Positions 1 to 64,000 of a DNA stretch of 64,000 nt are shown piece after piece (within the stretch, counting starts at the first letter, position 1; each line of letters begins with the position of its first letter). Origin of the DNA: Chitinophagales bacterium (GTDB taxonomy: Bacteria; Bacteroidota; Bacteroidia; Chitinophagales; Saprospiraceae). The position numbers and the translations under genes were made by a program. A model generated the notes under the pieces. That model was not told where the DNA came from. It saw only the letters and a list, made by a program, of their open reading frames with translations, and searched no databases. The stretch covers positions 124,001 through 188,000 of the forward strand of contig JAAFJN010000006.1 in NCBI GenBank assembly GCA_013298845.1, given 5' to 3'.

Positions 1-30
1 TTACCACCGACAAAGGTTATTCAGAAACCA

Positions 31-1740
31 CTAAGATGGTGGTAATGAAACCGTAATATCGTACACCAGAATAGATGTACCCACTTTCCGAACAGGTTGC
101 AGCGCATTTAACCAGGGGTAAAGCCCTTCAGGATGCACGCTGCTCCTGTTCAGAAAGCGGTGCACCGACAAATAAATCAAGTGCCGCCCGGCCCCCAATG
201 CTTCCCGACTGGCCGGAATCGGCGCCAACTCAATGCCCAGGCTGGCCGGTTTTACCACCCCGAAACAATCGCCCCAGAACCCCGTAATTTGGCCCGTTGC
301 GGCTTGTTCCTGTTGGTCTTTTTTCAAAAATAATAAATCTTGTCCCCAGTCAATATTCGAGTCCGCGAGGTAAAAGCGGCTGCGCGACAGTTCGTTAAAA
401 TACGATAAATGGTGCGGCCAAACGGACAAAGAACTCGCCGCGTGCAGCACCAATGCCCCAAAAACAACGGGTTTGATCCACTTGTACGGCAACGTCACCA
501 AATACCCGATGCCAATGGCCAAAAAGGCGTACACCGGTAAAATATAGCGGTGCCCAATGTTGATGGTGCCCAGCGAACAGGCCAAAAACAACAATACCGG
601 CGCAACCATCAGGCAAAGGGCCATGATCGAAACGGGCTGGCCGTTGCGGCGTTCGCGGCGGCGTTGTACCCACAGCGTTATTTTGAGCAAAAGGGTGAGC
701 GCAATGGTGGCTAACGTGGATTTGTACAAAAAACTCCAGAAAAAATACGTGCGCCAGCCCCGCCGCTGGTATTGGCCGTCTAAATATTGAAAATTTTCTT
801 TGCGTTCCCACATGTCCTGAAACATGGCGTGGAATACCTGCATCCCGAATCCTTTTAAAAAATCGTAGGCCGGAATTTGTACGGCGAGCATTTTTTCGCG
901 GGTAGTGCCCAATTTGGCCGCGTATTGGTCCAATTGGGCCTGAATTTTTTCTTTATCGCGTGCTTTTACGATTTGGGTATCTTCCGAAGGGGATTTTAAT
1001 TGAAAACCATACGTGGCAAAAATCATCAGGCCAAAAATGACCGGACTCCACCAAAAGTGTTTTAAGCGAATATTTTGTTGTTTTCTAAAATAAAGAATAC
1101 CAATTATGGCGGCGAAAAAAATGGGCAAAGCCGCAAATTTGCACATAAACGCAACCCCCAAACCCAGGTGTAATAACCAAAAATGACGGCGGTCGGGTTG
1201 CCGGATAAACGCTTCAATACTAAAAGCCGCCAATACATAACTCAACGCAAAACCAATGTCGAGGGTCGCCAATTGCCCGTGGGCCATAAACGATGGTTCA
1301 AACCCCAAAAAAAACAACGCTGCCAAACCCGCCGCAACGCCCAATTTCCGGCGCGTATAACCGTACACCACCAACAGCAGCACCATTGCCAGCCCGATAT
1401 TGACGGCGCGGGCATCGTGCGTGAGTTGTTGCCACGACTGGTTGTTATTGAACAAAAAATGAACGCCGTAATCCTGCCAGCGGTACAGGGCCGTGCTATC
1501 GTTGGGCAGCGGGTCGGCCTGGGTCAACAACTGCGGCACCGACATGATATAACGCAACAAAGGCGGGTGCGTCGCGTCGGTGTAACGTCCCGTGGTGAGG
1601 AAATTATAGCCCGAAGGAATATTGGCCACCTCGTCGTACACCGGCGAAAACTGTTGGCGGGACGTGTACAGGAGGGCAAAAAGCGCCAATACCAAAACGG
1701 CAACCGCTACCGGTGCCAGGATGTTTTTAGGTTGAAGCAT
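31..1740 (-). CDS. GT-C family glycosyltransferase (PMT / GT39-like)
   Basis: Multi-pass membrane protein of about 569 aa, probably moving a sugar from a polyprenyl-phosphate donor to a protein or lipid on the outer face of the inner membrane. Seen: an N-terminal membrane helix, then an outer loop carrying an acidic DE pair (in YDEVANIP) and an HPPL motif. This is the DE...HPPL arrangement of the PMT/ArnT fold. About ten further hydrophobic segments follow, with a soluble C-terminal tail. The ATG at 1740 puts the start just before the first helix; an upstream in-frame start nine codons earlier adds only a short non-hydrophobic piece. The acceptor cannot be told from sequence. It stands alone, 114 bp downstream of tRNA-His on the same strand. 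Confidence 0.8.
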   Translation of the reverse strand: MLQPKNILAPVAVAVLVLALFALLYTSRQQFSPVYDEVANIPSGYNFLTTGRYTDATHPPLLRYIMSVPQLLTQADPLPNDSTALYRWQDYGVHFLFNNNQSWQQLTHDARAVNIGLAMVLLLVVYGYTRRKLGVAAGLAALFFLGFEPSFMAHGQLATLDIGFALSYVLAAFSIEAFIRQPDRRHFWLLHLGLGVAFMCKFAALPIFFAAIIGILYFRKQQNIRLKHFWWSPVIFGLMIFATYGFQLKSPSEDTQIVKARDKEKIQAQLDQYAAKLGTTREKMLAVQIPAYDFLKGFGMQVFHAMFQDMWERKENFQYLDGQYQRRGWRTYFFWSFLYKSTLATIALTLLLKITLWVQRRRERRNGQPVSIMALCLMVAPVLLFLACSLGTINIGHRYILPVYAFLAIGIGYLVTLPYKWIKPVVFGALVLHAASSLSVWPHHLSYFNELSRSRFYLADSNIDWGQDLLFLKKDQQEQAATGQITGFWGDCFGVVKPASLGIELAPIPASREALGAGRHLIYLSVHRFLNRSSVHPEGLYPWLNALQPVRKVGTSILVYDITVSLPPS

Positions 1741-1854
1741 AGTCCGGCAATGGGATAAGATGAACAATCCAGCGGTGGTTATCGGGGGGGAATGGTGGTG
1801 TTTTGGGGGAATAACAAAAAAAGGCGATACTTTTCAGTACCGCCTCCAAAGAAG

Positions 1855-1929
1855 GGAGAGTAATGGGTTTCGAACCCACGGCCTCCAGTGCCACAAACTG
1901 GCGCTCTAACCTGCTGAGCTATACCCTCC
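1855..1929 (-). tRNA. tRNA-His (anticodon GTG)
   Basis: Cloverleaf folded by eye on the minus strand. The 7-bp acceptor stem contains one G-U pair. There is a D arm with AGCAGGTTA, an anticodon stem CCAGT/ACTGG around loop TTGTGGC, and a T arm with TTCGAAA. The anticodon GTG gives histidine. An encoded extra G (-1, base 1929) sits opposite a C discriminator (base 1855), the identity pair of tRNA-His. The 3' CCA is not encoded; the next bases are CTTC. Confidence 0.95.
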
Positions 1930-1956
1930 GCGTAATTGCTCTTTAAAAAAGCGTCG

Positions 1957-1988
1957 CAAAGATAAATCCATTATGCCGAAATGGACAA
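1957..1988 (-). promoter_or_regulatory. Bacteroidota promoter for tRNA-His
   Basis: On the minus strand, TATCTTTG (1964-1957) matches the Bacteroidota -7 consensus TAnnTTTG. A TTG (1988-1986) lies 21 nt upstream, near the -33 position. Transcription would start about 24 nt before the tRNA. Confidence 0.6.
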
Positions 1989-2035
1989 GTTTTTTTGCAA
2001 AATTTTATTTAAATCGTCGTTGCCGTATATCTGCA

Positions 2036-2194
2036 CGCCCGTGCGGATCACCATAGAGGCGATCCGCACGGGCGAACTAAACAACCGATCCGTACCCATC
2101 CGCACCGATCCGTATCCATCCACACCCATCCACACCGATCCGCACGGCCGTAGATCCGCACGGCCGTACCGATCCGCACGACCGTGCGGATTTA
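2036..2194. repeat. Inverted repeat plus degenerate 10-bp tandem repeats
   Basis: A perfect 14-bp inverted repeat, 2036-2049 against 2061-2074 (arm CGCCCGTGCGGATC, 11-nt spacer), is followed by a run of 10-bp units such as CGATCCGTAC, CCATCCGCAC and CCATCCACAC up to about 2150. Further GATCCGCACGG(C/A)CGT segments reach the stop codon of the GH97 gene. The array directly follows that gene on its coding strand. The hairpin has no T run, so it is not a classical terminator. Confidence 0.75.
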
Positions 2195-4267
2195 CAGTTG
2201 CCGGATGGCAATGGCGCAACCACCACCGGCGGCCAACTTCAACGCCAATTTATTGCCTTTGGTGACCTGTACTTTGCGAATTTCTACCGGGTACGGGTTG
2301 TCCTGGTAATGCGCATTTTTACCGTCGGCATAAATGGTCGCTTCGTATTTTTTACCCGCCTGCAAAAAGTCGAGGGTAATATCCAAAGTACGGGCCGTTT
2401 CGTCGGTAATACTGCCAATAAACCAATTGTTTTTGCCCCGTTCGCGGCGTGCCACGGTGAGGAAATCGCCAATTTCGGCGTTTAACACGCGGGTTTCGGA
2501 CCAATCCACGGGTACATCGCGGATAAACTGAAACGCGTCGAGGCGTTTTTCGTAGTTTTCGGGCAAATCAGCGGCCATTTGCAACGGCGAATACATGGTC
2601 ACGTACAACGCCAGTTGGTTGGCTACCGTTGACTGAATAATCTCCTTTTTTTTCGGGTCATACGTGTTCATCCGCGTTTCAAAAATGCCGGGCGTGTAGT
2701 CCATCGGGCCACCCAGCAACCGCGTAAACGGCAACGTAATCACGTGACTGGGGGCATTTCCTTTGCTCCAGGCGTTGTATTCCATGCCGCGCGCGGCTTC
2801 GCTGGCCATGTAATTGGGCCAGGTGCGGTGCAGGCCACTGGGGCGCACGGGTTCGTGCATATCCACCATAATTTGGTTGAGGTACGTGCGGCGCGCCACC
2901 TCGTTAAAGTGGTTCACCATGCGTTGGCCATCGTGCCATTCGCCCTTGGGTTGAATGTAACCCACGTAACCGGTTTTCACCGAATTCATCCCGAAACGCC
3001 GCATGTACGCGTAGGCATCGTCCATTTGGCGCTCGTAACTGGGCACTGCCGCCGAGGTTTCGTGGTGCATGATAATCCGCACTTTTTTTGATTTGGCGTA
3101 GGCCGCCAGTTCCGACATATTGTAATCGGGGTAAGGATCGGTAAAATCAAATACCTCCGGTTTCATGGTGTTGAACCACGCTTCCCAGCCCTTGTTCCAG
3201 CCTTCTACCAATACCCCATCAAAGCCGTATTTGGCGGCAAAATCAATGTATTTTTTCACATTTTGGGTATTAGCGGCGTGTTTGCCGTGCGGCACACCGT
3301 CTTTTTGGTAGTCCCAGGAACCTTTGCCCACGTGCATTTCCCACCAAATTCCCACGTATTTCTGGGGTTTAATCCAACTCACATCCCCTTCCAGCGGACA
3401 AGGTTCATTGAGGTTAAGAATGGTGCGGTTGGTGAGCAGGCCGCCCGCGTTGGCATTGATCAAAACAGTGCGCCAGGGCGTGTGAAAAGGCAATTTATTC
3501 ACCGATTTAACGGTTGAATCGGCGGTAGGTACCACAAAAGCGGAGAACCGGAACTTTTCACGGTCGGCTTTGAGGTGCAATGCGCCGTAATCCACCAACG
3601 CCGCTTCGGCAATGGCCACGTGTACGCCATTGGCCATTTTCATCACCACTGGCGTTTGTACCGCGCGAACATCGGGGATAAACTGGTTAAACGGCTCAAT
3701 GTCTGTCAGGTGTTTGGTCGCGTCAATCTGGCTGATTTTGGTATTGGAATACGTGTGTTCGTTCGAGTCCCAATCCGAAGGTGCCCACCAGGTGGTGTGG
3801 TCGGCCGTCAGGGCAAACTCCGTTTTTTCGTCCAAAATCACCACGGTCGAATCACCCGGCAGTTCGTACCGGAATCCCACGGCGTTGTTAAATACTCTGA
3901 ATTGAATGGCGATGGATTGGCCTTTACTCGTTTTCCAAATGGTTTTGAGCAAATTATGGTGATCGCGGATGGATTCCTCTTCGCCCCAAACGGTTTGCCA
4001 GGTGTAATCCTGGGTGCCGGTGTAAAACGTATCGAGTTTCATGCCGGAGGCGTAATTGGCCTCGCGGGTGACCAAACCCAGGCGGGAAAGCGCCAGAATT
4101 TTGGTTCCCTGGTGCGTTATGCTGTACGCCGGAGCGCCGTCTTTGGTTGTTTCTACTTCCAGAACGATACTTTTATCGGGCGATGTTTGGGTAATTTTTT
4201 GCTGCGCAAAAGCCATAAAACCCGCGCCGAGACAAGCAAGTGTCAGTGTAAATGTACGAATATTCAT
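2192..4267 (-). CDS. glycoside hydrolase family 97 (SusB-like alpha-glycosidase)
   Basis: Secreted 691-aa enzyme, probably periplasmic, cleaving alpha-glucosidic or alpha-galactosidic bonds. The signal peptide ends at FAQQ (about residue 22). An N-terminal beta-sandwich with TSPDKSIVLEV is followed by a TIM barrel from about 290, with KYVGIWWEMH, FDGVLVEGWNKGWE and MVDMHEPVRPSGLHRTWPN (about 467-485), and a C-terminal beta domain. These blocks and the length are typical of GH97. The family has an inverting branch using glutamates and a retaining branch using an aspartate nucleophile. Candidate residues here are D469, E472 and E490, and I cannot assign the branch securely. The upstream enoyl-CoA hydratase gene ends only 18 bp before the start, so the two are probably co-transcribed, although a metabolic link is not obvious. 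No SusC/SusD pair is adjacent. Confidence 0.9.
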   Translation of the reverse strand: MNIRTFTLTLACLGAGFMAFAQQKITQTSPDKSIVLEVETTKDGAPAYSITHQGTKILALSRLGLVTREANYASGMKLDTFYTGTQDYTWQTVWGEEESIRDHHNLLKTIWKTSKGQSIAIQFRVFNNAVGFRYELPGDSTVVILDEKTEFALTADHTTWWAPSDWDSNEHTYSNTKISQIDATKHLTDIEPFNQFIPDVRAVQTPVVMKMANGVHVAIAEAALVDYGALHLKADREKFRFSAFVVPTADSTVKSVNKLPFHTPWRTVLINANAGGLLTNRTILNLNEPCPLEGDVSWIKPQKYVGIWWEMHVGKGSWDYQKDGVPHGKHAANTQNVKKYIDFAAKYGFDGVLVEGWNKGWEAWFNTMKPEVFDFTDPYPDYNMSELAAYAKSKKVRIIMHHETSAAVPSYERQMDDAYAYMRRFGMNSVKTGYVGYIQPKGEWHDGQRMVNHFNEVARRTYLNQIMVDMHEPVRPSGLHRTWPNYMASEAARGMEYNAWSKGNAPSHVITLPFTRLLGGPMDYTPGIFETRMNTYDPKKKEIIQSTVANQLALYVTMYSPLQMAADLPENYEKRLDAFQFIRDVPVDWSETRVLNAEIGDFLTVARRERGKNNWFIGSITDETARTLDITLDFLQAGKKYEATIYADGKNAHYQDNPYPVEIRKVQVTKGNKLALKLAAGGGCAIAIRQL

Positions 4268-4285
4268 TAGTGTGTAATTTGTTCA

Positions 4286-5041
4286 TTATTTGCGCTTAAA
4301 CGCTTCAATGGCGTTTTTGGCGTACTCGGAAAGCGCCAGTCGCCCGCTAATGGCGGCGCGTTCGGGGAGCAGGGTCGTCCAGTGTTCGGTACCGGCCCAG
4401 AATATTTTTTTTAATTCCGACAACGCGTCGGGGGCGTAGGAGCAAAGGTTATTTAAAAAATGTTCCAAATAAGCGTCCAATTGTTCGGTGGTGTCAAATA
4501 CTTCCTGAAACAGCCCTTTTTGTTTGGCCCAGGCGGCGGTTTGCCATTCGGAGGGGTTCAGCGACATTTGAGAAAAAGCCGCCAGGCCCACTTTGCGTTC
4601 CACGGCCGGCCCGATCACAAACGGCCCGAATCCTACGGCCAATTCGCTCAGGCGCACCGATGCGTATTGGGTCGCCATGCAAAAATCGGATGCAGCGGCC
4701 AGCCCCACGCCACCGCCCACGGCTTTACCCTGAATGCGGCCCACCACAATTTTGGGGCAGGTGCGCATGGCGTTAATGACGTTGCCAAAGCCGTTAAAAA
4801 AGCGTTGGCTCGTCGCCTCATCGCTGATGGCTACCAGTTCGTCGAAACTGGCCCCGGCGCAAAAGGTATTGTGTTCGTCGCTGCGCAAAACAATCACTTT
4901 TACGGCGTTATTTTGGCCCAATTCCGCAAAAGCCGCGACTAAATCGGCCAAGATCGTGCCGGGTAAACTATTTTGATTTTGGTGAAAAAAATGAACAGAA
5001 GCCACGCCCTGCTCACTGATTTGTGTACGTACGTATGACAT
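4286..5041 (-). CDS. enoyl-CoA hydratase/isomerase family protein
   Basis: Crotonase-fold enzyme of 251 aa, cytoplasmic, acting on acyl-CoA thioesters in fatty-acid or branched-chain amino-acid breakdown. Seen: the oxyanion-hole segment FCAGASFDEL (about 62-71), then GKAVGGGVGLAAASDF and LSELAVGFGP. The second catalytic glutamate (in SEL) is present. The first is glycine (GGGVGLA in place of GGGxELA), as in several methylglutaconyl-CoA hydratase-like and isomerase-like members, so canonical hydratase chemistry is uncertain. The ATG at 5041 (MSYVRTQ) fits the family N-terminus; the longer in-frame start adds 23 residues without family similarity and runs toward the upstream terminator. Confidence 0.85.
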   Translation of the reverse strand: MSYVRTQISEQGVASVHFFHQNQNSLPGTILADLVAAFAELGQNNAVKVIVLRSDEHNTFCAGASFDELVAISDEATSQRFFNGFGNVINAMRTCPKIVVGRIQGKAVGGGVGLAAASDFCMATQYASVRLSELAVGFGPFVIGPAVERKVGLAAFSQMSLNPSEWQTAAWAKQKGLFQEVFDTTEQLDAYLEHFLNNLCSYAPDALSELKKIFWAGTEHWTTLLPERAAISGRLALSEYAKNAIEAFKRK

Positions 5042-5094
5042 TGTTGGGTGTATTATTTGTTGGTTAGGTGCATTTTGGCGGGGCCTCATGTCCG

Positions 5095-5142
5095 CAAAAA
5101 AAAATACCACGCGGGAGCGGAAGCCCCCAACGTGGTATTTTT
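5095..5142 (-). terminator. Rho-independent terminator after the DUF433 gene
   Basis: The stem AAAATACCACG / CGTGGTATTTT (5101-5111 with 5131-5141) encloses a GC-rich loop. On the minus strand it is followed by a run of about nine T. It lies 50 bp beyond the DUF433 stop. The A/T flanks are roughly symmetrical. Confidence 0.75.
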
Positions 5143-5190
5143 CATGGTTATGCAGCCACCGGGATAAAAACCGGATGGCAGAAAGTAGTA

Positions 5191-5427
5191 TTAGGCGGCA
5201 GCACCTTGTTGAAACTGGTCGAGCGAGAAACGTTGCTGTTGCACCATTTCCATAACTTCGACTGCTTGGTCTCTGGTAATAGAAGGAAATTCATCCAGAA
5301 ACTCATTGAGGCTTACCCCAATGCGCATGTAATCAAAAAAGGTTTCAACCCGGATACGGGTTCCGCTAAAAACGGGTGCTCCATCCTGAATTTCGGGGTG
5401 TACGCTAACAGAATTGAAGTGATTCAT
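5191..5427 (-). CDS. DUF433 family protein (putative antitoxin)
   Basis: Small 78-aa protein with the DUF433 signature: HPEIQDGAPVFSGTRIRV, then DYMRIGVSLNEFLDEFPSITRDQAVEVM. DUF433 proteins have a winged-helix-like fold and often pair with a DUF5615 PIN-like toxin, where they are taken to be antitoxins. No toxin-like ORF is adjacent here (the neighbours are a terminator and a promoter region), so this is an orphan or a remnant module. The family call is firm; the antitoxin role is inferred from the family. Confidence 0.85.
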   Translation of the reverse strand: MNHFNSVSVHPEIQDGAPVFSGTRIRVETFFDYMRIGVSLNEFLDEFPSITRDQAVEVMEMVQQQRFSLDQFQQGAAA

Positions 5428-5718
5428 AAACCGGTGCTGTAATTATTGTTATTGACTAAATCAGAACCGGGATTATACCAAGGGGATTAAATGAAATGTT
5501 AATTCGGGTGCTAAAGTAGGGCGTTCCCCGGTTTACTTGTATGCTTTTGTCGAAAAAAAATTTAAAAAATATTTTCAAAAACTTTTTGTTTGATACTAAA
5601 AATGTCATAATTTTGCCCGTAAATAACCCCCTTCGGGTATATTTTACGTGAAAATAAAGATTTTCATAACCTGTATGGGGTAGGTTTTAAAAAAATAGAA
5701 ATAATTTTACCGAAACAT

Positions 5719-5749
5719 TTTGTTAGCAAGGAAAGATGCCATACTTTTG
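5719..5749 (+). promoter_or_regulatory. Promoter of the methyltransferase gene
   Basis: TTTG (5719-5722), 19 nt, then TACTTTTG (5742-5749): an exact TTTG-N19-TAnnTTTG Bacteroidota promoter. Transcription should begin near 5753-5756. That rules out the ATG at 5736 and leaves the ATGs at 5763 or 5781. The 290 bp before it (5428-5718) is AT-rich and holds no other feature I can recognise. Confidence 0.8.
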
Positions 5750-5780
5750 TACCCATTGTATAATGTTGTATAACTTGGTT

Positions 5781-7019
5781 ATGAAAGAATATCTAACTTT
5801 ATCTGAAGTATCGGAAAGACTTGGTAAAAATAAAGAGACATTAAGAAGATGGGATCGGGAAGGGAAACTCAAAGCTATTCGAGAGCCAATGAGTAATTAT
5901 CGCCTATATTCAAAAAAAGATGTTCACAATCTTTTTCCTGAATACTTTTCTTCACTAGAACAAGAAGATGTATCAAATTATGTTGATCCCGACAAAACGT
6001 TCACCGTTATTGAACTATTTGCAGGAGCAGGGGGGTTAGCAATCGGCCTAGAGAAGGCTGGATTGAAATGTGTTGCGTTAAATGAAATTGACAAATTCGC
6101 TTGTCAGACATTGCGTAAGAATCGACCTCATTGGAATGTTCTTGAGGGAGACATCAAGCAGTATAGTTTTGAGGACTACAAGAATAAAGTTGATGTAGTA
6201 ACAGGTGGCTTCCCCTGCCAAGCGTTTAGTTATGCGGGTAAAAAATTAGGTTTAAATGATGCGAGAGGAACATTATTTTATGAATTTGCCAGAGTAGTGA
6301 ATGAAACGCAGCCTTTAATATGTATTGGCGAAAATGTACGGGGATTATTATCGCACGAAAATGGGAAGACTTTAGAGGGTATGATTTCAATTTTAGATGA
6401 AATTGGATATAATGTTGTACCTGTACAAGTATTAAAAGCTATTAATTTTAAAGTTCCTCAGAAAAGAGAACGCCTTATTTTAGTTGGAATAAGAAAAGAT
6501 ATAAACATTCCTTTTGAATACCCAAAAGCATATAAAAAAATATACACACTTCAAGATGCTCTAAAAAAAGGCGTTTTATATGATAGTGATGTTCCCTCTT
6601 CAACAGGTGCAAAGTATCCAAAGAGCAAGAAAAGTATTCTAGATCTTGTTCCCCCTAAAGGATATTGGAGAGATTTGCCAGTAGATATTCAAAAAGAATT
6701 TATGGGAAAAAGTTACTATTTGACAGGCGGAAAAACAGGGATGGCTAGGCGAATCGGTTGGGATGAACCTTGCCTAACATTAACCTGTAGTCCGGCTCAA
6801 AAACAAACTGAAAGATGCCATCCAGACGAGACGCGTCCATTTACAGTACGTGAATATGCAAGAATACAAACATTTCCAGACGAATGGCAATTTGAAGGTC
6901 CAGCAGCCCAACAATATAAACAAATAGGAAATGCAGTTCCTGTCAACTTAGGGCGAGAAGTTGGTTATTCCATTATTGCATTTTTAAATAAGTACTATAA
7001 ATCTTTGAATTTAAAATAA
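5781..7019 (+). CDS. DNA (cytosine-5) methyltransferase with N-terminal MerR-like HTH
   Basis: Modification enzyme of about 412 aa, adding a methyl group to C5 of cytosine in its target site. The N-terminal MerR-type helix-turn-helix (about 5-48: LTLSEVSERLGKNKETLRRWDREGKL) could let the enzyme control its own promoter. The methyltransferase part follows: motif I FAGAGGLAIGL (about 80), motif IV GGFPCQAFS with nucleophile near C146, motif VI ENVRG, motif VIII QKRERLILVG, and motif X QIGNAVPVNLG near the C-terminus. The start at 5781 follows from the promoter at 5742-5749. The partner endonuclease is convergent, and the two coding ends overlap by 25 bp. The AT-rich composition and codon use differ from the flanks, suggesting transfer. 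By analogy with the partner family the target may be GGNCC. Confidence 0.93.
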   Translation: MKEYLTLSEVSERLGKNKETLRRWDREGKLKAIREPMSNYRLYSKKDVHNLFPEYFSSLEQEDVSNYVDPDKTFTVIELFAGAGGLAIGLEKAGLKCVALNEIDKFACQTLRKNRPHWNVLEGDIKQYSFEDYKNKVDVVTGGFPCQAFSYAGKKLGLNDARGTLFYEFARVVNETQPLICIGENVRGLLSHENGKTLEGMISILDEIGYNVVPVQVLKAINFKVPQKRERLILVGIRKDINIPFEYPKAYKKIYTLQDALKKGVLYDSDVPSSTGAKYPKSKKSILDLVPPKGYWRDLPVDIQKEFMGKSYYLTGGKTGMARRIGWDEPCLTLTCSPAQKQTERCHPDETRPFTVREYARIQTFPDEWQFEGPAAQQYKQIGNAVPVNLGREVGYSIIAFLNKYYKSLNLK

Positions 7020-7759
7020 TATCCGTAATTTTCTATGGCTATTTGATCTAAGATGGTTCTACTATTAGCGCTTGCCAAGTCTGTAATTTCTTTTATTGCT
7101 GAAATCTCGGTTTTAGGAGACGTTATCCCTTTGCTTTTTAAATAGTCATCAGTTGCTGTGGGTAATATTTTATAAAGTTGAAAAAAAGCATCGTCAAGGC
7201 CCGTAAGTTTTGCATAAAACTTATCACCTGAAATTTTGTAAACGCGACTATGACGATACTCTTTCCCGTTGATTTCGCCTACCCACAATTCATCAAAACT
7301 GTTTTTAGCAAATATTTGCACCCAATAACATTTTGCTTGTTTGTGTCTATCAGCAAATTCTTTAAGTTTCCGATATAAACTTTCAGCAGCACTACTGTTC
7401 ATTGTGTTGTGTTTGTTCTTTATATCTGCGAACAAGGTGTTATCTGACGCCTTAATATCATAACCAGACGCTCTTGCAGATTGATAACCACTTATGCCGC
7501 CTAGTATTTGTTCATGGAAGGTGCCGATTGAATTATTTACAGACTTGTCGATTTGCCTTAAAATTTCAGATGTAATAACGTTTTCTGCCGTCAATCCTTG
7601 AAATTTCGCATCAAAAGTTAATTTAATTACATCTACTTTATTAGTATAGAAATCACTTTTAGTCAACTTTTTTTGCGCTTTTACATAAGAATCATGCAAA
7701 TTACTGATGCAAGATAGTAGATGCGCATCTGAAATGAAACTAAGGTATTTGTTAGCCAT
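6995..7759 (-). CDS. Type II restriction endonuclease, Eco47II/Sau96I family
   Basis: 254-aa endonuclease paired with the convergent C5 methyltransferase. It resembles the Eco47II family along its length: TFDAKFQGLTAENVITSEIL, QIDKSVNNSIGTFHEQILGG, then YDIKASDNTLFADIKNKHNT with a D...D-x-K acidic/lysine cluster that probably forms the catalytic centre, and CYWVQIFAK, GEINGKEYRHSRVYKISGD. Known members (Eco47II, Sau96I) recognise GGNCC; that specificity is inherited from the family and not shown here. The ORF is intact. Its 3' end overlaps the methyltransferase gene by 25 bp, so convergent transcription may tune the balance of the two proteins. Confidence 0.88.
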   Translation of the reverse strand: MANKYLSFISDAHLLSCISNLHDSYVKAQKKLTKSDFYTNKVDVIKLTFDAKFQGLTAENVITSEILRQIDKSVNNSIGTFHEQILGGISGYQSARASGYDIKASDNTLFADIKNKHNTMNSSAAESLYRKLKEFADRHKQAKCYWVQIFAKNSFDELWVGEINGKEYRHSRVYKISGDKFYAKLTGLDDAFFQLYKILPTATDDYLKSKGITSPKTEISAIKEITDLASANSRTILDQIAIENYGYYFKFKDL

Positions 7760-7804
7760 ATGTACGGAAAGTTATTTTTTTTATGAAACTATTTAATCAG
7801 GCTG

Positions 7805-7812
7805 CAAAATTA
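7805..7812 (-). promoter_or_regulatory. -7 element of the endonuclease gene
   Basis: TAATTTTG on the minus strand matches TAnnTTTG, 45 bp before the start codon. No convincing TTTG is seen at the right distance upstream. Confidence 0.45.
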
Positions 7813-7867
7813 TGCCTTTAAAGTTGAAAGAAAGCAAGATAACTTCTTTAATTGTCATCTCTTAGCG

Positions 7868-7875
7868 TATTTTTG
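7868..7875 (+). promoter_or_regulatory. -7 element of ald
   Basis: TATTTTTG matches TAnnTTTG and ends 10 nt before the ATG at 7886, predicting a leader of only about 5-8 nt. No clear -33 element. Confidence 0.45.
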
Positions 7876-7885
7876 CAGGTTCAAT

Positions 7886-9085
7886 ATGGAAACCCACTCA
7901 TTATCCCGTACTACAACCCAGCCCGAACGGCTTGCTGTGATGCCCCGTCAGGAGCATTTTTCGATTGGTATCCCGGAAGAAACAACCTTGCAGGAGAACC
8001 GCGTTGGTTTGGCGCCGCATTCGGTGGCTACTTTGGTCGCGCACGGCTTTCGCATTTTTGTGGAAAGCGGTGCCGGTAATAAATCGCGTTTTACCGACCA
8101 CGATTATTCCGAAGCCGGAGCCGAAATTGTCCACAGCCACGAGGAGGTTTTTAAAGCCGATGTGATGCTCAAAGTAGCACCACCAACGCTCGAAGAAATT
8201 GATCTCATGCGCCCCAACCAAGTGCTTATTTCGCCCATTCAATTGCCCATGATGGACACGGAATACATCACGCGGTTGCTCAAAAAACGCGTTACGGCCC
8301 TGGCCATGGAATACATCCGCGACGACGAAATGGGCATTTACCCCATTGTTCGGGTGATGAGCGAAATTGCCGGTATCAGCGCCATTCACATTGCCGCCGA
8401 TTTGCTGGCTACGGCCCGCGGCGGGCAAGGTGTATTGTTGGGCGGCATTGCCGGCGTACCTCCCGCCAAGGTCATTATTATCGGGGCCGGGGTAGTGGCC
8501 GAATTTGCCACCCGGACCGCCATCGGATTGGGGGCCGAAGTGCGCATTTTTGATAATAACGTCTATAAACTCATGCGCTTGCAAAATCAGGTGGGGCGGC
8601 AGTTGCACACTTCGGTGGTGAATCCCGTGCACTTGCGCGAACAATTGCTTACCGCCGATGTTGCTATCGGGGCTATTCACTCCCGCAAGGGGCGCAGCCC
8701 ACTCATGGTGAGTGAAGACATTGTTCAACGCATGAAACCGGGTTCGGTGATTGTGGATGTGAGCGTGGACCAAGGAGGTTGTTTTGAAACCTCCCGCATT
8801 ACCTCGCACGACCAACCGACCTTCGTAAAACACCAGGTATTGCACTATTGTGTGCCCAATATACCATCGCGGGTGGCCCGCACCGCCTCCGATGCCATTA
8901 GTAATATCCTCACGTCGCTGTTGCTTAAGGCCGAGTCGGGCGGGATTTTTAACCTCATTACGTCGTTATCGGGGTTGCGCAACGGGGTGTACACCTATAA
9001 AGGATGTTTGACCAACGCGTACCTGAGCGAACGTTTTGGAATCAAACACACCAATTTGGACCTTTTGATTACTTCGGATTATTGA
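7886..9085 (+). CDS. ald: alanine dehydrogenase
   Basis: Cytoplasmic NAD-dependent enzyme interconverting L-alanine and pyruvate plus ammonia; 399 aa. Seen: the N-terminal catalytic domain GIPEETTLQENRVGLAP (about 29-45) and VESGAGNKSRFTDHDYSEAGA, substrate-side VMLKVAPPTLEEI, then a Rossmann dinucleotide fold with VIIIGAGVVAEFATRTAIGLGAEV (about 195-218), and VDVSVDQGGCFETS and HYCVPNIPSRVARTAS. Bacteroidota homologues usually carry an N-terminal extension of about 35 residues, so I keep the ATG at 7886. The alternative ATG at 7940 would give a normal leader from the proposed promoter. uvrA follows after 35 bp and may be read from the same transcript. Confidence 0.92.
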   Translation: METHSLSRTTTQPERLAVMPRQEHFSIGIPEETTLQENRVGLAPHSVATLVAHGFRIFVESGAGNKSRFTDHDYSEAGAEIVHSHEEVFKADVMLKVAPPTLEEIDLMRPNQVLISPIQLPMMDTEYITRLLKKRVTALAMEYIRDDEMGIYPIVRVMSEIAGISAIHIAADLLATARGGQGVLLGGIAGVPPAKVIIIGAGVVAEFATRTAIGLGAEVRIFDNNVYKLMRLQNQVGRQLHTSVVNPVHLREQLLTADVAIGAIHSRKGRSPLMVSEDIVQRMKPGSVIVDVSVDQGGCFETSRITSHDQPTFVKHQVLHYCVPNIPSRVARTASDAISNILTSLLLKAESGGIFNLITSLSGLRNGVYTYKGCLTNAYLSERFGIKHTNLDLLITSDY

Positions 9086-9120
9086 TTGGGACACCTTGCA
9101 AACGAGCACTAACAACATTC

Positions 9121-11991
9121 ATGGCCACTAAGAAGAAGCAAACCGAAGCAGAAGTCAGCGACGTAGTTGATACCAAACATATCTCCATCAAAGGAGCGCG
9201 CACCAATAACCTCCGCAATGTTGATCTAAAAATTCCCAAAAATAAATTAGTTGTTGTCACCGGGGTGTCCGGATCCGGCAAATCGAGTATTACTATGGAT
9301 ACGCTTTACGCCGAAGGCCAGCGCCGTTACGTCGAAAGCCTGTCCAGTTACGCCCGCCAGTTCTTGGGTCGGATGAAAAAACCCGACGTGGACTATATCC
9401 GGGGCATTTGCCCGGCCATTGCCATCGAACAAAAAGTAACCACGGGCAATAACCGCTCTACCGTGGGGTCCATGACCGAAATCCTGGATTTTCTGCGCCT
9501 TCTGTACGCGCGGGTGGGCAAGTTTTATTCGCCCATTAGCGGTGGTTTGGTCAAAAAACACGAAGTATCCGACGTGATTGACCACCTTAAAGCATTACCC
9601 GATGGCACCCGTGGTTATATTTTAATGCCTTTTCCCAAAAAATACAAAGAACGTACCCTCCAACAGGAGTTAAACCTGCTCCAGCAAAAAGGATATACCC
9701 GCCTGGCCGCCGGAGACGAGATTCTCCAAATCGAAGCCGTTTTGGCCGGTGAAGTGGATTCCCTCGCGCAACAACTCGAAGAATCGGCCTTTAACCTCCG
9801 CGACTCCATAGCCCTGCTGGTGGACCGCTTCGCCCTGCCCCTCTCCGACGATGCCGACTGGATGCGCATGGCCGATTCGGTCAATACCTGCTTTTACGAA
9901 AGTGAAGGCGAATGCACGATTAAAGTGTTACAAGCCGAGCCGGTGCATTTTAACAATCGCTTCGAACTCGACGGCATGGAGTTCCCCGAACCCACGCCCC
10001 AACTTTTTAACTACAACAACCCTTACGGGGCCTGCCCCACGTGCGAAGGCTACGGTAAAATATTGGGCATTGACCGCGAAAAAGTGGTGCCCGATCCCAC
10101 CAAATCGGTGTACGACGGGGCCATTATCGCCTGGCGCGGCGAAAAAAGCGCCGAGTGGCTCGCGCCATTTCTCCAAAATGCCCACAAATTTGACTTTCCG
10201 GTGCACCAACCCTGGAACAAATTGTCGCCCGAACAACAACAGTTGCTCTGGAAAGGCAATGCGTATTTTCAGGGATTGGACGACTTTTTTAAAGACATCG
10301 AAAGCAAAACCTACAAAATTCAAAATCGCGTTATCCTTTCCCGTTACCGTGGTCGCACCACCTGTACCACCTGCGGCGGGGCACGCCTCCGTCCCGAAGC
10401 CCAATGCGTTCGGGTAGGCCCGCCCGATACCGGAAAAAACATGAGCGACCTCATTTTACTGCCGCTCGAAGAACTCAAAGTGTGGTTCGATGAACTCGTT
10501 CTCACCGATTTTGAACAACAGGTGGCCAAACGCATCCTCATCGAACTGAAAAATCGCCTGCGGTTTATGGTGGATCTCGGTTTGGGGTACCTGACCCTCG
10601 ACCGCGTGAGTAATACCCTTTCGGGCGGCGAAACCCAACGGATTCACCTCACCCGTACTCTCGGTAGTAACCTCACTTCGTCCATGTACCTGTTGGATGA
10701 ACCCTCGGTGGGGCTGCACCCCCGCGATACGGCGCGGTTGGTGGGCGTGTTAAAACAACTCCGCGACCTGGGCAATACCGTGGTGGTGGTGGAACACGAA
10801 GAAGAAGTGATTCGGCAAGCCGATTATTTGGTGGATATGGGACCCGAAGCGGGTATTAACGGTGGCCACGTGGTGTACGCCGGTGAATATTCCAATATCC
10901 ACAACGCGGCGCCCAACAGCCTTACTTCGCAGTATATGTTAGGCAAAATGACCGTCGGGCTGCCGCATAGCCACCGCGTGCCCCGCGAATTTATTACCCT
11001 CAAAGGGGCCACCCAACACAACCTGAAAAACGTAACGGTGCGCATTCCGCTCCATACCATGACGGTGGTGAGTGGCGTTTCGGGTTCCGGCAAAACCACG
11101 CTCGTACGCGATATTCTCGCCCCGGCGCTGATGAAACACCTGCCCGAAAGCGGCGGCAAACAACCCGGCTATTTTGAAGCCCTCGAAGGGCCGGTAAAAC
11201 GCATTACCGCCGTGGAGTTTATCAACCAAAGCCCCATCGGGCGCAGTAGCCGCTCCAATCCGGTCACGTACGTAAAAGCCTACGATTATATCCGCGATTT
11301 ATTTGCCTCCCAATCCATGAGCCGCGTGCGGGGTTTTCAGCCCAAACACTTTAGTTTTAACGTGGAAGGTGGCCGCTGCGAAGCCTGCAAGGGCGAAGGC
11401 GAACAAGTGGTGGAAATGCAATTCCTGGCCGATGTACACCTCGAATGTGAGGAGTGCAAAGGCCGCCGTTTCCGCGCCGAGGTGTTGGATGTGCAGTACA
11501 AAAACAAAAATATTTTTGATGTGCTACAACTCAGCATTGACGAAGCGCTGGACTTTTTTCAGGATCAAAAAGAAATTATTGCCCGCCTCAAACCCCTGCA
11601 AGACGTCGGTTTGGGTTACGTGCAATTGGGCCAATCGTCGAGTACCCTGTCCGGGGGCGAAGCGCAACGCGTTAAACTGGCGTCTTTTCTGATTCGCGAC
11701 AATACCACCGGGCACATCTTTTTTATTTTTGACGAACCCACCACGGGGCTGCATTTTCACGATATTCAAAAACTCCTCAACGCCATGAATGCGCTGGTGG
11801 AAAAAGGCCATACCGTACTCATTGTGGAGCATAACCTGGAAGTGATCAAATCGGCCGATTGGGTGGTGGATCTTGGCCCCGAAGGCGGCAAAGAGGGCGG
11901 AAACCTGGTGTTCGAGGGCACCCCGGAGGACCTGATGGCCGTTGAAGCCAGTTATACCGGGCGTTTTTTGAAAGTAAAAAGCGAAAAATAA
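9121..11991 (+). CDS. uvrA: UvrABC excinuclease subunit A
   Basis: 956-aa damage-recognition ATPase of nucleotide excision repair. It dimerises, scans DNA and loads UvrB. Two ABC ATPase modules are visible: Walker A GVSGSGKSS (about 53) and GVSGSGKTT (about 655), signatures LSGGETQRI and LSGGEAQRVKLA, and Walker B motifs LLDEPSVGLHP and IFDEPTTGLHF. Zinc-binding CxxC pairs appear at CPTC/CTTC in the first half and at CEAC/CECC-type positions in the second (EGGRCEACKGEGE and LECEECKGRR). The reading frame runs upstream into ald, but the ATG at 9121 (MATKKKQ) precedes the conserved ISIKGARTNNLRNVDL start. Confidence 0.97.
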   Translation: MATKKKQTEAEVSDVVDTKHISIKGARTNNLRNVDLKIPKNKLVVVTGVSGSGKSSITMDTLYAEGQRRYVESLSSYARQFLGRMKKPDVDYIRGICPAIAIEQKVTTGNNRSTVGSMTEILDFLRLLYARVGKFYSPISGGLVKKHEVSDVIDHLKALPDGTRGYILMPFPKKYKERTLQQELNLLQQKGYTRLAAGDEILQIEAVLAGEVDSLAQQLEESAFNLRDSIALLVDRFALPLSDDADWMRMADSVNTCFYESEGECTIKVLQAEPVHFNNRFELDGMEFPEPTPQLFNYNNPYGACPTCEGYGKILGIDREKVVPDPTKSVYDGAIIAWRGEKSAEWLAPFLQNAHKFDFPVHQPWNKLSPEQQQLLWKGNAYFQGLDDFFKDIESKTYKIQNRVILSRYRGRTTCTTCGGARLRPEAQCVRVGPPDTGKNMSDLILLPLEELKVWFDELVLTDFEQQVAKRILIELKNRLRFMVDLGLGYLTLDRVSNTLSGGETQRIHLTRTLGSNLTSSMYLLDEPSVGLHPRDTARLVGVLKQLRDLGNTVVVVEHEEEVIRQADYLVDMGPEAGINGGHVVYAGEYSNIHNAAPNSLTSQYMLGKMTVGLPHSHRVPREFITLKGATQHNLKNVTVRIPLHTMTVVSGVSGSGKTTLVRDILAPALMKHLPESGGKQPGYFEALEGPVKRITAVEFINQSPIGRSSRSNPVTYVKAYDYIRDLFASQSMSRVRGFQPKHFSFNVEGGRCEACKGEGEQVVEMQFLADVHLECEECKGRRFRAEVLDVQYKNKNIFDVLQLSIDEALDFFQDQKEIIARLKPLQDVGLGYVQLGQSSSTLSGGEAQRVKLASFLIRDNTTGHIFFIFDEPTTGLHFHDIQKLLNAMNALVEKGHTVLIVEHNLEVIKSADWVVDLGPEGGKEGGNLVFEGTPEDLMAVEASYTGRFLKVKSEK

Positions 11992-12116
11992 ATTCTGGGA
12001 CAGCATCATTACACGGGACTTGGCAAATGATACACTTGCAAACAAGATTTCCCGGCTGCTTCGAAGGCATTTTATCTGTTTTGCATTTTTTGGCGGCAGA
12101 ATGGTCTTTGGCTCAT

Positions 12117-12124
12117 TACATTTG
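12117..12124 (+). promoter_or_regulatory. Candidate -7 element upstream of the TPR membrane protein
   Basis: TACATTTG matches TAnnTTTG, 24 nt before the ATG at 12149. The -33 region is unclear. Confidence 0.4.
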
Positions 12125-12148
12125 CGCCTGACACAATGTTGATTTGAT

Positions 12149-13846
12149 ATGGCTAAAAAAAATACACCGAAACCAGCACCGGCTCCCGCCAACAATCCGG
12201 CACCTAAAACCACAACACCCGTTGAATGGTACCCCTTTGCGTTGGCGGCCCTGGCATTTTTATTGTATTCCTTTGGTTTTAACAACCCAATGGTGGCCAT
12301 GGACGACCATACGGCAACCATTAATAACCCGGCGGTAAAGGATTTTTCCCTGTTTGGGAATTTTAACCTTGGAATGTACGCTCCCGTTACCTGGTTTTTT
12401 TACGGCATTGCGCACAAACTCAACGGCGGTACCGACAAAGCAACGCTCTACCACGTGATGAGTGCTTTGGTGCACGCTTTTAACGTGGTACTGGTGTATA
12501 AACTATTCCGTAAGTGGGACGCTCCTTCGCTGATGGCGGCCCTGGTTGCGCTGATTTTTGCCGTTCATCCGCTGCAAACCGAAGCCATTTCGTGGATTGC
12601 CGGTTTCAGTACGCCATTGTTCGCCATATTTACATTTTTGGCGCTTTTACACTGGACCGATTACGTAAAAAGTGGCACCACCTGGAGCAAACATTATTGG
12701 TGGGCGTTGGGCATGTTTGTGGTGGCTTGTTTGGCCAAATCGGCGGCGGTGATGCTGCCTTTGACCTTGGTCGTGCTCGATATTTGGTGGAAACGCCCGG
12801 TATTGCGCCACGTTTACGAAAAAATATTGTTTTTCGCGGTGTCGGCTGGTTTTGGTGCGCTCACGCTGGTATCGCGCGTGCACGAGGGCCAAATCACCCA
12901 AATAGAGAGTATTTATACGCCGGTGGAGCGTTTTTTTATGGCGAGCCACAGCATTTTATTTTATTGGAAAAAATTCGTTTATCCGCCACCGCTCAGCATC
13001 TGGTATCCGTTTGAAAAAGCGGCGGGTGGTACTTTGGCCACGGAATATTTTGTGGCCCCGTTGGTGTTGGCTGGTATCGTTGGGTTGGCTTTTTGGAAAC
13101 GGCACACCTGGCCTTTATTGTGGGTGGGTATTTTGTTTTATTTGGCCAATATCGTACTGGCACTGCCATTTTCTACCATGGGAACGTTCGAGTTGCGCTC
13201 CGACCGCTACAACTACATTGCGATGTTGGGCATTGTGGCCGTGGTGGCGTATTTACCGTTCTACGTCAAGGAAAAATGGCCCGCTTTTACCAATGTGGTG
13301 TACGGTATATTAGGGATTATGGTGGTGGGTTGGACCGCCGTTACCGTTAGCCGCATCGGCGATTGGAAAGACACGCTTACGTTGCTCAATAAATCAATGG
13401 AGGCCTACGGCGATAATTTTGGAAAAGCCTATTACTGGCGGGGTATGGAAATTGGCGACCGCGTAAAAAGCCAAAAAGACGTACAACGTGCCATTGATGA
13501 TTTTACAAAAGCCCTCGAAATTAACCCCGAATTGAAGGAATGTTACAAATACCGGGGCGCATTTTACGGGTTTACCAAACAATACGATAAATCGGTCGCC
13601 GACCTCACCGAATACCTGAAAACCAAACCCAACGACGCCGAATACCGCTTCAACCGGGGTTTGTCGTATCTCAACCTCAATCGCCCCAACGAGGCCATTG
13701 CCGATATGGACCAAACCCTGAAAGATAAGCCTGATTTTTACCAGGCTTATCTTACCCGCAGCAATGCCTACGGGATGTTGGGTGACTCGGTGCGGGCGCA
13801 GGCGGATTTGCGCAAGTACGAGGCGGGTATGAAAAGTGGGAAATAG
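12149..13846 (+). CDS. TPR-containing multi-pass membrane protein (TMTC/GT-C-like)
   Basis: 565-aa protein with a Pro/Ala-rich N-terminal tail (about 1-27), about ten hydrophobic segments (30-410) and a C-terminal helical repeat domain (430-560) containing three or four tetratricopeptide repeats (AIDDFTKALEINPELKECYKYRGAFY, SVADLTEYLKTKPNDAEYRFNRG, AIADMDQTLKDKPDFYQAYLTRS). The first outer loop holds MVAMDDHTATINNPAV, an acidic pair like that of GT-C glycosyltransferases; the architecture matches TMTC-type O-mannosyltransferases. The glycosyltransferase role is inferred and the acceptor is unknown. It converges on the T9SS gene with 4 bp between the stop codons. Confidence 0.75.
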   Translation: MAKKNTPKPAPAPANNPAPKTTTPVEWYPFALAALAFLLYSFGFNNPMVAMDDHTATINNPAVKDFSLFGNFNLGMYAPVTWFFYGIAHKLNGGTDKATLYHVMSALVHAFNVVLVYKLFRKWDAPSLMAALVALIFAVHPLQTEAISWIAGFSTPLFAIFTFLALLHWTDYVKSGTTWSKHYWWALGMFVVACLAKSAAVMLPLTLVVLDIWWKRPVLRHVYEKILFFAVSAGFGALTLVSRVHEGQITQIESIYTPVERFFMASHSILFYWKKFVYPPPLSIWYPFEKAAGGTLATEYFVAPLVLAGIVGLAFWKRHTWPLLWVGILFYLANIVLALPFSTMGTFELRSDRYNYIAMLGIVAVVAYLPFYVKEKWPAFTNVVYGILGIMVVGWTAVTVSRIGDWKDTLTLLNKSMEAYGDNFGKAYYWRGMEIGDRVKSQKDVQRAIDDFTKALEINPELKECYKYRGAFYGFTKQYDKSVADLTEYLKTKPNDAEYRFNRGLSYLNLNRPNEAIADMDQTLKDKPDFYQAYLTRSNAYGMLGDSVRAQADLRKYEAGMKSGK

Positions 13847-13850
13847 CGGA

Positions 13851-16800
13851 TCATTTCAGCCGAACAATCCCCTGACTCCGGTATTGGGTTCGGTTGCCCG
13901 ATAGCCGAACCCAATACACGCCCGGCGGCAACGCAGACAATGAAATTTCCTGCGTCCCGGCATCGTTCCGTTCCTGTCGCATACACGGCTGGCCCTGGGC
14001 GTTAAAAACCGTCAGCACGTACTGCGCTTCGGCGGCTGGAACATCGTAAAAAAGGGTATTATTGGCCGGATTAGGATACACTTTTAAAGCCGATTCAGCC
14101 CAAATTTCGTTTGAACCGGACGCACCCGAATCAACAATACAAATGCTAAAGGAGCCGCCGCCCGTCAGGATGTGAAAAACCCGCACTTTGTACAATTGCC
14201 CCGGCACAAGGTTGTTGACGGTAAAAATTTCGGTATCGTTTTCGCCTTTTACATTGTAACAATTGGAGATATTGGTGGTGCACAAACTATCCCACAAATG
14301 AATTACCGCGTTGTAAATACCAAATCCTTTGACCACGATCTGGTGTTGGGTACTGGCCGCGTAAAATGCGTACCAAAGGTCATCATCCGCGTTGCCCGTG
14401 CACTGAAACGCCGATAAAGTACCGTTGTTACTGCTTTGTACCAGTGGATTGGCGCACGTTGTTGCTACGGGCAATAAAAGAGCGTTGTTACAATCGTCAT
14501 TGGCCACCGTGAAAGCCGGTGTGCTGATTCCTATTTCGTAACTGCCCTCAGACGCAAAGTTGCTACCGGTGCCATACACCACGATAAAATACCGCGCCCC
14601 AATGATAAGGTTATTGGCAAACAAGGATCGGATTTGGCTGTACCCGTTCATCCCGCAGTCCATGGCTACCAGATTTTGACAGGTTTCGCCCTTGTACAAC
14701 CGAAATCGGCAACCGAGTAAATTTCCGGGAATGAGTGTAATTAAATGCTGGGTTGAGGTGGCCACAAAACTGTACCACATATCGTCATCCGCGACTCCCC
14801 CGCATAGTCCGGGCGTTGTTGGTGGCGTATTCCCGTTGAGCGAGTAAGTGTACCCCCAGGTCATATTCGTACAGATAGGGCTTGGGTCGGGAATAAGTTC
14901 ATCCGCTGCGGCACAGGACGTATTGGTAAGAAAGGCAAGTGGAGCACCCAGACAAATGGAAAAATTAAAGGTGTTTACATTGCCGTTTTGCGGTGAAAAC
15001 ACCCGAATATAGTAGTTCATTCCGACGGTAAAGGAATCGCGTAATAAAGCCATTTCGTTCGTGGCATCGGCGATACAAGTCCAAAACGATAAATTATTGC
15101 AGTCCTGCCCTTCCCAAATTTCGACGTTGATTTTTTGGTCAGCGGTTCCGGTGTGGATTACCCGCAAGTAATGATACGCCTGAGTAGCGGTGAATTTATA
15201 CCACACATCGTCATCCGGAACACCGGAGCAGGGCGTTAAATTTTCGCGGGAAGCATTGAGGGTAGTGCCGGACGTGGCATTGTCGCAGTTTACCGTTGGT
15301 TGTAAAACAATGGCATCCGCGCAAGCGTCATTGGGCGGCGGCGGCGGCCCGTCCAACACACAAAGCCCAAAATTTCGCGGCACTGTCAAACTGGAGTTAA
15401 GGGCATATACCCGGATATAATAAGTAGCCCCAACCAACAGATTGGTTACCAATTCCTGCCGGTCTCCTATTGCACTGCCATTGATAACGCAGTCCAGCAG
15501 TACTAAACTATCGCATTGGCCTTCGTAGACTTCAAATCGCATTCCGACCATATTGATGCGATCCAGAAATACAGTGTGTCGCGTTTGGGTAGCCGTAAAT
15601 TTGTACCAAACATCGAGTACTGAAACGGAAAAAGGGCTACACGGCGGCATAGCGGACGGTGGCCCGCCGTAATTAACGCCAATTTCGGGATTGGCGCAAA
15701 CCAAACCCGCCGTCGGGGTGACTTCAAAAGCCCCGGAACAATCTGTATTAGCCAGTGGAGGGGGTAAAGTATTGACGCACAATGCGCAATTGTTACACTC
15801 AAAATCGGTATCGCGAAATACCCGCACGAGGTAGGTATGGCCCGGCACTAAATCATAATACGCGCCCTGAAGTACTCCGCACGATAACAGGGCCGAATCG
15901 CAGCCAACGCTGTACAATTCGTGCCCTGCCGACGGGGTAGAAATAATATGAGCGCTGGAAGTGGCCGTAAATTTAAACCAAACGTCGAACAAACCCGCGC
16001 AATTGGCCGTACTTCGGGTGGCCCCGATAAGGTTTACTTGTAAAGTACTGTCACAGGGCGCGCCGGGGTTATCGTTGACCGGCAACCATAGTGCGCCGTC
16101 GCACTCGTCGTTCACTGGCGAAGGCGGATAGGTATTCATACGGATGTTGAACCTTGTACCATTTTCAGATTCCCGGTCAAATACCCGAATCAAATAAGTT
16201 TCTCCCGGTGTCAGGTTGTACAATGTCGTTATTGTTGGGCCGTAGTCCTGGGGACTTGACTGGCAAATGATGGAAGTTAGTTGTTGGCAGTTGCCCGAAA
16301 AAATTTCAAGATTCATTTTCGACGAAAAACCCAGTACATCTACAGTGTTTTCCAAGAGTACCTGGTGTCGCGCCGAAGTAGCGGTAAACTGGTACCACAC
16401 ATCGTCGTCGGCGTAAGATTCCGGCGCGCAATCGGGTAGGGAGCGGGTTGCTCCGGCGGTGGTGCCCTGGAGCGTATCGCCCCACGCCAAGGTGTTGGAG
16501 GGTACTACAACGTGTGCCTGATCACATTCGTCATTCTCCGGAATGGGAACCGAAACGATGGATAATTGGAAATTGGCGTTGGGAATTTGCTGCGATGAAG
16601 TCTCAAGTAGGGCTAAAAAATAGACTTCTCCCGGATTTAGGTTATAATAGTACCTATTTCTTGTTGATCCCCCCGCCACATAGCAATCTACCGGATCTAA
16701 ATCACCACAACTTCCTTTATATAGAGCAGTGCCCAATGAAGCGGTGTTAGATATATACCGAATGGCGGTTGTAGGTGTAGTGACGGTAAACCTAAACCAT

Positions 16801-17021
16801 TGTAGAAAGTAAACCTCATCATCCCAACCGCACAGGGGATATGGCGGGATAGTGAGAGAATTCCACAATTGCCCATTGTAAGTAAACGAAGTATCCGGAG
16901 TGGGCGTTAGTTCATAAGCCTCATCGCAAGTTAAATGATTTACCGCTTGGGCGGAAAGTGTAACTGTAAAGGCCCCCGAAAGCAGGAAGCAGACTAGGAA
17001 AAAAAAGTTTTTGTAGTGCAT
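13851..17021 (-). CDS. Secreted T9SS cargo with seven tandem beta-rich repeats
   Basis: 1056-aa protein: signal peptide (about 1-26), then seven repeats of roughly 135-145 aa. Each opens with a Cys-containing motif (CDEAYELTP, CDQAHVVVP, CDGALWLP, CSGAFEVTP, CADAIVLQP, CAAADELIP, CNNALLLP) and most contain a D-VWYKFTAT...H core and a G-YY/IRVF strand, as in pre-peptidase C-terminal-like sandwiches. The last 75 residues are a type A T9SS sorting domain (KVYPNPANNTL... LPPGVYWVRL...). It is exported by Sec and type IX secretion and probably surface-anchored. No catalytic domain is visible; an adhesin or surface-layer role is likely but unproven. Confidence 0.85.
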   Translation of the reverse strand: MHYKNFFFLVCFLLSGAFTVTLSAQAVNHLTCDEAYELTPTPDTSFTYNGQLWNSLTIPPYPLCGWDDEVYFLQWFRFTVTTPTTAIRYISNTASLGTALYKGSCGDLDPVDCYVAGGSTRNRYYYNLNPGEVYFLALLETSSQQIPNANFQLSIVSVPIPENDECDQAHVVVPSNTLAWGDTLQGTTAGATRSLPDCAPESYADDDVWYQFTATSARHQVLLENTVDVLGFSSKMNLEIFSGNCQQLTSIICQSSPQDYGPTITTLYNLTPGETYLIRVFDRESENGTRFNIRMNTYPPSPVNDECDGALWLPVNDNPGAPCDSTLQVNLIGATRSTANCAGLFDVWFKFTATSSAHIISTPSAGHELYSVGCDSALLSCGVLQGAYYDLVPGHTYLVRVFRDTDFECNNCALCVNTLPPPLANTDCSGAFEVTPTAGLVCANPEIGVNYGGPPSAMPPCSPFSVSVLDVWYKFTATQTRHTVFLDRINMVGMRFEVYEGQCDSLVLLDCVINGSAIGDRQELVTNLLVGATYYIRVYALNSSLTVPRNFGLCVLDGPPPPPNDACADAIVLQPTVNCDNATSGTTLNASRENLTPCSGVPDDDVWYKFTATQAYHYLRVIHTGTADQKINVEIWEGQDCNNLSFWTCIADATNEMALLRDSFTVGMNYYIRVFSPQNGNVNTFNFSICLGAPLAFLTNTSCAAADELIPDPSPICTNMTWGYTYSLNGNTPPTTPGLCGGVADDDMWYSFVATSTQHLITLIPGNLLGCRFRLYKGETCQNLVAMDCGMNGYSQIRSLFANNLIIGARYFIVVYGTGSNFASEGSYEIGISTPAFTVANDDCNNALLLPVATTCANPLVQSSNNGTLSAFQCTGNADDDLWYAFYAASTQHQIVVKGFGIYNAVIHLWDSLCTTNISNCYNVKGENDTEIFTVNNLVPGQLYKVRVFHILTGGGSFSICIVDSGASGSNEIWAESALKVYPNPANNTLFYDVPAAEAQYVLTVFNAQGQPCMRQERNDAGTQEISLSALPPGVYWVRLSGNRTQYRSQGIVRLK

Positions 17022-17041
17022 ATTGTTTGCTTATCTTCGTG

Positions 17042-17049
17042 CAAATGTA
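17042..17049 (-). promoter_or_regulatory. -7 element of the T9SS repeat protein
   Basis: TACATTTG on the minus strand matches TAnnTTTG, 20 nt before the start codon at 17021. Confidence 0.5.
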
Positions 17050-17151
17050 TATATAAATCCGCGAAAAAACAGTCACTGAAAAAATAGTTGCGCTGCCACC
17101 CACCAAAAAACGGCGTAAGTGCATCTGAACGATATGTTAATGCTATTTATT

Positions 17152-17325
17152 ATGGAAAAAGTATTTCTACAATTACTCACCTTTTTATTGCCTGTTTGTG
17201 GCCTTTTGGCCCAAGATTCCTTAAAAGCCATTGGGAAAATTACTTACAACCGCACCACCACGCTGTTTTTGCACACCGAAAAGAGAAGTTACGCACAAAC
17301 CATCGAACTCAACGCAAACAACTAA
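17152..17325 (+). pseudogene. Internally deleted GLPGLI paralog
   Basis: A 57-codon reading frame holds the beginning and end of a GLPGLI protein and nothing between. It has a signal peptide (MEKVFLQLLTFLLPVCGLLAQ), the conserved first strand SLKAIGKITYNRTTT, then LFLHTEK-like sequence, and at once the C-terminal tail TIELNANN found on the intact copies downstream. The roughly 200-residue core with the GLPGLI motif is missing. The frame stays open, so a small secreted peptide could be made, but internal deletion by recombination is the simplest reading. Confidence 0.75.
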
Positions 17326-17393
17326 CACAAATATGCGTCATTAATCGTTATCATTATCCACAACACGCACAATATTAAAACTGGTAAATTTTT

Positions 17394-18158
17394 ATGAAAA
17401 AAACAATTGACATTATGTACTTCCTGTGCTTCCTCGCTTTACCCGTATTCACCCAAGGCCAGTCGGTATCAAGGGCGATATACATACGTGAAGTTTCCGC
17501 CGACGGAGAACGAGAGCGGAACGGATTGACCAGTTTATACTTCAATCAGGACTATTCCATTTTTGTGCACCACCAAGCCCCGTTAGGAGATACTTCTTTT
17601 GTTGACCCGGTTAATGGTATGCCCAGCACAGTTTCGGGCGATTCAACCGGATTTCCGATTTATAAAATGCACAAAGAGCGTAAAATTATGCAAAGAGTGG
17701 AGTGCCGACAGGTGAAACGCGGAACGTGTATTGTCACAGATACATTGGGTACCATGAATTGGGAAATAAAGCAGGATGAAGCGAAAGAAATAGGCGGTTT
17801 TGCCTGTGAAAAAGCCGTCGCTACGTTCAGAGGGCGTACGTACGAGGCGTGGTTTGCGCCCGATGTACCCGTTAGCAGTGGGCCATTCAAGTTCTTCGGG
17901 TTACCCGGCTTGATCTTGGAGATTAAGTCAGCGGACGATGTGGTCAAATTCTCTTTTCATTCTTTAGAATTGAACCGTTATCCCGAATCAACATTACAGC
18001 CGCCCACCAATGGCCTTTCCTTGAATATGGATTATACCTATTTCATCGAAGATTGGTATTTGTTTATTGAAAATCAGGAAAAACAGTTGCGGGCATCGGG
18101 CATGGATATTACAATTACTCGTGCCGAGACCATTGAAATGATGAACACTCGTAATTAA
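17394..18158 (+). CDS. GLPGLI family protein (divergent paralog)
   Basis: Secreted 254-aa protein with a signal peptide ending near TQGQS, the strand AIYIREVSADGE, the FxxDSTGFPIYKMHKERK block, IGGFACEKA, YEAWFAPDVPVSSGPFKFFGLPGLILEIKS (the name motif) and a C-terminal tail. GLPGLI proteins are a Bacteroidota family of unknown function, often encoded beside TonB-dependent or barrel outer-membrane proteins, as here. This copy is the most divergent of the array; its C-terminus (TIEMMNTRN) departs from the TIELN(A/T)NN ending of the others. Confidence 0.85.
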   Translation: MKKTIDIMYFLCFLALPVFTQGQSVSRAIYIREVSADGERERNGLTSLYFNQDYSIFVHHQAPLGDTSFVDPVNGMPSTVSGDSTGFPIYKMHKERKIMQRVECRQVKRGTCIVTDTLGTMNWEIKQDEAKEIGGFACEKAVATFRGRTYEAWFAPDVPVSSGPFKFFGLPGLILEIKSADDVVKFSFHSLELNRYPESTLQPPTNGLSLNMDYTYFIEDWYLFIENQEKQLRASGMDITITRAETIEMMNTRN

Positions 18159-18159
18159 T

Positions 18160-18246
18160 AAGGCGATAGCCCGCCCTTTGAAACCATTGAACTCAACACG
18201 AATAACTAACACCATCATGCGTTACCTGACAATACTCCATACGTGA
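18160..18246 (+). pseudogene. Fused remnant: GLPGLI gene end plus barrel gene start
   Basis: Bases 18167-18207 repeat the last codons of a GLPGLI gene (PPFETIELNTNN and stop; compare 19079-19118). They are followed directly by ATGCGTTACCTGACAATACTCC (18217 onward), a near copy of the first eight codons of the barrel gene at 20711. This is a leftover copy of the GLPGLI/barrel junction, so the locus once contained at least one more copy of this gene pair. Confidence 0.75.
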
Positions 18247-18247
18247 G

Positions 18248-18308
18248 CGGTGTTCGTAACTCCGTAAAGAGGGGTTTCAAACCCCTCTTTACAGAGTTAC
18301 GAACACCG
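18248..18308. repeat. 61-nt near-perfect palindrome
   Basis: Two 30-nt arms (18248-18277 and 18279-18308) are reverse complements except for one position, with a single-base centre. There is no U tract, so it is not a standard terminator, though it could fold as one strong RNA hairpin upstream of the next GLPGLI gene. It adjoins the truncated barrel-gene remnant. Confidence 0.85.
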
Positions 18309-18347
18309 ACACGCGCAAACAACTAATTATTTTTTGAATAAATTACC

Positions 18348-19118
18348 ATGAAGCAGATCATTTTATTGGGTTTTTGGTTGCTTTCAGCGACAATTATGGC
18401 TCAAAATCTCGTTCCTCAGGCCATTGGCAAGGTCACCTATACCCGCACCACAACGCTACCCGGCGATATGCAATACAACGGAAAAACCACCTTGTTTTTT
18501 CATCCCGAACGTTCCCTGTTCGTACACAACAACGCGCCTACCAATTCTAAAGTCGTGAATTACAAAGAGTTGGGTATCACAGGGAGTGTATTTGGAGATT
18601 CAACAGGGTTTCCCATTTTGAAACTCCACGCTGAAAAAAAAGTCTGGTTCAAAGACTATATTCCGTTTACCGGACGCGCTGGTATAGACATCATTAGAGA
18701 CACGTTTGGCACTACGGTATGGACCATTGACCCCACCCGAACGCGCACCATCGGCGGTTTTTTGTGCGAAAAAGCCACGGGACACTACCGTGGCCGTGAT
18801 TACGAAGTTTGGTACGCCCCGGATATTCCCATTCCCAGCGGCCCGTTTAAATTAGGCGGTTTGCCCGGCCTTATCATGGAGGCCCGTTCCACTGATGGCA
18901 AGGTGCAGTTTTTGTTTTCGGGAATTGAGTTTCCTTTAAATGAAACAATAAAAATTGAAATGCCGCCGGGTGGTTACGAAGATACAAGGAACTACGCCGA
19001 AATTTGGACGTTTGTGCGCGAACGATGTAAACAAATGGAACGGGATGCCGCTGCTCAAGGGTATGTCATTACAGTTGGCCCGCCCTTTGAAACCATTGAA
19101 CTCAATACTAACAACTAA
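18348..19118 (+). CDS. GLPGLI family protein, copy 2
   Basis: 256-aa secreted protein: signal peptide (to about IMAQN), AIGKVTYTRTTTLPGD, TTLFFHPERSLFVHNNAP, GDSTGFPILKLHAEKK, TVWTIDPTRTRTIGGF, then GHYRGRDYEVWYAPDIPIPSG and KLGGLPGLIMEARSTDG, ending TIELNTNN. No catalytic residues are recognised and function is unknown. It is separated by 12 bp from copy 3 and part of one transcription unit that runs into the barrel gene. Stretches of DNA are nearly identical to copies 3 and 4 in a mosaic pattern, suggesting gene conversion. Confidence 0.88.
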   Translation: MKQIILLGFWLLSATIMAQNLVPQAIGKVTYTRTTTLPGDMQYNGKTTLFFHPERSLFVHNNAPTNSKVVNYKELGITGSVFGDSTGFPILKLHAEKKVWFKDYIPFTGRAGIDIIRDTFGTTVWTIDPTRTRTIGGFLCEKATGHYRGRDYEVWYAPDIPIPSGPFKLGGLPGLIMEARSTDGKVQFLFSGIEFPLNETIKIEMPPGGYEDTRNYAEIWTFVRERCKQMERDAAAQGYVITVGPPFETIELNTNN

Positions 19119-19130
19119 ACATTATCTACA

Positions 19131-19901
19131 ATGAAATACATTTCCTTACTTTTATTATTCAGTTTATCCGCGACCGTTGCGGCACAAGACACCGTGCTGG
19201 TTGCGATGGGTAAAATTACGTACAAAAGGCACACTAATTTACAGGGCCACATGCCATTAGATGGAAATACCACCCTGTTTTTTCACCCCGAGCGTTCCTT
19301 GTTTGTGCACAATGATGCACCCACTAATTCGCGAACCGTTGGGTATCGGGATCAACCCGGCGGCGGTTGGGACGTTTCGTTTGGTGACTCCACGGGTTTT
19401 CCGGTTCTGAAACTGCACCACGAAAAAAAAATTTGGTTTAAAGATTTTATAGGGTTTATAGGCTATCCTGAAATCAGCGTGATTAGCGACACCTTCGGCA
19501 CTACGGTATGGACCATTGACCCCACCCAAACGCGCACCATCGGCGGTTTTACCTGCGAAAAAGCCACGGGACACTACCGTGGCCGCGATTACGAGGTTTG
19601 GTACGCACCGGATATTCCCATTCCCAGCGGCCCGTTTAAATTGGGCGGTTTGCCCGGCCTGATTATGGAAGCCCGTTCGACCGACGGTAACGTGCAGTTT
19701 TTGTTTACGGGTATCGAGTTTCCGCTAAAAGAAACGATAAAAATTGCAATGCCGCCGGGTGGACAAACCGAAAACATGGATTTTGCCCAAGTTTGGGCAT
19801 TTATTCATGAAAAATCCCGGCAAATGGAGCGAGAAGCCTTGGCCGAAGGGGTTATCATGGAAATCTCGGTGGGAGAAATTGTTGAACTCAACGCAAAATA
19901 G
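19131..19901 (+). CDS. GLPGLI family protein, copy 3
   Basis: 256-aa secreted paralog with the same order of blocks: signal peptide to about VAAQD, AMGKITYKRHTNL, TTLFFHPERSLFVHNDAP, DSTGFPVLKLHHEKK, TIDPTQTRTIGGFTCEKA, GHYRGRDYEVWYAPDIP, KLGGLPGLIMEARSTDG. It ends EIVELNAK, three residues short of the usual tail. Its middle is very close to copy 2 at DNA level (TTCGGCACTACGGTATGGACC region), while its GLPGLI-motif region carries different synonymous codons. Confidence 0.88.
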   Translation: MKYISLLLLFSLSATVAAQDTVLVAMGKITYKRHTNLQGHMPLDGNTTLFFHPERSLFVHNDAPTNSRTVGYRDQPGGGWDVSFGDSTGFPVLKLHHEKKIWFKDFIGFIGYPEISVISDTFGTTVWTIDPTQTRTIGGFTCEKATGHYRGRDYEVWYAPDIPIPSGPFKLGGLPGLIMEARSTDGNVQFLFTGIEFPLKETIKIAMPPGGQTENMDFAQVWAFIHEKSRQMEREALAEGVIMEISVGEIVELNAK

Positions 19902-19925
19902 TATCTATAATTTTTATTGAATAAT

Positions 19926-20696
19926 ATGAAAAATATTGTACTTTTTTTTGCTTTTTTGTCGTGTGTAATAGCTACCGCTCAAGATAATTCTTTATCTGCT
20001 ATTGGAAAAATCACGTATTCTCGAACAACAACGTTACCCGGTGACCGGTATAATAACGGTGCCACTACGCTGTGGTTTCACCCCGAACAATCGTTGTTTG
20101 TTCACAACGATGCACCTTTTAGTAGTCAATCAATATACTACAAGGAGTTAGACGCCAGTGGTACTGTTGCCGGCGACTCCACGGGGTTTCCCATTTTAAA
20201 ACTGCACCGGTTGAAAAAAATATGGTTCAAGGAATCATTTCCATTTGTCGAATACAGTGGCATGACCATTTTGAGCGATACTTTTGCCACAACGGTATGG
20301 ATCATTGACGCTACCCAAACGCGCACTATCGGCGGTTTTTTGTGCGAAAAAGCCACGGGGCATTACCGGGGCCGCGATTACGAGGTGTGGTACGCCCCGG
20401 ATATTCCCATTCCCAGCGGACCATTTAAATTGGGCGGTTTGCCCGGCCTTATCATGGAGGCCCGTTCCACTGATGGCAAAGTGCAGTTTTTGTTTTCGGG
20501 AATGGAGTACCCGTTGAAAACATCTTTTAAAATCGAAATGCCGCCGGGTGGCCATTACGATAAAAGAAATTACGGCCAAATGCGGCAGTTTATCCATGAT
20601 TTTATCCAAAAATTACAAAAACAGGTGGAAGCACAGGGGGTAGAAATGACTATTGGCTCTCCAATGGAAACCATTGAACTCAACGCTAACAATTAA
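19926..20696 (+). CDS. GLPGLI family protein, copy 4
   Basis: 256-aa secreted paralog (signal peptide to about ATAQD; AIGKITYSRTTTLPGD; WFHPEQSLFVHNDAP; GDSTGFPILKLHRLKK; GHYRGRDYEVWYAPDIP; KLGGLPGLIMEARSTDG; tail METIELNANN). The ATG at 19926 is used; the in-frame TTG three codons earlier is weaker. The region after the GLPGLI motif is almost identical in DNA to copy 2, not to its neighbour copy 3. The barrel gene begins 14 bp downstream, so co-transcription and a shared envelope role are likely. Confidence 0.88.
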   Translation: MKNIVLFFAFLSCVIATAQDNSLSAIGKITYSRTTTLPGDRYNNGATTLWFHPEQSLFVHNDAPFSSQSIYYKELDASGTVAGDSTGFPILKLHRLKKIWFKESFPFVEYSGMTILSDTFATTVWIIDATQTRTIGGFLCEKATGHYRGRDYEVWYAPDIPIPSGPFKLGGLPGLIMEARSTDGKVQFLFSGMEYPLKTSFKIEMPPGGHYDKRNYGQMRQFIHDFIQKLQKQVEAQGVEMTIGSPMETIELNANN

Positions 20697-20710
20697 AACA
20701 GAACACCACC

Positions 20711-23413
20711 ATGCGTTACCTAACAATACTCCTGCTCTTCACCAGCGGTTTGCTGTCCGCGCAAAAAATCACCGGTACCGTGCGCGACAGCCTCGGTGAA
20801 CCGGTGTTTTTTGCTTCGGTGGTGGCCGCCCACCCCGTCACCAAAACCACCGTGGTATTTACCCAAACCGACGAACGGGGCGGTTTTCAACTCACCGTTC
20901 CGGCCTCCTGCCAATGCGATACGGTGGTGGTAACGGCCCGTGCTATGGGTTATGCCAAACAATCCATCCGGCACGCCCTGCGCGACACAGGGGCCTTGCA
21001 ATTTGCCCTGGCTTCTACCATCCTCCAAGAAGTGGTCGTTAAAGCGGCAGCCCCGCCCGTGGTGGTGCGTTCGGATACCACGGAATACAACGCCAAATCG
21101 TTTTCGGACAGCACCGAATTCAGCGTCGAAGACCTGCTGAAAAAAATTCCGGGCATGCAGGTGAGCGAAAATGGCCGCCTTACCCTCAACGGCAAAGATG
21201 TAGATCGGGTATTGGTGGAAGGTGACGATTTGTTCAACGATAATTACACCATGGCCACCCAAAATATTCGGGCCAATGCCATCGGAAAAATTCAGGCCAT
21301 TGACCGCTACCAGGAAAACCCCATGATGAAAGGCATCGAACAATCGGACCGGTTAGTGCTGAACCTCAAATTTAAAGAAGACCGAAAACGCGCCACTTCG
21401 GGTAGTGTCACGTTGGGGACCGGCGGAAACCCCGAACAAGTGCGCGGTTACGCCCACGTCAACCTTTTTTCTTTTACCAAAAAATCAAAATCGTACCTCA
21501 TTGGGCAAAGTAACAACACGGGCGAAAATGCCTTGGCCTCGATTATGCCCATGTCATTTGATCAATTCTTGCACCGCAACAAGTATGCGCTACAAGACAA
21601 TCCGTTGCCGCGCACGGGTGGTGGCGCCCCGGCTCAATTTGACGACGCGGGTTTGCCCGCGGCATTTACCCAACAAAACAGCGAGGGCTTTTTGTTCTTC
21701 GGTCACGTATTGCCCGTGCGCGAGCGGTTTAAAATCAAAATATCCACCTGGGGTGGGGGCGGCCAAAAAAGCCAAAAAACGGCCAATCGCACCGATTATT
21801 TTACCGGTGGAAGCCCCGTAACCATTACCGAAACCACTACCCACCGCCAAAACAACCGCTTGGGCCACATCCAGGCCGAAACCGAATATTTTAGCAAAGA
21901 TGCCCGAAACGGCTGGCGCAGTTTTGTTTCCACTACCCTGCAACGTTACCGCGACCAACACGCCACCCTGCGCCCGGCGGGGGAATTGACTCCGGGTAAT
22001 TTGGTGGTGCGGCCCACCATCACCAACCCGCTGCTGAATGCTTTTGCGGCGTTGGAATACAGCCGCAAAACCAGTCAAAAAAGCATTTTGCAAATCGTTT
22101 CCAAAACCGGGTTGGGGATTCAGGAGCCGGGGTTGCAATCCGAATTTAGCCAATATCCCCTTATTTTTAACCTGCTCGACCGTTTTCGGTATTTGGAAAA
22201 TGTAAAAGAAGAACGCACCGGGTACAGCAAATTAACCGCCCGGTGGATTCTCCAAAAAAAGATCGAAAACTGGGAGTTGGAAAGTGGTTTTCTGCACCAA
22301 TGGGGCAATACCAATACCCGTACCTCGGTGGGTGATCCGTTGACCGAGTGGTTTCAGCCATCCAATTACCAAAACAACCTGCGCTTGCGTCAATATTCGC
22401 CCTTTGTCCGGGCCGCGTACACCCTCAACTGGGCGCAATGGATGGCGAGTGCGCAGGTGCGCGGCACTTGGCACAACATGAACATTACCAACGTCAACAC
22501 ACCCGATATCCGAACCCAAAAATGGATAACGGAGCCTTCGGCATCGCTGCGGTACACGTTCACCGACCGTTTTTTTGTGATGTCGCGGTACAATTACGGT
22601 CGGCAATTGCCCGCCTGGGCCGATTATTTCAACGGTTTTGTTTTTACCGATTACCTGAGCGCCTCGCGGGGTTTGCCGCAATTTGTGCTCAACGAAAGCC
22701 ACCGAACGGCACTCAACTTTTTTTACAACAACAAACTGAAGTTTTTTAACTGGAATGTCGGGGTACAATGGCAAAAAAGCACCAATAACTTAGGCTACCG
22801 TTACCGCATTGATCCTTATCTGATTTTGCGCGAAGGATTCCGCCCCGTGAACTTCACCACGCGCGGGGCCAACGCGACCGTGAGTTATTTTGTGGCCCCG
22901 GCCGGCGTGCGCTTCGAGGTAAATGCCCTGCTGACGGAAAGCATTGTGCAAAATATCGTCAATGACAATGCCCGACAGGTGCGCAACCGCCAGCAAACGA
23001 TCGGCGGTTCGGTCGGTACGGCTTTCGATACCTGGCTGAATGGCATTACCCGTCACCAATACACCGTTTCGCGGACTTTGGGGAGCGGCGAAACTACTGC
23101 TACGTCCAACGGCATGTGGCGCGTCACCACGGAATTTACCCTCAAACAACCCGGCAAACAATGGTATTTTAAAGTGCATTGGTACCAAATTGGCAATCGG
23201 TTTGCCAACCGGGAATGGTCGTTTAACTACGCCGTAAAAAGCGAATTTTGGATAAATTTGCCCAAAATTCACAGCCAATTCACCATTATGGGCATGAACC
23301 TTCCCGGACAACAAAACTACACCCAGAGTTTTACCAGCGAACTGTTTCAATCGGTTTCCATCACCGAGGCCGTCCGGCCTTTTGTGTTGATGAAATGGGA
23401 TTATCAGTTTTGA
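20711..23413 (+). CDS. Outer-membrane beta-barrel protein, TonB-receptor-like
   Basis: 900-aa outer-membrane protein: signal peptide (to about LLSAQ), a carboxypeptidase-regulatory-like beta domain (about 18-105: KITGTVRDSLGEPVFFASVV), a plug-like segment (about 125-230: TEFSVEDLLKKIPGMQVSENGRLTLNGKDVDRVLVEGDD), then a long barrel ending in aromatic F (MKWDYQF). Unlike classical TonB receptors no strong TonB box is seen. Directly downstream of the GLPGLI genes, a common Bacteroidota arrangement, so the GLPGLI proteins may be partners or ligand-handling accessories; substrate unknown. The 3' end overlaps the convergent DUF547 gene by 10 bp. Confidence 0.88.
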   Translation: MRYLTILLLFTSGLLSAQKITGTVRDSLGEPVFFASVVAAHPVTKTTVVFTQTDERGGFQLTVPASCQCDTVVVTARAMGYAKQSIRHALRDTGALQFALASTILQEVVVKAAAPPVVVRSDTTEYNAKSFSDSTEFSVEDLLKKIPGMQVSENGRLTLNGKDVDRVLVEGDDLFNDNYTMATQNIRANAIGKIQAIDRYQENPMMKGIEQSDRLVLNLKFKEDRKRATSGSVTLGTGGNPEQVRGYAHVNLFSFTKKSKSYLIGQSNNTGENALASIMPMSFDQFLHRNKYALQDNPLPRTGGGAPAQFDDAGLPAAFTQQNSEGFLFFGHVLPVRERFKIKISTWGGGGQKSQKTANRTDYFTGGSPVTITETTTHRQNNRLGHIQAETEYFSKDARNGWRSFVSTTLQRYRDQHATLRPAGELTPGNLVVRPTITNPLLNAFAALEYSRKTSQKSILQIVSKTGLGIQEPGLQSEFSQYPLIFNLLDRFRYLENVKEERTGYSKLTARWILQKKIENWELESGFLHQWGNTNTRTSVGDPLTEWFQPSNYQNNLRLRQYSPFVRAAYTLNWAQWMASAQVRGTWHNMNITNVNTPDIRTQKWITEPSASLRYTFTDRFFVMSRYNYGRQLPAWADYFNGFVFTDYLSASRGLPQFVLNESHRTALNFFYNNKLKFFNWNVGVQWQKSTNNLGYRYRIDPYLILREGFRPVNFTTRGANATVSYFVAPAGVRFEVNALLTESIVQNIVNDNARQVRNRQQTIGGSVGTAFDTWLNGITRHQYTVSRTLGSGETTATSNGMWRVTTEFTLKQPGKQWYFKVHWYQIGNRFANREWSFNYAVKSEFWINLPKIHSQFTIMGMNLPGQQNYTQSFTSELFQSVSITEAVRPFVLMKWDYQF

Positions 23414-24189
23414 GTGGCAACATCGTTGAGGTTCCAATTGTAATCAATGTGCACAATTTCCGTTTTGTCGGTGATGTCCACGGGGGCGTATTTTTTTAAA
23501 AATTGGCGCAAAGAGCCTTCACTTTCTTCAAAATCGCCCTTAAACCATTTAAAAATTTCGGAAACCTCGGCGCGTTCCGGGGTAATTCGGTTGCGCAGCG
23601 GGTCTTTTAAAAACTGCCGAACGCCATCGGTGAGTTGCTCGTCCAGGCGGGCGGCGGTGTACGCTTCTGCGCGCAGGGGCGGGCACGAGTACGAGGCGCA
23701 GTTAATGGCGCAATGCACCCGCGCATCTTTAAAAATGGGGCGAATGATATTGTGTTCGATATTGTTCAAATCGTAGGTGTAACCCTGGATTTTGATAAAT
23801 TTCAGGTCCCAAACGGTGTTCACAAACGGAATACCCCGCTTAATGTCTTTGATGGAGGCCACCGGATAATGCCGCGTTACCAACTGCACGGTAAAAGCAT
23901 TGTAGGCATTGATCCAATACGCCAATTGTTCGTTGCGGCTCCAGGTTTTGTCGTTGGGGTGCGCCGACGAAAGCAGGCGGGTGTACGCGTTGAGTTGGGC
24001 GCTGTCTTGGATAAATCCTTTGTAGTTGACAAAACCCTTGGCGTCAACGTGTTTTTTGAGCAATTGGTCCCACAGTTCGTGCGAAACGGGACGGCTGTCG
24101 GTGTCGCGCCGAATGGAGCGGCAATTGGTGCAGGTAAACCAAAAAACGAGGAACAAGAGGGCCGAAAAGGCAAATAGTGTTTTTTTCAT
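23404..24189 (-). CDS. DUF547 domain-containing protein
   Basis: 261-aa exported protein. The hydrophobic N-terminus is followed by Cys residues (FTCTNC), so it may be a lipoprotein. The DUF547 core is clear: VNYKGF, NEQLAYWINAYNAFTVQLV, DIKRG, WDLKFIKIQGYTYDLNNIEHNIIRPIF, RVHCAINCASYSCPPL and FLKDPLRN. DUF547 has a papain-like Cys-containing block (CAINCAS.SCP) but no proven activity. Monocistronic and convergent with the barrel gene. Confidence 0.88.
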   Translation of the reverse strand: MKKTLFAFSALLFLVFWFTCTNCRSIRRDTDSRPVSHELWDQLLKKHVDAKGFVNYKGFIQDSAQLNAYTRLLSSAHPNDKTWSRNEQLAYWINAYNAFTVQLVTRHYPVASIKDIKRGIPFVNTVWDLKFIKIQGYTYDLNNIEHNIIRPIFKDARVHCAINCASYSCPPLRAEAYTAARLDEQLTDGVRQFLKDPLRNRITPERAEVSEIFKWFKGDFEESEGSLRQFLKKYAPVDITDKTEIVHIDYNWNLNDVATQN

Positions 24190-24344
24190 GAAGGTGCGTA
24201 ACTAAGTGGATGGTGGATATTGGATGCAAAATAAAAACATAAATATAATACGAAAAATCGAAGGTTCCGGTTTTGATGAATGCCGGAAGAACGCTGATTT
24301 GTCGGTAGAGGGACAGAAACGCCCGGATTTTCGCCGGAATTAAA

Positions 24345-24352
24345 TACCTTTG
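24345..24352 (+). promoter_or_regulatory. -7 element upstream of the TIR-like gene
   Basis: TACCTTTG matches TAnnTTTG and ends 12 nt before the ATG at 24365, giving a leader under 10 nt. The 150 bp before it (24190-24344) shows no other feature. Confidence 0.5.
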
Positions 24353-24364
24353 CCCACGCGTACC

Positions 24365-25195
24365 ATGCTCCATATCTACATTTCTCACGCCCCGGCCGAC
24401 CGCGCTTACGTCGAGCAGTTTATGCAATGGGTGCGCCCCATGCAGGCGCGGTATCCTTTTCGGATTTGGTTCGATCACCCCGAACCCGATCCCATCGTGC
24501 CTTGGCCCTGGAACGTGATTTTTTTTTGGTACTCGCCGCGTTCGCACAAACGCCCGTACAACCGCAATATGCCCGATGAATTGGACAAAGCGCACGTGTA
24601 TTTGTTTTTTACGAGCCAAAAATCCATTACAACACCCTGGATTGAAAGTTTGGAAATACCGGCGGCGGTGGAGCGTTACCAGCAAATAGGCCAAAAACTG
24701 GTGCGCATTTATCCGGTATTGGTGGCCGGTTCGCAGTGGAAAATCAGTTCGAGGCTGGCGGCTTTTAAACCCCTTGGACCGGCGGGAAAACCCATTAGTT
24801 TGGTAAAACCCAACGAAGATGCCTGGGCCGCGCTCATGGAAGATTTGCGCAAAGTCATTATCGAACTCAACAATAACCACATTCAGCACAACCGGCAATT
24901 GGCCCTGCCCGCTGATTCGTTTACCGGCAATACCTCGCCGGAACCCTGGGTCGACAGCCCCGAAGTGGTATTACCTTTGTCTAATTGGTTGGGTTGGCTC
25001 GTGGTGGGGCTGACGGCTTTTTTTGCGGTGGCCTGGCTGGCGCAACAAATCAAACCCAGCCACAAAGAATATTGGCCTAAAAAAGAAATCCCCAAAGCAC
25101 AACTCCCGCCGCCGGTAGTACCCACGGTAAAGCCACCCATATTGACCGATACTTTAACGCCATCGGGCGGACGAATTCGCCCCACCAAAGAATAA
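24365..25195 (+). CDS. TIR-like domain protein with C-terminal membrane helix
   Basis: 276-aa protein. The N-terminus (HIYISHAPADRAYVEQFMQWVRPM) and the following FRIWFD, NMPDELDKAHVYLFFTSQ, TPWIESLEIPAAVERY and IYPVLV blocks fit a bacterial TIR domain (strand, box 1-like, alphaA; conserved acidic residue in ESLE). A membrane segment follows (about 208-228: WLGWLVVGLTAFFAVAWLA) and then a Pro-rich basic tail. TIR domains act in signalling or as NAD+-consuming effectors; whether this one is catalytic is not evident. recO begins 5 bp after the stop, so the two are one operon. The ATG at 24365 fits the proposed promoter; the TTG five codons upstream is rejected. Confidence 0.7.
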   Translation: MLHIYISHAPADRAYVEQFMQWVRPMQARYPFRIWFDHPEPDPIVPWPWNVIFFWYSPRSHKRPYNRNMPDELDKAHVYLFFTSQKSITTPWIESLEIPAAVERYQQIGQKLVRIYPVLVAGSQWKISSRLAAFKPLGPAGKPISLVKPNEDAWAALMEDLRKVIIELNNNHIQHNRQLALPADSFTGNTSPEPWVDSPEVVLPLSNWLGWLVVGLTAFFAVAWLAQQIKPSHKEYWPKKEIPKAQLPPPVVPTVKPPILTDTLTPSGGRIRPTKE

Positions 25196-25200
25196 CAGGT

Positions 25201-25917
25201 ATGAATAAAACGCGTGGAATTGTGGTGCGCACGATCAAATACGGCGAAACCAGCATTATTACGGATATTTTTACCGAAGACAAAGGATTGGCGACCTTTA
25301 TTGCGGGAAGTGTACGCACCGCCCGCTCACGGATGCCCATGGCGTTGTTTCACCCCTTGTCGTCGGTCGAATTGATTTGTTATTGGAAGGCGGATATTAC
25401 CGCCATGCACCGGCTCAAGGAATGCCGGGCCGATATGGTACGAACGGGAATTCCGTTTGATTTGGCGCGGGGCGCGGTGGCGTTGTTTATGGCCGAAGTG
25501 CTGCGCAAATGCCTGCAAACGGGCGAAACCAACGAATCCCTGTTTGAATACGTGTCGGAAACCATTCATTATCTGGATAGCACTGCCGACCCGATTTCGC
25601 ACATTCATTTGCATTTTTTGGCCAATTTGACCACGCATTTGGGTTTTTTGCCCCAAACTGACTTGCCGGGCCGGTATTTTGATTTGCGCGAAGGCGCAGT
25701 GGTGGAACAAGCGCCCCTCCACGGTCAATACATGAGCGCGGAGGAAATAGAACGTTTGGAACATTTGCTCGAAATTCCTTTAGAGCAGGCCCATACCCTC
25801 CAAATCCCCCGCGCGGAGCGAAAAATTTTACTGCAAAAATTTTTGACTTATTATCAACTGCACCAGCCGGGGTTTGACCAAATCAATACCCCCGACGTGT
25901 TGGATGCAGTGTTTTAA
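25201..25917 (+). CDS. recO: DNA repair protein RecO
   Basis: 238-aa recombination mediator that helps load RecA on SSB-coated DNA in the RecFOR pathway. Seen: the N-terminal OB-fold MNKTRGIVVRTIKYGETSIITDIFTEDKGLATFIAGSVRTARS, then the helical domain ELICYWKADITAMHRLKEC and FMAEVLRKCLQTGETNESLFEY. The length is normal. The cysteine set of the zinc-binding C-terminus of some RecO proteins is absent, as in many Bacteroidota. It converges on the PspC gene with 8 bp between stop codons. Confidence 0.9.
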   Translation: MNKTRGIVVRTIKYGETSIITDIFTEDKGLATFIAGSVRTARSRMPMALFHPLSSVELICYWKADITAMHRLKECRADMVRTGIPFDLARGAVALFMAEVLRKCLQTGETNESLFEYVSETIHYLDSTADPISHIHLHFLANLTTHLGFLPQTDLPGRYFDLREGAVVEQAPLHGQYMSAEEIERLEHLLEIPLEQAHTLQIPRAERKILLQKFLTYYQLHQPGFDQINTPDVLDAVF

Positions 25918-25925
25918 TACAGTTT

Positions 25926-28112
25926 CTAATCTCTTCTTTCCACGTCACCCGGTCCTTCTACCCGCAAATCGGCCGTATCAAACGACTTGATGCGGGCATT
26001 GTCTTTGGCGTACACCCGGCCCTTGGAACTGCCAGTGGCGGAGCCTTCGACACTTTCGGCGCGCCAGTCGGACGCATCCAACACGGCGTTATCGGCCAGG
26101 TTCAACTTGAGGTCGCCGCCTTTACCCGACAATTCCATGGTAGCCTGGTCCGAAAGGCTTACTTCGAGGTGATCGCTGGCATCAACGAATGCTTTGACCT
26201 TTGATTTGCCTTTTATGGTAAAAGAGGCCCAACCTTCTTCAAAACCACGAATGGTAATCAAACCCGTTTCATCGGCAAAAACCGACGTGAGGGTACTGGT
26301 TGTGATGGAAATTTTGGTGGGCGAAGCCAACGGTTTGCCGTTGGTGGTAATGGTCAGTTTATCGCCGGAACGAATGGTTTCGAGGCCATTTTTGTCGCCT
26401 TCTATGCGAATCGAGAACTCGTCGTCTTCGCGCATTTCGACTTCAAAGTCGCCCTCAAAAATGAATTTTTCAAAACTGCGGTCGCTGCGGTAATTGGCAT
26501 CGCCCAGCGAAGGGCACGAAGCGCAGTTCAAACCTTCTTTGGTCATGCGGTACATCATACCGGGGCTTTTGGAGATGTAATTTTCGTCGTTACCCGGTGC
26601 ATAATCATCGTATTCGGCGGCGGCTACGTGGTAAATGTTTTCGTCAAAAACGATGGATTTACCTTCCGGCACCCCAATGTACAAAGTCATTTGGTGCACG
26701 CGCCATTTGCCGTTTGGCTCTAATTTAAGTTTGTTAGGCACCATCAACGCATCGCCCGAAATCATGGGCATAAAACCTGATTGGTTGGCGTTTTCCATGG
26801 CCTCGGTGCTGTTGGCACCCCGCGCCCGGATGTCGAGGCGGGCTTCAAATTTATCGGAAGCACTTTTGCGCACCCGAATGCGCAAAAACTCGCGCAAAAT
26901 CAATTGTTCATCTTCCACAAATACATCGCCGTTCCAGGGCCATTGCCAACGGATATTATCGCGGTTGTTTTCGTTTTGAAAATCGGCCCAGCGCACGCGC
27001 AAGGTATCCGAACGTACATCCGACATATCCACCGTTTTATTCACCGTTGACCCCACGCGCAGGCTTCGGCCACCCACGGCAAACAACGCAATGAGGGACA
27101 CCAAACTAAATACCCACGTGCCGCCCAAACCGGATTTGAGCCACGTCGGAGATTTGAACCGGAAAACGGTATTGGCCAACCACAAACAAAGGGACACTAC
27201 CGGAAGACCCAGTACCAGAAACAGGCACACGACTCCAAAGTAGTTCCAACCGGCCGACAAAGGACTAAAGTAGTTGATGTACGGTTCAGCGGTGAAAAAA
27301 GCCACCATACTGGCGACCCAGGCCGAACCCAGTCCCAGCACCAGCGACGCGGCGATGAGGATCAGAAAACCCAATCCCAAACGGCTCATCAGGTACAGGC
27401 AACCACCCGAAAGGGAGGCCGTGTTGCGGGCGAAGCGGCTGCCACCGCCCTTGGAAACGCGTTCGGAAAGGCGTTCGTAACCCTGCTGAAATTCCTGGGC
27501 AATGGAATCTACGTTGATGGGTTGTCCTTTCATTTCGAGGCGCTCGGCGGCACTTTTGGCGGGCGGGACGATAATCAAGAGCAGGATATAGACCGGAATC
27601 CAGAAACCGGCGGAAATAATACCAAGCAGAACAAAAATAAGGCGCATCCAAAGGGGTTCGGAGAGGCCAAAATAGGCGCTCAGGCCCGAACAAACCCCGC
27701 TGATAACGGCGTCACTTTCGTCGCGGTACAGGCGTTTGCCGGTTTTAATTTGTTGGCCGAAGGTCATACCGCTACCCGAGCCACTGCTGCTGTTGCCACT
27801 ACCGGAAGCCGAAGTGGTGGTGTTGGTGGTATCAGTATCGGCCGCCCCGGCGTCACCGCCGAAATCTTCGGGTTTCCCCATCACTTCGATGGCCGATTCC
27901 ACGTGGGGCAACATCACGATGGTGTTATTGCCTTTGTATTGGTTCACGAGTTCACCGAGGCGATCTTCCACATCGCGCATGATTTCGTCGCGACCGTCGC
28001 TTTCGCGGAACCGGCGTCTAATATTTTCGAGGTATGCTTTAAGGTATTCATAGGCGTCATCGTCAATGGTTACCGCATGCCCGCCCAGATTTATATTAAG
28101 TATCTTATTCAT
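25926..28112 (-). CDS. PspC domain-containing membrane protein
   Basis: 728-aa protein. An N-terminal cytoplasmic region (1-90: MNKILNINLGGHAVTIDDDAYEYL... DVEDRLGELV) precedes a Ser/Gly/Thr-rich linker (about 92-115), a PspC domain (about 128-190: RLYRDESDAVISGVCSGLSAYFGLSEPLWMR plus two helices), four more helices (about 230-345) and a large beta-rich C-terminal half of the DUF2807/putative auto-transporter-adhesin-like type (repeated short strands, 500-728). Probably an envelope-stress sensor. The PadR gene lies 62 bp upstream on the same strand; PadR regulators commonly control adjacent PspC genes in this phylum. Confidence 0.85.
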   Translation of the reverse strand: MNKILNINLGGHAVTIDDDAYEYLKAYLENIRRRFRESDGRDEIMRDVEDRLGELVNQYKGNNTIVMLPHVESAIEVMGKPEDFGGDAGAADTDTTNTTTSASGSGNSSSGSGSGMTFGQQIKTGKRLYRDESDAVISGVCSGLSAYFGLSEPLWMRLIFVLLGIISAGFWIPVYILLLIIVPPAKSAAERLEMKGQPINVDSIAQEFQQGYERLSERVSKGGGSRFARNTASLSGGCLYLMSRLGLGFLILIAASLVLGLGSAWVASMVAFFTAEPYINYFSPLSAGWNYFGVVCLFLVLGLPVVSLCLWLANTVFRFKSPTWLKSGLGGTWVFSLVSLIALFAVGGRSLRVGSTVNKTVDMSDVRSDTLRVRWADFQNENNRDNIRWQWPWNGDVFVEDEQLILREFLRIRVRKSASDKFEARLDIRARGANSTEAMENANQSGFMPMISGDALMVPNKLKLEPNGKWRVHQMTLYIGVPEGKSIVFDENIYHVAAAEYDDYAPGNDENYISKSPGMMYRMTKEGLNCASCPSLGDANYRSDRSFEKFIFEGDFEVEMREDDEFSIRIEGDKNGLETIRSGDKLTITTNGKPLASPTKISITTSTLTSVFADETGLITIRGFEEGWASFTIKGKSKVKAFVDASDHLEVSLSDQATMELSGKGGDLKLNLADNAVLDASDWRAESVEGSATGSSKGRVYAKDNARIKSFDTADLRVEGPGDVERRD

Positions 28113-28174
28113 TTTGTTAGCAGTTAAAATTTTTCAAAAAAACGAAATTCCGAAGTGCGAAATCAAACAGTTGG

Positions 28175-28513
28175 TTATTCAAATACTTTTTTGTGCAGGG
28201 TCATGTTGACAGAACTGACAAGTTGGTTCCAACTGAGGGAGAGTTCGGAGAGGAATCGTTTGCCTTCATCGGTGGTTTTGAAATATTTGCGTGGGGGACC
28301 GGAGTTGCTTTCCCGCCAGCTGTATTCGAGCAGGCTATCGTTTTTGAGCCGGGTGAGCAGCGGATAGAGGGTGCCTTCCACCACGATGAGGTCATTGCTT
28401 TTGAGCCGGGCAATGATATCGCTGGGGTAAACCTCCTCTTCCGCCGCTATCGCAAGGATACAAAGTTCGAGAACTCCCTTGCGCATTTGTGCTTTTGCAT
28501 TTTCTAAATCCAT
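28175..28513 (-). CDS. PadR family transcriptional regulator
   Basis: 112-aa winged-helix repressor: MRKGVLELCILAIAAEEEVYPSDIIARLKSNDLIVVEGTLYPLLTRLKNDSLLEYSW..., then the PP-KYFKTTDEGKRFL wing. Length and motif GTLYPLL are typical of PadR-s1 proteins. It heads the two-gene PadR/PspC unit and probably represses its own promoter, which overlaps a small inverted repeat (GTATT-GCAT-AATAC near 28601-28614). Confidence 0.92.
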   Translation of the reverse strand: MDLENAKAQMRKGVLELCILAIAAEEEVYPSDIIARLKSNDLIVVEGTLYPLLTRLKNDSLLEYSWRESNSGPPRKYFKTTDEGKRFLSELSLSWNQLVSSVNMTLHKKVFE

Positions 28514-28579
28514 AACTTACGGTTATTTGTTGTGACCCATAATTGTACTTCCAATTTGAAAGGGCTGTTTTTGATAAGG

Positions 28580-28611
28580 CAAAGGTAAGGGTATTGGACA
28601 GTATTATGCAA
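28580..28611 (-). promoter_or_regulatory. Promoter of the padR-pspC unit with candidate operator
   Basis: On the minus strand, TTG (28611-28609), 21 nt, then TACCTTTG (28587-28580): a good Bacteroidota promoter. The inverted repeat GTATT/AATAC straddles the -33 position and could be the PadR operator. Confidence 0.6.
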
Positions 28612-28719
28612 TACAAAGAACTAAAAAATTTTCATTACTGGTCAATAACAAGTTCTCGGTATTGTTTAAGTTTTTGGTAATGAATCGTTTGTCTTTCTAA
28701 AAAAAATCAAAAAAAGTTG

Positions 28720-28727
28720 TACCTTTG
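28720..28727 (+). promoter_or_regulatory. -7 element of the DUF4271 gene
   Basis: TACCTTTG ends 6 nt before the ATG at 28734. If used, the mRNA is nearly leaderless. Confidence 0.45.
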
Positions 28728-28733
28728 CCGCCG

Positions 28734-29645
28734 ATGTTGACGCGCTCAGGCATTTTTTCCCTAATTTTATTAGTAATGGGTGCTCTTTTCGGGCACGCTC
28801 AAACGAGTACGAACCCGTTTGAGATCAGGGAACGTTTGGCCATTGTATTACCCGACAGCGTGGGCAGCCGCGCCGGATTGGCCAATCCTTTTGATGTTGT
28901 ACCGCACCAGGTACCGGGCGTAACGAAGGCATTGAGTGAAGAAGTTGATTTTTCGAGGCAGGTATCGCAGCGGCTTATTGCTTTTCCGAAGGGGAATACG
29001 GTGCCAAAATCCTTTGTTTTTGGGATTTTGTTGTTGTTGCTCACCTTTTTCACGTTGGCCGTAGCGGCCAACCGCACGATATTGCTCAAAGCGTGGCGCA
29101 GTTTCCTGAGTTCCAACGCGATGAATCAGGCGCAGCGCGAGGCCCTCGGTTTTTCGGGGAATACGCCTTATTTATTAATGTACATCAACTTTTTGCTCAA
29201 CGCTGGTGTTTTTGCGTTTTTGATTGTACAGTCGTTAAATACCGACGGCCGGTTTAACAATTTTGCGGTATTTTTTATCTGCATAGTGGTGAGTATTGTT
29301 ATCTTTTTATTGAAACACACACTGATCACCGTGATGACCTGGCTATTCAGTGGCATCTCGACGGATCTGTACCGATATAACTTTTTAATCATTGTTTTTA
29401 GTTGTGTGCTGGGTTTCTTTTTGATTCCCTTCAACTTTCTGATTGCCTTTGCGGGAACTCAAAACTGGCAGTTTTTTGTTACGCTTTGGCTCTTGGCATT
29501 ATCCACAATTTTTGTGATTTACGGATTGATACGCGCATTGACTTTGGGTACAAAATATTTATTTGGTTATCCGATGCACTTTTTGCTGTATCTTTGCGTC
29601 GCGGAAGTTGTTCCTGTACTATTGCTTATTAAACTTTTGCGTTAA
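28734..29645 (+). CDS. DUF4271 membrane protein
   Basis: 303-aa protein: signal-like N-terminal helix ending at GHAQTS, a short extracytoplasmic part, then about seven helices (about 95-300) including FFICIVVSIVIFLLKHTLI and LYRYNFLIIVFSCVLGFFLIPFNF. DUF4271 genes are typically beside the HemD gene in Bacteroidota, as here (132 bp upstream). Function unknown. The start is the ATG at 28734; a TTG three codons upstream lies inside the -7 element and is rejected. Confidence 0.85.
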   Translation: MLTRSGIFSLILLVMGALFGHAQTSTNPFEIRERLAIVLPDSVGSRAGLANPFDVVPHQVPGVTKALSEEVDFSRQVSQRLIAFPKGNTVPKSFVFGILLLLLTFFTLAVAANRTILLKAWRSFLSSNAMNQAQREALGFSGNTPYLLMYINFLLNAGVFAFLIVQSLNTDGRFNNFAVFFICIVVSIVIFLLKHTLITVMTWLFSGISTDLYRYNFLIIVFSCVLGFFLIPFNFLIAFAGTQNWQFFVTLWLLALSTIFVIYGLIRALTLGTKYLFGYPMHFLLYLCVAEVVPVLLLIKLLR

Positions 29646-29777
29646 AAACGTTTAATAAACAAGATTTAAATTATAACCTGAGAGCCGGTTTAAATTTATC
29701 TCAATGGGTACCTTTAATGGTTTTCAACGAACAAATTCAAACACACTCTGACAAATTCACAAAACTTTACGTCCCGA

Positions 29778-30563
29778 ATGTCTGCTACTACCGCCGCACA
29801 AATTCAGGAAACTCAGCCAATGACGCGCGTTCACAAAATCCTCATCTCACAAGCTGTACCGGCTCAACGCTCACAGTACGATGATCTTGAAAAGCGCTTT
29901 GGTGTACAAATTGATTTTATTCCGTTTGTTACACTGGAAGGATTGACTGAGAAAGAATACCGGAAAAACCGCGTATATCCTAATGACTATACGGCTATTA
30001 TTTTTACCAGCCGTCACGCAATTGACCATTTTTTCCGCCTCTGCGGAGAAATGCGTCTCAAAATGTCGGATGAAATGAAATACTTCTGTGCAACGGAGGC
30101 TATTGCCAATTATTTGCAGAAGTACATCAATTTCCGCAAACGAAAGGTGTTTAATGGTACCCGCTCGGTCACCGAACTCAAATCCTATATCGTTAAAAAT
30201 AAGGATGAAAAGTTTTACGTACCGTGCGGCGAACAGGGTAACCCTGAACTCAGTAAGTTTTTCAAAGACCTGAATATTCCTTTGCAGGAAGCCGTTATGT
30301 ACCGCAACGTTAACAACGACCTGAGCAATTTGGCCGACGTTAAATTCGATATCATTGCGTTCTTTACCGCCCTCGAAATCAAGTCTATTTTTGAACAATT
30401 CCCCGATTTTAAACAAGAAGATCGCCGGATCTGTGTGTTTGGTACCGCCGCTCTTAAAGCCGTTGCCGAACGTGGAATGACAGTGAATATTCAGGCCGGT
30501 ACGCCCGAAGCGCCTTCCATCGCGGTGGCACTCGAAAACTACCTGCGCAAGTCTAACGCCTGA
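29778..30563 (+). CDS. hemD: uroporphyrinogen-III synthase
   Basis: 261-aa cytoplasmic enzyme closing hydroxymethylbilane to uroporphyrinogen III with inversion of ring D, in tetrapyrrole/heme synthesis. Seen: KILISQAVPAQRSQYDDLEKRFGVQIDFIPFVTLEGL, DYTAIIFTSRHAIDHFFRLC, YFCATEAIANYLQKY, FYVPCGEQGNPELSKFF, VMYRNVNND, IIAFFTALEIKSIF and VFGTAALKAVAERG, the two-lobed HemD fold with weak family-wide identity. A second in-frame ATG (29820) could also be the start. A terminator hairpin follows at 30590-30630. Confidence 0.88.
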   Translation: MSATTAAQIQETQPMTRVHKILISQAVPAQRSQYDDLEKRFGVQIDFIPFVTLEGLTEKEYRKNRVYPNDYTAIIFTSRHAIDHFFRLCGEMRLKMSDEMKYFCATEAIANYLQKYINFRKRKVFNGTRSVTELKSYIVKNKDEKFYVPCGEQGNPELSKFFKDLNIPLQEAVMYRNVNNDLSNLADVKFDIIAFFTALEIKSIFEQFPDFKQEDRRICVFGTAALKAVAERGMTVNIQAGTPEAPSIAVALENYLRKSNA

Positions 30564-30589
30564 TTTTACCTTTTAGGTGAATCATACAT

Positions 30590-30630
30590 TTGAGCCATCC
30601 TTACCTCGCTGGGGATGGCTCAATCTTTTT
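30590..30630 (+). terminator. Rho-independent terminator of hemD
   Basis: The stem TTGAGCCATCC / GGATGGCTCAA (30590-30600 with 30613-30623) is followed by TCTTTTT. It separates hemD from the alkylation-repair gene and argues against the longer GTG start of that gene at 30577. Confidence 0.8.
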
Positions 30631-30642
30631 AAAGTACTCTCT

Positions 30643-31308
30643 ATGGAGCAATACGTACAAGATGTGCGGCAACGCTTTGCAGAACGGGGAAACCCGGCCG
30701 TTGCCGAAGGCCAAATGGCGTACATGAAGCACCATTTCGCCTTTTTTGGCCTCAAAATGCCCGTTTGGCGCGCCATTAGCAAAGATATTTTTCAACAATA
30801 TCCGATGCCCAACCCCCAGGAACTTATTCGTATTGTGGAGCAATGCTACAACGATGAACACCGCGAAATGCACTATTTCGCCCTCGAACTGGTGCAACGC
30901 AGCATCAAAAAACAACCACCCGAATGCATCGAACTGCTGGAATGGCTCATTACCCATAACTCCTGGTGGGATTCGGTGGACGGCATTGCCAAAATTACCG
31001 GAATGCACTTTCAGCGTTACCCACACCTCATTGTGCCCACCACCGAACGCTGGATGGCCAGCAACAATAGGTGGCTGCAACGGGTGTGTATTATTTTTCA
31101 ACTCCATTATAAAGCCAAAACCGATTCTGAATTGTTGTTTAAATACATCCGGCAGGTGGCCCATTCTAAGGAGTTTTTTTTGCAAAAAGCCGCCGGTTGG
31201 GCCTTGCGCCAATACGCAGGGATTAACCCCGAGGCCGTTCGCCAGTTTGTGGCTACCCACCAACTGGCACCACTCACCCAACGGGAAGCGCTGCGGAAAA
31301 TTGATTAA
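30643..31308 (+). CDS. DNA alkylation repair protein (AlkD-like HEAT)
   Basis: 221-aa all-helical protein of the AlkD family, which removes bulky or cationic alkylated bases. Seen: MAYMKHHFAFFGLKMPVWR (the substrate-facing first repeat), REMHYFALELVQRS, HNSWWDSVDGIAK (holding the aspartate expected at the active site) and KEFFLQKAAGWALRQYA. The start is the ATG at 30643, which lies after the terminator of the previous gene. The stop overlaps the next start (TAATG), so translation with the chorismate-binding protein is coupled, though the roles seem unrelated. Confidence 0.88.
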   Translation: MEQYVQDVRQRFAERGNPAVAEGQMAYMKHHFAFFGLKMPVWRAISKDIFQQYPMPNPQELIRIVEQCYNDEHREMHYFALELVQRSIKKQPPECIELLEWLITHNSWWDSVDGIAKITGMHFQRYPHLIVPTTERWMASNNRWLQRVCIIFQLHYKAKTDSELLFKYIRQVAHSKEFFLQKAAGWALRQYAGINPEAVRQFVATHQLAPLTQREALRKID

Positions 31309-32561
31309 TGACACTAAAACACAAACTACTGGCCTGGGCGAACCAATTCCCCACGGCGGTTTATCTGGATAATAATCAGTACCCCTCCACCGGGCTTCAC
31401 TCCTGGGAGGTATTGGTAGCGGTGGCCTCCAACTTTCGGGGTATTGCCCTGCCCGCCGGACAAGCCTTTGAGGCACTGGAACAATTGCGGGCCGCGTATC
31501 CCCGGCAATGGCTGTTCGGGTACCTCGGCTACGACCTGAAAAATGAAGTGGAAGACCTGCAATCGAATCTTTTTGATGGGTTAGAGTGGCCCGATATGTT
31601 ATTTTTTGTGCCCGATACCGTGGTGGGTATCCGCAACCATCAGTTAGAAGTATTGCATTCGGAAACGCCACCCGAAACGGTACACCGGGACATTGAACAA
31701 GCGCCGGAAATGGAGCCTTTTATTCCCGAACGTACCATTGAATTGCGGCCGCGTTTGCCCAAATCGGAATACCTGGCCGCCGTGGAAGCCATTCGGCACC
31801 ATATTCTCACGGGCGATATTTATGAAATGAATTTTTGCCAGGAATTTTTTGCCGAAAACGCCTTTATTGACCCCGCCGGGACATTTTTCCGGTTAAATGG
31901 CCTTTCGCGCGCACCTTTTGCGACGTATTTAAAATACCAGGACAAAGCCCTCATGTGCAGCAGTCCCGAACGTTTTTTGCGCAAAGAAGGCGATAAACTC
32001 GTTTCGCAACCCATTAAAGGAACCCGCCGCCGCAGCCAAGACCCCGCCGAAGATGCAGCCATCCGGCAATCGCTGATTGAAAGTGAAAAAGACCGCTCCG
32101 AAAACGTGATGATTGTGGATCTGGTGCGCAACGATTTTGCCCGACATTGTTTGCCGGGCACCATTAAAGTAGAAGAACTTTTTGGAATATACACTTTCCC
32201 CACGGTCCACCAGATGATTTCGACCATCAGCGGGCAGTTACCCGAAGGTGATCCGGGCTTACGGGCCATCCGGGATGCCTTCCCGATGGGCAGCATGACG
32301 GGCGCGCCCAAAGTCATGTCCATGCAATTGATCGAACGCTACGAACGCACCCGCCGGGGCCTCTTTTCGGGGGCGGTCGGGTATTTTACCCCCAACGGAG
32401 ACTTCGATTTTAACGTGGTGATCCGCAGTTTGCAATACAACAAAAGCACCCAATATTTGTCGTGTATCGCGGGTGGTGCCATTGTTTACGACTCGGTGCC
32501 GGAACAGGAATACGAAGAATGTCTGCTCAAAACGGCGGCCGTTCGGGCAAGCGTTTTTTAG
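31308..32561 (+). CDS. pabB: aminodeoxychorismate synthase component I-like (PabB)
   Basis: 417-aa chorismate-using enzyme converting chorismate to aminodeoxychorismate for folate synthesis. The chorismate-binding domain is complete: HILTGDIYEMNFCQEF, CSSPERFLRKEG, PIKGTRRRSQD (the Lys of PIKGT is diagnostic of PabB rather than the Ala of TrpE), ESEKDRSENVMIVDLVRNDF, FPMGSMTGAPKV and FDFNVVIRSLQY. The N-terminal third is shorter than in E. coli PabB. A paired glutaminase is not adjacent, so it may share the TrpG half of the TrpGD fusion at 39-40.8 kb. The G of its TAG stop starts a heptamer array. Confidence 0.87.
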   Translation: MTLKHKLLAWANQFPTAVYLDNNQYPSTGLHSWEVLVAVASNFRGIALPAGQAFEALEQLRAAYPRQWLFGYLGYDLKNEVEDLQSNLFDGLEWPDMLFFVPDTVVGIRNHQLEVLHSETPPETVHRDIEQAPEMEPFIPERTIELRPRLPKSEYLAAVEAIRHHILTGDIYEMNFCQEFFAENAFIDPAGTFFRLNGLSRAPFATYLKYQDKALMCSSPERFLRKEGDKLVSQPIKGTRRRSQDPAEDAAIRQSLIESEKDRSENVMIVDLVRNDFARHCLPGTIKVEELFGIYTFPTVHQMISTISGQLPEGDPGLRAIRDAFPMGSMTGAPKVMSMQLIERYERTRRGLFSGAVGYFTPNGDFDFNVVIRSLQYNKSTQYLSCIAGGAIVYDSVPEQEYEECLLKTAAVRASVF

Positions 32562-32834
32562 TGAAGAGTGAAGAGTGAAAAACGAAAAGTGAAGAGTGAA
32601 AAGTGAAAAACGAAAAGTGAAAAACGAAAAGTGAAGAGTGAAAAGTGAAAAACGAAAAGTGAAGAGTGAAGAGTGAAAAACGAAAAGTGAAGAGTGAAAA
32701 ACGAAAAGTGAAAAGTGAAAAAAAGCATATCGTTGAAAACGAATATTATGCGCACTAAACGTTCGACTCGCCAATAAAACAGAACGCTCTACGACGGGCA
32801 AACTTTTCACTCTTCACTATTCACTTTTCACTAT
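32561..32834. repeat. Composite heptamer repeat, copy A
   Basis: 32561-32721 is exactly 23 heptamers drawn from GTGAAGA, GTGAAAA and ACGAAAA, beginning inside the TAG stop codon of pabB. After a 60-bp spacer comes the core GAACGCTCTACGACGGGC (32782-32799) and then complementary heptamers (CTTTTCA, CTCTTCA, CTATTCA...) to 32834. The two heptamer blocks are inverted and could pair. No gene lies in this 305-bp gap. Confidence 0.85.
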
Positions 32835-32866
32835 CAAAAGTCTAATGTCTTTTATACAACATAAAT

Positions 32867-35572
32867 ATGAAGCAAGTTTATTTACTCCTTCTCATGATTT
32901 GCGTGCAGGTAACGGTTTTTGCGCAAAAAACCAGTCTTCGTGGACAAATTACCGACGCTACCACCAAAGAACCCGTGATTGGGGCTACGGTCATTGCCCA
33001 AACGGGTGGTAAAGCCATTTCGGATATCAGCGGCAATTTTACGGTATTGGCCACGGTGGGCGAACCCCTGACCATTGCCAGTACGGGATTTGAAACCGCT
33101 ACGGTTACGGCGGCGCCCAACCTGAGTATCCAACTCAACCCGTCCGCTTCGGCCCTCGATGCGGTGGTGGTGGTAGGTACCCGCAACCCCACCCGCACGG
33201 CACTGAATACCCCCGTTCCCGTGGATGTAATTCCCCTTTCGGCGGTACAGCGCACTTTACCCCAAAACGACCTCAATCAGGTGCTTACGTACCTGGCACC
33301 TTCGTTTCAGTCTAACCGCCAATCGTCGTCGGATGGTACCGAGCACATTGATCCGGCTTCGTTGCGCGGTATGGGTCCCGACCAAACATTGGTACTCATC
33401 AACGGCAAACGCCGCCACACCACGTCGTTGCTCAATAACCAGGGAACATTTGGCAACGGCTCGGTGGGAACCGACCTGAACGCCATTCCGATGAGCGCCA
33501 TTGAGCGCATTGAAGTGCTGCGCGACGGTGCGTCGGCCCAATACGGCTCCGATGCCATTGCCGGGGTGGTGAATATTATTCTCAAAACCAAAGCCGACGG
33601 CCTCAGCCTTTCGGCCAGCAGCGGTATGACCCACCGGGGAGATGGTTTATTGGGCCGCCTGACGGGCAATTACGGCCTCGGATTGGGTAAAAACGGCGGT
33701 TCCCTCAATGTGTCTTTCGATGGTTATACCCGCAGTTCGACCAACCGCACCCAAAACCACAACCTGATTATTTTTGACCAATCGGCGCAAGGCAACTTTT
33801 TTGCCTATGATTTTACCAATGACCCGGAGGCTGCCCGTGCGTACGACGACAGCGTTATGACCGCCAACGGCCTCGTTCGTGACGATTTTAATTTTCAGGT
33901 GGGCGATGCACAAATCAACAATTTGAGCAGTTTTGCCAATTTGTTGTTGCCTTTTAGTTCCGGCAAAGGCGAATTTTACGCTTTTGCGGGGTACAACGGT
34001 CGCCGGGGCAAAGGTTTTGGTTTCCGCCGCCTGCCTTCCGACGGTGCTAAAATGGTGTTCAGTAAATTCCCGTATGGTTTCCAGCCCAATACCGGCTCCA
34101 GCATCAACGATGTATCGTTGGGTATGGGTGTTCGGTACGATTTGGGCCGTTGGAAAGCCGACCTGAGCAATACCGTGGGCAACAATAGTTTCGACTATTC
34201 GGTGAGCAATACGGTGAATGCTTCTTTGCAGGATAAAACCCCCACGCATTTTGAAGCGGGTGGCCACGCATTTACCCAAAATACCGTGAATGCCGATATT
34301 TCGCGTTATTTTGAAAATACACTGAGTGGTTTGAACCTCGCCTTCGGGGCCGAGTACCGCCTCGAAAACTACCGCATTAACGAAGGGGAAGAAGCCAGTT
34401 GGCGCAACTACGGCCTGGTCACCAACCCGGATGGCACCATTACCGATACCTTGGGTTTGGCCGGTGGTGCGCAGTCGTTCCCCGGTTTTGGGCCGGTGAA
34501 TGCCGTTAATGAGTCGCGCAGCAACGTTTCGTTGTACGCCGATACGGAATTGGACGTGACCAAATTCTGGACCGTAAGTGCGGCGGGTCGTTACGAAAAC
34601 TACTCCGATTTTGGTAATACTTTTAATTACAAAATAGCCACCCTGTTGCGCCCAACGTCGGCCATCGGTATTCGGGGCGCCATTAGTACGGGTTTCCGTG
34701 CACCTTCGTTGCACCAGCAGTATTTTAGTTATATTTCCACAACCATCCTCAGCGACGGCCGTTTGGGGCAATCCGGGTTTTTCCCGAACCAGTCGGAACT
34801 GGCCCAATCCTTGGGTATTCCGAAACTCAAGCAGGAAACTTCTCAAAATGTAAGCGTGGGGATTACACTCAAACCCACCAGCAATTTTAACCTCTCGGTG
34901 GATGCTTACCAGATCAACGTAAAAGACCGGATTGTACTCACCGGTTTGTTTGGATACGATCCGCTTGGCTCCTCAATTCCCGATGTACAGGCCCTGTTCC
35001 TGCCCTTTGGCGCCGACGGTGGCCGGTTTTTCACCAACGCCATTAACACGACCACGCAAGGTATTGACATCGTGGCTTCGTACCGAATGACTTTTGGCAA
35101 AAACAAATTAGACATCACGGGATTGGCCAATTTTAACCAAACCAAGGTGGATTCGTTGTTGAACAATGTACCCGCAAAATTGGCCGGTCAGGAAGATGTT
35201 TATTTTTCTCCGGCCGAACGGGGTTTGATCGAGCGCGTTAATCCGCGCCAAAAATTGAACCTCAGTTTGAATTACACCCGGGGCAAATTTTCGGTGTATT
35301 TGGCCAATGTGTACTTTGGTGCCTCGTACCGCAACGGCTTCCCATTTGGCGTAGAACAAACGTTTTCGGGCAAAATGGTGCACGATTTATCGTTTTCGTA
35401 CCAGATTTCGCCCAAATTATCCCTCACCTTCGGCGGTAACAACATTTTTTCCGCTTACCCCGACGAACAGGCGTACGACAACAGTTACTTCGGCGTATTC
35501 AAATACGCGCCCGTACAAATGGGTATGAACGGCGGGTTTTATTTCCTGCGGTTGAATTACATTGGCGGGTAG
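32867..35572 (+). CDS. TonB-dependent receptor
   Basis: 901-aa outer-membrane transporter. Signal peptide to about FAQKT; carboxypeptidase-regulatory-like domain (about 22-110: LRGQITDATTKEPVIGATVIAQTGG); plug domain (about 115-235: DAVVVVGTRNPTRTALNTPVPVDVI, PASLRGMGPDQTLVLINGKRRHTTSLL, IPMSAIERIEVLRDGASAQYGSDAIAGVVNI); 22-strand barrel to the end. The TonB-box region is near VVVVGTR. Substrate unknown and no SusD follows, so it is not a SusCD pair. The C-terminus ends LNYIGG rather than in an aromatic residue. Confidence 0.92.
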   Translation: MKQVYLLLLMICVQVTVFAQKTSLRGQITDATTKEPVIGATVIAQTGGKAISDISGNFTVLATVGEPLTIASTGFETATVTAAPNLSIQLNPSASALDAVVVVGTRNPTRTALNTPVPVDVIPLSAVQRTLPQNDLNQVLTYLAPSFQSNRQSSSDGTEHIDPASLRGMGPDQTLVLINGKRRHTTSLLNNQGTFGNGSVGTDLNAIPMSAIERIEVLRDGASAQYGSDAIAGVVNIILKTKADGLSLSASSGMTHRGDGLLGRLTGNYGLGLGKNGGSLNVSFDGYTRSSTNRTQNHNLIIFDQSAQGNFFAYDFTNDPEAARAYDDSVMTANGLVRDDFNFQVGDAQINNLSSFANLLLPFSSGKGEFYAFAGYNGRRGKGFGFRRLPSDGAKMVFSKFPYGFQPNTGSSINDVSLGMGVRYDLGRWKADLSNTVGNNSFDYSVSNTVNASLQDKTPTHFEAGGHAFTQNTVNADISRYFENTLSGLNLAFGAEYRLENYRINEGEEASWRNYGLVTNPDGTITDTLGLAGGAQSFPGFGPVNAVNESRSNVSLYADTELDVTKFWTVSAAGRYENYSDFGNTFNYKIATLLRPTSAIGIRGAISTGFRAPSLHQQYFSYISTTILSDGRLGQSGFFPNQSELAQSLGIPKLKQETSQNVSVGITLKPTSNFNLSVDAYQINVKDRIVLTGLFGYDPLGSSIPDVQALFLPFGADGGRFFTNAINTTTQGIDIVASYRMTFGKNKLDITGLANFNQTKVDSLLNNVPAKLAGQEDVYFSPAERGLIERVNPRQKLNLSLNYTRGKFSVYLANVYFGASYRNGFPFGVEQTFSGKMVHDLSFSYQISPKLSLTFGGNNIFSAYPDEQAYDNSYFGVFKYAPVQMGMNGGFYFLRLNYIGG

Positions 35573-35574
35573 GC

Positions 35575-35778
35575 TTGTTGAATTTATTGAATTTGTTGAA
35601 TTTATTGAATTTGTTGAATTTATTGAATTTGTTGAATTTGTTTTGCCCGTCGTAGCCTATTCGTTTTTTGTTGCTCGTTGTAGAGTGTTCTTTTGTCACT
35701 AAAGAAAGAACGCTCTACGACGGGCAAACTTTTCACTCTTCACTCTTCGTTATTCACTCTTCACTCTTCACTAAAAAA
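35575..35778. repeat. Composite repeat, copy B, with 9-bp tandem array
   Basis: Directly after the TAG stop of the receptor gene lie about seven 9-bp units alternating TTGAATTTA and TTGAATTTG (to about 35640). Next come a partial core (GCCCGTCGTAG at 35646), a hairpin GTTGTAGAGTGTTCTTT...AAAGAAAGAACGCTCTACGAC, the full core GAACGCTCTACGACGGGC (35708-35725) and TTCACTC-type heptamers up to the ATG of the endonuclease V gene. Confidence 0.8.
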
Positions 35779-36282
35779 ATGATTTTAGCAACCGACACGT
35801 ATTACCATCCCGATGGCACGGCCAAAGCGGTGGGTGTATTGTTCCATCGCTGGACGGATACGGAACCGGCGCGGGTGGTGGAGGTAAATATCCCGGAAGT
35901 CGAGGATTACGAACCGGGGGCTTTTTACAAACGCGAATTGCCTTGTATTATGGCGGTATTGGCGGCGTGTGATTTGGCGGAGGTGGAAATAATTGTGATT
36001 GACGGTTACGTCATGCTGAACGACAGTGGTAAACCGGGGTTGGGCGTTTATTTGTACGAAGCCTTGCAGCGCAGCATTCCGGTGGTGGGGGTGGCCAAAA
36101 CCAGTTTTTTTGAAAACACCGTGCACGTGGCCGAAGTATTGCGCGGCGATAGTGTCAAGCCGCTGTTTGTGACCAGTATCGGCGTGGATTTGAACGAAGC
36201 GGCCCAAGCGGTGCAATCCATGCACGGCGAATTTCGGATGCCGTATTTACTGAAATTATTGGATGGGGTGACGCGGAGTTAG
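35779..36282 (+). CDS. nfi: endonuclease V
   Basis: 167-aa nuclease acting near deaminated adenine (inosine) in DNA or RNA. Family blocks: ATDTYYHPDGTAKAVGVLF (first acidic residue D6), VEDYEPGAFYKRELPCI (E53), IVIDGYVMLND (D75), GLGVYLYEAL and VVGVAKTSF. All three expected metal-binding acids are present. At 167 aa it is shorter than E. coli Nfi (about 220), lacking part of the C-terminal region, so substrate range may differ. The start at 35779 is set by the repeat element ending just before it; the longer frame upstream is encoded by heptamer repeat. Confidence 0.82.
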   Translation: MILATDTYYHPDGTAKAVGVLFHRWTDTEPARVVEVNIPEVEDYEPGAFYKRELPCIMAVLAACDLAEVEIIVIDGYVMLNDSGKPGLGVYLYEALQRSIPVVGVAKTSFFENTVHVAEVLRGDSVKPLFVTSIGVDLNEAAQAVQSMHGEFRMPYLLKLLDGVTRS

Positions 36283-36308
36283 TTATTTACCGGAGCCGCA
36301 GTAGTTAT

Positions 36309-36475
36309 GGTATCAACCCACGACTTCAGTCGTGGGTCACAGTGCGTTATTCAATTTTGCTAAACCGATTTATCGGTTTTTATTGCCAAATCGTACTTGT
36401 AAACGGTTAAAACCGTTTGACCAACGAATGAAAGATGCGCCTATCCACCACAACTGAAGTCGTGGGTTAATACCG
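36309..36475. repeat. REPIN-like element (two inverted REP hairpins)
   Basis: Terminal inverted repeats of 22 nt (36310-36331 and 36454-36475; 21 of 22 match) each contain a hairpin of the type CCCACGACT-TC-AGTCGTGGG. Between them are two more small hairpins (AAACCGAT/ATCGGTTT and AAACGGTT/AACCGTTT). It fills most of the 370-bp gap before the OmpA gene. The arrangement matches paired REP sequences mobilised by RAYT transposases; no transposase gene is in the window. Confidence 0.75.
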
Positions 36476-36652
36476 TTAATATGCCAGTTTGACCGGGTTT
36501 GATACGATTGGTGGCGCTGATTGGGATTGTCCACGCAAGTGCCCGGGGTTTTACAATTTTTTTATCACCTTTGCACCAACAAACGCGGTTTTGGCGTTTA
36601 CTACAACCTGTTTTTTAACAGATAATCATCATTTCAAATAACACCTTATACT

Positions 36653-37579
36653 ATGCGCAGCAATTGGCTATTTTTACTACTCCTCAGCGGAATTGCCCTC
36701 TCTGGTAGTTCCTGCGTTACCAAAAAGAAATTTAAAAGTCTCGAAACCGAATTGGCCCAAGCCAACAAAGACCTCGGAAAATGCGGCGAAAGTCTCAACG
36801 ATTACATGAATCGCCTCTCGGTGTGCGAACAGGAGCGCAGCCGCTTCCAACAAGATTTTATCAATACCCAAAGTACCCTCAAAATCCGGGAAGAACAGGT
36901 CACTTACCTTCAGGGACAAGTGGAAGATTATAAAAAACTCCGCGATAAACAATTGTCGCAGGTGGGTGATTTGACCAGCCTTAATAAATCTGCCAACGAA
37001 AATATCAGAGAAACCCTGTCGCAATTGGAGCGCAAAGACAAATACATCGTTCTGCTGCAAAACGCCAAAACCAAAGCCGATTCCATCAACTTAGCCCTGG
37101 CTGTGAACCTGAAAAGTGTGCTGCGCGAAGGTTTCGACGATACCGATGTGGAGGTAAAAGTGGATAAAACAGTGGTGTTTATTAATCTTTCCGATAAAAT
37201 GTTGTACCAAAGCGGCAGTGCCAACCTCACGCCGCGCGCGCAGGAAGTATTGGGTAAAATTGCCCAAATTATCGAATCTCGCCCCGACCTCGAAGTGATG
37301 GTGGAAGGTTACACCGATAATATTCCAATCAACAACACTTGCGTCGAAGATAACTGGGATTTGAGCGTAAAACGCGCAACTTCGGTGGTACGCGTATTGC
37401 AAAAGCAGTATAAAATTAACCCCAATCGCCTCATTGCGGCGGGTCGGGGCGAATACAATACCCTTGCCCCCAACGATACCGAAGCGGGCCGCGCCACCAA
37501 TCGCCGTACCCGCATCATTATTTTGCCCAAATTGGACCAGTTTTACGATTTGCTCAACCCCACCAACGTTCCAAAATAG
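36653..37579 (+). CDS. OmpA-family lipoprotein
   Basis: 308-aa envelope protein: lipoprotein signal with SGSSC (Cys about 21), a coiled-coil stretch (about 25-150; FKSLETELAQANKDLGKCGESL...), then an OmpA/MotB peptidoglycan-binding domain (about 180-300) with VMVEGYTDNIPINN, WDLSVKRATSVVRVLQ and RLIAAGRGEYNTLAPNDTEAGRATNRRTRI. It probably anchors the outer membrane to the cell wall. The coding end overlaps the convergent trpCF gene by 37 bp. Confidence 0.9.
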   Translation: MRSNWLFLLLLSGIALSGSSCVTKKKFKSLETELAQANKDLGKCGESLNDYMNRLSVCEQERSRFQQDFINTQSTLKIREEQVTYLQGQVEDYKKLRDKQLSQVGDLTSLNKSANENIRETLSQLERKDKYIVLLQNAKTKADSINLALAVNLKSVLREGFDDTDVEVKVDKTVVFINLSDKMLYQSGSANLTPRAQEVLGKIAQIIESRPDLEVMVEGYTDNIPINNTCVEDNWDLSVKRATSVVRVLQKQYKINPNRLIAAGRGEYNTLAPNDTEAGRATNRRTRIIILPKLDQFYDLLNPTNVPK

Positions 37580-38910
37580 GCGCGAATCTGCCGGATGATG
37601 GTCGCGCTGACCTCCCCATCCTGTTCAATACCCGAGGCGGTATCTATGCCGATACAGTTCCGAAACCGGTGCATCCGGTCGAGGTTCCCGGCGTGGATAC
37701 CGCCTGCTATTAAAAACGGATACGGAAAATCTTCGGGAATCAGGTGATCGGCTGCTGCCGTGCCGCTGCCCGGTGCCGGACCATCCAGAATAATTAAATC
37801 CACGTCGGCGGCGTAGTGGTACACCGTTTCAATGTCTTCCGGCGTGCGGATTCTTGCCGCCAACAGCACCTTTTTTCGGATGCTTCTTACAAATTCGGGG
37901 GAGACGTCGCCCGCGTATAATTGCACCCGTTGGAACGGGTATTTCTCCAATATTTCCCGAATTTCCGCTTCGCTGTTTTGGTAAAAAACGGCCACTGCAT
38001 TGGCCGGAATGGGCGTTTTATCCAATATTTCCAACGGCATCCGGCGTTTGCTGACGGGCGAAAAATTAATGCCCATCAAATCGGCGGTATCTTCCCGGAA
38101 CAATTCGGCGGTGCGAATACCGCAGGCTTTGAACAGATGCGTTGGTACTTGCAAGGCTTGCAGCGATTCTGCTCCCTGCCGCATCAATCCCGTCCCGATG
38201 AGAAAGCCGTGGGCCGCGCGCACCACCGCAAAATCGCGGTAAGAATGAATCCCCGATTCCGAAATAATAAAACGGCCTTTGGCTTGTTGGCGCAGCACAT
38301 TTACGCGGTTCAGGGCCGTGCGAAACACCTTTAAATCGCGGTTATTCACCCCCAGCACCGGAAAATCGAGGTGCTGAATGCCGTCTAATTCCGCCTGGTC
38401 GTGTACTTCCACCAAGGCACCCATGCCCAGCGATTCAGCCACCCGGCGTAATTTTTCCAGTTCATCGGGGGCTAAAATGGCCGCAATGAGCAAAACCATA
38501 TCCGCACCGGCTGCCCGGGCGAGGTAAATTTGAATTTCGTCGAGTACAAAATCTTTTTGCAATAACAAAGGCCGTTGATCGCCCAACGTGGCCAAAGCCG
38601 CCGCTGCCGTGCGTAAATCATCGTAGGTTCCGCCAAAAAACGGCGTATCGGTGAGGACCGAAATGGCCCGTGCGCCCGCGTGGGCGTAGGCGAGTACCTG
38701 CGGGGCCACCTCGGCGGATTCGGCGATCCAGCCTTCCGAGGGGCTTTTTCGTTTAAATTCGCAAATAAAAAACGGTTGTTTGTCCGCAATTTCCGCGTAA
38801 AAACGGCGGGTGGTGGGTTGCGCCTGGCTTTTTAAAACGGCCAGGTCATATTGTTGGTAAAGGGCTTTTATTTCTTCCCTTTTTTGGGTCGTTATTTTGT
38901 CGAGAATCAT
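37543..38910 (-). CDS. trpCF: fused indole-3-glycerol-phosphate synthase / PRA isomerase
   Basis: 455-aa bifunctional tryptophan-pathway enzyme. The N-terminal half (1-255) is TrpC: ICEFKRKSPSEGWI, VLTDTPFFGGTYDDL, PLLLQKDFVLDEIQI, ALVEVHDQAELD, GVNNRDLKVF and FIISESGIHS. The C-terminal half (about 260-455) is TrpF: FKACGIRTAELF (catalytic Cys), ARIRTPEDI, LIILDGPAPGSG (catalytic Asp), FLIAGGIHAGNL and GIDTASGIEQDG. Both active sites look intact. The ATG at 38910 (MILDKITTQ) matches TrpC N-termini. The fused order is as in enterobacteria. Downstream of trpGD on the same strand, separated by a REP cluster. Confidence 0.93.
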   Translation of the reverse strand: MILDKITTQKREEIKALYQQYDLAVLKSQAQPTTRRFYAEIADKQPFFICEFKRKSPSEGWIAESAEVAPQVLAYAHAGARAISVLTDTPFFGGTYDDLRTAAAALATLGDQRPLLLQKDFVLDEIQIYLARAAGADMVLLIAAILAPDELEKLRRVAESLGMGALVEVHDQAELDGIQHLDFPVLGVNNRDLKVFRTALNRVNVLRQQAKGRFIISESGIHSYRDFAVVRAAHGFLIGTGLMRQGAESLQALQVPTHLFKACGIRTAELFREDTADLMGINFSPVSKRRMPLEILDKTPIPANAVAVFYQNSEAEIREILEKYPFQRVQLYAGDVSPEFVRSIRKKVLLAARIRTPEDIETVYHYAADVDLIILDGPAPGSGTAAADHLIPEDFPYPFLIAGGIHAGNLDRMHRFRNCIGIDTASGIEQDGEVSATIIRQIRAYFGTLVGLSKS

Positions 38911-39001
38911 GTGTTTGGAGCAATAAGTTGGGGCTTGTGTGATGCCCGTTTTTTGCAAGTTTTGCGGTTTTTTTCAGAGAACACCAAAGTTTTTTTGCCC
39001 A

Positions 39002-39131
39002 TGTGACCTCGAAAGAGGTCAAAGATTGGTGTCAAATTGGGAAAAGAGCCACCAATGTGCGATCTCTGCCGAGATCGTATGTCGTTGATGATCAAACACC
39101 TCTACCAATGTGCGATCTCTGCCGAGATCGT
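39002..39131. repeat. Three REP-like hairpins between trpGD and trpCF
   Basis: A 28-nt sequence ACCAATGTGCGATCTCTGCC... occurs twice, identically, at 39051-39078 and 39104-39131, each with a 7-bp hairpin CGATCTC/GAGATCG. A third, diverged and inverted copy lies at 39002-39030 (GACCTC/GAGGTC plus ATTGGT). It may act as a transcript-stabilising or terminating element inside the trp unit. Confidence 0.75.
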
Positions 39132-39154
39132 TTTGATGCCTGAACTCACGTTTT

Positions 39155-40768
39155 TTAAGAAACCGGCTGCGTTTGCAACAATGCATCCAGAATTTTGGCC
39201 ATTGTACCCTGTTTCAAAGCCGTTTTTAACCGGTTATACGCCTCCGGCAACGGCATATCCTGCACAAATTTTTGGTAAATAAACGCCGCGTTGATGAGCA
39301 CCAATTGGTGGTGGGCCGTATCGGTTTTGCCCGCCATCATCGCCTGCGCAATGGCCGTGGAAGCCGCCGCATTGGCCGCCGATACCGCGCTAAAGGGTTG
39401 CGTCGTTACCCCAAAATCCTCCGGTTGCAGCGTGTATTCGGATTTTTTGCCGTCGCGGAATTCCAATACGCGGGTTGGGCCGGAAAGTGAAATTTCGTCC
39501 AACCCATCGTGGCCGCGCACCACAATCAGGTGCTCTTTGCCCAGTAGGATACCCGTTTCAAAAATAACGTCCTGCAAATCGGCGAACGCCGTACCGATAA
39601 ACTGGCGCTTGGGCTGCAAGGGATTTACCAGCGGCCCCAATACATTAAAAACCGTAGGCACCCCGATTTTGGCCCGCGTTGCCGCAAAATGCCGAAATAC
39701 AGGGTGCACATCGGGTGCAAAAATAAACGTCAGGCCCGTTGTGCGCAATTGTTGCAACGCCCGTTGGGGTTCAAATTGAATCGGGACCCGAAGTGCCTCC
39801 AACAGGTTGAAACTGCCAAAACGACCCGCCGCTGCGCGGTTGCCGTGTTTGGCAATTTTCAACCCGGAAGCCGCCAGCAAGAGACTGGCCAAAGTAGAAG
39901 TGTTGATACGAGGCAGGTTGGAACCACCCGTGCCGCAAATGTCCACGGCCTCCCGAAAAAGAGCGTCGTGGGCCACATCGCCCAGCGGTTTGCTGAACGA
40001 CATAATGGCACCGATAAACTGGTGCAGTATTTCGGGCTGGCGCATCCGGTGGGAGAACGATACCAGCAAAATTTGTTTTTGATCGTCGGAAAGTTGGCCT
40101 TCTTCCACCGCCCGCAGGTAATCGTTGAGCAGGGTTTGGTCGAGTGGGCCATCTTGTTGTAAGCGCAGCGAAAGTTCGTGGTAAATGCGGTTTCCGGCGG
40201 AAAGTCGGCCTTCCACCACGTTTTTTAACATCCGCATTCCGGCGTTGTTTTTCATGGTCAACACCGATTCGGGGTGAAACTGAATGCCTTCGATGGGGAG
40301 TTTTTTGTGCCGCAACCCCATGACCACGCCGTCTTTGGTGCGGGCGGTCACTTCGAGGTCATTGGGCATCATGTCGGCGGCCCAGGAGTGGTACCGCGCC
40401 ACCTCCACGTCTTGTTCGATGTGGGTAAAAATACCGCGTCCGTCGTGTTCAATCGGGACGGCCTTACCGTGCACCGGGGCGATATTGGCAATGGTGCCGC
40501 CAAAAAACTCCACCAATGCCTGGTGGCCCAAACACACCCCCAAAATGGGTTTGGATTGGTAAAAACGTTCGATGACCGCCATCATATTTCCCGCTTGCCG
40601 GGGTACCGACGGGCCGGGGGAGAGCACCAACAAATCAAAGTCCTCTTTTTCGAGTACTTCCACCGGCACGGTATTGCGAAAAACCGTGACGGTGGTCCCT
40701 AATGTGCGGAAAAAATCCACGAGATTATAGGTAAAAGAGTCGAAATTATCCAGTACAAGAACGCGCAT
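39155..40768 (-). CDS. trpGD: fused anthranilate synthase glutaminase / phosphoribosyltransferase
   Basis: 537-aa bifunctional enzyme. The TrpG glutaminase (1-195): VLDNFDSFTYNLVDFF, LSPGPSVP, GVCLGHQAL (nucleophile Cys) and GIQFHPESVLT (His-Glu). It supplies ammonia to anthranilate synthase. The TrpD phosphoribosyltransferase (200-537): DICGTGGSNLPRINTST, KIAKHGNRAAAGRFGSFNLLEAL, NVLGPLVNP, VVRGHDGLDEISL and GPTRVLEF. The metal motif GLDE and the KHGN loop are kept. However, the usual GTGGD is GTGGS and the usual SSKSGS is AAGRFGS, so the PRPP site is atypical. trpE, trpA and trpB are not in the window. Confidence 0.92.
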   Translation of the reverse strand: MRVLVLDNFDSFTYNLVDFFRTLGTTVTVFRNTVPVEVLEKEDFDLLVLSPGPSVPRQAGNMMAVIERFYQSKPILGVCLGHQALVEFFGGTIANIAPVHGKAVPIEHDGRGIFTHIEQDVEVARYHSWAADMMPNDLEVTARTKDGVVMGLRHKKLPIEGIQFHPESVLTMKNNAGMRMLKNVVEGRLSAGNRIYHELSLRLQQDGPLDQTLLNDYLRAVEEGQLSDDQKQILLVSFSHRMRQPEILHQFIGAIMSFSKPLGDVAHDALFREAVDICGTGGSNLPRINTSTLASLLLAASGLKIAKHGNRAAAGRFGSFNLLEALRVPIQFEPQRALQQLRTTGLTFIFAPDVHPVFRHFAATRAKIGVPTVFNVLGPLVNPLQPKRQFIGTAFADLQDVIFETGILLGKEHLIVVRGHDGLDEISLSGPTRVLEFRDGKKSEYTLQPEDFGVTTQPFSAVSAANAAASTAIAQAMMAGKTDTAHHQLVLINAAFIYQKFVQDMPLPEAYNRLKTALKQGTMAKILDALLQTQPVS

Positions 40769-40868
40769 GTGATTCAGGTTTGTATCATTGTAATATTACA
40801 GTGATGCAAAGGTGCTGCGAGTTTTTGACTTGGCCAAATTAATTTTATAAAAAGGGGGGAAAAGGGGG

Positions 40869-41242
40869 TCAAATTTTGATGACCCTGCTCACCACCCTTT
40901 GGTTGCCGCATACGAGTTGACAAACATAGAGGCCACTTGGTAATTCGCCCATTGGAATTTGGAGCGTACTGGTGTTTTTCCCGCGTGCCAGACAGATACA
41001 CTGTCGCCGCTTTGGTGGAACAGGTAATTATTTACTTTGCGGAGTGTCAGCCCATTAATAACGGTATCACCGGTGCTTTTAAAAACATCAATTAAGCCCA
41101 ATATTTTGGTGGAATCCCAATAAACGGATTCTCTATCAATGATGCTATTGTACGCCCATTCTGCTCCAATGGGCGCAAATTCGGTCTGGGCCTTTAGTGT
41201 TGTTGCGAAAAGAGGAAATAAGAAAAGGATAAAGTGTTTCAT
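40869..41242 (-). pseudogene. T9SS protein with large internal deletion
   Basis: The frame starting at 41242 encodes a signal peptide (MKHFILFLFPLFATTLKAQ) and about 65 residues typical of secreted T9SS proteins (FAPIGAEWAYNS...). It then runs out of frame at about 40980. In the next frame lies an intact end of a type A sorting domain: LQIPMGELPSGLYVCQLV... ending VIKI and TGA (40869-40871). The ends are joined with the middle lost and the frame shifted. The 100 bp on the trpGD side and the 225 bp on the operon side (41243-41467) hold nothing I recognise. Confidence 0.8.
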
Positions 41243-41467
41243 GTTTTGGTAAAATTTTAAAGTGGTGAATTGATTGTTTTTTATTGTATTTTTTAATGTG
41301 TAGTGGTTTGAGTGAAAATGGCTTACATCTAAAGTCCCAGCGGTGGAGAAGTCAACCACTTGGCATCTTTCGATTTTGGAAAATATTAAAACAGTAGTTA
41401 ATTATCTAACTATATAGTAGGCGAATTTCGCTTTTTGAATTAAATTTTTTATGGCATTTGAGTCAAA

Positions 41468-42298
41468 TTAGTGATCCTTGTTGTATGCAAAAAGATTTTG
41501 AGCGAAGGTTTTATCAACGCTCAAATTATTGATACCTTGAAAACAATACTGGTTTGTACCAATAAAATTGGCTGCTAAGCCTAAGAAGTAAGGCTTCCAG
41601 AAGCGATTTTTAGCCTTGTTGACAATTTTTTGGTATGTCGGATCATCGCGAAGAGTTTTGACTTTGCCTGAACTTGGTGAATAAAAGTTGCCTAATACAA
41701 AGTCGATGGCCAAAACAATATCCATAGGAGGATAAAGTAGCCTGGGTGCTTCCAAAAGAAGTACTTCTCCGTATTTTATTTGGCCTTGATTTATTTCTTT
41801 ACCTCCAAAATGGAGATGATAAAGTGGGTGGTCAAAATCTGGATTATCATCTGGAGTGCCATCACTTTTTTTATCAGGATGGCGATCAAAATGCCAAGAT
41901 GCTTTCGCTATATGGCTACTAGAATCTCCAATAGTGATAATCAATTGGAGGCTAAAACCTGGAACATGAATACTCCCCCTTGAGACTGGCCTTATCGGAT
42001 CTACACATTCAATGTCGGAGACATGGCGGATACCGCTCATGTGTGAAATTATCTTTATGACCGCATCTCTTTCAAATTTCTCGTATCCTATGGGGCAAAT
42101 GTTTTTACCTAAATCAAGATTCTTGAAAGTAATGACAGTCTCTTCTAAAATCCAACAGTTATCTTTTGCTTCTACTGTTAGTTTTTCGGCGGATGTTTTA
42201 ATTTTATTGCTGTCAATAATATCTTCATAATTAATCAACAATCGTTGCAGCCGCATTAAATCATCTTTCATTTCGATAGCAATATCACTTTTGGCCAT
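41468..42298 (-). CDS. Unknown His-rich protein, last gene of six-gene operon
   Basis: 276 aa, no family I recognise. Visible: an N-terminal helical part (1-60), then a beta-rich middle with a histidine-rich cluster WHFDRHPDK (H136, H140) and DFDHPLYHLHFGG (H157, H161, H163) that could bind metal. The C-terminal helical part holds FWKPYFLGLAANFIGTNQYCFQGINN. No signal peptide or membrane helix. The start codon lies inside the 3' end of the receiver gene (14-bp overlap), so translation is coupled. It is last in the operon, where effector genes often sit; a nuclease or other effector role is only a guess. Confidence 0.75.
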   Translation of the reverse strand: MAKSDIAIEMKDDLMRLQRLLINYEDIIDSNKIKTSAEKLTVEAKDNCWILEETVITFKNLDLGKNICPIGYEKFERDAVIKIISHMSGIRHVSDIECVDPIRPVSRGSIHVPGFSLQLIITIGDSSSHIAKASWHFDRHPDKKSDGTPDDNPDFDHPLYHLHFGGKEINQGQIKYGEVLLLEAPRLLYPPMDIVLAIDFVLGNFYSPSSGKVKTLRDDPTYQKIVNKAKNRFWKPYFLGLAANFIGTNQYCFQGINNLSVDKTFAQNLFAYNKDH

Positions 42299-43391
42299 TT
42301 TCTTTTGCTAGATTTTTTAGATATTCAAGACGGTCTTTTTCAATAGGGTTCAACTTAATGCCCTTGCTCTTCCGGTCTAAAATGGAAGATAAAGAAAGAT
42401 AGCGTTCCTCTTGCCATGCTCTTAAAGTATTAGATTGAATACGAAGCCCATCGGAGGGGTCAATTGGTTGACGAGTCGCTTCGCAAATAGCCCAAAAATC
42501 ATTGCTAAGACAAAAGGGGAGTTTTTTCGCAGCAACCAGATTAGATAACTTTGTTTTATTTTTAAGCATTTCTACTCGTTCGTCTGCGCTATAATATTGA
42601 GGATGCTTCTCATTGATTGTTGTTTTCCACCAATTTATTAGTCCATCCGCCCAATATCGCGACCAACCTTTTGATAATATACCTTTGTAAACAAAGCGCG
42701 GTGTGAGGATATTTTCTCGTAAAACAGTCCAATCAGATGATTCTGACTTGTCAATACCTAATCTTGCAGCCAGTGTATCCTCTTCGATTAAAATACCTGG
42801 TATTAAAATGATTTCACACAATATGAATTTCACAATATTGTGAGGTATTTTTTTGTCAATGAGGTCGCCTAACTCATTTTTGAGCCTTGAGTCTATATTT
42901 ACATCTGCCGGTGTTTGAAACCAATCTGACAATTTGCTATTTTGAATTTGTTGGAATGCCTCCGACAAAGCATTTAGTTCCCTAACTACATTTTCGCTAT
43001 CCCCAGAAAAATCATCTTTTGAGTAAACCTTCAAGAAAAGATCATGTCCAGTTCCATCTCGTTCATATGAAGATGTGAAATCTGGATTGGCAGAGCAGAG
43101 TACAACAGGTACGTCTCGTTTAATCTGCTTGTCATTGACTAAGAATCGTATATGTTGTGCTAAAGATTCAGCACTATATGTGATTCCAGAAGGCTGATTT
43201 CCTTCATATAATCTCCAATCTAAAATAATCCCATCTGCTTTTGGAAATATTTCCTTGATTTTTATAAGATCACTCTCCCATGAGGTTAATTGTATTGGGG
43301 TAATTTTAAAATTCTCCGATAAATTTATTTTTCGGAGAATACTATCGCTTTGCCCAACAGTATTATCATCAAGCAGAAAATAAGTCATCAT
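42285..43391 (-). CDS. Receiver-domain protein with unknown C-terminal domain
   Basis: 368 aa. Residues 1-145 look like a response-regulator receiver: acidic pair YFLLDDN (D8, D9), phospho-acceptor candidate in GIILDWRL (D58), conserved small/hydroxyl position in VVLCSAN (S100) and lysine in FLKVYSK (K121). The remainder (150-368) is not a known DNA-binding output; it is mostly helical with WTVLRENILTPRFVYKGILSKGWSRYWADG and a C-terminal basic helix. It overlaps the 3' end of the dual-GHKL gene by 23 bp. The pairing suggests the GHKL protein phosphorylates D58, an inference from the presence of an H-box upstream. Confidence 0.8.
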   Translation of the reverse strand: MMTYFLLDDNTVGQSDSILRKINLSENFKITPIQLTSWESDLIKIKEIFPKADGIILDWRLYEGNQPSGITYSAESLAQHIRFLVNDKQIKRDVPVVLCSANPDFTSSYERDGTGHDLFLKVYSKDDFSGDSENVVRELNALSEAFQQIQNSKLSDWFQTPADVNIDSRLKNELGDLIDKKIPHNIVKFILCEIILIPGILIEEDTLAARLGIDKSESSDWTVLRENILTPRFVYKGILSKGWSRYWADGLINWWKTTINEKHPQYYSADERVEMLKNKTKLSNLVAAKKLPFCLSNDFWAICEATRQPIDPSDGLRIQSNTLRAWQEERYLSLSSILDRKSKGIKLNPIEKDRLEYLKNLAKENGQK

Positions 43392-45663
43392 TTATTTGTT
43401 CTTTAATTTGTTCGTCAGTAGCCTTAGGTAACTCAATCCTGATACATGTCTTGAAACCATCTGGTGGGTTTGATACAAAAATTTCGCCTTCATAAGATTC
43501 TATGATGTCCGATACAATTTTCAATCCTAAACCAGATCCAATAAGTTCTTCATTTTGAGAAGCATTTCGGCCTGCCGGAGTTGATGTCGTAAAAAAAGCA
43601 TTAAATATTTTATTTTTATGAATATCTTCGATTCCAGTCCCATTGTCACAAAATTCAAAAACTATTCTGCTGTTTTCTTCTTTTACTTGAATCAGAATTT
43701 TAGCACTTACCCTTGCCTTAATTGTTGCTTTATTGGCATTTGAATACAAGTTAAATAAAATAGAACTCCACTCAGAGGGGTGCATGGGACAAGTAAATAG
43801 GTCATATCCATGAAAAAAAGTTTCAATATTGACCTGGTTTTTATCCGCAGTTCTTTTTATAATGGCTAAAAAATCCCTAACTACTATCCTAATATCAATT
43901 GGTACTAACTCCCTTTTTAGATTATTCCGAATGGTTTCGTCAAAATATGCTGCATATGTTCTAAACTGTTCAAAATTTTGGCTTAGACCATTTATACTAT
44001 CTTTAAGTGTATCTGCATCTGCGTACTTAGAAAGCACTGCTATTTCTGATTGGAAAATAGGATTAAATTGCCTGATTTCGTGGACAAACTCGCCAATTGA
44101 TAAGCCGATACCTGCTAATACGCGTAGCATAGCAGTTTCGCCAAGTTCTCGGTTAAGAGTTTGTTTTATATTTTCTAGGGCTTGCTGTGCTTTTTCTTTT
44201 TGGGAACTAGTATTTTGTTTATCAGTATCCTCATTGGCATTGAAAAAATCTTCAATGGTTTCGAAGTCAGATTGCGTTTTATCTTCGCTTTTATGCTGTT
44301 CTCGTTTTGCTTTTTTCTCTAAAAAGCCTATTGAACTTTCAACAATGTTTCTGCAAGATTCAAAAGATTTTGCAAGAAAATCAACAAGTTCTTCAAACGC
44401 AGCGTTTTGTAACAAACCTTCGCGGCTTGATGTTTCTTCAAATAAACTCCCTTCAATATCAACTATCTCCACAAAGCCAAATAAATTTCTGTTTGACAGG
44501 GGGACTCGTCGAGAGTGAGAGGCCATGTTTACTTTTTCATCTAAGCCTAACCAATCATCACCTGCTTCCCCATATGGTGCAACCCTAAATCCATTTCTGT
44601 AAAGCCTAATTCCACTTGATGTCTTAGAGAAGTCATTAACTTTTTTTAATTCAGTAGAAGAAATCCCTATCCCATCATGTAGGTAGTATTCTGCTCTGTT
44701 ATATATGTAGTAATATGCTTTGAAGTGAACGTTTTTTACGTATTTAAATTTTTCCACTTCTTTTCTGTCTCGTCCAGCACTAATCTCCCTTAGGCTATCC
44801 AAAGAATCAATTTCCAAACTTTTGCTTTCAACGGAGCAGTAACCATCCCAATTATCATCTATATATCCTTGAAAAACCGCTAAGGATTTATCAAAAAACG
44901 ACTTGTCAATATCGTTAATGATTTCTATTTCAGCATTAATCTGTTTCCGGCAAACTACTGAAAACGAGTCCTCATCCTGTACCCCAAAAATAATTTTACT
45001 ATTTTTTAACCTATCTGATAAATAAGAAGGCTGTAGCAAATCTGAAACATATCTAAATACTCTCTGTATTTCTGCATATGTCCAGCCCTCTCTTATTGGT
45101 TCAATATTGAGGGTTGTACCATGAGGTTTTTCTTTTGGTACTTCTGATATTTCATTGGATATTAGATTGATATCCGTGTCAATATTGTAATCATTCCAGT
45201 TGATCACTACACGTAATGCCGTAGGAGAATCCGCTGTTTGAGTAGTTATGATCAACTTTTCGCCTAATCTCTGTGTGGCAAAACGACCAATACCCTTTCG
45301 GCCTGCTCTTTTTCGATTGAATTTTGGTGAAACGGGATTGTGTATTTTTGATGTTGATGAAAGCCGCATGAAGCCATTTTTAATGGCGTTTCTATCCATT
45401 CCGTGTCCGTTATCCTCAATTGTAAGGGATCCTCCGGCAAGATCAGTATTTTTGAATGTTAGTACGACCTCCGTAGCATCTGCATCATAAGCATTTTTAA
45501 CCAACTCTGCAACAGCCGTTTCTTGTCGCCCGACCAATTCTCTACCCAGCCGGTCAATAATGCCAGCATCAACTGAGAATTTGACCGTGTCTTTGTCAAT
45601 TTCTTCAAGTTGTTGGTCAAGAGCCTTAAGTTGTTTAATAAGTTCTTCTCTATTGGTTTCCAT
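43369..45663 (-). CDS. Dual GHKL ATPase with histidine-kinase-like C-terminus
   Basis: 764 aa, cytoplasmic, no membrane helix. The first ATPase (about 30-170) is HSP90/MORC-like: AVAELVKNAYDADA (N-box), IEDNGHGMD and GRKGIGRFATQRLG. A middle region (200-440) resembles the transducer part of such proteins. A charged coiled-coil region (440-505) leads to an H-box candidate LSIGEFVHEIRQFN (H528). A second ATPase follows (about 590-745) with the full histidine-kinase set: NLYSNANKA (N-box), DNGTGI (G1), FNAFFTTS (F) and GSGLGLKIV (G2). So one chain carries two nucleotide-binding GHKL units. A receiver gene follows with a 23-bp overlap and a PP-loop enzyme gene precedes by 12 bp. Probably a switch that senses a target through the first module and signals through phosphotransfer. 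Confidence 0.85.
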   Translation of the reverse strand: METNREELIKQLKALDQQLEEIDKDTVKFSVDAGIIDRLGRELVGRQETAVAELVKNAYDADATEVVLTFKNTDLAGGSLTIEDNGHGMDRNAIKNGFMRLSSTSKIHNPVSPKFNRKRAGRKGIGRFATQRLGEKLIITTQTADSPTALRVVINWNDYNIDTDINLISNEISEVPKEKPHGTTLNIEPIREGWTYAEIQRVFRYVSDLLQPSYLSDRLKNSKIIFGVQDEDSFSVVCRKQINAEIEIINDIDKSFFDKSLAVFQGYIDDNWDGYCSVESKSLEIDSLDSLREISAGRDRKEVEKFKYVKNVHFKAYYYIYNRAEYYLHDGIGISSTELKKVNDFSKTSSGIRLYRNGFRVAPYGEAGDDWLGLDEKVNMASHSRRVPLSNRNLFGFVEIVDIEGSLFEETSSREGLLQNAAFEELVDFLAKSFESCRNIVESSIGFLEKKAKREQHKSEDKTQSDFETIEDFFNANEDTDKQNTSSQKEKAQQALENIKQTLNRELGETAMLRVLAGIGLSIGEFVHEIRQFNPIFQSEIAVLSKYADADTLKDSINGLSQNFEQFRTYAAYFDETIRNNLKRELVPIDIRIVVRDFLAIIKRTADKNQVNIETFFHGYDLFTCPMHPSEWSSILFNLYSNANKATIKARVSAKILIQVKEENSRIVFEFCDNGTGIEDIHKNKIFNAFFTTSTPAGRNASQNEELIGSGLGLKIVSDIIESYEGEIFVSNPPDGFKTCIRIELPKATDEQIKEQINDDLFSA

Positions 45664-45675
45664 TGTTATAGGTAG

Positions 45676-46779
45676 TTATATGAAACAAGCAGCACAGCCA
45701 ATCTCCTCTGCATCATCCAAAATATCGGTTAAGAAAGGAGATGCAGTGCGTTGTTTACCGCTCGCTTTTTTCAAATGTTCCAATTTTATTTGTGCAATTC
45801 TTTCGGGTTTAATTAGATCTTCAAGGCTCTCATTTTGCCCCCATGTGTAACCTTCTTTTTCATATTCCATTGCTTTGTAAAACATTTCGGGGTGTTGTTC
45901 GTACAGCCAGACCCATTCAATACGTTGTTGAAAAAAACAAAAGTAGCAGCCTGAACGGGAACGAGCGTATTGGCCTTTTTGATTGTTTACTTCAAAGTCT
46001 ATTAGTTTATAATATGCGGGCACACCGACACCGCTTTCCTCTAATATCCGGAAAATATCTTTTCTAACGAGTACTTCATCGTTTTCAACCAATGGGAAAT
46101 ACTGTTCATGCGCTAATGGATAGTTGGTGCCTTTTAAAAATGCAAATACTAGTCGATTAAAATCTTTTACATTGGAGTCAAGCAACAAATGTAGTTTTTG
46201 TTCCATTGTAAAAGAACGCTCAAGGGGTGACATCAGCAATTCCTCAAAACGTTGCGATTTTTTTTCAAGGTCAATGCTGACATATAAATCCATCAATCGT
46301 TCAATATTGGCAATATTCAATACTTTACGAATAACGTCCTCACTCCAGATGTTTTTACGAAATGGAAAAATAGACTGAATATTCGACTTTTTAGAAATGT
46401 AACCCTCTCTATTCTCATCACCTCTAATCCCAACGTAAGACACGACCGGATCTGTCCCAACGTATTGTTCAAAAGGTTCTAATTTGAGTTTTTGAGTACA
46501 CCATCGAATAATTGAAGATGGCAGATACCCCCCTTTCAATTTTAAGTGAAAATCAAATGAATTTTCATCAGGGTGCTGAACCGCTTTCAACTCCTTTATT
46601 TTTTTTCCTAAATAGACTTCTAAGTTGTCAATTAAACGATAGGTCTCATCTAGTTCTTTTCCGGTATCACAGGTATAATAGTCAATATCCAAGGTTGGAT
46701 ACCGCTGTTTCATATATATCGCTAAGGCCGCAGAATCTTTACCCCCGGAGATACCGAGTACGTGACGTATCTGGCTCAT
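45676..46779 (-). CDS. PAPS-reductase-fold PP-loop enzyme (DndC/BrxP-like)
   Basis: 367 aa. The ATP-pyrophosphatase PP-loop SGGKDSAALA (about 11-20) is followed by CDTGKELDETY, RWCTQKLKLEPFEQY (C94) and VGIRGDENREGY, hallmarks of the PAPS reductase superfamily. A cysteine pair in SRSGCYFCFFQQR (C278, C281) resembles that of DndC, and a second pair closes the protein (GCAAC, C362/C365); an iron-sulfur cluster or sulfur relay is plausible. DndC adenylates DNA for phosphorothioation, and BREX type 4 carries a PAPS-reductase-like BrxP. This gene overlaps the ATPase gene by 4 bp (ATGA). Sulfate assimilation is unlikely given this context and the lack of other cys genes. Confidence 0.85.
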   Translation of the reverse strand: MSQIRHVLGISGGKDSAALAIYMKQRYPTLDIDYYTCDTGKELDETYRLIDNLEVYLGKKIKELKAVQHPDENSFDFHLKLKGGYLPSSIIRWCTQKLKLEPFEQYVGTDPVVSYVGIRGDENREGYISKKSNIQSIFPFRKNIWSEDVIRKVLNIANIERLMDLYVSIDLEKKSQRFEELLMSPLERSFTMEQKLHLLLDSNVKDFNRLVFAFLKGTNYPLAHEQYFPLVENDEVLVRKDIFRILEESGVGVPAYYKLIDFEVNNQKGQYARSRSGCYFCFFQQRIEWVWLYEQHPEMFYKAMEYEKEGYTWGQNESLEDLIKPERIAQIKLEHLKKASGKQRTASPFLTDILDDAEEIGCAACFI

Positions 46780-49700
46780 GTATTTTGTTTTTTCATCAAA
46801 TCTTGCAGTGTTTGTATTAACGCTGCAATGTTGATCGTTTTATCTGCACTTAATTGCGCTTTCAAATGCGCCTGCAAGGTATTTATTTCTGTTTGTTTTT
46901 TCTTAGGTAGTCGCACTATTTTTTTTTGAATATCGTCAAAACTGGCAATTTCTAATTGAAAAACACTTTCGGTTTCTTCGTTGATGTCCGTTTGGCTAAT
47001 GTTAGTCAGGCTATCTAAGTCAGAAATTATCGTTTTGAACTTATCGTAAAGTAGCACTTCTTCCTCATCCCGGAGGCTTTCGATGTTTTTCCCAATCAAG
47101 GACTGGGCCAAGGATGCTAACCAAGCCTTACGGTCATCCAATTCAGAATACAAGCGTTGCACAAATGTTTTTTGATGAGGAAGTAGCAAATGTTTTTTCA
47201 GATCTTTATAACGCTCTCTGAATAGTACTTGATACTCCGTAAACGGCATACTTTCGTAAATTACTTCTGCCTGAATGAATGCTTCGTAACGGTTAAGTAA
47301 TTCGTCAAAACTGGTGCGTATTTCCCGAATGGCATCTTGAAGTTTTGCTGCGTATTGTTCTAAATGCTCGCGTTTACTTTGCAAATGCTTACTCGAATAC
47401 CCCAGTGCAAGCGGAAAATCTTCAAAAAATGTTTTTTCCGGGTCAGTTGAATTAGCAATAGCACCGCGAACTGCCAATGCCTCCTTGCTTAGACGTTTAG
47501 TGTTTTTTGCGTATTCAGGCAGCCCTTTAAAGAATATCAAAAATGGCTTTATGGTTTCAATAAACGTTTGCTGCGTAGGTTGGGTTGTTTCTTGCTGATT
47601 CAGGAATAAGCGATAACTATTGAAGATATCTAACCGAATACCTTCTAAATCAAAGGCTTTTACTTCATAATCTTGCGGGTACTTATTGACTAGTTCTAGT
47701 ATTTCATCATTAATATTAGGAATAAAAACGCCCTTTTGAAAGAGCGCAAAATCGTATCTTTTGATGTAAAGAAATGTTGGTAGCCAAAATTCAATAAGTC
47801 CCTGTTTAATTTTAAAAGGTCGTTTTGAGATGATTTCCGTTAACTCAGACACTCTGCGACGATTCTTCCGCGTACTATGCAAGAAAGTATTCGATTCTTT
47901 CCAGAGTGCTGTAAAAGTTGAGTTGTCTGTAATTTCTATCGGGTGCGCGGGGTTCTTAGAATCCGGCCAGAGGCCATTTTCACGCAATAAGGTAATAAAA
48001 ATTGTTTTTTCGGGCGGAAACCGATCTTTATCAAGCCCCATATTTTCAAGGCCCCAATTTGCGGTGAGCGCCTTCAGGAAATTGCGTTTAGCCGTATAAA
48101 TTGGTGCAGGTAGTTTATGCCGATTGACCAACTCATTTTTATAATGAGGTGCTTTATCATAAATTGATTCACAAATTTCACTTAATTTAGCATTGAAAGT
48201 TCGTTTGTCATTAATTTGAATTTGTTGGCCTTCATATACCCAACAGATCTCGTTAGCACTATTACTGTACAAGTTGTTAAGTATATAATGGTTTAGTAAT
48301 GATTGCTGATGGGTTAAAATACCATCAAACTCTTTAAGTGCTACTTTGTCCCGTTGATTGACATCTCGGAGTGCTTTTTTAGTACGTTCTATTTCAAAAA
48401 GTAATTCTTTGATAGCCTTTGAATTGAGGTAAAAACCATATAGCACGGCTTCTTGTTGTGCCGATGAAGTTTTTACGATGTCCTTTATGCTAAGTTTATC
48501 GTTAAAAACCAAGTTGATAAAACCGTCTATTTCACCTTGAGGTAATAGTTTTTCAAGCGGGTAATTCGAGATTTTAAACTCAAATAGCCTTGGAGTACCA
48601 GTTTTGTAATAGTATGATTTAGCGAAAATAGGCTCTAATGCGTAGTTTTTTTCCACCAAAGTAGCAATATCGGTAATTTCTACCTGCTTTCCGGCGGCCT
48701 CTAGGGTCGAATAAATGTCAACGTCAGTACCTTCAAAGAGGATAAAACGCTTATTATGTCGTTGATAGAATATAGTTTGATTTTTTTCTAGTTCCTCAAT
48801 GATGTTTTCTGCATCATCGATACCTAAAGATACTTGCGCATACTTTATCCAGAATATTTTATCTAAATTACTCCCGTGCTGAGCAAAAAGTTGAAGCAGC
48901 CCAATTGATTTTATGATTTTCTTGGCATTATCAACCTCCTTTTCCCAGTTGTTTTCAGATTTATCTAAAGCGTTTTTAATGCTTGACCAGATGGCTTTGT
49001 CAGGATTGGCCTGGCTAGTCAAATAAGAATAAAAGTTGAAGATCAGGTAATCATACACATTACTAAGGTTATAAAACGGGTTACTCCGCTTACGATAACC
49101 GTGTAAACCGGTGTAATCAGGATTTTCTAAAAAAGAAAATAGCGAACGTTCATTTTGACCATAGCGTTGTAGGGCCAGTGTAATAACGTTGGCTGAAAAC
49201 AAATCCAGCGGAAAAAGTTTCAATCCTTGTTCTGCTCGAATTTCGGAAAAAAAAATAAATGCTTTTGCTCCTGTATGCAGTTGAAGCATTTGTTGCACTG
49301 CTTTTTTGTCTGGTTTTCCTAAATCTAACTGCTCCATTCGCTCAGCCGCTAGAAATAGTAATTGTTCTACCGTTTCATTGAAGGCAATATCGCGGAAGCG
49401 GCCCTTGACTTTTCGCCATTCTTCACGTTGCATCGCACTTAATTGAGAAGAATATGCTTCAAAACTTTGATGTACAGTTGTTAGTAAGACGATGTTATGG
49501 TTAGGGTTATTGCAGAATTCAGCCAATTGCTGAATAAAGTAGATTTCTTCTTCTGGGTTGTTTTTGGCTGCATATTCCAAAAATTTGCCAAACTCATCTA
49601 AAAGTAAAAATAAAACTTTGTCTCCCTTACCTAAGTTATGGTAACGCTGGTAAACCTCGGCTAGAATGTCTTGCGTTGTTGCATTTTCTTCAAGGTTAAG

Positions 49701-50006
49701 TTGTTGCTGTAAATAAGATTTTAAGGACTTGTACTCGCCTACGCATGAAATAAAATCAATTTTAGAGTCCTTTTCAAAAGGAAACTGAAAATAATGTTTT
49801 TGGCCACGGATACTTTGTTCAAAAGCCCAAAGGAAAGCGGATTTCCCTGTCCCAAATGAACCAATTAAGTTAAATGATCTGCCCCCTTGCTGCAAACTAT
49901 CCCAAATTATCTGCGCGACTTGTGTCGCGTTGTGAGTCGGGATATACGTCATTTCCCTGTTTTTATCCCGGATAATGTGTACGGATGGCGAGTATTTAGT
50001 TAGCAT
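46776..50006 (-). CDS. Large P-loop ATPase of the six-gene operon
   Basis: 1076-aa cytoplasmic ATPase. Walker A GSFGTGKSAF (about 49-58) and Walker B VLFLLLDEFGKFLEY (D137, E138) are followed by a sensor-like ...NIVLLTTVHQSFEAY. The long remainder is helical and charged, with a coiled coil (about 540-570 and 870-950). Size, position after DUF4007 and neighbouring PP-loop enzyme recall the BrxC/PglY-type ATPases of BREX, but I cannot prove homology. The start at 50006 overlaps the DUF4007 stop by 11 bp. Confidence 0.85.
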   Translation of the reverse strand: MLTKYSPSVHIIRDKNREMTYIPTHNATQVAQIIWDSLQQGGRSFNLIGSFGTGKSAFLWAFEQSIRGQKHYFQFPFEKDSKIDFISCVGEYKSLKSYLQQQLNLEENATTQDILAEVYQRYHNLGKGDKVLFLLLDEFGKFLEYAAKNNPEEEIYFIQQLAEFCNNPNHNIVLLTTVHQSFEAYSSQLSAMQREEWRKVKGRFRDIAFNETVEQLLFLAAERMEQLDLGKPDKKAVQQMLQLHTGAKAFIFFSEIRAEQGLKLFPLDLFSANVITLALQRYGQNERSLFSFLENPDYTGLHGYRKRSNPFYNLSNVYDYLIFNFYSYLTSQANPDKAIWSSIKNALDKSENNWEKEVDNAKKIIKSIGLLQLFAQHGSNLDKIFWIKYAQVSLGIDDAENIIEELEKNQTIFYQRHNKRFILFEGTDVDIYSTLEAAGKQVEITDIATLVEKNYALEPIFAKSYYYKTGTPRLFEFKISNYPLEKLLPQGEIDGFINLVFNDKLSIKDIVKTSSAQQEAVLYGFYLNSKAIKELLFEIERTKKALRDVNQRDKVALKEFDGILTHQQSLLNHYILNNLYSNSANEICWVYEGQQIQINDKRTFNAKLSEICESIYDKAPHYKNELVNRHKLPAPIYTAKRNFLKALTANWGLENMGLDKDRFPPEKTIFITLLRENGLWPDSKNPAHPIEITDNSTFTALWKESNTFLHSTRKNRRRVSELTEIISKRPFKIKQGLIEFWLPTFLYIKRYDFALFQKGVFIPNINDEILELVNKYPQDYEVKAFDLEGIRLDIFNSYRLFLNQQETTQPTQQTFIETIKPFLIFFKGLPEYAKNTKRLSKEALAVRGAIANSTDPEKTFFEDFPLALGYSSKHLQSKREHLEQYAAKLQDAIREIRTSFDELLNRYEAFIQAEVIYESMPFTEYQVLFRERYKDLKKHLLLPHQKTFVQRLYSELDDRKAWLASLAQSLIGKNIESLRDEEEVLLYDKFKTIISDLDSLTNISQTDINEETESVFQLEIASFDDIQKKIVRLPKKKQTEINTLQAHLKAQLSADKTINIAALIQTLQDLMKKQNT

Positions 50007-50865
50007 GATAATGTTCTTTTAAAAAGGAATAAGGATTGGGTTTGTTTCCCTTAAATTGAAGTTCCCGGATACCTGCATCATCCTTGAATACAATTAGATC
50101 AGCGTATTTCTCTGCAATCGCTTCCATTTTTGAGTACATACCAGCCTCATTAATTGCAAAGATGGATCCAGGGCTATCCCAATCGGAGAGCAAGGTTTGG
50201 AAGTTAATGGATATTCCATACTGCTCATTTTCTGATAGTGCGAATAGTATAACTTCGTTCGGCAAATTTCTACGCTCATTTGGTTCTATTGTAAATAGCG
50301 TTTTGCCTAATGGCCTTACAAGCCGAAGTTCAGTCAGAATTCCCCCAATGATGTCTTCTTTGTCTTTTGCTTCGGGGTCGCCTACATACATTCTGATAAA
50401 AACAACAAAGTCTGAATCTATTGTGTTCTGCTTATTTGTAGTTTCCGAAAATAAGTCAAATTTGAATTTGGCAAAATTCCAAAACTGCTCTTTGGTGAAT
50501 TCTATTTTTTCTTTACGGAATTCGTTAAAAAGCACATTATATAAGGTCGCATGATTTTTTTTTACCAATTTATAATGAAGCAACCAAAGACTTGCATCAT
50601 CCTCAAGATAAGGATCAAACCCATCATCTGCGAATAAATGATGTGCAAATTCGGTCAGATTATCGCTACTATCTAACAAGTCAAAGGCGCGCATCCAGTA
50701 GCGTACAGATCCGACCATATTTTTCCCTATACCAAGATGCACTACCGCATCTTCCGCACTAAAAGATTTTCCACTTTTAACGTAATCATAGCCTTTTTTA
50801 AGCCATAAATGCCTACACTGAAAGGTTTCGTGACCAGAAAATACGGGTTTTATCGCAGTTGCCAT
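49996..50865 (-). CDS. DUF4007 family protein, first gene of operon
   Basis: 289 aa with the DUF4007 signature at the N-terminus: PVFSGHETFQCRHLWLKKGYDYV, FSAEDAVVHLGIGKNMVGSVRYWMRAFDLL, suggestive of a winged-helix DNA-binding head. DUF4007 genes are repeatedly found beside PAPS-reductase-fold genes in DNA sulfur-modification and BREX-like loci; function unproven. The ATG at 50865 (MATAIKPVFSG) is used; upstream frame is low-similarity. Divergent from the RNA ligase gene across 193 bp, where the operon's promoter should lie: on the minus strand, TACCTTTA (a one-base departure from TAnnTTTG) is visible near 50894-50901. Confidence 0.87.
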   Translation of the reverse strand: MATAIKPVFSGHETFQCRHLWLKKGYDYVKSGKSFSAEDAVVHLGIGKNMVGSVRYWMRAFDLLDSSDNLTEFAHHLFADDGFDPYLEDDASLWLLHYKLVKKNHATLYNVLFNEFRKEKIEFTKEQFWNFAKFKFDLFSETTNKQNTIDSDFVVFIRMYVGDPEAKDKEDIIGGILTELRLVRPLGKTLFTIEPNERRNLPNEVILFALSENEQYGISINFQTLLSDWDSPGSIFAINEAGMYSKMEAIAEKYADLIVFKDDAGIRELQFKGNKPNPYSFLKEHYHAN

Positions 50866-51058
50866 GAGTATTGAAATGATTTTGAAAATGGAGGTAAAGG
50901 TAGTATTTATTGGGCGCACGTAGCGAATTATTTAACACTTTTTGAATCAAAATGTTTGTTTTTTTTGCCGCGATGACGCATTCTGCCATTATTTGTTTGC
51001 CCACCACCCGGGAACCTCAACACCCGGTCTGCTTGTTCAACCGTCAAACACCCGCACC

Positions 51059-51733
51059 ATGTCGGAACTTATTTCAGAAAAATACCCACGCACGTATCAT
51101 TTTCCCTTTTCGGAAGGGGCCATTAACGATGACCGTATTCAGGAGCATTGGCAACAGTTGCTCAGCGGCGAGGTGGTTTTGAGCGAAAAATTAGACGGTG
51201 AAAATACCTGCATCAAATCGGATGGGGTGTACGCGCGTTCGCACGGGGCCGTCAACCGCAACCCGTGGGCGCGGCCCATTTGGGAAATTTGGGAGCGGGT
51301 GGGGCGTTCATTGGGGGAGGTACACGTGTTTGGCGAAAATTTGTACGCCATTCACAGCATCAAATACGCGCGGTTGACCCATTACTTTTTTGTTTTTGGG
51401 GTGCGGATCGGTACCCAATGGCTGTCGTGGGATGAAACGGTGGAATACGCGCAATTGCTCGATTTGCCGGTGGTGCCCGTGCTTGCCCGTGGGCAATTGG
51501 ACGCGGCAACCTTGCGGCAACTGATTCTGGCACAGCAATCCGGCGGCAGCCACTTTGGCGGTACCAGCGAAGGGGTGGTTTGCCGAACGGCCGGTGCTTT
51601 TCACAACGATGATTTCCCCCGCGTGGTGTTAAAATTTGTCCGAAAAAACCACGTACAAACCGATGAACACTGGACTAGAAACTGGAAAAAAGCCCAACTT
51701 TATGACCCTAATGGAACTTATTACCCCTATTAG
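51059..51733 (+). CDS. ATP-dependent RNA ligase (Rnl2-like)
   Basis: 224-aa nucleotidyltransferase joining RNA 5'-phosphate and 3'-OH ends. Motif I SEKLDGENT with the AMP-accepting lysine (K44), motif III-like HVFGENLYAIHSI, motif IV GTSEGVVCR and motif V RVVLKFVRK are all seen. The ATG at 51059 places motif I at the usual distance. The next gene, an HD-Pnk end-healing enzyme, starts inside this gene, so healing and sealing activities are produced together. Substrates are probably tRNA or other RNAs cut by ribotoxins (inference). Confidence 0.88.
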   Translation: MSELISEKYPRTYHFPFSEGAINDDRIQEHWQQLLSGEVVLSEKLDGENTCIKSDGVYARSHGAVNRNPWARPIWEIWERVGRSLGEVHVFGENLYAIHSIKYARLTHYFFVFGVRIGTQWLSWDETVEYAQLLDLPVVPVLARGQLDAATLRQLILAQQSGGSHFGGTSEGVVCRTAGAFHNDDFPRVVLKFVRKNHVQTDEHWTRNWKKAQLYDPNGTYYPY

Positions 51734-52793
51734 CCCCAATTGGAACGCTTTGCTGCAACACGATTGGGCACGGGCGATGCAGGCGTGCCCGCAGGAACCC
51801 GAATACCACGCCGAGGGCGACGTGTGGACCCATACCTGCATGGTGATGGATACTTTGCGCACTTTCCCGGAGTACCAGGCGTTGCCGCCCGCGGAGCAAC
51901 ATGTGTTGTTGTTGGCGGCACTCCTGCACGATGTGGCCAAACCCCAGTGTACCGTTATCGAAAACGGGCGTATTTCGTCGCCGCGCCACGCCAAAGTGGG
52001 CGAAAAAGAGGCCCGAACAATCCTTTGGGGACTTGATTTTGCCACCCGGGAGCAGGTGTGCGCGTTGGTGCGGTTGCACGGTTTGCCGTTGTGGGGTTTT
52101 GAAAAAAGCAATCCCGTGCGCAGCGCGATTTTGGCCAGTTGGCGGGTGCGCAACGAACTCACGTATCTTTTGGCGAAAGCCGATGTGTTGGGCCGCATTT
52201 GTGATACGCAGGCGGAGTTGTTGTACCGCTTGGAGATGTACCGCGAATTGTGCCTAGAAAACAACTGTTTTTACGCACCACACGTGCATTTTGACGCGCA
52301 CAGCCGGTTCCGGTACTATTGGTCCGACGAGACCTGGCCCGTTCAGATTTTTGACGATACGGCGTTCGAGATAGTAGTTTTGTGTGGCATTGCCGGAAGT
52401 GGTAAGGATACTTTTTACCAAAAACAGTACGCGCATTGGCCCGTAGTGAGTTTGGACCAAATTCGCAAAGAGCACAAAATTAAACCCGATGACCGCAGCG
52501 GACAGGGCAAAGTGGCGCAAATAGCCTACGAACGCGCCCGGGAATTTTGCCGAAAAAGACAATCCTTCGTGTGGAACAGCACCAACCTCACCGCCGAATT
52601 ACGCGCCCGGCTAATCCAAACTTTGCGGGTGTACAATCCGCGTTTTACCATTGTTTTTATCGAAACTTCGCAAAAAAACATTTACGAACGCCGCCGAAAC
52701 GACATTAACATCCAAGTATTGACCCGAATGGTGCAGCAGGTGGATATCCCGCTTACGGGAGAAGCCCACGAAGTCCGGTCAGAAATGACGTAA
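51702..52793 (+). CDS. HD-Pnk: HD phosphohydrolase / polynucleotide kinase
   Basis: 363-aa bifunctional RNA/DNA end-healing enzyme. The N-terminal HD domain (about 30-175): WTHTCMVMD (H44), LLHDVAKPQ (H76, D77), RHAKVGEKEA (H96) and ADVLGR; it should open 2',3'-cyclic phosphates and remove 3' phosphates. The C-terminal P-loop kinase (about 220-355): VVLCGIAGSGKDTF, VSLDQIRKE and VWNSTNLT, phosphorylating 5'-OH ends. The architecture matches the HD-Pnk family characterised from Runella slithyformis, also a Bacteroidota. The start could be 51702 or 51711; both lie inside the ligase gene. Confidence 0.88.
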   Translation: MTLMELITPISPNWNALLQHDWARAMQACPQEPEYHAEGDVWTHTCMVMDTLRTFPEYQALPPAEQHVLLLAALLHDVAKPQCTVIENGRISSPRHAKVGEKEARTILWGLDFATREQVCALVRLHGLPLWGFEKSNPVRSAILASWRVRNELTYLLAKADVLGRICDTQAELLYRLEMYRELCLENNCFYAPHVHFDAHSRFRYYWSDETWPVQIFDDTAFEIVVLCGIAGSGKDTFYQKQYAHWPVVSLDQIRKEHKIKPDDRSGQGKVAQIAYERAREFCRKRQSFVWNSTNLTAELRARLIQTLRVYNPRFTIVFIETSQKNIYERRRNDINIQVLTRMVQQVDIPLTGEAHEVRSEMT

Positions 52794-52801
52794 CAAACCC
52801 G

Positions 52802-52809
52802 TACCTTTG
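52802..52809 (+). promoter_or_regulatory. -7 element of gldH
   Basis: TACCTTTG matches TAnnTTTG and ends 7 nt before the gldH ATG, another predicted very short leader. Confidence 0.45.
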
Positions 52810-52816
52810 CCCCCCT

Positions 52817-53293
52817 ATGAAAAATATCGTTGTGTTATTGTCGGCCATTTGCCTCGTGGCGCTTGCCTCTTGTGGCCCCAATTATATTTACCAGCAAGAA
52901 AAACAAATCGAAAATGGCGTGTGGACCTACCGGGACAGCGCGGTTTTTGAGTTTGATATTCAGGATACGGCTTTTTTGTACAATTTGTACTTTAACCTCG
53001 CGGCGAAAGCGGATTTCCCTTACGAAAACCTGTACGTTTACCTGAACACCGTTTTCCCCGATGGCAAAAGAATGGGTAAATCCCATTCCTTCGAGGTGTT
53101 TGACCGCCAGGGCAAGATACTCGGCACCAGCAGCGGCGACGTGCGCCAACAGCACATTATGCTCCAGGAAAACACGTTTTTTAACCAAAAAGGTAAATAC
53201 CGCATCGTGGTGGAGCAATACACGCGCCAGGATTCGCTGCCCAACGTGGTGTCCATTGGGTTGGATATTGAACAAAAAAAGGACAAGAAGTAG
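52817..53293 (+). CDS. gldH: gliding motility lipoprotein GldH
   Basis: 158-aa lipoprotein: signal peptide with lipobox LASC (Cys about 19), then the GldH fold (NGVWTYRDSAVFEFDIQDTAFLYNLYFNLAAKADFPYENLYVYLNTVFPDG, GTSSGDVRQQHIMLQENTFF, KGKYRIVVEQYTRQDSLPNVVSIGLDIE). In Flavobacterium, GldH is needed for gliding; here it fits with the T9SS cargo in the window. Stop codon TAG is followed within 8 bp by a composite repeat. Confidence 0.9.
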   Translation: MKNIVVLLSAICLVALASCGPNYIYQQEKQIENGVWTYRDSAVFEFDIQDTAFLYNLYFNLAAKADFPYENLYVYLNTVFPDGKRMGKSHSFEVFDRQGKILGTSSGDVRQQHIMLQENTFFNQKGKYRIVVEQYTRQDSLPNVVSIGLDIEQKKDKK

Positions 53294-53300
53294 GAGATAA

Positions 53301-53483
53301 GCCCGTCGTAGAGTGTTCACCGAACACCGAACATCGAACACCGAACATCGAACATCGAACATCGAACACCGAACATCGAACATCGAACACCGAACACCGA
53401 ACACCGAACGGTACGATATAGAACGTAATGAAAAATAGCCCCAACGGGGCGCAACCAACAGCGAGGCGGCATCGCCCCTCGCG
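53301..53483. repeat. Composite repeat, copy C1
   Basis: Core GCCCGTCGTAGAGTGTTC (53301-53318), then 12 heptamers of CGAACAC/CGAACAT (53321-53404), then a conserved tail from CGGTACGATATAG to GCCCCTCGCG (53483) containing hairpins GCCCC-AAC-GGGGC and CGAGGCG/CGCCCCTCG. Confidence 0.88.
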
Positions 53484-53512
53484 ACAAATGGCGACAAAAC
53501 CGCAACAATTCT

Positions 53513-53639
53513 GCCCGTCGTAGAGTGTTCACCGAACACCGAACGCCGAACATCGAACACCGAACGGTGCGATATAGAACGTAATGAAAAATAGCCCCAA
53601 CGGGGCGCAACCAACAGCGAGGCGGCATCGCCCCTCGCG
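53513..53639. repeat. Composite repeat, copy C2
   Basis: A direct repeat of copy C1 with the same core, only 4 heptamers, and the same tail. It is 56 bp shorter, exactly 8 heptamers, so the two copies differ essentially by array length. The 29 bp between the copies and the 365-bp gap as a whole contain no gene. Confidence 0.88.
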
Positions 53640-53658
53640 CCGGGATTTCCCCCTCGCG

Positions 53659-54465
53659 TTATATCGCCCCCAAAAACCGCTTCATCCTTACTTCAATACG
53701 CTCAAACAGGCGTTGATCGAGGGTGCCGTTGCCGTACCAGACTTCCTCGTAGGTGCGGGTATTGGCGCGAAATTCCTGAAACTGCGGATGGTGGCGCATT
53801 TCACGCAGGTAATCGCGGTTGGTTTTTTCGCGGCTCCACTCAATCGCGCCTTTTTGTGATAAATCTTTGATGATTTGCAGGTAATAAATCCGAATGGCTT
53901 GGCTGTAATTGCCATTGGACAAGGCTTCGCGCAGAAAGCGCTCCAAATCGGTTTCCTGAATATAAGCGTCTAAGTTGTCAATCGTGATGGCCGTACCGTC
54001 GCCCGCCCGGATCACGCTGTCGGCGGGTGCCTGCATAAAACTGTACATCAGCCAGCCCAATAAACCCAGCAGTAATACCGCCGAAAATACTTTGGCGATA
54101 TCCCCCCAACTTTCAAAGTTCCAGTTCCAATCGGGGCCGTTGTACGATTTTCGGGGTTTTTCTTCCACTTTTTTCACCGGTTCCGGCACATCTTTGCTGT
54201 AATCAAAACCTTCGGTGGCTTTGCGCCAACGGTCGGTATTGATGGGACGCACCGTGGTTTGGTCTTTGTTGTAACCAAAAATGGCTTTTTTATCCACCAA
54301 AGCGTCGGAAACCACATAATTTTCGTCGTCGGGCAGTGGTGGTTGTTCCAACAATTCTTCGGGAATTTCATCGGGTAAGATGACCGTTGTGGTATCCGAT
54401 TGGGCGTTGAGCGTCGTCCATACTTGACCAAATGCCAATAAAACAAGCAGTATCGTGCGTTTCAT
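53659..54465 (-). CDS. DUF4129 domain-containing protein
   Basis: 268 aa: signal peptide (to LNAQS), an acidic/proline periplasmic part (25-105), one membrane helix (about 127-145: VFSAVLLLGLLGWLMYSFM) and the C-terminal DUF4129 domain (about 165-262: LREALSNGNYSQAIRIYYLQIIKDLSQKGAIEWSREKTNRDYLREM... TRTYEEVWYGNGTLDQRLF). In Bacteroidota this gene lies in a conserved set with SpoIIM-like, DUF4350, MoxR and DUF58 genes; here the SpoIIM-like gene is 5 bp upstream, so co-transcription is certain by spacing. Function unknown. Confidence 0.88.
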   Translation of the reverse strand: MKRTILLVLLAFGQVWTTLNAQSDTTTVILPDEIPEELLEQPPLPDDENYVVSDALVDKKAIFGYNKDQTTVRPINTDRWRKATEGFDYSKDVPEPVKKVEEKPRKSYNGPDWNWNFESWGDIAKVFSAVLLLGLLGWLMYSFMQAPADSVIRAGDGTAITIDNLDAYIQETDLERFLREALSNGNYSQAIRIYYLQIIKDLSQKGAIEWSREKTNRDYLREMRHHPQFQEFRANTRTYEEVWYGNGTLDQRLFERIEVRMKRFLGAI

Positions 54466-54470
54466 AGTAT

Positions 54471-56342
54471 TTATTCTTTGGGTAAACCGCGTATTTGTTT
54501 CACCGTTCCAACGGTTTCAATTTGTTGTAAAAGATGCGGCGCATCCATCATTTCGCGGTGGGTGTAAAAGTGCAGTACCCCCGAAACAATGAGCAGTAAC
54601 CACGAAAAAAACACAACTTGCGCGATGAAAAACACCGTAATCACCCCGGAAAACGTAGCAACGTGGTCTTCGCCGGGTGGAACGGCCCAACTAAAAAATT
54701 GCGCAAAAAGGGTCCACAGTTCGGAGTTCAGGAACAAAATAAGCAGGGTCGAAAGCCCCACAATAAACAACCCGATCAGGTACGGCGTCCAGGAGCGCAA
54801 CGATTGAAACATCCGCCAGACAACGGGCACCGGATTGACTGACCCGTACCGAACGCCCGCTGCCCAATAAGAAGTGAGCGCAAATGGCGCAAAAAAGACG
54901 GGGGTAAAGATAAACAGCCGGGTGACGAGTGCAAAAAACAACGACTCCGACGAACTAATGGTTAAATACCCCAATAAAACCATAATGGGCACGACCATCA
55001 GCAGGCTTTGGAGCGTCGCCTTCCAGCCAAAACCCCGGCGATGCACCGCGGGCATTTCCATTTCTATCATTCGAAGCCCCACAAAACTGACGAACAAAAA
55101 CAACCCAATCATCAGTAGCCGTTGTGGACTGAGTGCCGTGCTGCCAAAAAACATATCGAGGTCCTTGAGGCCGTCAATGCGGTAGGCCGTAATTTTTTGA
55201 TTTCCACGGTACAACAGCACCAGCGTAAAAATCAGGCTGGCCGAAATGGTACCGGCAAATGTCCATTGCAGGTTTCTTTTGACAATGCTAAAGGTGTCGG
55301 AAATGATTTCTCCCGCCGATTTGATGCTGGTAAACGACACCGGATTGATTTGTTGCGGGGGTAAATCGCTGTCTTTGGCAGCATCGGTAAATGCGCCGTT
55401 GCGCGCTTTTTGCCAGGGCAAATACACAAAATACCACAACACAAACAACAAATTTAGCCCGATAAACAAAGCGCGCAGCGGGTCGGGCACTTCGGTAAAA
55501 CGGGTTAAAAACCCTTCAAACATGGCCGCCAAAATAATCACCGGGGTAATTCCGATGAATATTTTCATGCCGCGCCGCATCGAAATCTGGAAGGCTTGGG
55601 TGCGGGTAAATGTACCGGGAAATAATAACCCGGAACCTGCCATCAGCCCGGCACCTCCGGCCAGGATAATGGCGCTGATTTCGAGGGTGCCGTGGATCCA
55701 AATGGTTAAAAATGACTCCCAAAACAGGCCTTTTTCCACAAAAAAATACTGAAAAGCGCCCACCATAATCCCGTTGTACATGAGCATAAAAGCCGTACCC
55801 AACGAGGCCAATACCCCAAGAATGGCGGTGCGAAAGGCCACAAAAAGGTTGTTGGCGGCAATACCCAGCGCCGATCCCAGCGGCTGATTGTCTTTGTAGA
55901 CGGCCATGGGGTCGCCCTTTTGGATATTGCTCAACGTCATGTCCACGTAGTTATCGCCCAGCACCACCCGCGCAAAATCGGGGTTAATTTGGCTGGAGAT
56001 AATACCGATGACAAAAGACAAAACAAAAAGCGCCAGTGCCAGCCGCAGGGCATTCCGACTTTCCCACATAACCTGTGGAATATCGTCGGTCCAGAACTGC
56101 CACAGGCGCTCTTTTGGGAAACGGCGACCTTTGTAGATATGGTGAAAAATCCGCTGCGCCATTTGGTTCAAATAGACCTTTACCGAGCGATTGGGATAAA
56201 ACGTACGGGCATAGGAGAGGTCGTCGGTGATTTGAACAAACAAATCATTGAGTTTCTCTGGCTCTGCCTGTTCGTTTTGCAACATGGACTCGTATTCGGC
56301 CCATTTTTCTTTATTTTGCTCGATAAATTTTGTTTCGCGCAT
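54471..56342 (-). CDS. SpoIIM-family membrane protein with extra C-terminal membrane domain
   Basis: 623 aa. The N-terminal 320 residues match the stage II sporulation protein M family (MRETKFIEQNKEKWAEYE, YARTFYPNRSVKVYLN, FRTAILGVLASLGTAFMLMYNGIMVGAFQYFFVEKGL, IHGTLEISAIILAGGAGLMAG). Most family members stop near there; this one continues with a second membrane block of about six helices (about 370-600). The latter resembles the separate membrane gene usually found in this cluster, so it may be a fusion. Not evidence for sporulation: the family is widespread in non-spore-formers. Confidence 0.82.
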   Translation of the reverse strand: MRETKFIEQNKEKWAEYESMLQNEQAEPEKLNDLFVQITDDLSYARTFYPNRSVKVYLNQMAQRIFHHIYKGRRFPKERLWQFWTDDIPQVMWESRNALRLALALFVLSFVIGIISSQINPDFARVVLGDNYVDMTLSNIQKGDPMAVYKDNQPLGSALGIAANNLFVAFRTAILGVLASLGTAFMLMYNGIMVGAFQYFFVEKGLFWESFLTIWIHGTLEISAIILAGGAGLMAGSGLLFPGTFTRTQAFQISMRRGMKIFIGITPVIILAAMFEGFLTRFTEVPDPLRALFIGLNLLFVLWYFVYLPWQKARNGAFTDAAKDSDLPPQQINPVSFTSIKSAGEIISDTFSIVKRNLQWTFAGTISASLIFTLVLLYRGNQKITAYRIDGLKDLDMFFGSTALSPQRLLMIGLFLFVSFVGLRMIEMEMPAVHRRGFGWKATLQSLLMVVPIMVLLGYLTISSSESLFFALVTRLFIFTPVFFAPFALTSYWAAGVRYGSVNPVPVVWRMFQSLRSWTPYLIGLFIVGLSTLLILFLNSELWTLFAQFFSWAVPPGEDHVATFSGVITVFFIAQVVFFSWLLLIVSGVLHFYTHREMMDAPHLLQQIETVGTVKQIRGLPKE

Positions 56343-56377
56343 GGTATTTGTTCACCAAAAGGTTGGGTAGAGAATAT

Positions 56378-57691
56378 TTATTCGCCGAAAATTTCCGCCA
56401 ATTTAGCCGCCAAAGACTCGCCGCGCAAGTTGCGCACGATGAGTTTGCCTTCGCGGTCAATCAGCAGTGTTTGCGGGATAGAAGTCACGGAATAGGTCGC
56501 CGCGTGTTGACTTTGCCAACCTTTGAGGTCGCTGATATGGTGCCATTCGAGGCGGTCGTCGGCAATGGCTTTGCGCCAGGCGTTCATATCGCGGTCGAGG
56601 CTTACCCCCAAAATGTCAAAACCTTTGTCTTTGTATTTGGCGTAAAGGCCGCGCACGGCCGGGTTTTCGCGGCGGCAGGGACCGCACCAACTGGCCCAAA
56701 AATCTACCAGAACAACTTTGCCCCGGAGTTTCGACAACGCGTAAGTGGCGCTGTCGGGGGTCATACCGGCCAGATCGGGGGCGGTAATGCCGGGCGTAGA
56801 GGTACCGGCTTTGGAATATTCGTATTCGAGGGCTTCAATTTCGCCGTAGTTGCTGTTGCGGTATTTGTCTAAGTATTGTTTGGCGAAATGAGCAAATACG
56901 TTGTTGAGGTGGCGCTGTTGGTAGCCGCGCAACAAACCGCCCAAAGCGAGGCGATAAGCCCCCGAATTTTCGGGAATCCGTTTGAGTTGTGCATCGGCCC
57001 AAGCCTTCATATTATCTTCGGTGGTCATACCGGCAATGCGGCCCGCGTAAGCCGAAAAGGCGTAATACACTTCGGGCAATTCGTCGTAACCACGGTCATT
57101 GGCAAAATCTATTTTATTGAACCAGTTGAGGCCGTAATATTCCGATTCGCGGTTCACGTCTTTGCCTTCAAAATGCGGCGGCATCAGGAGATTGGCCGAG
57201 CGCCAAAAGGGTGATTTGGCATTTTTGAGCGAATCCACGTACGCATAACGCTCTTTTATGCCCTTGGGGTCGTTCCAGTTGCCGTTTTGGTAAGCACTGG
57301 TGCGGCGGGTAATATTTTCCAAAGCGGCGTTTTGAATGGAACCCAAGGTGCGTGCACGGTCAATAAATGCGGCGTTTGCCCAAAGTTTTACTTCGGGTTC
57401 TTCGCCCAATACAACCCGCATTAAATTATTGTCGTTGAAACCCAAACCATAAATTTTGGCTTTGCCTTTGGGTAAAACAAAGGTGTAAGTGCCGTCGGAA
57501 GCGCGGGCAGCACCGGCAATGGAACGAGCCGAATACCCTTTATACTCATACACCCGGAGGCTGTCGAACTCGGAAGGTGGGTCAATTACATTGCAAATGA
57601 AACGGATGTTTTTGGCGTTACCCGATGTTTGGGCCTGCATTGCCGTAACGGACAATCCCAGGAAGACTAAAATGGAAAGTAATTTATGCAT
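56378..57691 (-). CDS. TlpA-family thiol-disulfide oxidoreductase
   Basis: 437-aa exported protein: signal peptide (to MQAQT), a beta-rich N-terminal domain (25-110), a helical middle (130-290) and a C-terminal thioredoxin fold (about 300-437) with the redox motif FWASWCGPCRRENP, DILGVSLDRDMNAWRKAI and SVTSIPQTLLIDREGKLI (cis-Pro). This is the common Bacteroidota DUF4369/TlpA arrangement; probably reduces or isomerises envelope disulfides. Substrate unknown. It may share a transcript with the SpoIIM gene, 35 bp downstream. Confidence 0.88.
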   Translation of the reverse strand: MHKLLSILVFLGLSVTAMQAQTSGNAKNIRFICNVIDPPSEFDSLRVYEYKGYSARSIAGAARASDGTYTFVLPKGKAKIYGLGFNDNNLMRVVLGEEPEVKLWANAAFIDRARTLGSIQNAALENITRRTSAYQNGNWNDPKGIKERYAYVDSLKNAKSPFWRSANLLMPPHFEGKDVNRESEYYGLNWFNKIDFANDRGYDELPEVYYAFSAYAGRIAGMTTEDNMKAWADAQLKRIPENSGAYRLALGGLLRGYQQRHLNNVFAHFAKQYLDKYRNSNYGEIEALEYEYSKAGTSTPGITAPDLAGMTPDSATYALSKLRGKVVLVDFWASWCGPCRRENPAVRGLYAKYKDKGFDILGVSLDRDMNAWRKAIADDRLEWHHISDLKGWQSQHAATYSVTSIPQTLLIDREGKLIVRNLRGESLAAKLAEIFGE

Positions 57692-57762
57692 CTTTTTATT
57701 GTTGAGAGTTTAATGTATCAATGATGAGTGCGTCAAAGACACACTATAAACAAAAAACGATG

Positions 57763-57770
57763 CAAAAGTA
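57763..57770 (-). promoter_or_regulatory. -7 element of the TlpA-type gene
   Basis: TACTTTTG on the minus strand matches TAnnTTTG, 71 bp before the start. The position where a -33 element would lie is occupied by the edge of a heptamer array. Confidence 0.5.
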
Positions 57771-57780
57771 ACAATCTAAA

Positions 57781-58066
57781 GTGAAAAAAGTGAAAAGTGA
57801 AGAGTGAAAAACGAATAGTGAAGAGTGAATAGTGAATAGTGAAGAACGAATAGTGAAAAACGAATAGTGAAGAGTGAATAGTGAAAAACGAATAGTGAAG
57901 AGTGAATAGTGAAGAACGAATAGTGAAGAGTGAATAGTGAAAAGTGAAGAACGGAGAGTGAAAATGAAACGAAAAGTGAAAAAATACCCTACAACGGGTA
58001 ATTTTTCACTCTTCACTCTTCACTCTTCACTCTTCACTCTTCACTTTTCGTTTTTCACTATTCACT
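57781..58066. repeat. Composite heptamer repeat, copy D
   Basis: About 27 heptamers (GTGAAAA, GTGAAGA, GTGAATA, ACGAATA) run from 57781 to about 57985. A small palindrome TACCC-TACAAC-GGGTA (57988-58003, a diverged core) follows. Complementary heptamers (TTCACTC-type) then run to 58066, where they abut the TAG stop of the next minus-strand gene. The whole 376-bp gap can fold back on itself. Confidence 0.85.
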
Positions 58067-58067
58067 C

Positions 58068-58511
58068 CTAAACGTATTTCGTTTGATTTTTGTCCAAAAC
58101 AATATCTTTTAATTCTTTCAGGAAAGCGTATTGTTCGGGCATAACGCGTTTAAAAGCGTCTTTTACGGCGATATAGGTGCCTTTGTCGAGGTCGGGTACC
58201 AAATTTTTAAGGTGTTGTTTGGCTTTTTCTTTGGCAACGCGATAGTCCTCGTACATGAGGGCGCGCAACGAAGGAATTTCGTGCCAATCAGCTTCAATGG
58301 CGATGGCCTTGCGCGCTTCGCCGTGCTGATTGGTAACGGACTCCAATTCGATACTGTTGGTAGCAGCCATTAAATATTCGGATACGTCGGCAACGGGCAT
58401 GGCGGTTTTTTCCGCTCCCGGATGTTCACTGGTGGGATTCACCAAAAAAACTTCTAAACCTTGCTCGCGCACCCGGTAAATGATCACGTCGTGTTGCTCG
58501 TTCTGCTGCAT
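58068..58511 (-). CDS. Small protein with Nudix-like N-terminus
   Basis: 147 aa. The N-terminal strand pattern DVIIYRVREQGLEVFLVNP resembles the opening of Nudix hydrolases, but no Nudix box (GX5EX7REUXEEXGU) is present, so enzyme activity is doubtful. The C-terminal half is charged and helical (EDYRVAKEKAKQHLKNLVPDLDKGTYIAVKDAFKRVMPEQYAFLKELKDIV). The ATG at 58511 is preferred to the upstream TTG. Function unknown. Confidence 0.65.
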   Translation of the reverse strand: MQQNEQHDVIIYRVREQGLEVFLVNPTSEHPGAEKTAMPVADVSEYLMAATNSIELESVTNQHGEARKAIAIEADWHEIPSLRALMYEDYRVAKEKAKQHLKNLVPDLDKGTYIAVKDAFKRVMPEQYAFLKELKDIVLDKNQTKYV

Positions 58512-58550
58512 AAAATCCAATCAATAAAAAAATTTAAACGGTATTTGCGT

Positions 58551-58623
58551 AAAAACGCCTTTAGTTTGTTTAATGTTTTGCTTTTGAGTAGCAATTTTTA
58601 TTAAACAAGCCAAAGGCGTTTTT
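58551..58623 (-). terminator. Terminator of the reprolysin-like T9SS gene
   Basis: 24-nt arms AAAAACGCCTTTAGTTTGTT... (58551-58574) and its near complement (58600-58623, two mismatches). On the minus strand the stem ends in a T run (GGCGTTTTTAC). It lies 72-144 bp after the stop of the T9SS gene. Confidence 0.8.
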
Positions 58624-58694
58624 GTTCCCGTGCGGCAAAGGTATTAACAAATTTGATACCCGGCCGACATTATTCCGACGGTTTTAGTCGAATT

Positions 58695-61600
58695 TTATCG
58701 CAAGATTAATTTTTCCACCCGAACGCCGTATTGGCCGCTGATTTGGGCTACGTACAAACCGCGGGGCAAATTACCCACCGGAATTTGCTGGCGCGTGGTA
58801 CCGGCGGGTAATACTTCCTGGTGAACCAGTTGGCCCGAAATATTGTACAGGGCCACCTGCAAATTATCCCCAACGGGCTGCTCCAGATTGATCCAAACGG
58901 CAGTATTGGCGGGGTTAGGCGCTAATTTGAAGCCGTAGGCCGCGTTTACTTCTTTGGCATCCACCGCAATTTGAATCAAAAATACTGGTGTGCCCAGGTA
59001 ACCGCCGCTGCCGTCGGTAACCACAAAACGGAAATAATCGGAAGCCTCGCCCGATCCGTAATTGTAGTAACGAATGTTGCCGTTGTCAATATCCGTTTGG
59101 GTAAACGATTGACCTTGCTCCAATTTGACAAAATTTTTGGTGAGTTCACCAAAATAGGGAACCGTCAACAGCGTAAAAATCAACTGGTCGTGGGTATTAT
59201 CAGGGTCATTGACCAGCAACAAATCCGGGCTGATGCCTTTGTTGGTGCCACTTTCCAGCGCCAATCCGTTGTTATTAATCACCACCGGCGGGTTTACCTC
59301 CAGCGATTGGCAAATATCCAGTTGCAGCGCATCCAGCGAACCGCCTTCACCGGCAACCTGATCTTTGGCTTTTAATACCCAAAGCCCTTGCGCATTTTGG
59401 CCAATAAACTGGGCCAACGGCGTTTGTGGGCGCACGTAAGTGCCGCCGGTGTTGTTGGGCGGACAGGTAAACGCGTTGGGCGCACTATCGTCGAGGCTAA
59501 GGTCAAATACCCCGTTGTAACCGGCGCACCGGCTTTTAAACAGCGTTACTTCGGTACCCGACGGCGAGGTAAGGCGTACGTCGAGGTCAGAAAATTCGCC
59601 GTGGAACCCTTTCAATTGTTTGATATTGATGTCGGTAATGACGGTATTGGCCAATAATTCGATTTTGGATTCGATGGTGGAAACAATACTGGGTGGCACG
59701 TTTTTGGGCAAATCCGGCGCGCCAAATGTGTTACAGGTTTCCGACAGAGTGGAGAAGAAAAACGGCTCCGTCCAGGCGTGGGGGCTGCATACGTTATTGG
59801 GGCGAATGCGCCAGAAATACGCCTGGTTTTTGTCCAAAAGGAAAGGTATTTTAAAGGTATCTACCTGGGTATTGGTTTTGGTGGCCACAATGGAGGCGGG
59901 GTCAAACGACGGGTTTTTGGCCAATTGTAAATTGTAAGAATCCGCGTCGTCGGCTTTGGTCCAGCGCAAAATTTGGGATTGCACCATGTTGGTACTGCCA
60001 TCAACGGGGGTAGAAAGGCCCATCGTGGAGAAATCATTGGTAAAGGTGGTGATTGTAACGGGAAACGTCACATCGAGGGCACCACTGGCCGATACTTTTA
60101 CGTTGAACGAGTACGTACCGGCTACGGTTACGGCCTCCATGTTAACGTTCAATACCGCCGATTGACCGGGCTGAACGGTATTGGTGCTGAGGCTTACCAC
60201 CGCTTCGGCGGGCAAATCGCCGGGGATAATACTGATGGTCGCGGGGTTGTTAAAGCCCAATACGGAAGCCGTGAGTACATCGGCGGTGAAGTTGTCGGGC
60301 AAACAAATCGAGGCACTGTTTTCGCTCATGGCCGCCGTGAACGACGGTTGCGAAGGTGCTTGAATTTTGAAATTGGCGTTAGAAACATCAAAAAAGATGT
60401 TATCGGCGGCATCTACGCGGATACGGGCCTTGGTGGTGACGTTATCGGGCACGCTAACGAGGTGTTCGCCGTCGTTACTAACGTCGGTCGCCAGGGTAAT
60501 GGGCCAGGTAAGGCCGCCGTCGGTGCTGAGGCGAATATTGACTTTTTTGCAATTAACGGGGGCGTTAAAAGTATTAGCCACGTCCCATTTTACGGTGGCG
60601 AATTCGCCTACTTTCCAAATATCAGAAGTGGCGTTGGGCGATTGCACGAGGAATGGCCCGGCCAGTTCGGTGGCTTTAAATGCCACATCTTTCCAACCCA
60701 CACCGCCATCTACCCGGTTATCGCGGGCGCTCAAACGAAAATCCAGATCACGGGTGTACGTGGGCAATTGTTCCGTCAAATCGGATGTATTGTTCAAAAT
60801 ACTGCTTAACTGCGGGAAATAGCGGTTAGTTTTATCGCTGGGAGGGCGGGTTCTGAAAATCGGAACATCGCCAACGGGGGATTCCAACGGCGTTTCGAGG
60901 CCCGTATTCATTTGCTCCCAACAGTACGAGAGGCTGTCGCCATCGGCATCGGTTGCCGAGCCATCGAGTTCAAAAGGTGTTAAAACCGGGATAAAAAAGT
61001 CATTGGTATATTCGAGGGTCACTTCCGGTTTGTGGTTGGTTGTTTCGAGGAACGTACCACAGTTAGCGCCCAAAAGTGCAGTATAATAAAACGCAATTTC
61101 TTCGATGGAACCGGCGTGGAAATACAGATCCGAGTCGTTGGCTACGTTATCGCTGCCGCAAGCCCCGGCGTATGACATGATGGTGGAGCCGCTACCCGGT
61201 TCAAAGGCGCTGGCGCCGTTGCGGCCATTGCCACCGCCGCAGCGGTTCCAGGTGTGTCCACCACCCAATTGGTGGCCTACTTCCTGCCCGATGGTATTGA
61301 CAAAGTTGGCGCCGTAGTCAATGGAAGCAAAACCCGTGGAAACCCCTTCGGCTTTTGACGATTGCACGCAGCCGTTGCCAATGGTACCGGCAACGCCCAG
61401 GATGCCACCAGCCGTAGCCGGGTCGTAACGCGAATACACGTGCGCAATATCGTAGTTATTAATGCCAATAAAACCATTGATTACCAATGCGTTTTGCGAC
61501 AGCAGTGCCAATGGGTTGGTGCTGGGGAAGGGGTCGGTAGTGGGGTTAAAAAAGGCAACATCCACGCTTTTTTCCACCAACTGGAGGCGCAATGCGATAT

Positions 61601-62357
61601 CGCGTTCAAAAATACTGTTTACCCAGTTGGTGTATTCTACCACCCCGGCAAATGCACCTTCCTGGGTGCCGCCGTGGTCCTGACCAAATTCGCCCGTACA
61701 GGATACGGCGAAGCGATATACTTTCATTTTGACCAGTTCGGCGCTGGTGCGGTCGGCAACGGGTTCACTGGCCAATGCCGGAGCCACCGGATCGGTGTTG
61801 ATGACCGCGTTGGGCGCAATACCACGCGAAAGGCCCTGGGGCAGGGTTTCGGTGGGCACGGCATCTTGGTTATAGGCGATGTAGTATTGGGTTTGGCCAT
61901 TGTAATAAGGTTCTACCAAACCTACGTTACCGTCGTTGCGCAAAATCATCAGGCGGAAGCCGCGAACGGTGATGCTGCCGCGCATGGTGACGTTGGGGTT
62001 GCGCAGAGAGCGGCCCGCAAACGTGCGAATTTCGGGGTGCTTTTCGTACACGGCCGGTTCGCAGGTCTGCACGTTGTACACGGTAAAATCTTCGGTGCCG
62101 CCGTCGGGCATGGGTACCGATATGATGATGTTGTTGTTGTAATACGCCGCCGGGGTAAACTCCATGGGCGCGGCTTTAATAACCGCCGACACCTGAGAAA
62201 GTTGAAGTTCCCAGGCGCTGTATAGCCCCGGCAGCCAGGTGCGTTCCTGCGCATTTTCGGGAGCGGTTAACACGCCCCGAACCGGGGTAAAATATTGCTG
62301 TGCCTGTACTCCCAATCCAGCCAACAGGCAGAAGACGAGTAATAGTTTGCTTTTCAT
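58695..62357 (-). CDS. Reprolysin-like metallopeptidase-fold T9SS protein, zinc motif altered
   Basis: 1220 aa secreted by T9SS. Signal peptide to VQAQQ; propeptide-like region (20-190); M12B-like domain (about 205-440) with KVYRFAVSCTGEFGQDHGG, INNYDIAHVYSRYDP and NTIGQEVGHQLGGGHTWNRCGG, then STIMSYAGACG (Met-turn). The zinc motif should be HExxHxxGxxH; here the first His is Gln (codon CAG), so QEVGHQLGGGH. Further on: a Fn3-like domain (about 800-900), a proprotein-convertase P domain (about 905-1045), a cadherin/CSPG-like repeat (about 1050-1130) and a type A sorting domain (KLAPNPANTAVW... GNLPRGLYVAQI). Activity is therefore uncertain. Confidence 0.88.
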   Translation of the reverse strand: MKSKLLLVFCLLAGLGVQAQQYFTPVRGVLTAPENAQERTWLPGLYSAWELQLSQVSAVIKAAPMEFTPAAYYNNNIIISVPMPDGGTEDFTVYNVQTCEPAVYEKHPEIRTFAGRSLRNPNVTMRGSITVRGFRLMILRNDGNVGLVEPYYNGQTQYYIAYNQDAVPTETLPQGLSRGIAPNAVINTDPVAPALASEPVADRTSAELVKMKVYRFAVSCTGEFGQDHGGTQEGAFAGVVEYTNWVNSIFERDIALRLQLVEKSVDVAFFNPTTDPFPSTNPLALLSQNALVINGFIGINNYDIAHVYSRYDPATAGGILGVAGTIGNGCVQSSKAEGVSTGFASIDYGANFVNTIGQEVGHQLGGGHTWNRCGGGNGRNGASAFEPGSGSTIMSYAGACGSDNVANDSDLYFHAGSIEEIAFYYTALLGANCGTFLETTNHKPEVTLEYTNDFFIPVLTPFELDGSATDADGDSLSYCWEQMNTGLETPLESPVGDVPIFRTRPPSDKTNRYFPQLSSILNNTSDLTEQLPTYTRDLDFRLSARDNRVDGGVGWKDVAFKATELAGPFLVQSPNATSDIWKVGEFATVKWDVANTFNAPVNCKKVNIRLSTDGGLTWPITLATDVSNDGEHLVSVPDNVTTKARIRVDAADNIFFDVSNANFKIQAPSQPSFTAAMSENSASICLPDNFTADVLTASVLGFNNPATISIIPGDLPAEAVVSLSTNTVQPGQSAVLNVNMEAVTVAGTYSFNVKVSASGALDVTFPVTITTFTNDFSTMGLSTPVDGSTNMVQSQILRWTKADDADSYNLQLAKNPSFDPASIVATKTNTQVDTFKIPFLLDKNQAYFWRIRPNNVCSPHAWTEPFFFSTLSETCNTFGAPDLPKNVPPSIVSTIESKIELLANTVITDINIKQLKGFHGEFSDLDVRLTSPSGTEVTLFKSRCAGYNGVFDLSLDDSAPNAFTCPPNNTGGTYVRPQTPLAQFIGQNAQGLWVLKAKDQVAGEGGSLDALQLDICQSLEVNPPVVINNNGLALESGTNKGISPDLLLVNDPDNTHDQLIFTLLTVPYFGELTKNFVKLEQGQSFTQTDIDNGNIRYYNYGSGEASDYFRFVVTDGSGGYLGTPVFLIQIAVDAKEVNAAYGFKLAPNPANTAVWINLEQPVGDNLQVALYNISGQLVHQEVLPAGTTRQQIPVGNLPRGLYVAQISGQYGVRVEKLILR

Positions 62358-62472
62358 ATGTATCAATCTTATTTGTTTATGTATTGTATTAGGGTGTAAA
62401 ATTCTTAAAAAACGTTGCAGTTTGCGCAATGAATTCGATGTTTTGTCAAAAAAAATCGAAAACCGACGGTAA

Positions 62473-63561
62473 TTACTGGTTTTTCATAATTTCGTGAATC
62501 TGAATGGACGCATCGAGAAACAAGATTTTAGGATTGGCATTTCTTTCGATATAATAAGCATTATCGTTCAGAAGGGCCACAATGCTGCCAATTTTTTCCA
62601 CGTCCAATACTTTTGCCATGTTTTGGGCGGTAGCCAACTCGTTATCGGGCAGGCGAAGGGTAGTGTTACCAGTCACCACGAGGGCCAGCAATTCGCGTAA
62701 GAAATGCAGGCAATATTGAATAAACTGCTTTTGGTTTTCGCGGCCCATTTTGGCAAATTGTTCGGTCCAACCCACCAATTCGGGGCCATTGCCGCGCCAG
62801 CATTTGCGGAGCCAGTCGAGCATAAACGCCGAGTCGTCGTTGGCTTCGTTATCGGCCAGTTGCAGGGCCTGTCGGAGGTCGCCATCGGCCAGGAAGGCAA
62901 TTTGCCGGGCGCGATCGGTGCTCATGCTGCGGCGTTGCTGGATGGTTGTGCTTACTTCTTCGTCGGTAAGGGGGCTTATTTTTACAATTTGGCAGCGCGA
63001 AAGCACCGTTGGCAAAATATCCTCGGTTTTTTCGGCGATAAAAATAAACTGCGTTTGTTCGGGCGGCTCTTCGATGAGTTTGAGCAAACGGTTGGATTCT
63101 TTGCCCAAAAACTCGGGGCGCCACATGAGCAGGATTTTGTATTTTCCTTCAAATGCGCGCAGGCTGAGTTTTTTAATAATGGCGTTACATTCCTCTTTGT
63201 TAATGTTGCCCTGCTTGTTTTCGGCCCCAATGCGTTGGAGCCAGGTATTCACGTCCATGTAGGGGTTATCGGTAATGGCCGAGCGCCATTCTTTGATAAA
63301 ATCCGTACTGACGGCGTTGGTACCGATGGTGGGGTAGGAGAAGTGAATATCGGGGTGGATATGCTGGTGCGATTTGCGGCAAGCCGAACATTGGCCACAG
63401 GGTTCGTGGTCAACGGGCGTTTCGCACATCAGGAAACGGGCCAACCAAAGCCCCAGTTCGAGACTGCCCGCACCGGTATTGCCCAGCAGGAGAAGGGCGT
63501 GGGGAACGCGGCCATCTTCCGATAATTTTTGCAGCAGGGCTTTTGTTTGTTGTTGTGCCAA
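62473..63561 (-). CDS. holB: DNA polymerase III subunit delta'
   Basis: 362-aa clamp-loader subunit. Seen: LPHALLLLGNTGAGS (a degenerate P-loop without the GK[ST], as expected of delta'), a zinc module CETPVDHEPCGQCSACRKS, IHPDIHF, YKILLMWRPEFLGKESNRLLKLIEEPPEQTQFIFIAEK, DILPTVLSRCQI (the SRC motif) and a helical C-terminal collar domain. The only workable start is TTG at 63561: the in-frame codons upstream reach a stop first, and the next ATG would remove the P-loop region. It follows the truncated gene upstream by 4 bp. Confidence 0.87.
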   Translation of the reverse strand: MAQQQTKALLQKLSEDGRVPHALLLLGNTGAGSLELGLWLARFLMCETPVDHEPCGQCSACRKSHQHIHPDIHFSYPTIGTNAVSTDFIKEWRSAITDNPYMDVNTWLQRIGAENKQGNINKEECNAIIKKLSLRAFEGKYKILLMWRPEFLGKESNRLLKLIEEPPEQTQFIFIAEKTEDILPTVLSRCQIVKISPLTDEEVSTTIQQRRSMSTDRARQIAFLADGDLRQALQLADNEANDDSAFMLDWLRKCWRGNGPELVGWTEQFAKMGRENQKQFIQYCLHFLRELLALVVTGNTTLRLPDNELATAQNMAKVLDVEKIGSIVALLNDNAYYIERNANPKILFLDASIQIHEIMKNQ

Positions 63562-63565
63562 GTTG

Positions 63566-64000
63566 TTAGTTAGTGACGGTTAAAGTGTCGGTTTTTGAAT
63601 AAAATTCCATCACGGCGCGCGCATTAACGGGGCCAATTTGGGCTTTGGCCAATTTTTTACGCACGACGTAAAGGGTCCAGGTGCCGGGGGAGAGTTCTTT
63701 CATTTTGCCCGCCGGGAAGTCAATTTTGGGGTAATTCCCTTGAATATAGACTTCCATGGGCACGGTAAGGTGTTGGGTGGGGTTTTCCCAAAGCAGCACC
63801 AATGACTCGCCTTTTTCCAGTCCTCTGGATTCCCACGTAAAGGTAGCAGGTTTACTGTTGGAAATGGTTTTTGAGCCGAAACCAAAATTTTTGATGTCGT
63901 TCATTTGTACCACAAACTCTACGCGTTGCTTTTGGGCATCTTCCCAGGCAAACTGGTGTTTTTCGCGGTATTCGCCCGGGAATTCTTTAAAATAGGTCAA
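63566..64000 (-). CDS. Partial unknown protein (5' end outside window)
   Basis: The last 144 or so residues of a gene that starts beyond base 64000. Beta-rich, without a signal peptide in the visible part (FPAGKMKELSPGTWTLYVVRKKLAKAQIGPVNARAVMEFYSKTDTLTV). It recalls small Bacteroidota envelope proteins but I do not recognise a family. The stop lies 4 bp before holB, so the two are in one transcription unit. Confidence 0.6.
   Translation of the reverse strand: MTYFKEFPGEYREKHQFAWEDAQKQRVEFVVQMNDIKNFGFGSKTISNSKPATFTWESRGLEKGESLVLLWENPTQHLTVPMEVYIQGNYPKIDFPAGKMKELSPGTWTLYVVRKKLAKAQIGPVNARAVMEFYSKTDTLTVTN

Follow-up and report, generated by a model that had tools for sequence, protein, structure and literature searches.

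A predicted Ssp-type phosphorothioate restriction-modification operon carrying a kinase–receiver cassette in a Chitinophagales bacterium

Ssp systems pair the DNA phosphorothioation proteins SspABCD with a restriction arm, either SspE or SspFGH, the latter being a three-gene arm located beside sspBCD (PMC8092258). The same paper reports that 2,211 of 2,678 sspBCD loci (printed as 83.9%) had neither sspE nor sspFGH and asks whether further restriction partners exist for sspBCD. Homologues of SspB, SspC, and SspD are also contained in type 4 BREX, and a housekeeping cysteine desulfurase can serve Ssp (PMC12839542, section 34). Two-component-like pairs, HEF_HK and Response_reg_2, have been described beside restriction-modification genes (PMC8011034); the terms "phosphorothio", "DUF4007", "DndC", and "PAPS" were absent from the main text of that paper.

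We analyzed a six-gene operon in a 64,000-nucleotide stretch of contig JAAFJN010000006.1 (the window). It is probably a phosphorothioate-based restriction-modification system of the Ssp type. Its restriction arm, comprising a histidine kinase, a receiver protein, and a predicted effector (HK, RR, and X; Table 1), would be exchangeable and gated by a phosphorelay, a reading to which we assign a probability of roughly 0.6. Our literature search found no description of an HK-RR-X-type arm together with Ssp.

Table 1. Coordinates of the operon (41468..50865) and its features in the window
Feature	Position in the window	Strand	Basis or remark
sspB (DUF4007), 289 aa	49996..50865	-	ATG at 50865; GTG start at 50919 also open
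sspC, 1076-aa P-loop ATPase	46776..50006	-	PADLOC SspC
sspD, 367-aa PAPS-reductase-fold sulfur transferase, long (insert-bearing) type	45676..46779	-	PADLOC SspD, motifs
sspD, ~68 aa unmatched between two SspD profile matches	46099..46302	-	Profile gap, alignment
HK, 764 aa: paraMORC-like GHKL ATPase (aa 48-170) and histidine kinase (H528; HATPase_c aa 634-748)	43369..45663	-	Pfam
RR, 368 aa: receiver domain (D9, D58, K125) and conserved C-terminal region	42285..43391	-	Weak profile match, conservation
X, 276-aa predicted effector; core H136, D138, H157-P158, H161, P185-R186 resembling DUF2290	41468..42298	-	Conservation, profile comparison

All six minus-strand open reading frames were confirmed as real. 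Their junctions agreed with the initial annotation, which had described six same-strand genes overlapping or lying within 12 bp of each other: sspB and sspC overlapped by 11 bp, sspC and sspD by 4 bp, HK and RR by 23 bp, and RR and X by 14 bp, with a 12-bp gap between sspD and HK. The AT-richness seen by eye was borne out, with a GC content of 37.0% in the operon against 49.7% in the 10 kb on either side; in the rest of the window, 180 overlapping segments of 9.4 kb ranged from 46.9 to 50.7%. A 20-nt direct repeat (41431-41450 and 50938-50957, 85% identical) was rejected as an insertion mark, being one of 37 repeat families in the AT-rich stretch.

By sequence, the first three genes are identified as those of the DNA phosphorothioation machinery SspB, SspC, and SspD. 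The sspB product matched Pfam DUF4007 (E = 3.5e-76) and PADLOC SspB (6.4e-101), and the sspC product matched PADLOC SspC over profile positions 1-1038 of 1039 (E = 0, 1389.7 bits). The sspD product matched Pfam PAPS_reduct (2e-6) and, in two pieces, PADLOC SspD (6.1e-92); the unmatched residues between the pieces were part of an insert missing from nine short SspD sequences in the alignment. The motifs SGG(K/R)DS, RWCT, CxFC, and CxxC were present in all 25 aligned SspD sequences, so that the extra Cys pairs singled out in the initial annotation were present but not unusual. In the search of 395 genomes for SspD, 85 matched at E 0.001, and the 21 with E < 1e-47 were counted, the others being dropped as weak or partial. 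No sspA adjoined the operon; elsewhere in the same genome, four desulfurase-like genes matched the desulfurase of locus L009, the best being 48% identical across residues 1-365 of 366.

Several described systems were compared with the operon. The window shared SspB, SspC, and SspD with SspABCD-SspE and SspABCD-SspFGH and differed in its arm of GHKL-kinase, receiver, and X and in the lack of an adjacent sspA. SspE itself was rejected as the partner, as the genome (98% complete) gave no PF03235 (GmrSD_N/DUF262) match at E 0.001; a control search with this family returned matches in 8 of 14 genomes. No P-loop or FtsK domain was matched by Pfam in HK, RR, or X. For Dnd, TIGR03183 (DndC) scored 17.4 bits against a cut-off of 290.4, and PADLOC returned only weak DndC matches to SspD (best 7.9e-6) and, in the six proteins, no match to any other Dnd family. 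For type 4 BREX, the genome contained no BrxL (PF13337) match, and PglZ was not encoded at the locus; the sole PglZ match in the genome lay on a different contig, in a PorX-like protein that joins a receiver to PglZ. The earlier view that a kinase/receiver pair is joined here to a module for sulfur modification, and that the set belongs to neither Dnd nor BREX, thus held by locus genes, with the amendment that PADLOC placed half of the set in a named system, Ssp; HK-RR-X forms a separate cassette.

HK combined Pfam HATPase_c_3 (4.7e-26) and HATPase_c (4.7e-23) domains. Among 52 kinases, H528 was conserved in all, N642 in 51, and G711 in 50; the conservation of E53 and N57 arose partly by selection, since homologues were chosen by two patterns, one of which included the GHKL N-box. 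An N-terminal GHKL domain is the feature HK has in common with the paraMORC and BbrUII-HgiDII GHKL proteins of restriction-modification systems, but HK adds a C-terminal kinase, and its match to NF050001 (BbrUII/HgiDII) at aa 28-198 reached 81.1 bits of the 550 required. RR exceeded the cut-off of no Pfam family. A profile of 49 RR relatives weakly matched solved receivers (best E 0.0038), and D9 and D58 were conserved in 49 of 49 and K125 in 48; position 8 was Asp in 37 and Glu in 12. The receiver slot of locus L047 in the alignment held another open reading frame, placed there by the ORF picker. The pair thus had, by residue conservation, an intact H box, N and G boxes, and the receiver Asp and Lys, and a phosphorelay controlling the timing of X's action, as initially proposed, would be compatible with these residues. 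HK-RR resembled the HEF_HK pairs in having a HATPase_c_3 and HATPase_c fusion that adjoins a receiver gene and is linked to restriction-modification. Membership was rejected, as PF19191 reached 13.7 bits against a cut-off of 24.1 and PF19192 14.3 bits against 27. RR is also shorter than the 528-575 aa of four Pfam-matched Response_reg_2 proteins. The similarity of RR to a Response_reg_2 profile was weak (probability 7%, with a score of 31.3 against at most 21.0 for 99 decoys), the profile coming from a six-sequence alignment that included L135 and L136, which match no Pfam family.

The core of X was strongly conserved among 49 members, with H161 in 49, P158, P185, and R186 in 48, D138 in 47, H157 in 46, and H136 in 45. 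None of the 49 matched any Pfam family at E 0.01, PF10053 (DUF2290) included, and no solved structure was matched by sequence; five PADLOC families were matched by one member each (best E 0.006). DUF2290 was picked for a profile test because its motif appeared to resemble that of X. The hhalign comparison gave a probability of 83.7, E of 8e-6, and a score of 42.6 over 60 columns, compared with a best score of 23.4 and probability of 4.3 among 150 column-shuffled decoys, and at the level of sequence profiles X and DUF2290 are distant kin. We know of no activity of DUF2290, and for this reason, together with the absence of Pfam matches in X, the label "nuclease" for X is a guess from context. 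The Helicase+DUF2290 anti-phage system has in common with X a core of D, then HPxxH, then R, P, and F-L-NF(Y); it differs in its UvrD-like helicase, which is not among the six genes, and X falls outside every Pfam family. TumE, considered as another possible relative of X, was carried by 3 of 148 genomes. Of 395 Bacteroidota genomes sampled, 3 contained X, that of the window among them. X was present in 50 of 52 close kinase loci, and a contig end cuts each of the remaining two; for L010 and L020, where the ORF picker had missed it, X was located by reading the loci.

These 52 loci, the window included, showed that the HK-RR-X half is not specific to sulfur. An N6/Eco57I-type methylase accompanied HK in 33 (at least 70 bits anywhere in the locus with our own profile built from L004 and L006; one confirmed by Pfam, one on the other strand in L048, and fragments in L011 and L013), Ssp genes did so in seven, and another seven cassettes had a different methylase immediately upstream, recognized by profile or NPPY motif, one of these being Pfam-confirmed. 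No modifier was seen in five loci, two of which run to contig ends. N6-type methylases are thus the commoner partners among the close loci. All six genes recurred with the same order and strand in L007, L008, L050, and L122, as in the window. In L012, the contig begins within sspC and sspB was not seen, and in L009 the two halves were divergent. Comparison of L122 with L120 revealed DNA identities of 79.5% in sspBCD and 75.7% in the flank beyond the cassette, with a different cassette in between. Viral contigs yielded no confirmed relative from the kinase alignment or from one DUF2290 protein.

At least 80 kinase loci were listed, of which 48 entered the kinase tree and 32 were left out (kinase open reading frame <690 aa or <500 bits). 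Ssp-linked kinases fell in one clade, and their SspC proteins were interleaved with SspC having other neighbours. On the kinase tree, the Ssp label required two changes (shuffled mean 6.7; 0 of 500 shuffles as low) and partner type seven (mean of 18.0 in shuffles, none of 200 reaching so few); on the SspC tree, built without the partial gene of L012, at least four changes were forced by the starred branches. Both were quick trees without bootstrap. Unusual composition was flagged for 9 of the 52 kinases and for 19 of the 25 SspC sequences; the kinase tree has one long branch (L042), and in the SspC tree long branches join one another.

Under the reading that we prefer, the Ssp-type system with an exchangeable arm, SspB, SspC, and SspD would mark host DNA with sulfur, as their families suggest, the sulfur coming from a cysteine desulfurase whose gene lies at another site in the genome. 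The GHKL/kinase protein may sense DNA, or a DNA-bound complex, that lacks the mark; Asp58 in the receiver would accept phosphate from His528, and receiver phosphorylation would license X, whose core resembles DUF2290 and which is predicted to be a nuclease-like effector. The target would be unmarked DNA, as in the SspFGH/DndFGH mode, rather than DNA whose mark stimulates the arm, as in the SspE mode; attack on unmarked DNA is expected because close relatives of the cassette adjoin methylases. Pfam found no nuclease domain in the two Pfam-confirmed methylases, so that in those loci the cut would fall to HK-RR-X.

HK-RR-X might instead be a free-standing two-component abortive-infection system, merely co-operonic with SspBCD, in which the mark has no control role. 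Detocs, the model for such a system, has a TPR-bearing kinase and a nucleoside-phosphorylase effector, and the window likewise pairs a kinase with a receiver and adds a third, effector-like gene; moreover, L042, L046, and L049 showed no modification gene in the DNA examined, L042 lying inside the Ssp clade with an HNH_2 endonuclease gene directly upstream. However, Pfam found neither TPR nor nucleoside phosphorylase domains in the six proteins, by which Detocs itself was rejected, a methylase was recognized by profile or motif in 40 of 52 loci and Ssp genes in 7 of 52, and partner type tracked the kinase tree. We consider this explanation unlikely, albeit the strongest of the alternatives.

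Two-component pairs are commonly transcriptional regulators, and HK-RR could control whether the modification genes are expressed or active, with X as an accessory and no restriction. PMC8092258 considers that SspBCD may exist as orphans lacking a restriction partner, which would suit such a role. Against it, Pfam found no DNA-binding output domain in RR, X was retained in every close locus not cut by a contig end, and nuclease- or GHKL-type genes flanked some other SspBCD of this type, making pure regulation improbable. We regard as equally improbable a mode in which phosphorothioate DNA stimulates the arm and unmarked DNA is not attacked; SspE, an arm of SspABCD, acts in this manner (PMC8092258), but the same cassette family accompanies methylases, where protective logic is usual.

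In a tentative extension that we doubt more than we believe, one His-Asp phosphorelay cassette of GHKL-kinase, receiver, and DUF2290-like nuclease would be indifferent to mark chemistry, reading a missing self-mark through the paired modification complex, N6-methyladenine or phosphorothioate, and freeing the effector by phosphotransfer. HK-RR-X provides a defined, recurrent candidate partner for some of the partnerless sspBCD loci, with evidence that it changes as a unit, and brings phosphorothioation together with a kinase/receiver cassette that is elsewhere found next to methylases. With a single type of arm beside two mark chemistries, the way in which self is told from non-self could be compared between them, and, if mark-independent reading is true, these loci would represent a class of restriction-modification systems gated by two-component signalling.

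Adjacent genes of the six-gene operon either overlap or are separated by at most 12 bp, and its GC content is 37.0% versus 49.7% across the 10 kb on each side. PADLOC identified the first three, which represent the DNA phosphorothioation machinery, as SspB (6.4e-101), SspC (E=0), and SspD (6.1e-92). They are followed by a cassette of a paraMORC-like GHKL ATPase fused to a histidine kinase (HK), a receiver protein (RR), and a 276-aa predicted effector (X). Translations of the left neighbours were read as tryptophan biosynthesis genes, and the ORF between them and X showed no Pfam match and may represent a truncated gene for a secreted protein on the border of the island. To the right, the RNA ligase gene and its neighbour may form an RNA-repair pair adjoining the island. 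No integrase adjoining the operon was noticed in the part of the neighbouring genes scanned. A second AT-rich patch of the window carries what looks like an ordinary type II restriction-modification (R-M) pair.

Coordinates of the features in the window and in related loci of other genomes
Locus	Position	Strand	Feature
Window	1854-1928		Sole tRNA of the 64-kb window
Window	5736-7759		AT-rich patch; C-5 cytosine methylase with N-terminal MerR-type HTH and convergent Eco47II-type restriction endonuclease
Window	40889-41359		156-aa ORF
Window	41468-50865	-	sspB, sspC, sspD, HK, RR, X
Window	50942-52793		RNA ligase beside a protein with HD and AAA_33 domains
L042	8892-14011		HK-RR-X without ssp gene in the DNA examined; HNH_2 endonuclease gene directly upstream
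L118	7604-9388		After long-type sspBCD: GmrSD_N-type protein (below cut-off) and protein kinase
L121	7177-9244		After long-type sspBCD: GmrSD_N-type protein and protein kinase
L119	8558-9584		After long-type sspBCD: nucleoside deoxyribosyltransferase-like protein and unassigned 212-aa protein
L124	8803-9820		After long-type sspBCD: as in L119
L147	8137-13639		Distant HK-RR-X relative, then 517-aa ORF

The SspD of the window is of the long, insert-bearing type. Among 395 sampled Bacteroidota genomes, SspD (E <1e-47) was found in 21, comprising nine of the short type and 12 of the long type, the window's genome included; these counts exclude another 64 genomes, in which the match was weaker. Both cysteine pairs were kept in all 25 aligned SspD proteins, and a subset of SspD has been described as carrying an extra domain together with a region rich in cysteine (PMC12839542). 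Desulfurase-like genes were present in the window's genome away from the operon, and a cysteine desulfurase-type gene adjoined the ssp and cassette set in both such loci checked (L009 and L012). No gene for GmrSD_N/SspE, a known restriction partner, was detected in the window's genome.

To survey the cassette, we scanned contigs with an alignment of three kinases and kept the best 80 loci, so that counts are lower bounds. The kinase set comprised 52 loci: 48 of these 80, with a long, close kinase ORF, together with L004, L006, L122, and the window. Automatic annotation recovered the order kinase, RR, X in 47 of the 52; among the exceptions, X sits in an annotation gap (L010 and L020), the contig ends there (L024 and L044), or X is present and the receiver slot is filled by a different ORF (L047). 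The kinase and receiver genes were ≤60 bp apart in 48 of the 50 loci having both annotated in line. The partners were an N6/Eco57I-type methylase (33 loci), Ssp (seven), an upstream methylase (seven), or none seen (five), with methylases labelled by our own profile and the NPPY motif and one of each kind confirmed by Pfam; neither of these two Pfam-scanned methylases contained a nuclease domain. Many more-distant relatives also adjoin NPPY-bearing ORFs. X was found in three of the 395 genomes: the window's own, G579 (locus L122, with sspBCD), and G412 (L147), where the ORF after the cassette reads like a methylase. The cassette adjoins long-type SspD in two of the 12 long-type genomes, those of the window and G579.

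The GHKL motif residues examined were kept in 52/52 kinases, the conservation of E53 and N57 being partly due to selection because one search pattern contains both. H528 was likewise kept in 52/52, and residues of the N, G1, and G2 boxes in 50/52 or 51/52. The receivers retained D9 and D58 (49/49) and K125 (48/49), position 8 being D or E. X matched nothing in Pfam or among solved structures. Its profile gave a 60-column alignment with DUF2290 (score 42.6, probability 83.7), versus 23.4 for the best of 150 shuffled decoys, 19.3 for the reversed control, and 10.8 and 17.8 for the RR and kinase profiles, respectively. A system of an ATP-dependent helicase and DUF2290 acts against T7 (PMC9122126) and is named also in PMC10952713 and PMC12278908.

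A single starred clade of the kinase tree united all seven Ssp-linked kinases with the kinase of L042. In the 25-row tree of SspC, the six cassette-partnered SspC were interleaved with SspC having other neighbours, starred branches forced at least four partner changes, and the cassette label was no more clustered than in shuffles (182/500 as low). Comparison of L122 with L120 shows one direct case of exchange: the two share 79.5% identity over 5.3 kb of sspBCD and 75.7% over 5.3 kb past the cassette position, and between these stretches one carries HK-RR-X and the other a 259-aa protein and a DEDD-type exonuclease. No match was found beyond sspB, on its far side.

Other long-type sspBCD loci have different neighbours. 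In L117 and L127, sspBCD lies near a GHKL protein accompanied by a helicase or a GmrSD_N protein, and the deoxyribosyltransferase-like and 212-aa proteins of L119 and L124 are candidates for another Ssp partner. Three short-type loci (L132, L135, and L136) contain kinases scoring 333–366 bits on our kinase profile, which may represent another, independent link between Ssp and a paraMORC kinase. The two scanned, L132 and L135, fell just under the cut-off of HEF_HK, a Pfam kinase family. The kinase gene lies between sspC and sspD in L132 and approximately 4.5–5.4 kb past sspD in L136 and L135, where the next gene has a receiver-like start without a Pfam family match.

HEF_HK/Response_reg_2 pairs are known to adjoin R-M genes (PMC8011034), in a main text where the terms "phosphorothio" and "DUF4007" are absent. 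The terms "histidine kinase", "MORC", "GHKL", and "receiver" are absent from the accessible portion of PMC10853773. In that of PMC12839542, the single mention of a histidine kinase concerns one fused with a Schlafen RNase; response regulators are mentioned for PorX. In the open-access literature, we found no paper on sspBCD with sspE and a histidine kinase, and, among the matches listed from main texts, no description of SspBCD combined with HK-RR-X.

Because the cassette accompanies methylases as well as SspBCD, the simplest account would be that HK-RR-X is the restriction arm of an R-M system, directed against DNA without its partner's mark. Such a mode would be shared with SspFGH, which is reported to attack DNA lacking the mark (PMC8092258). 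HK-RR-X would sense DNA without the mark, phosphotransfer would serve as the switch, and the unmarked DNA would be cleaved. The GHKL part may have a role in moving or looping DNA, like the one proposed for paraMORCs (PMC2292703).
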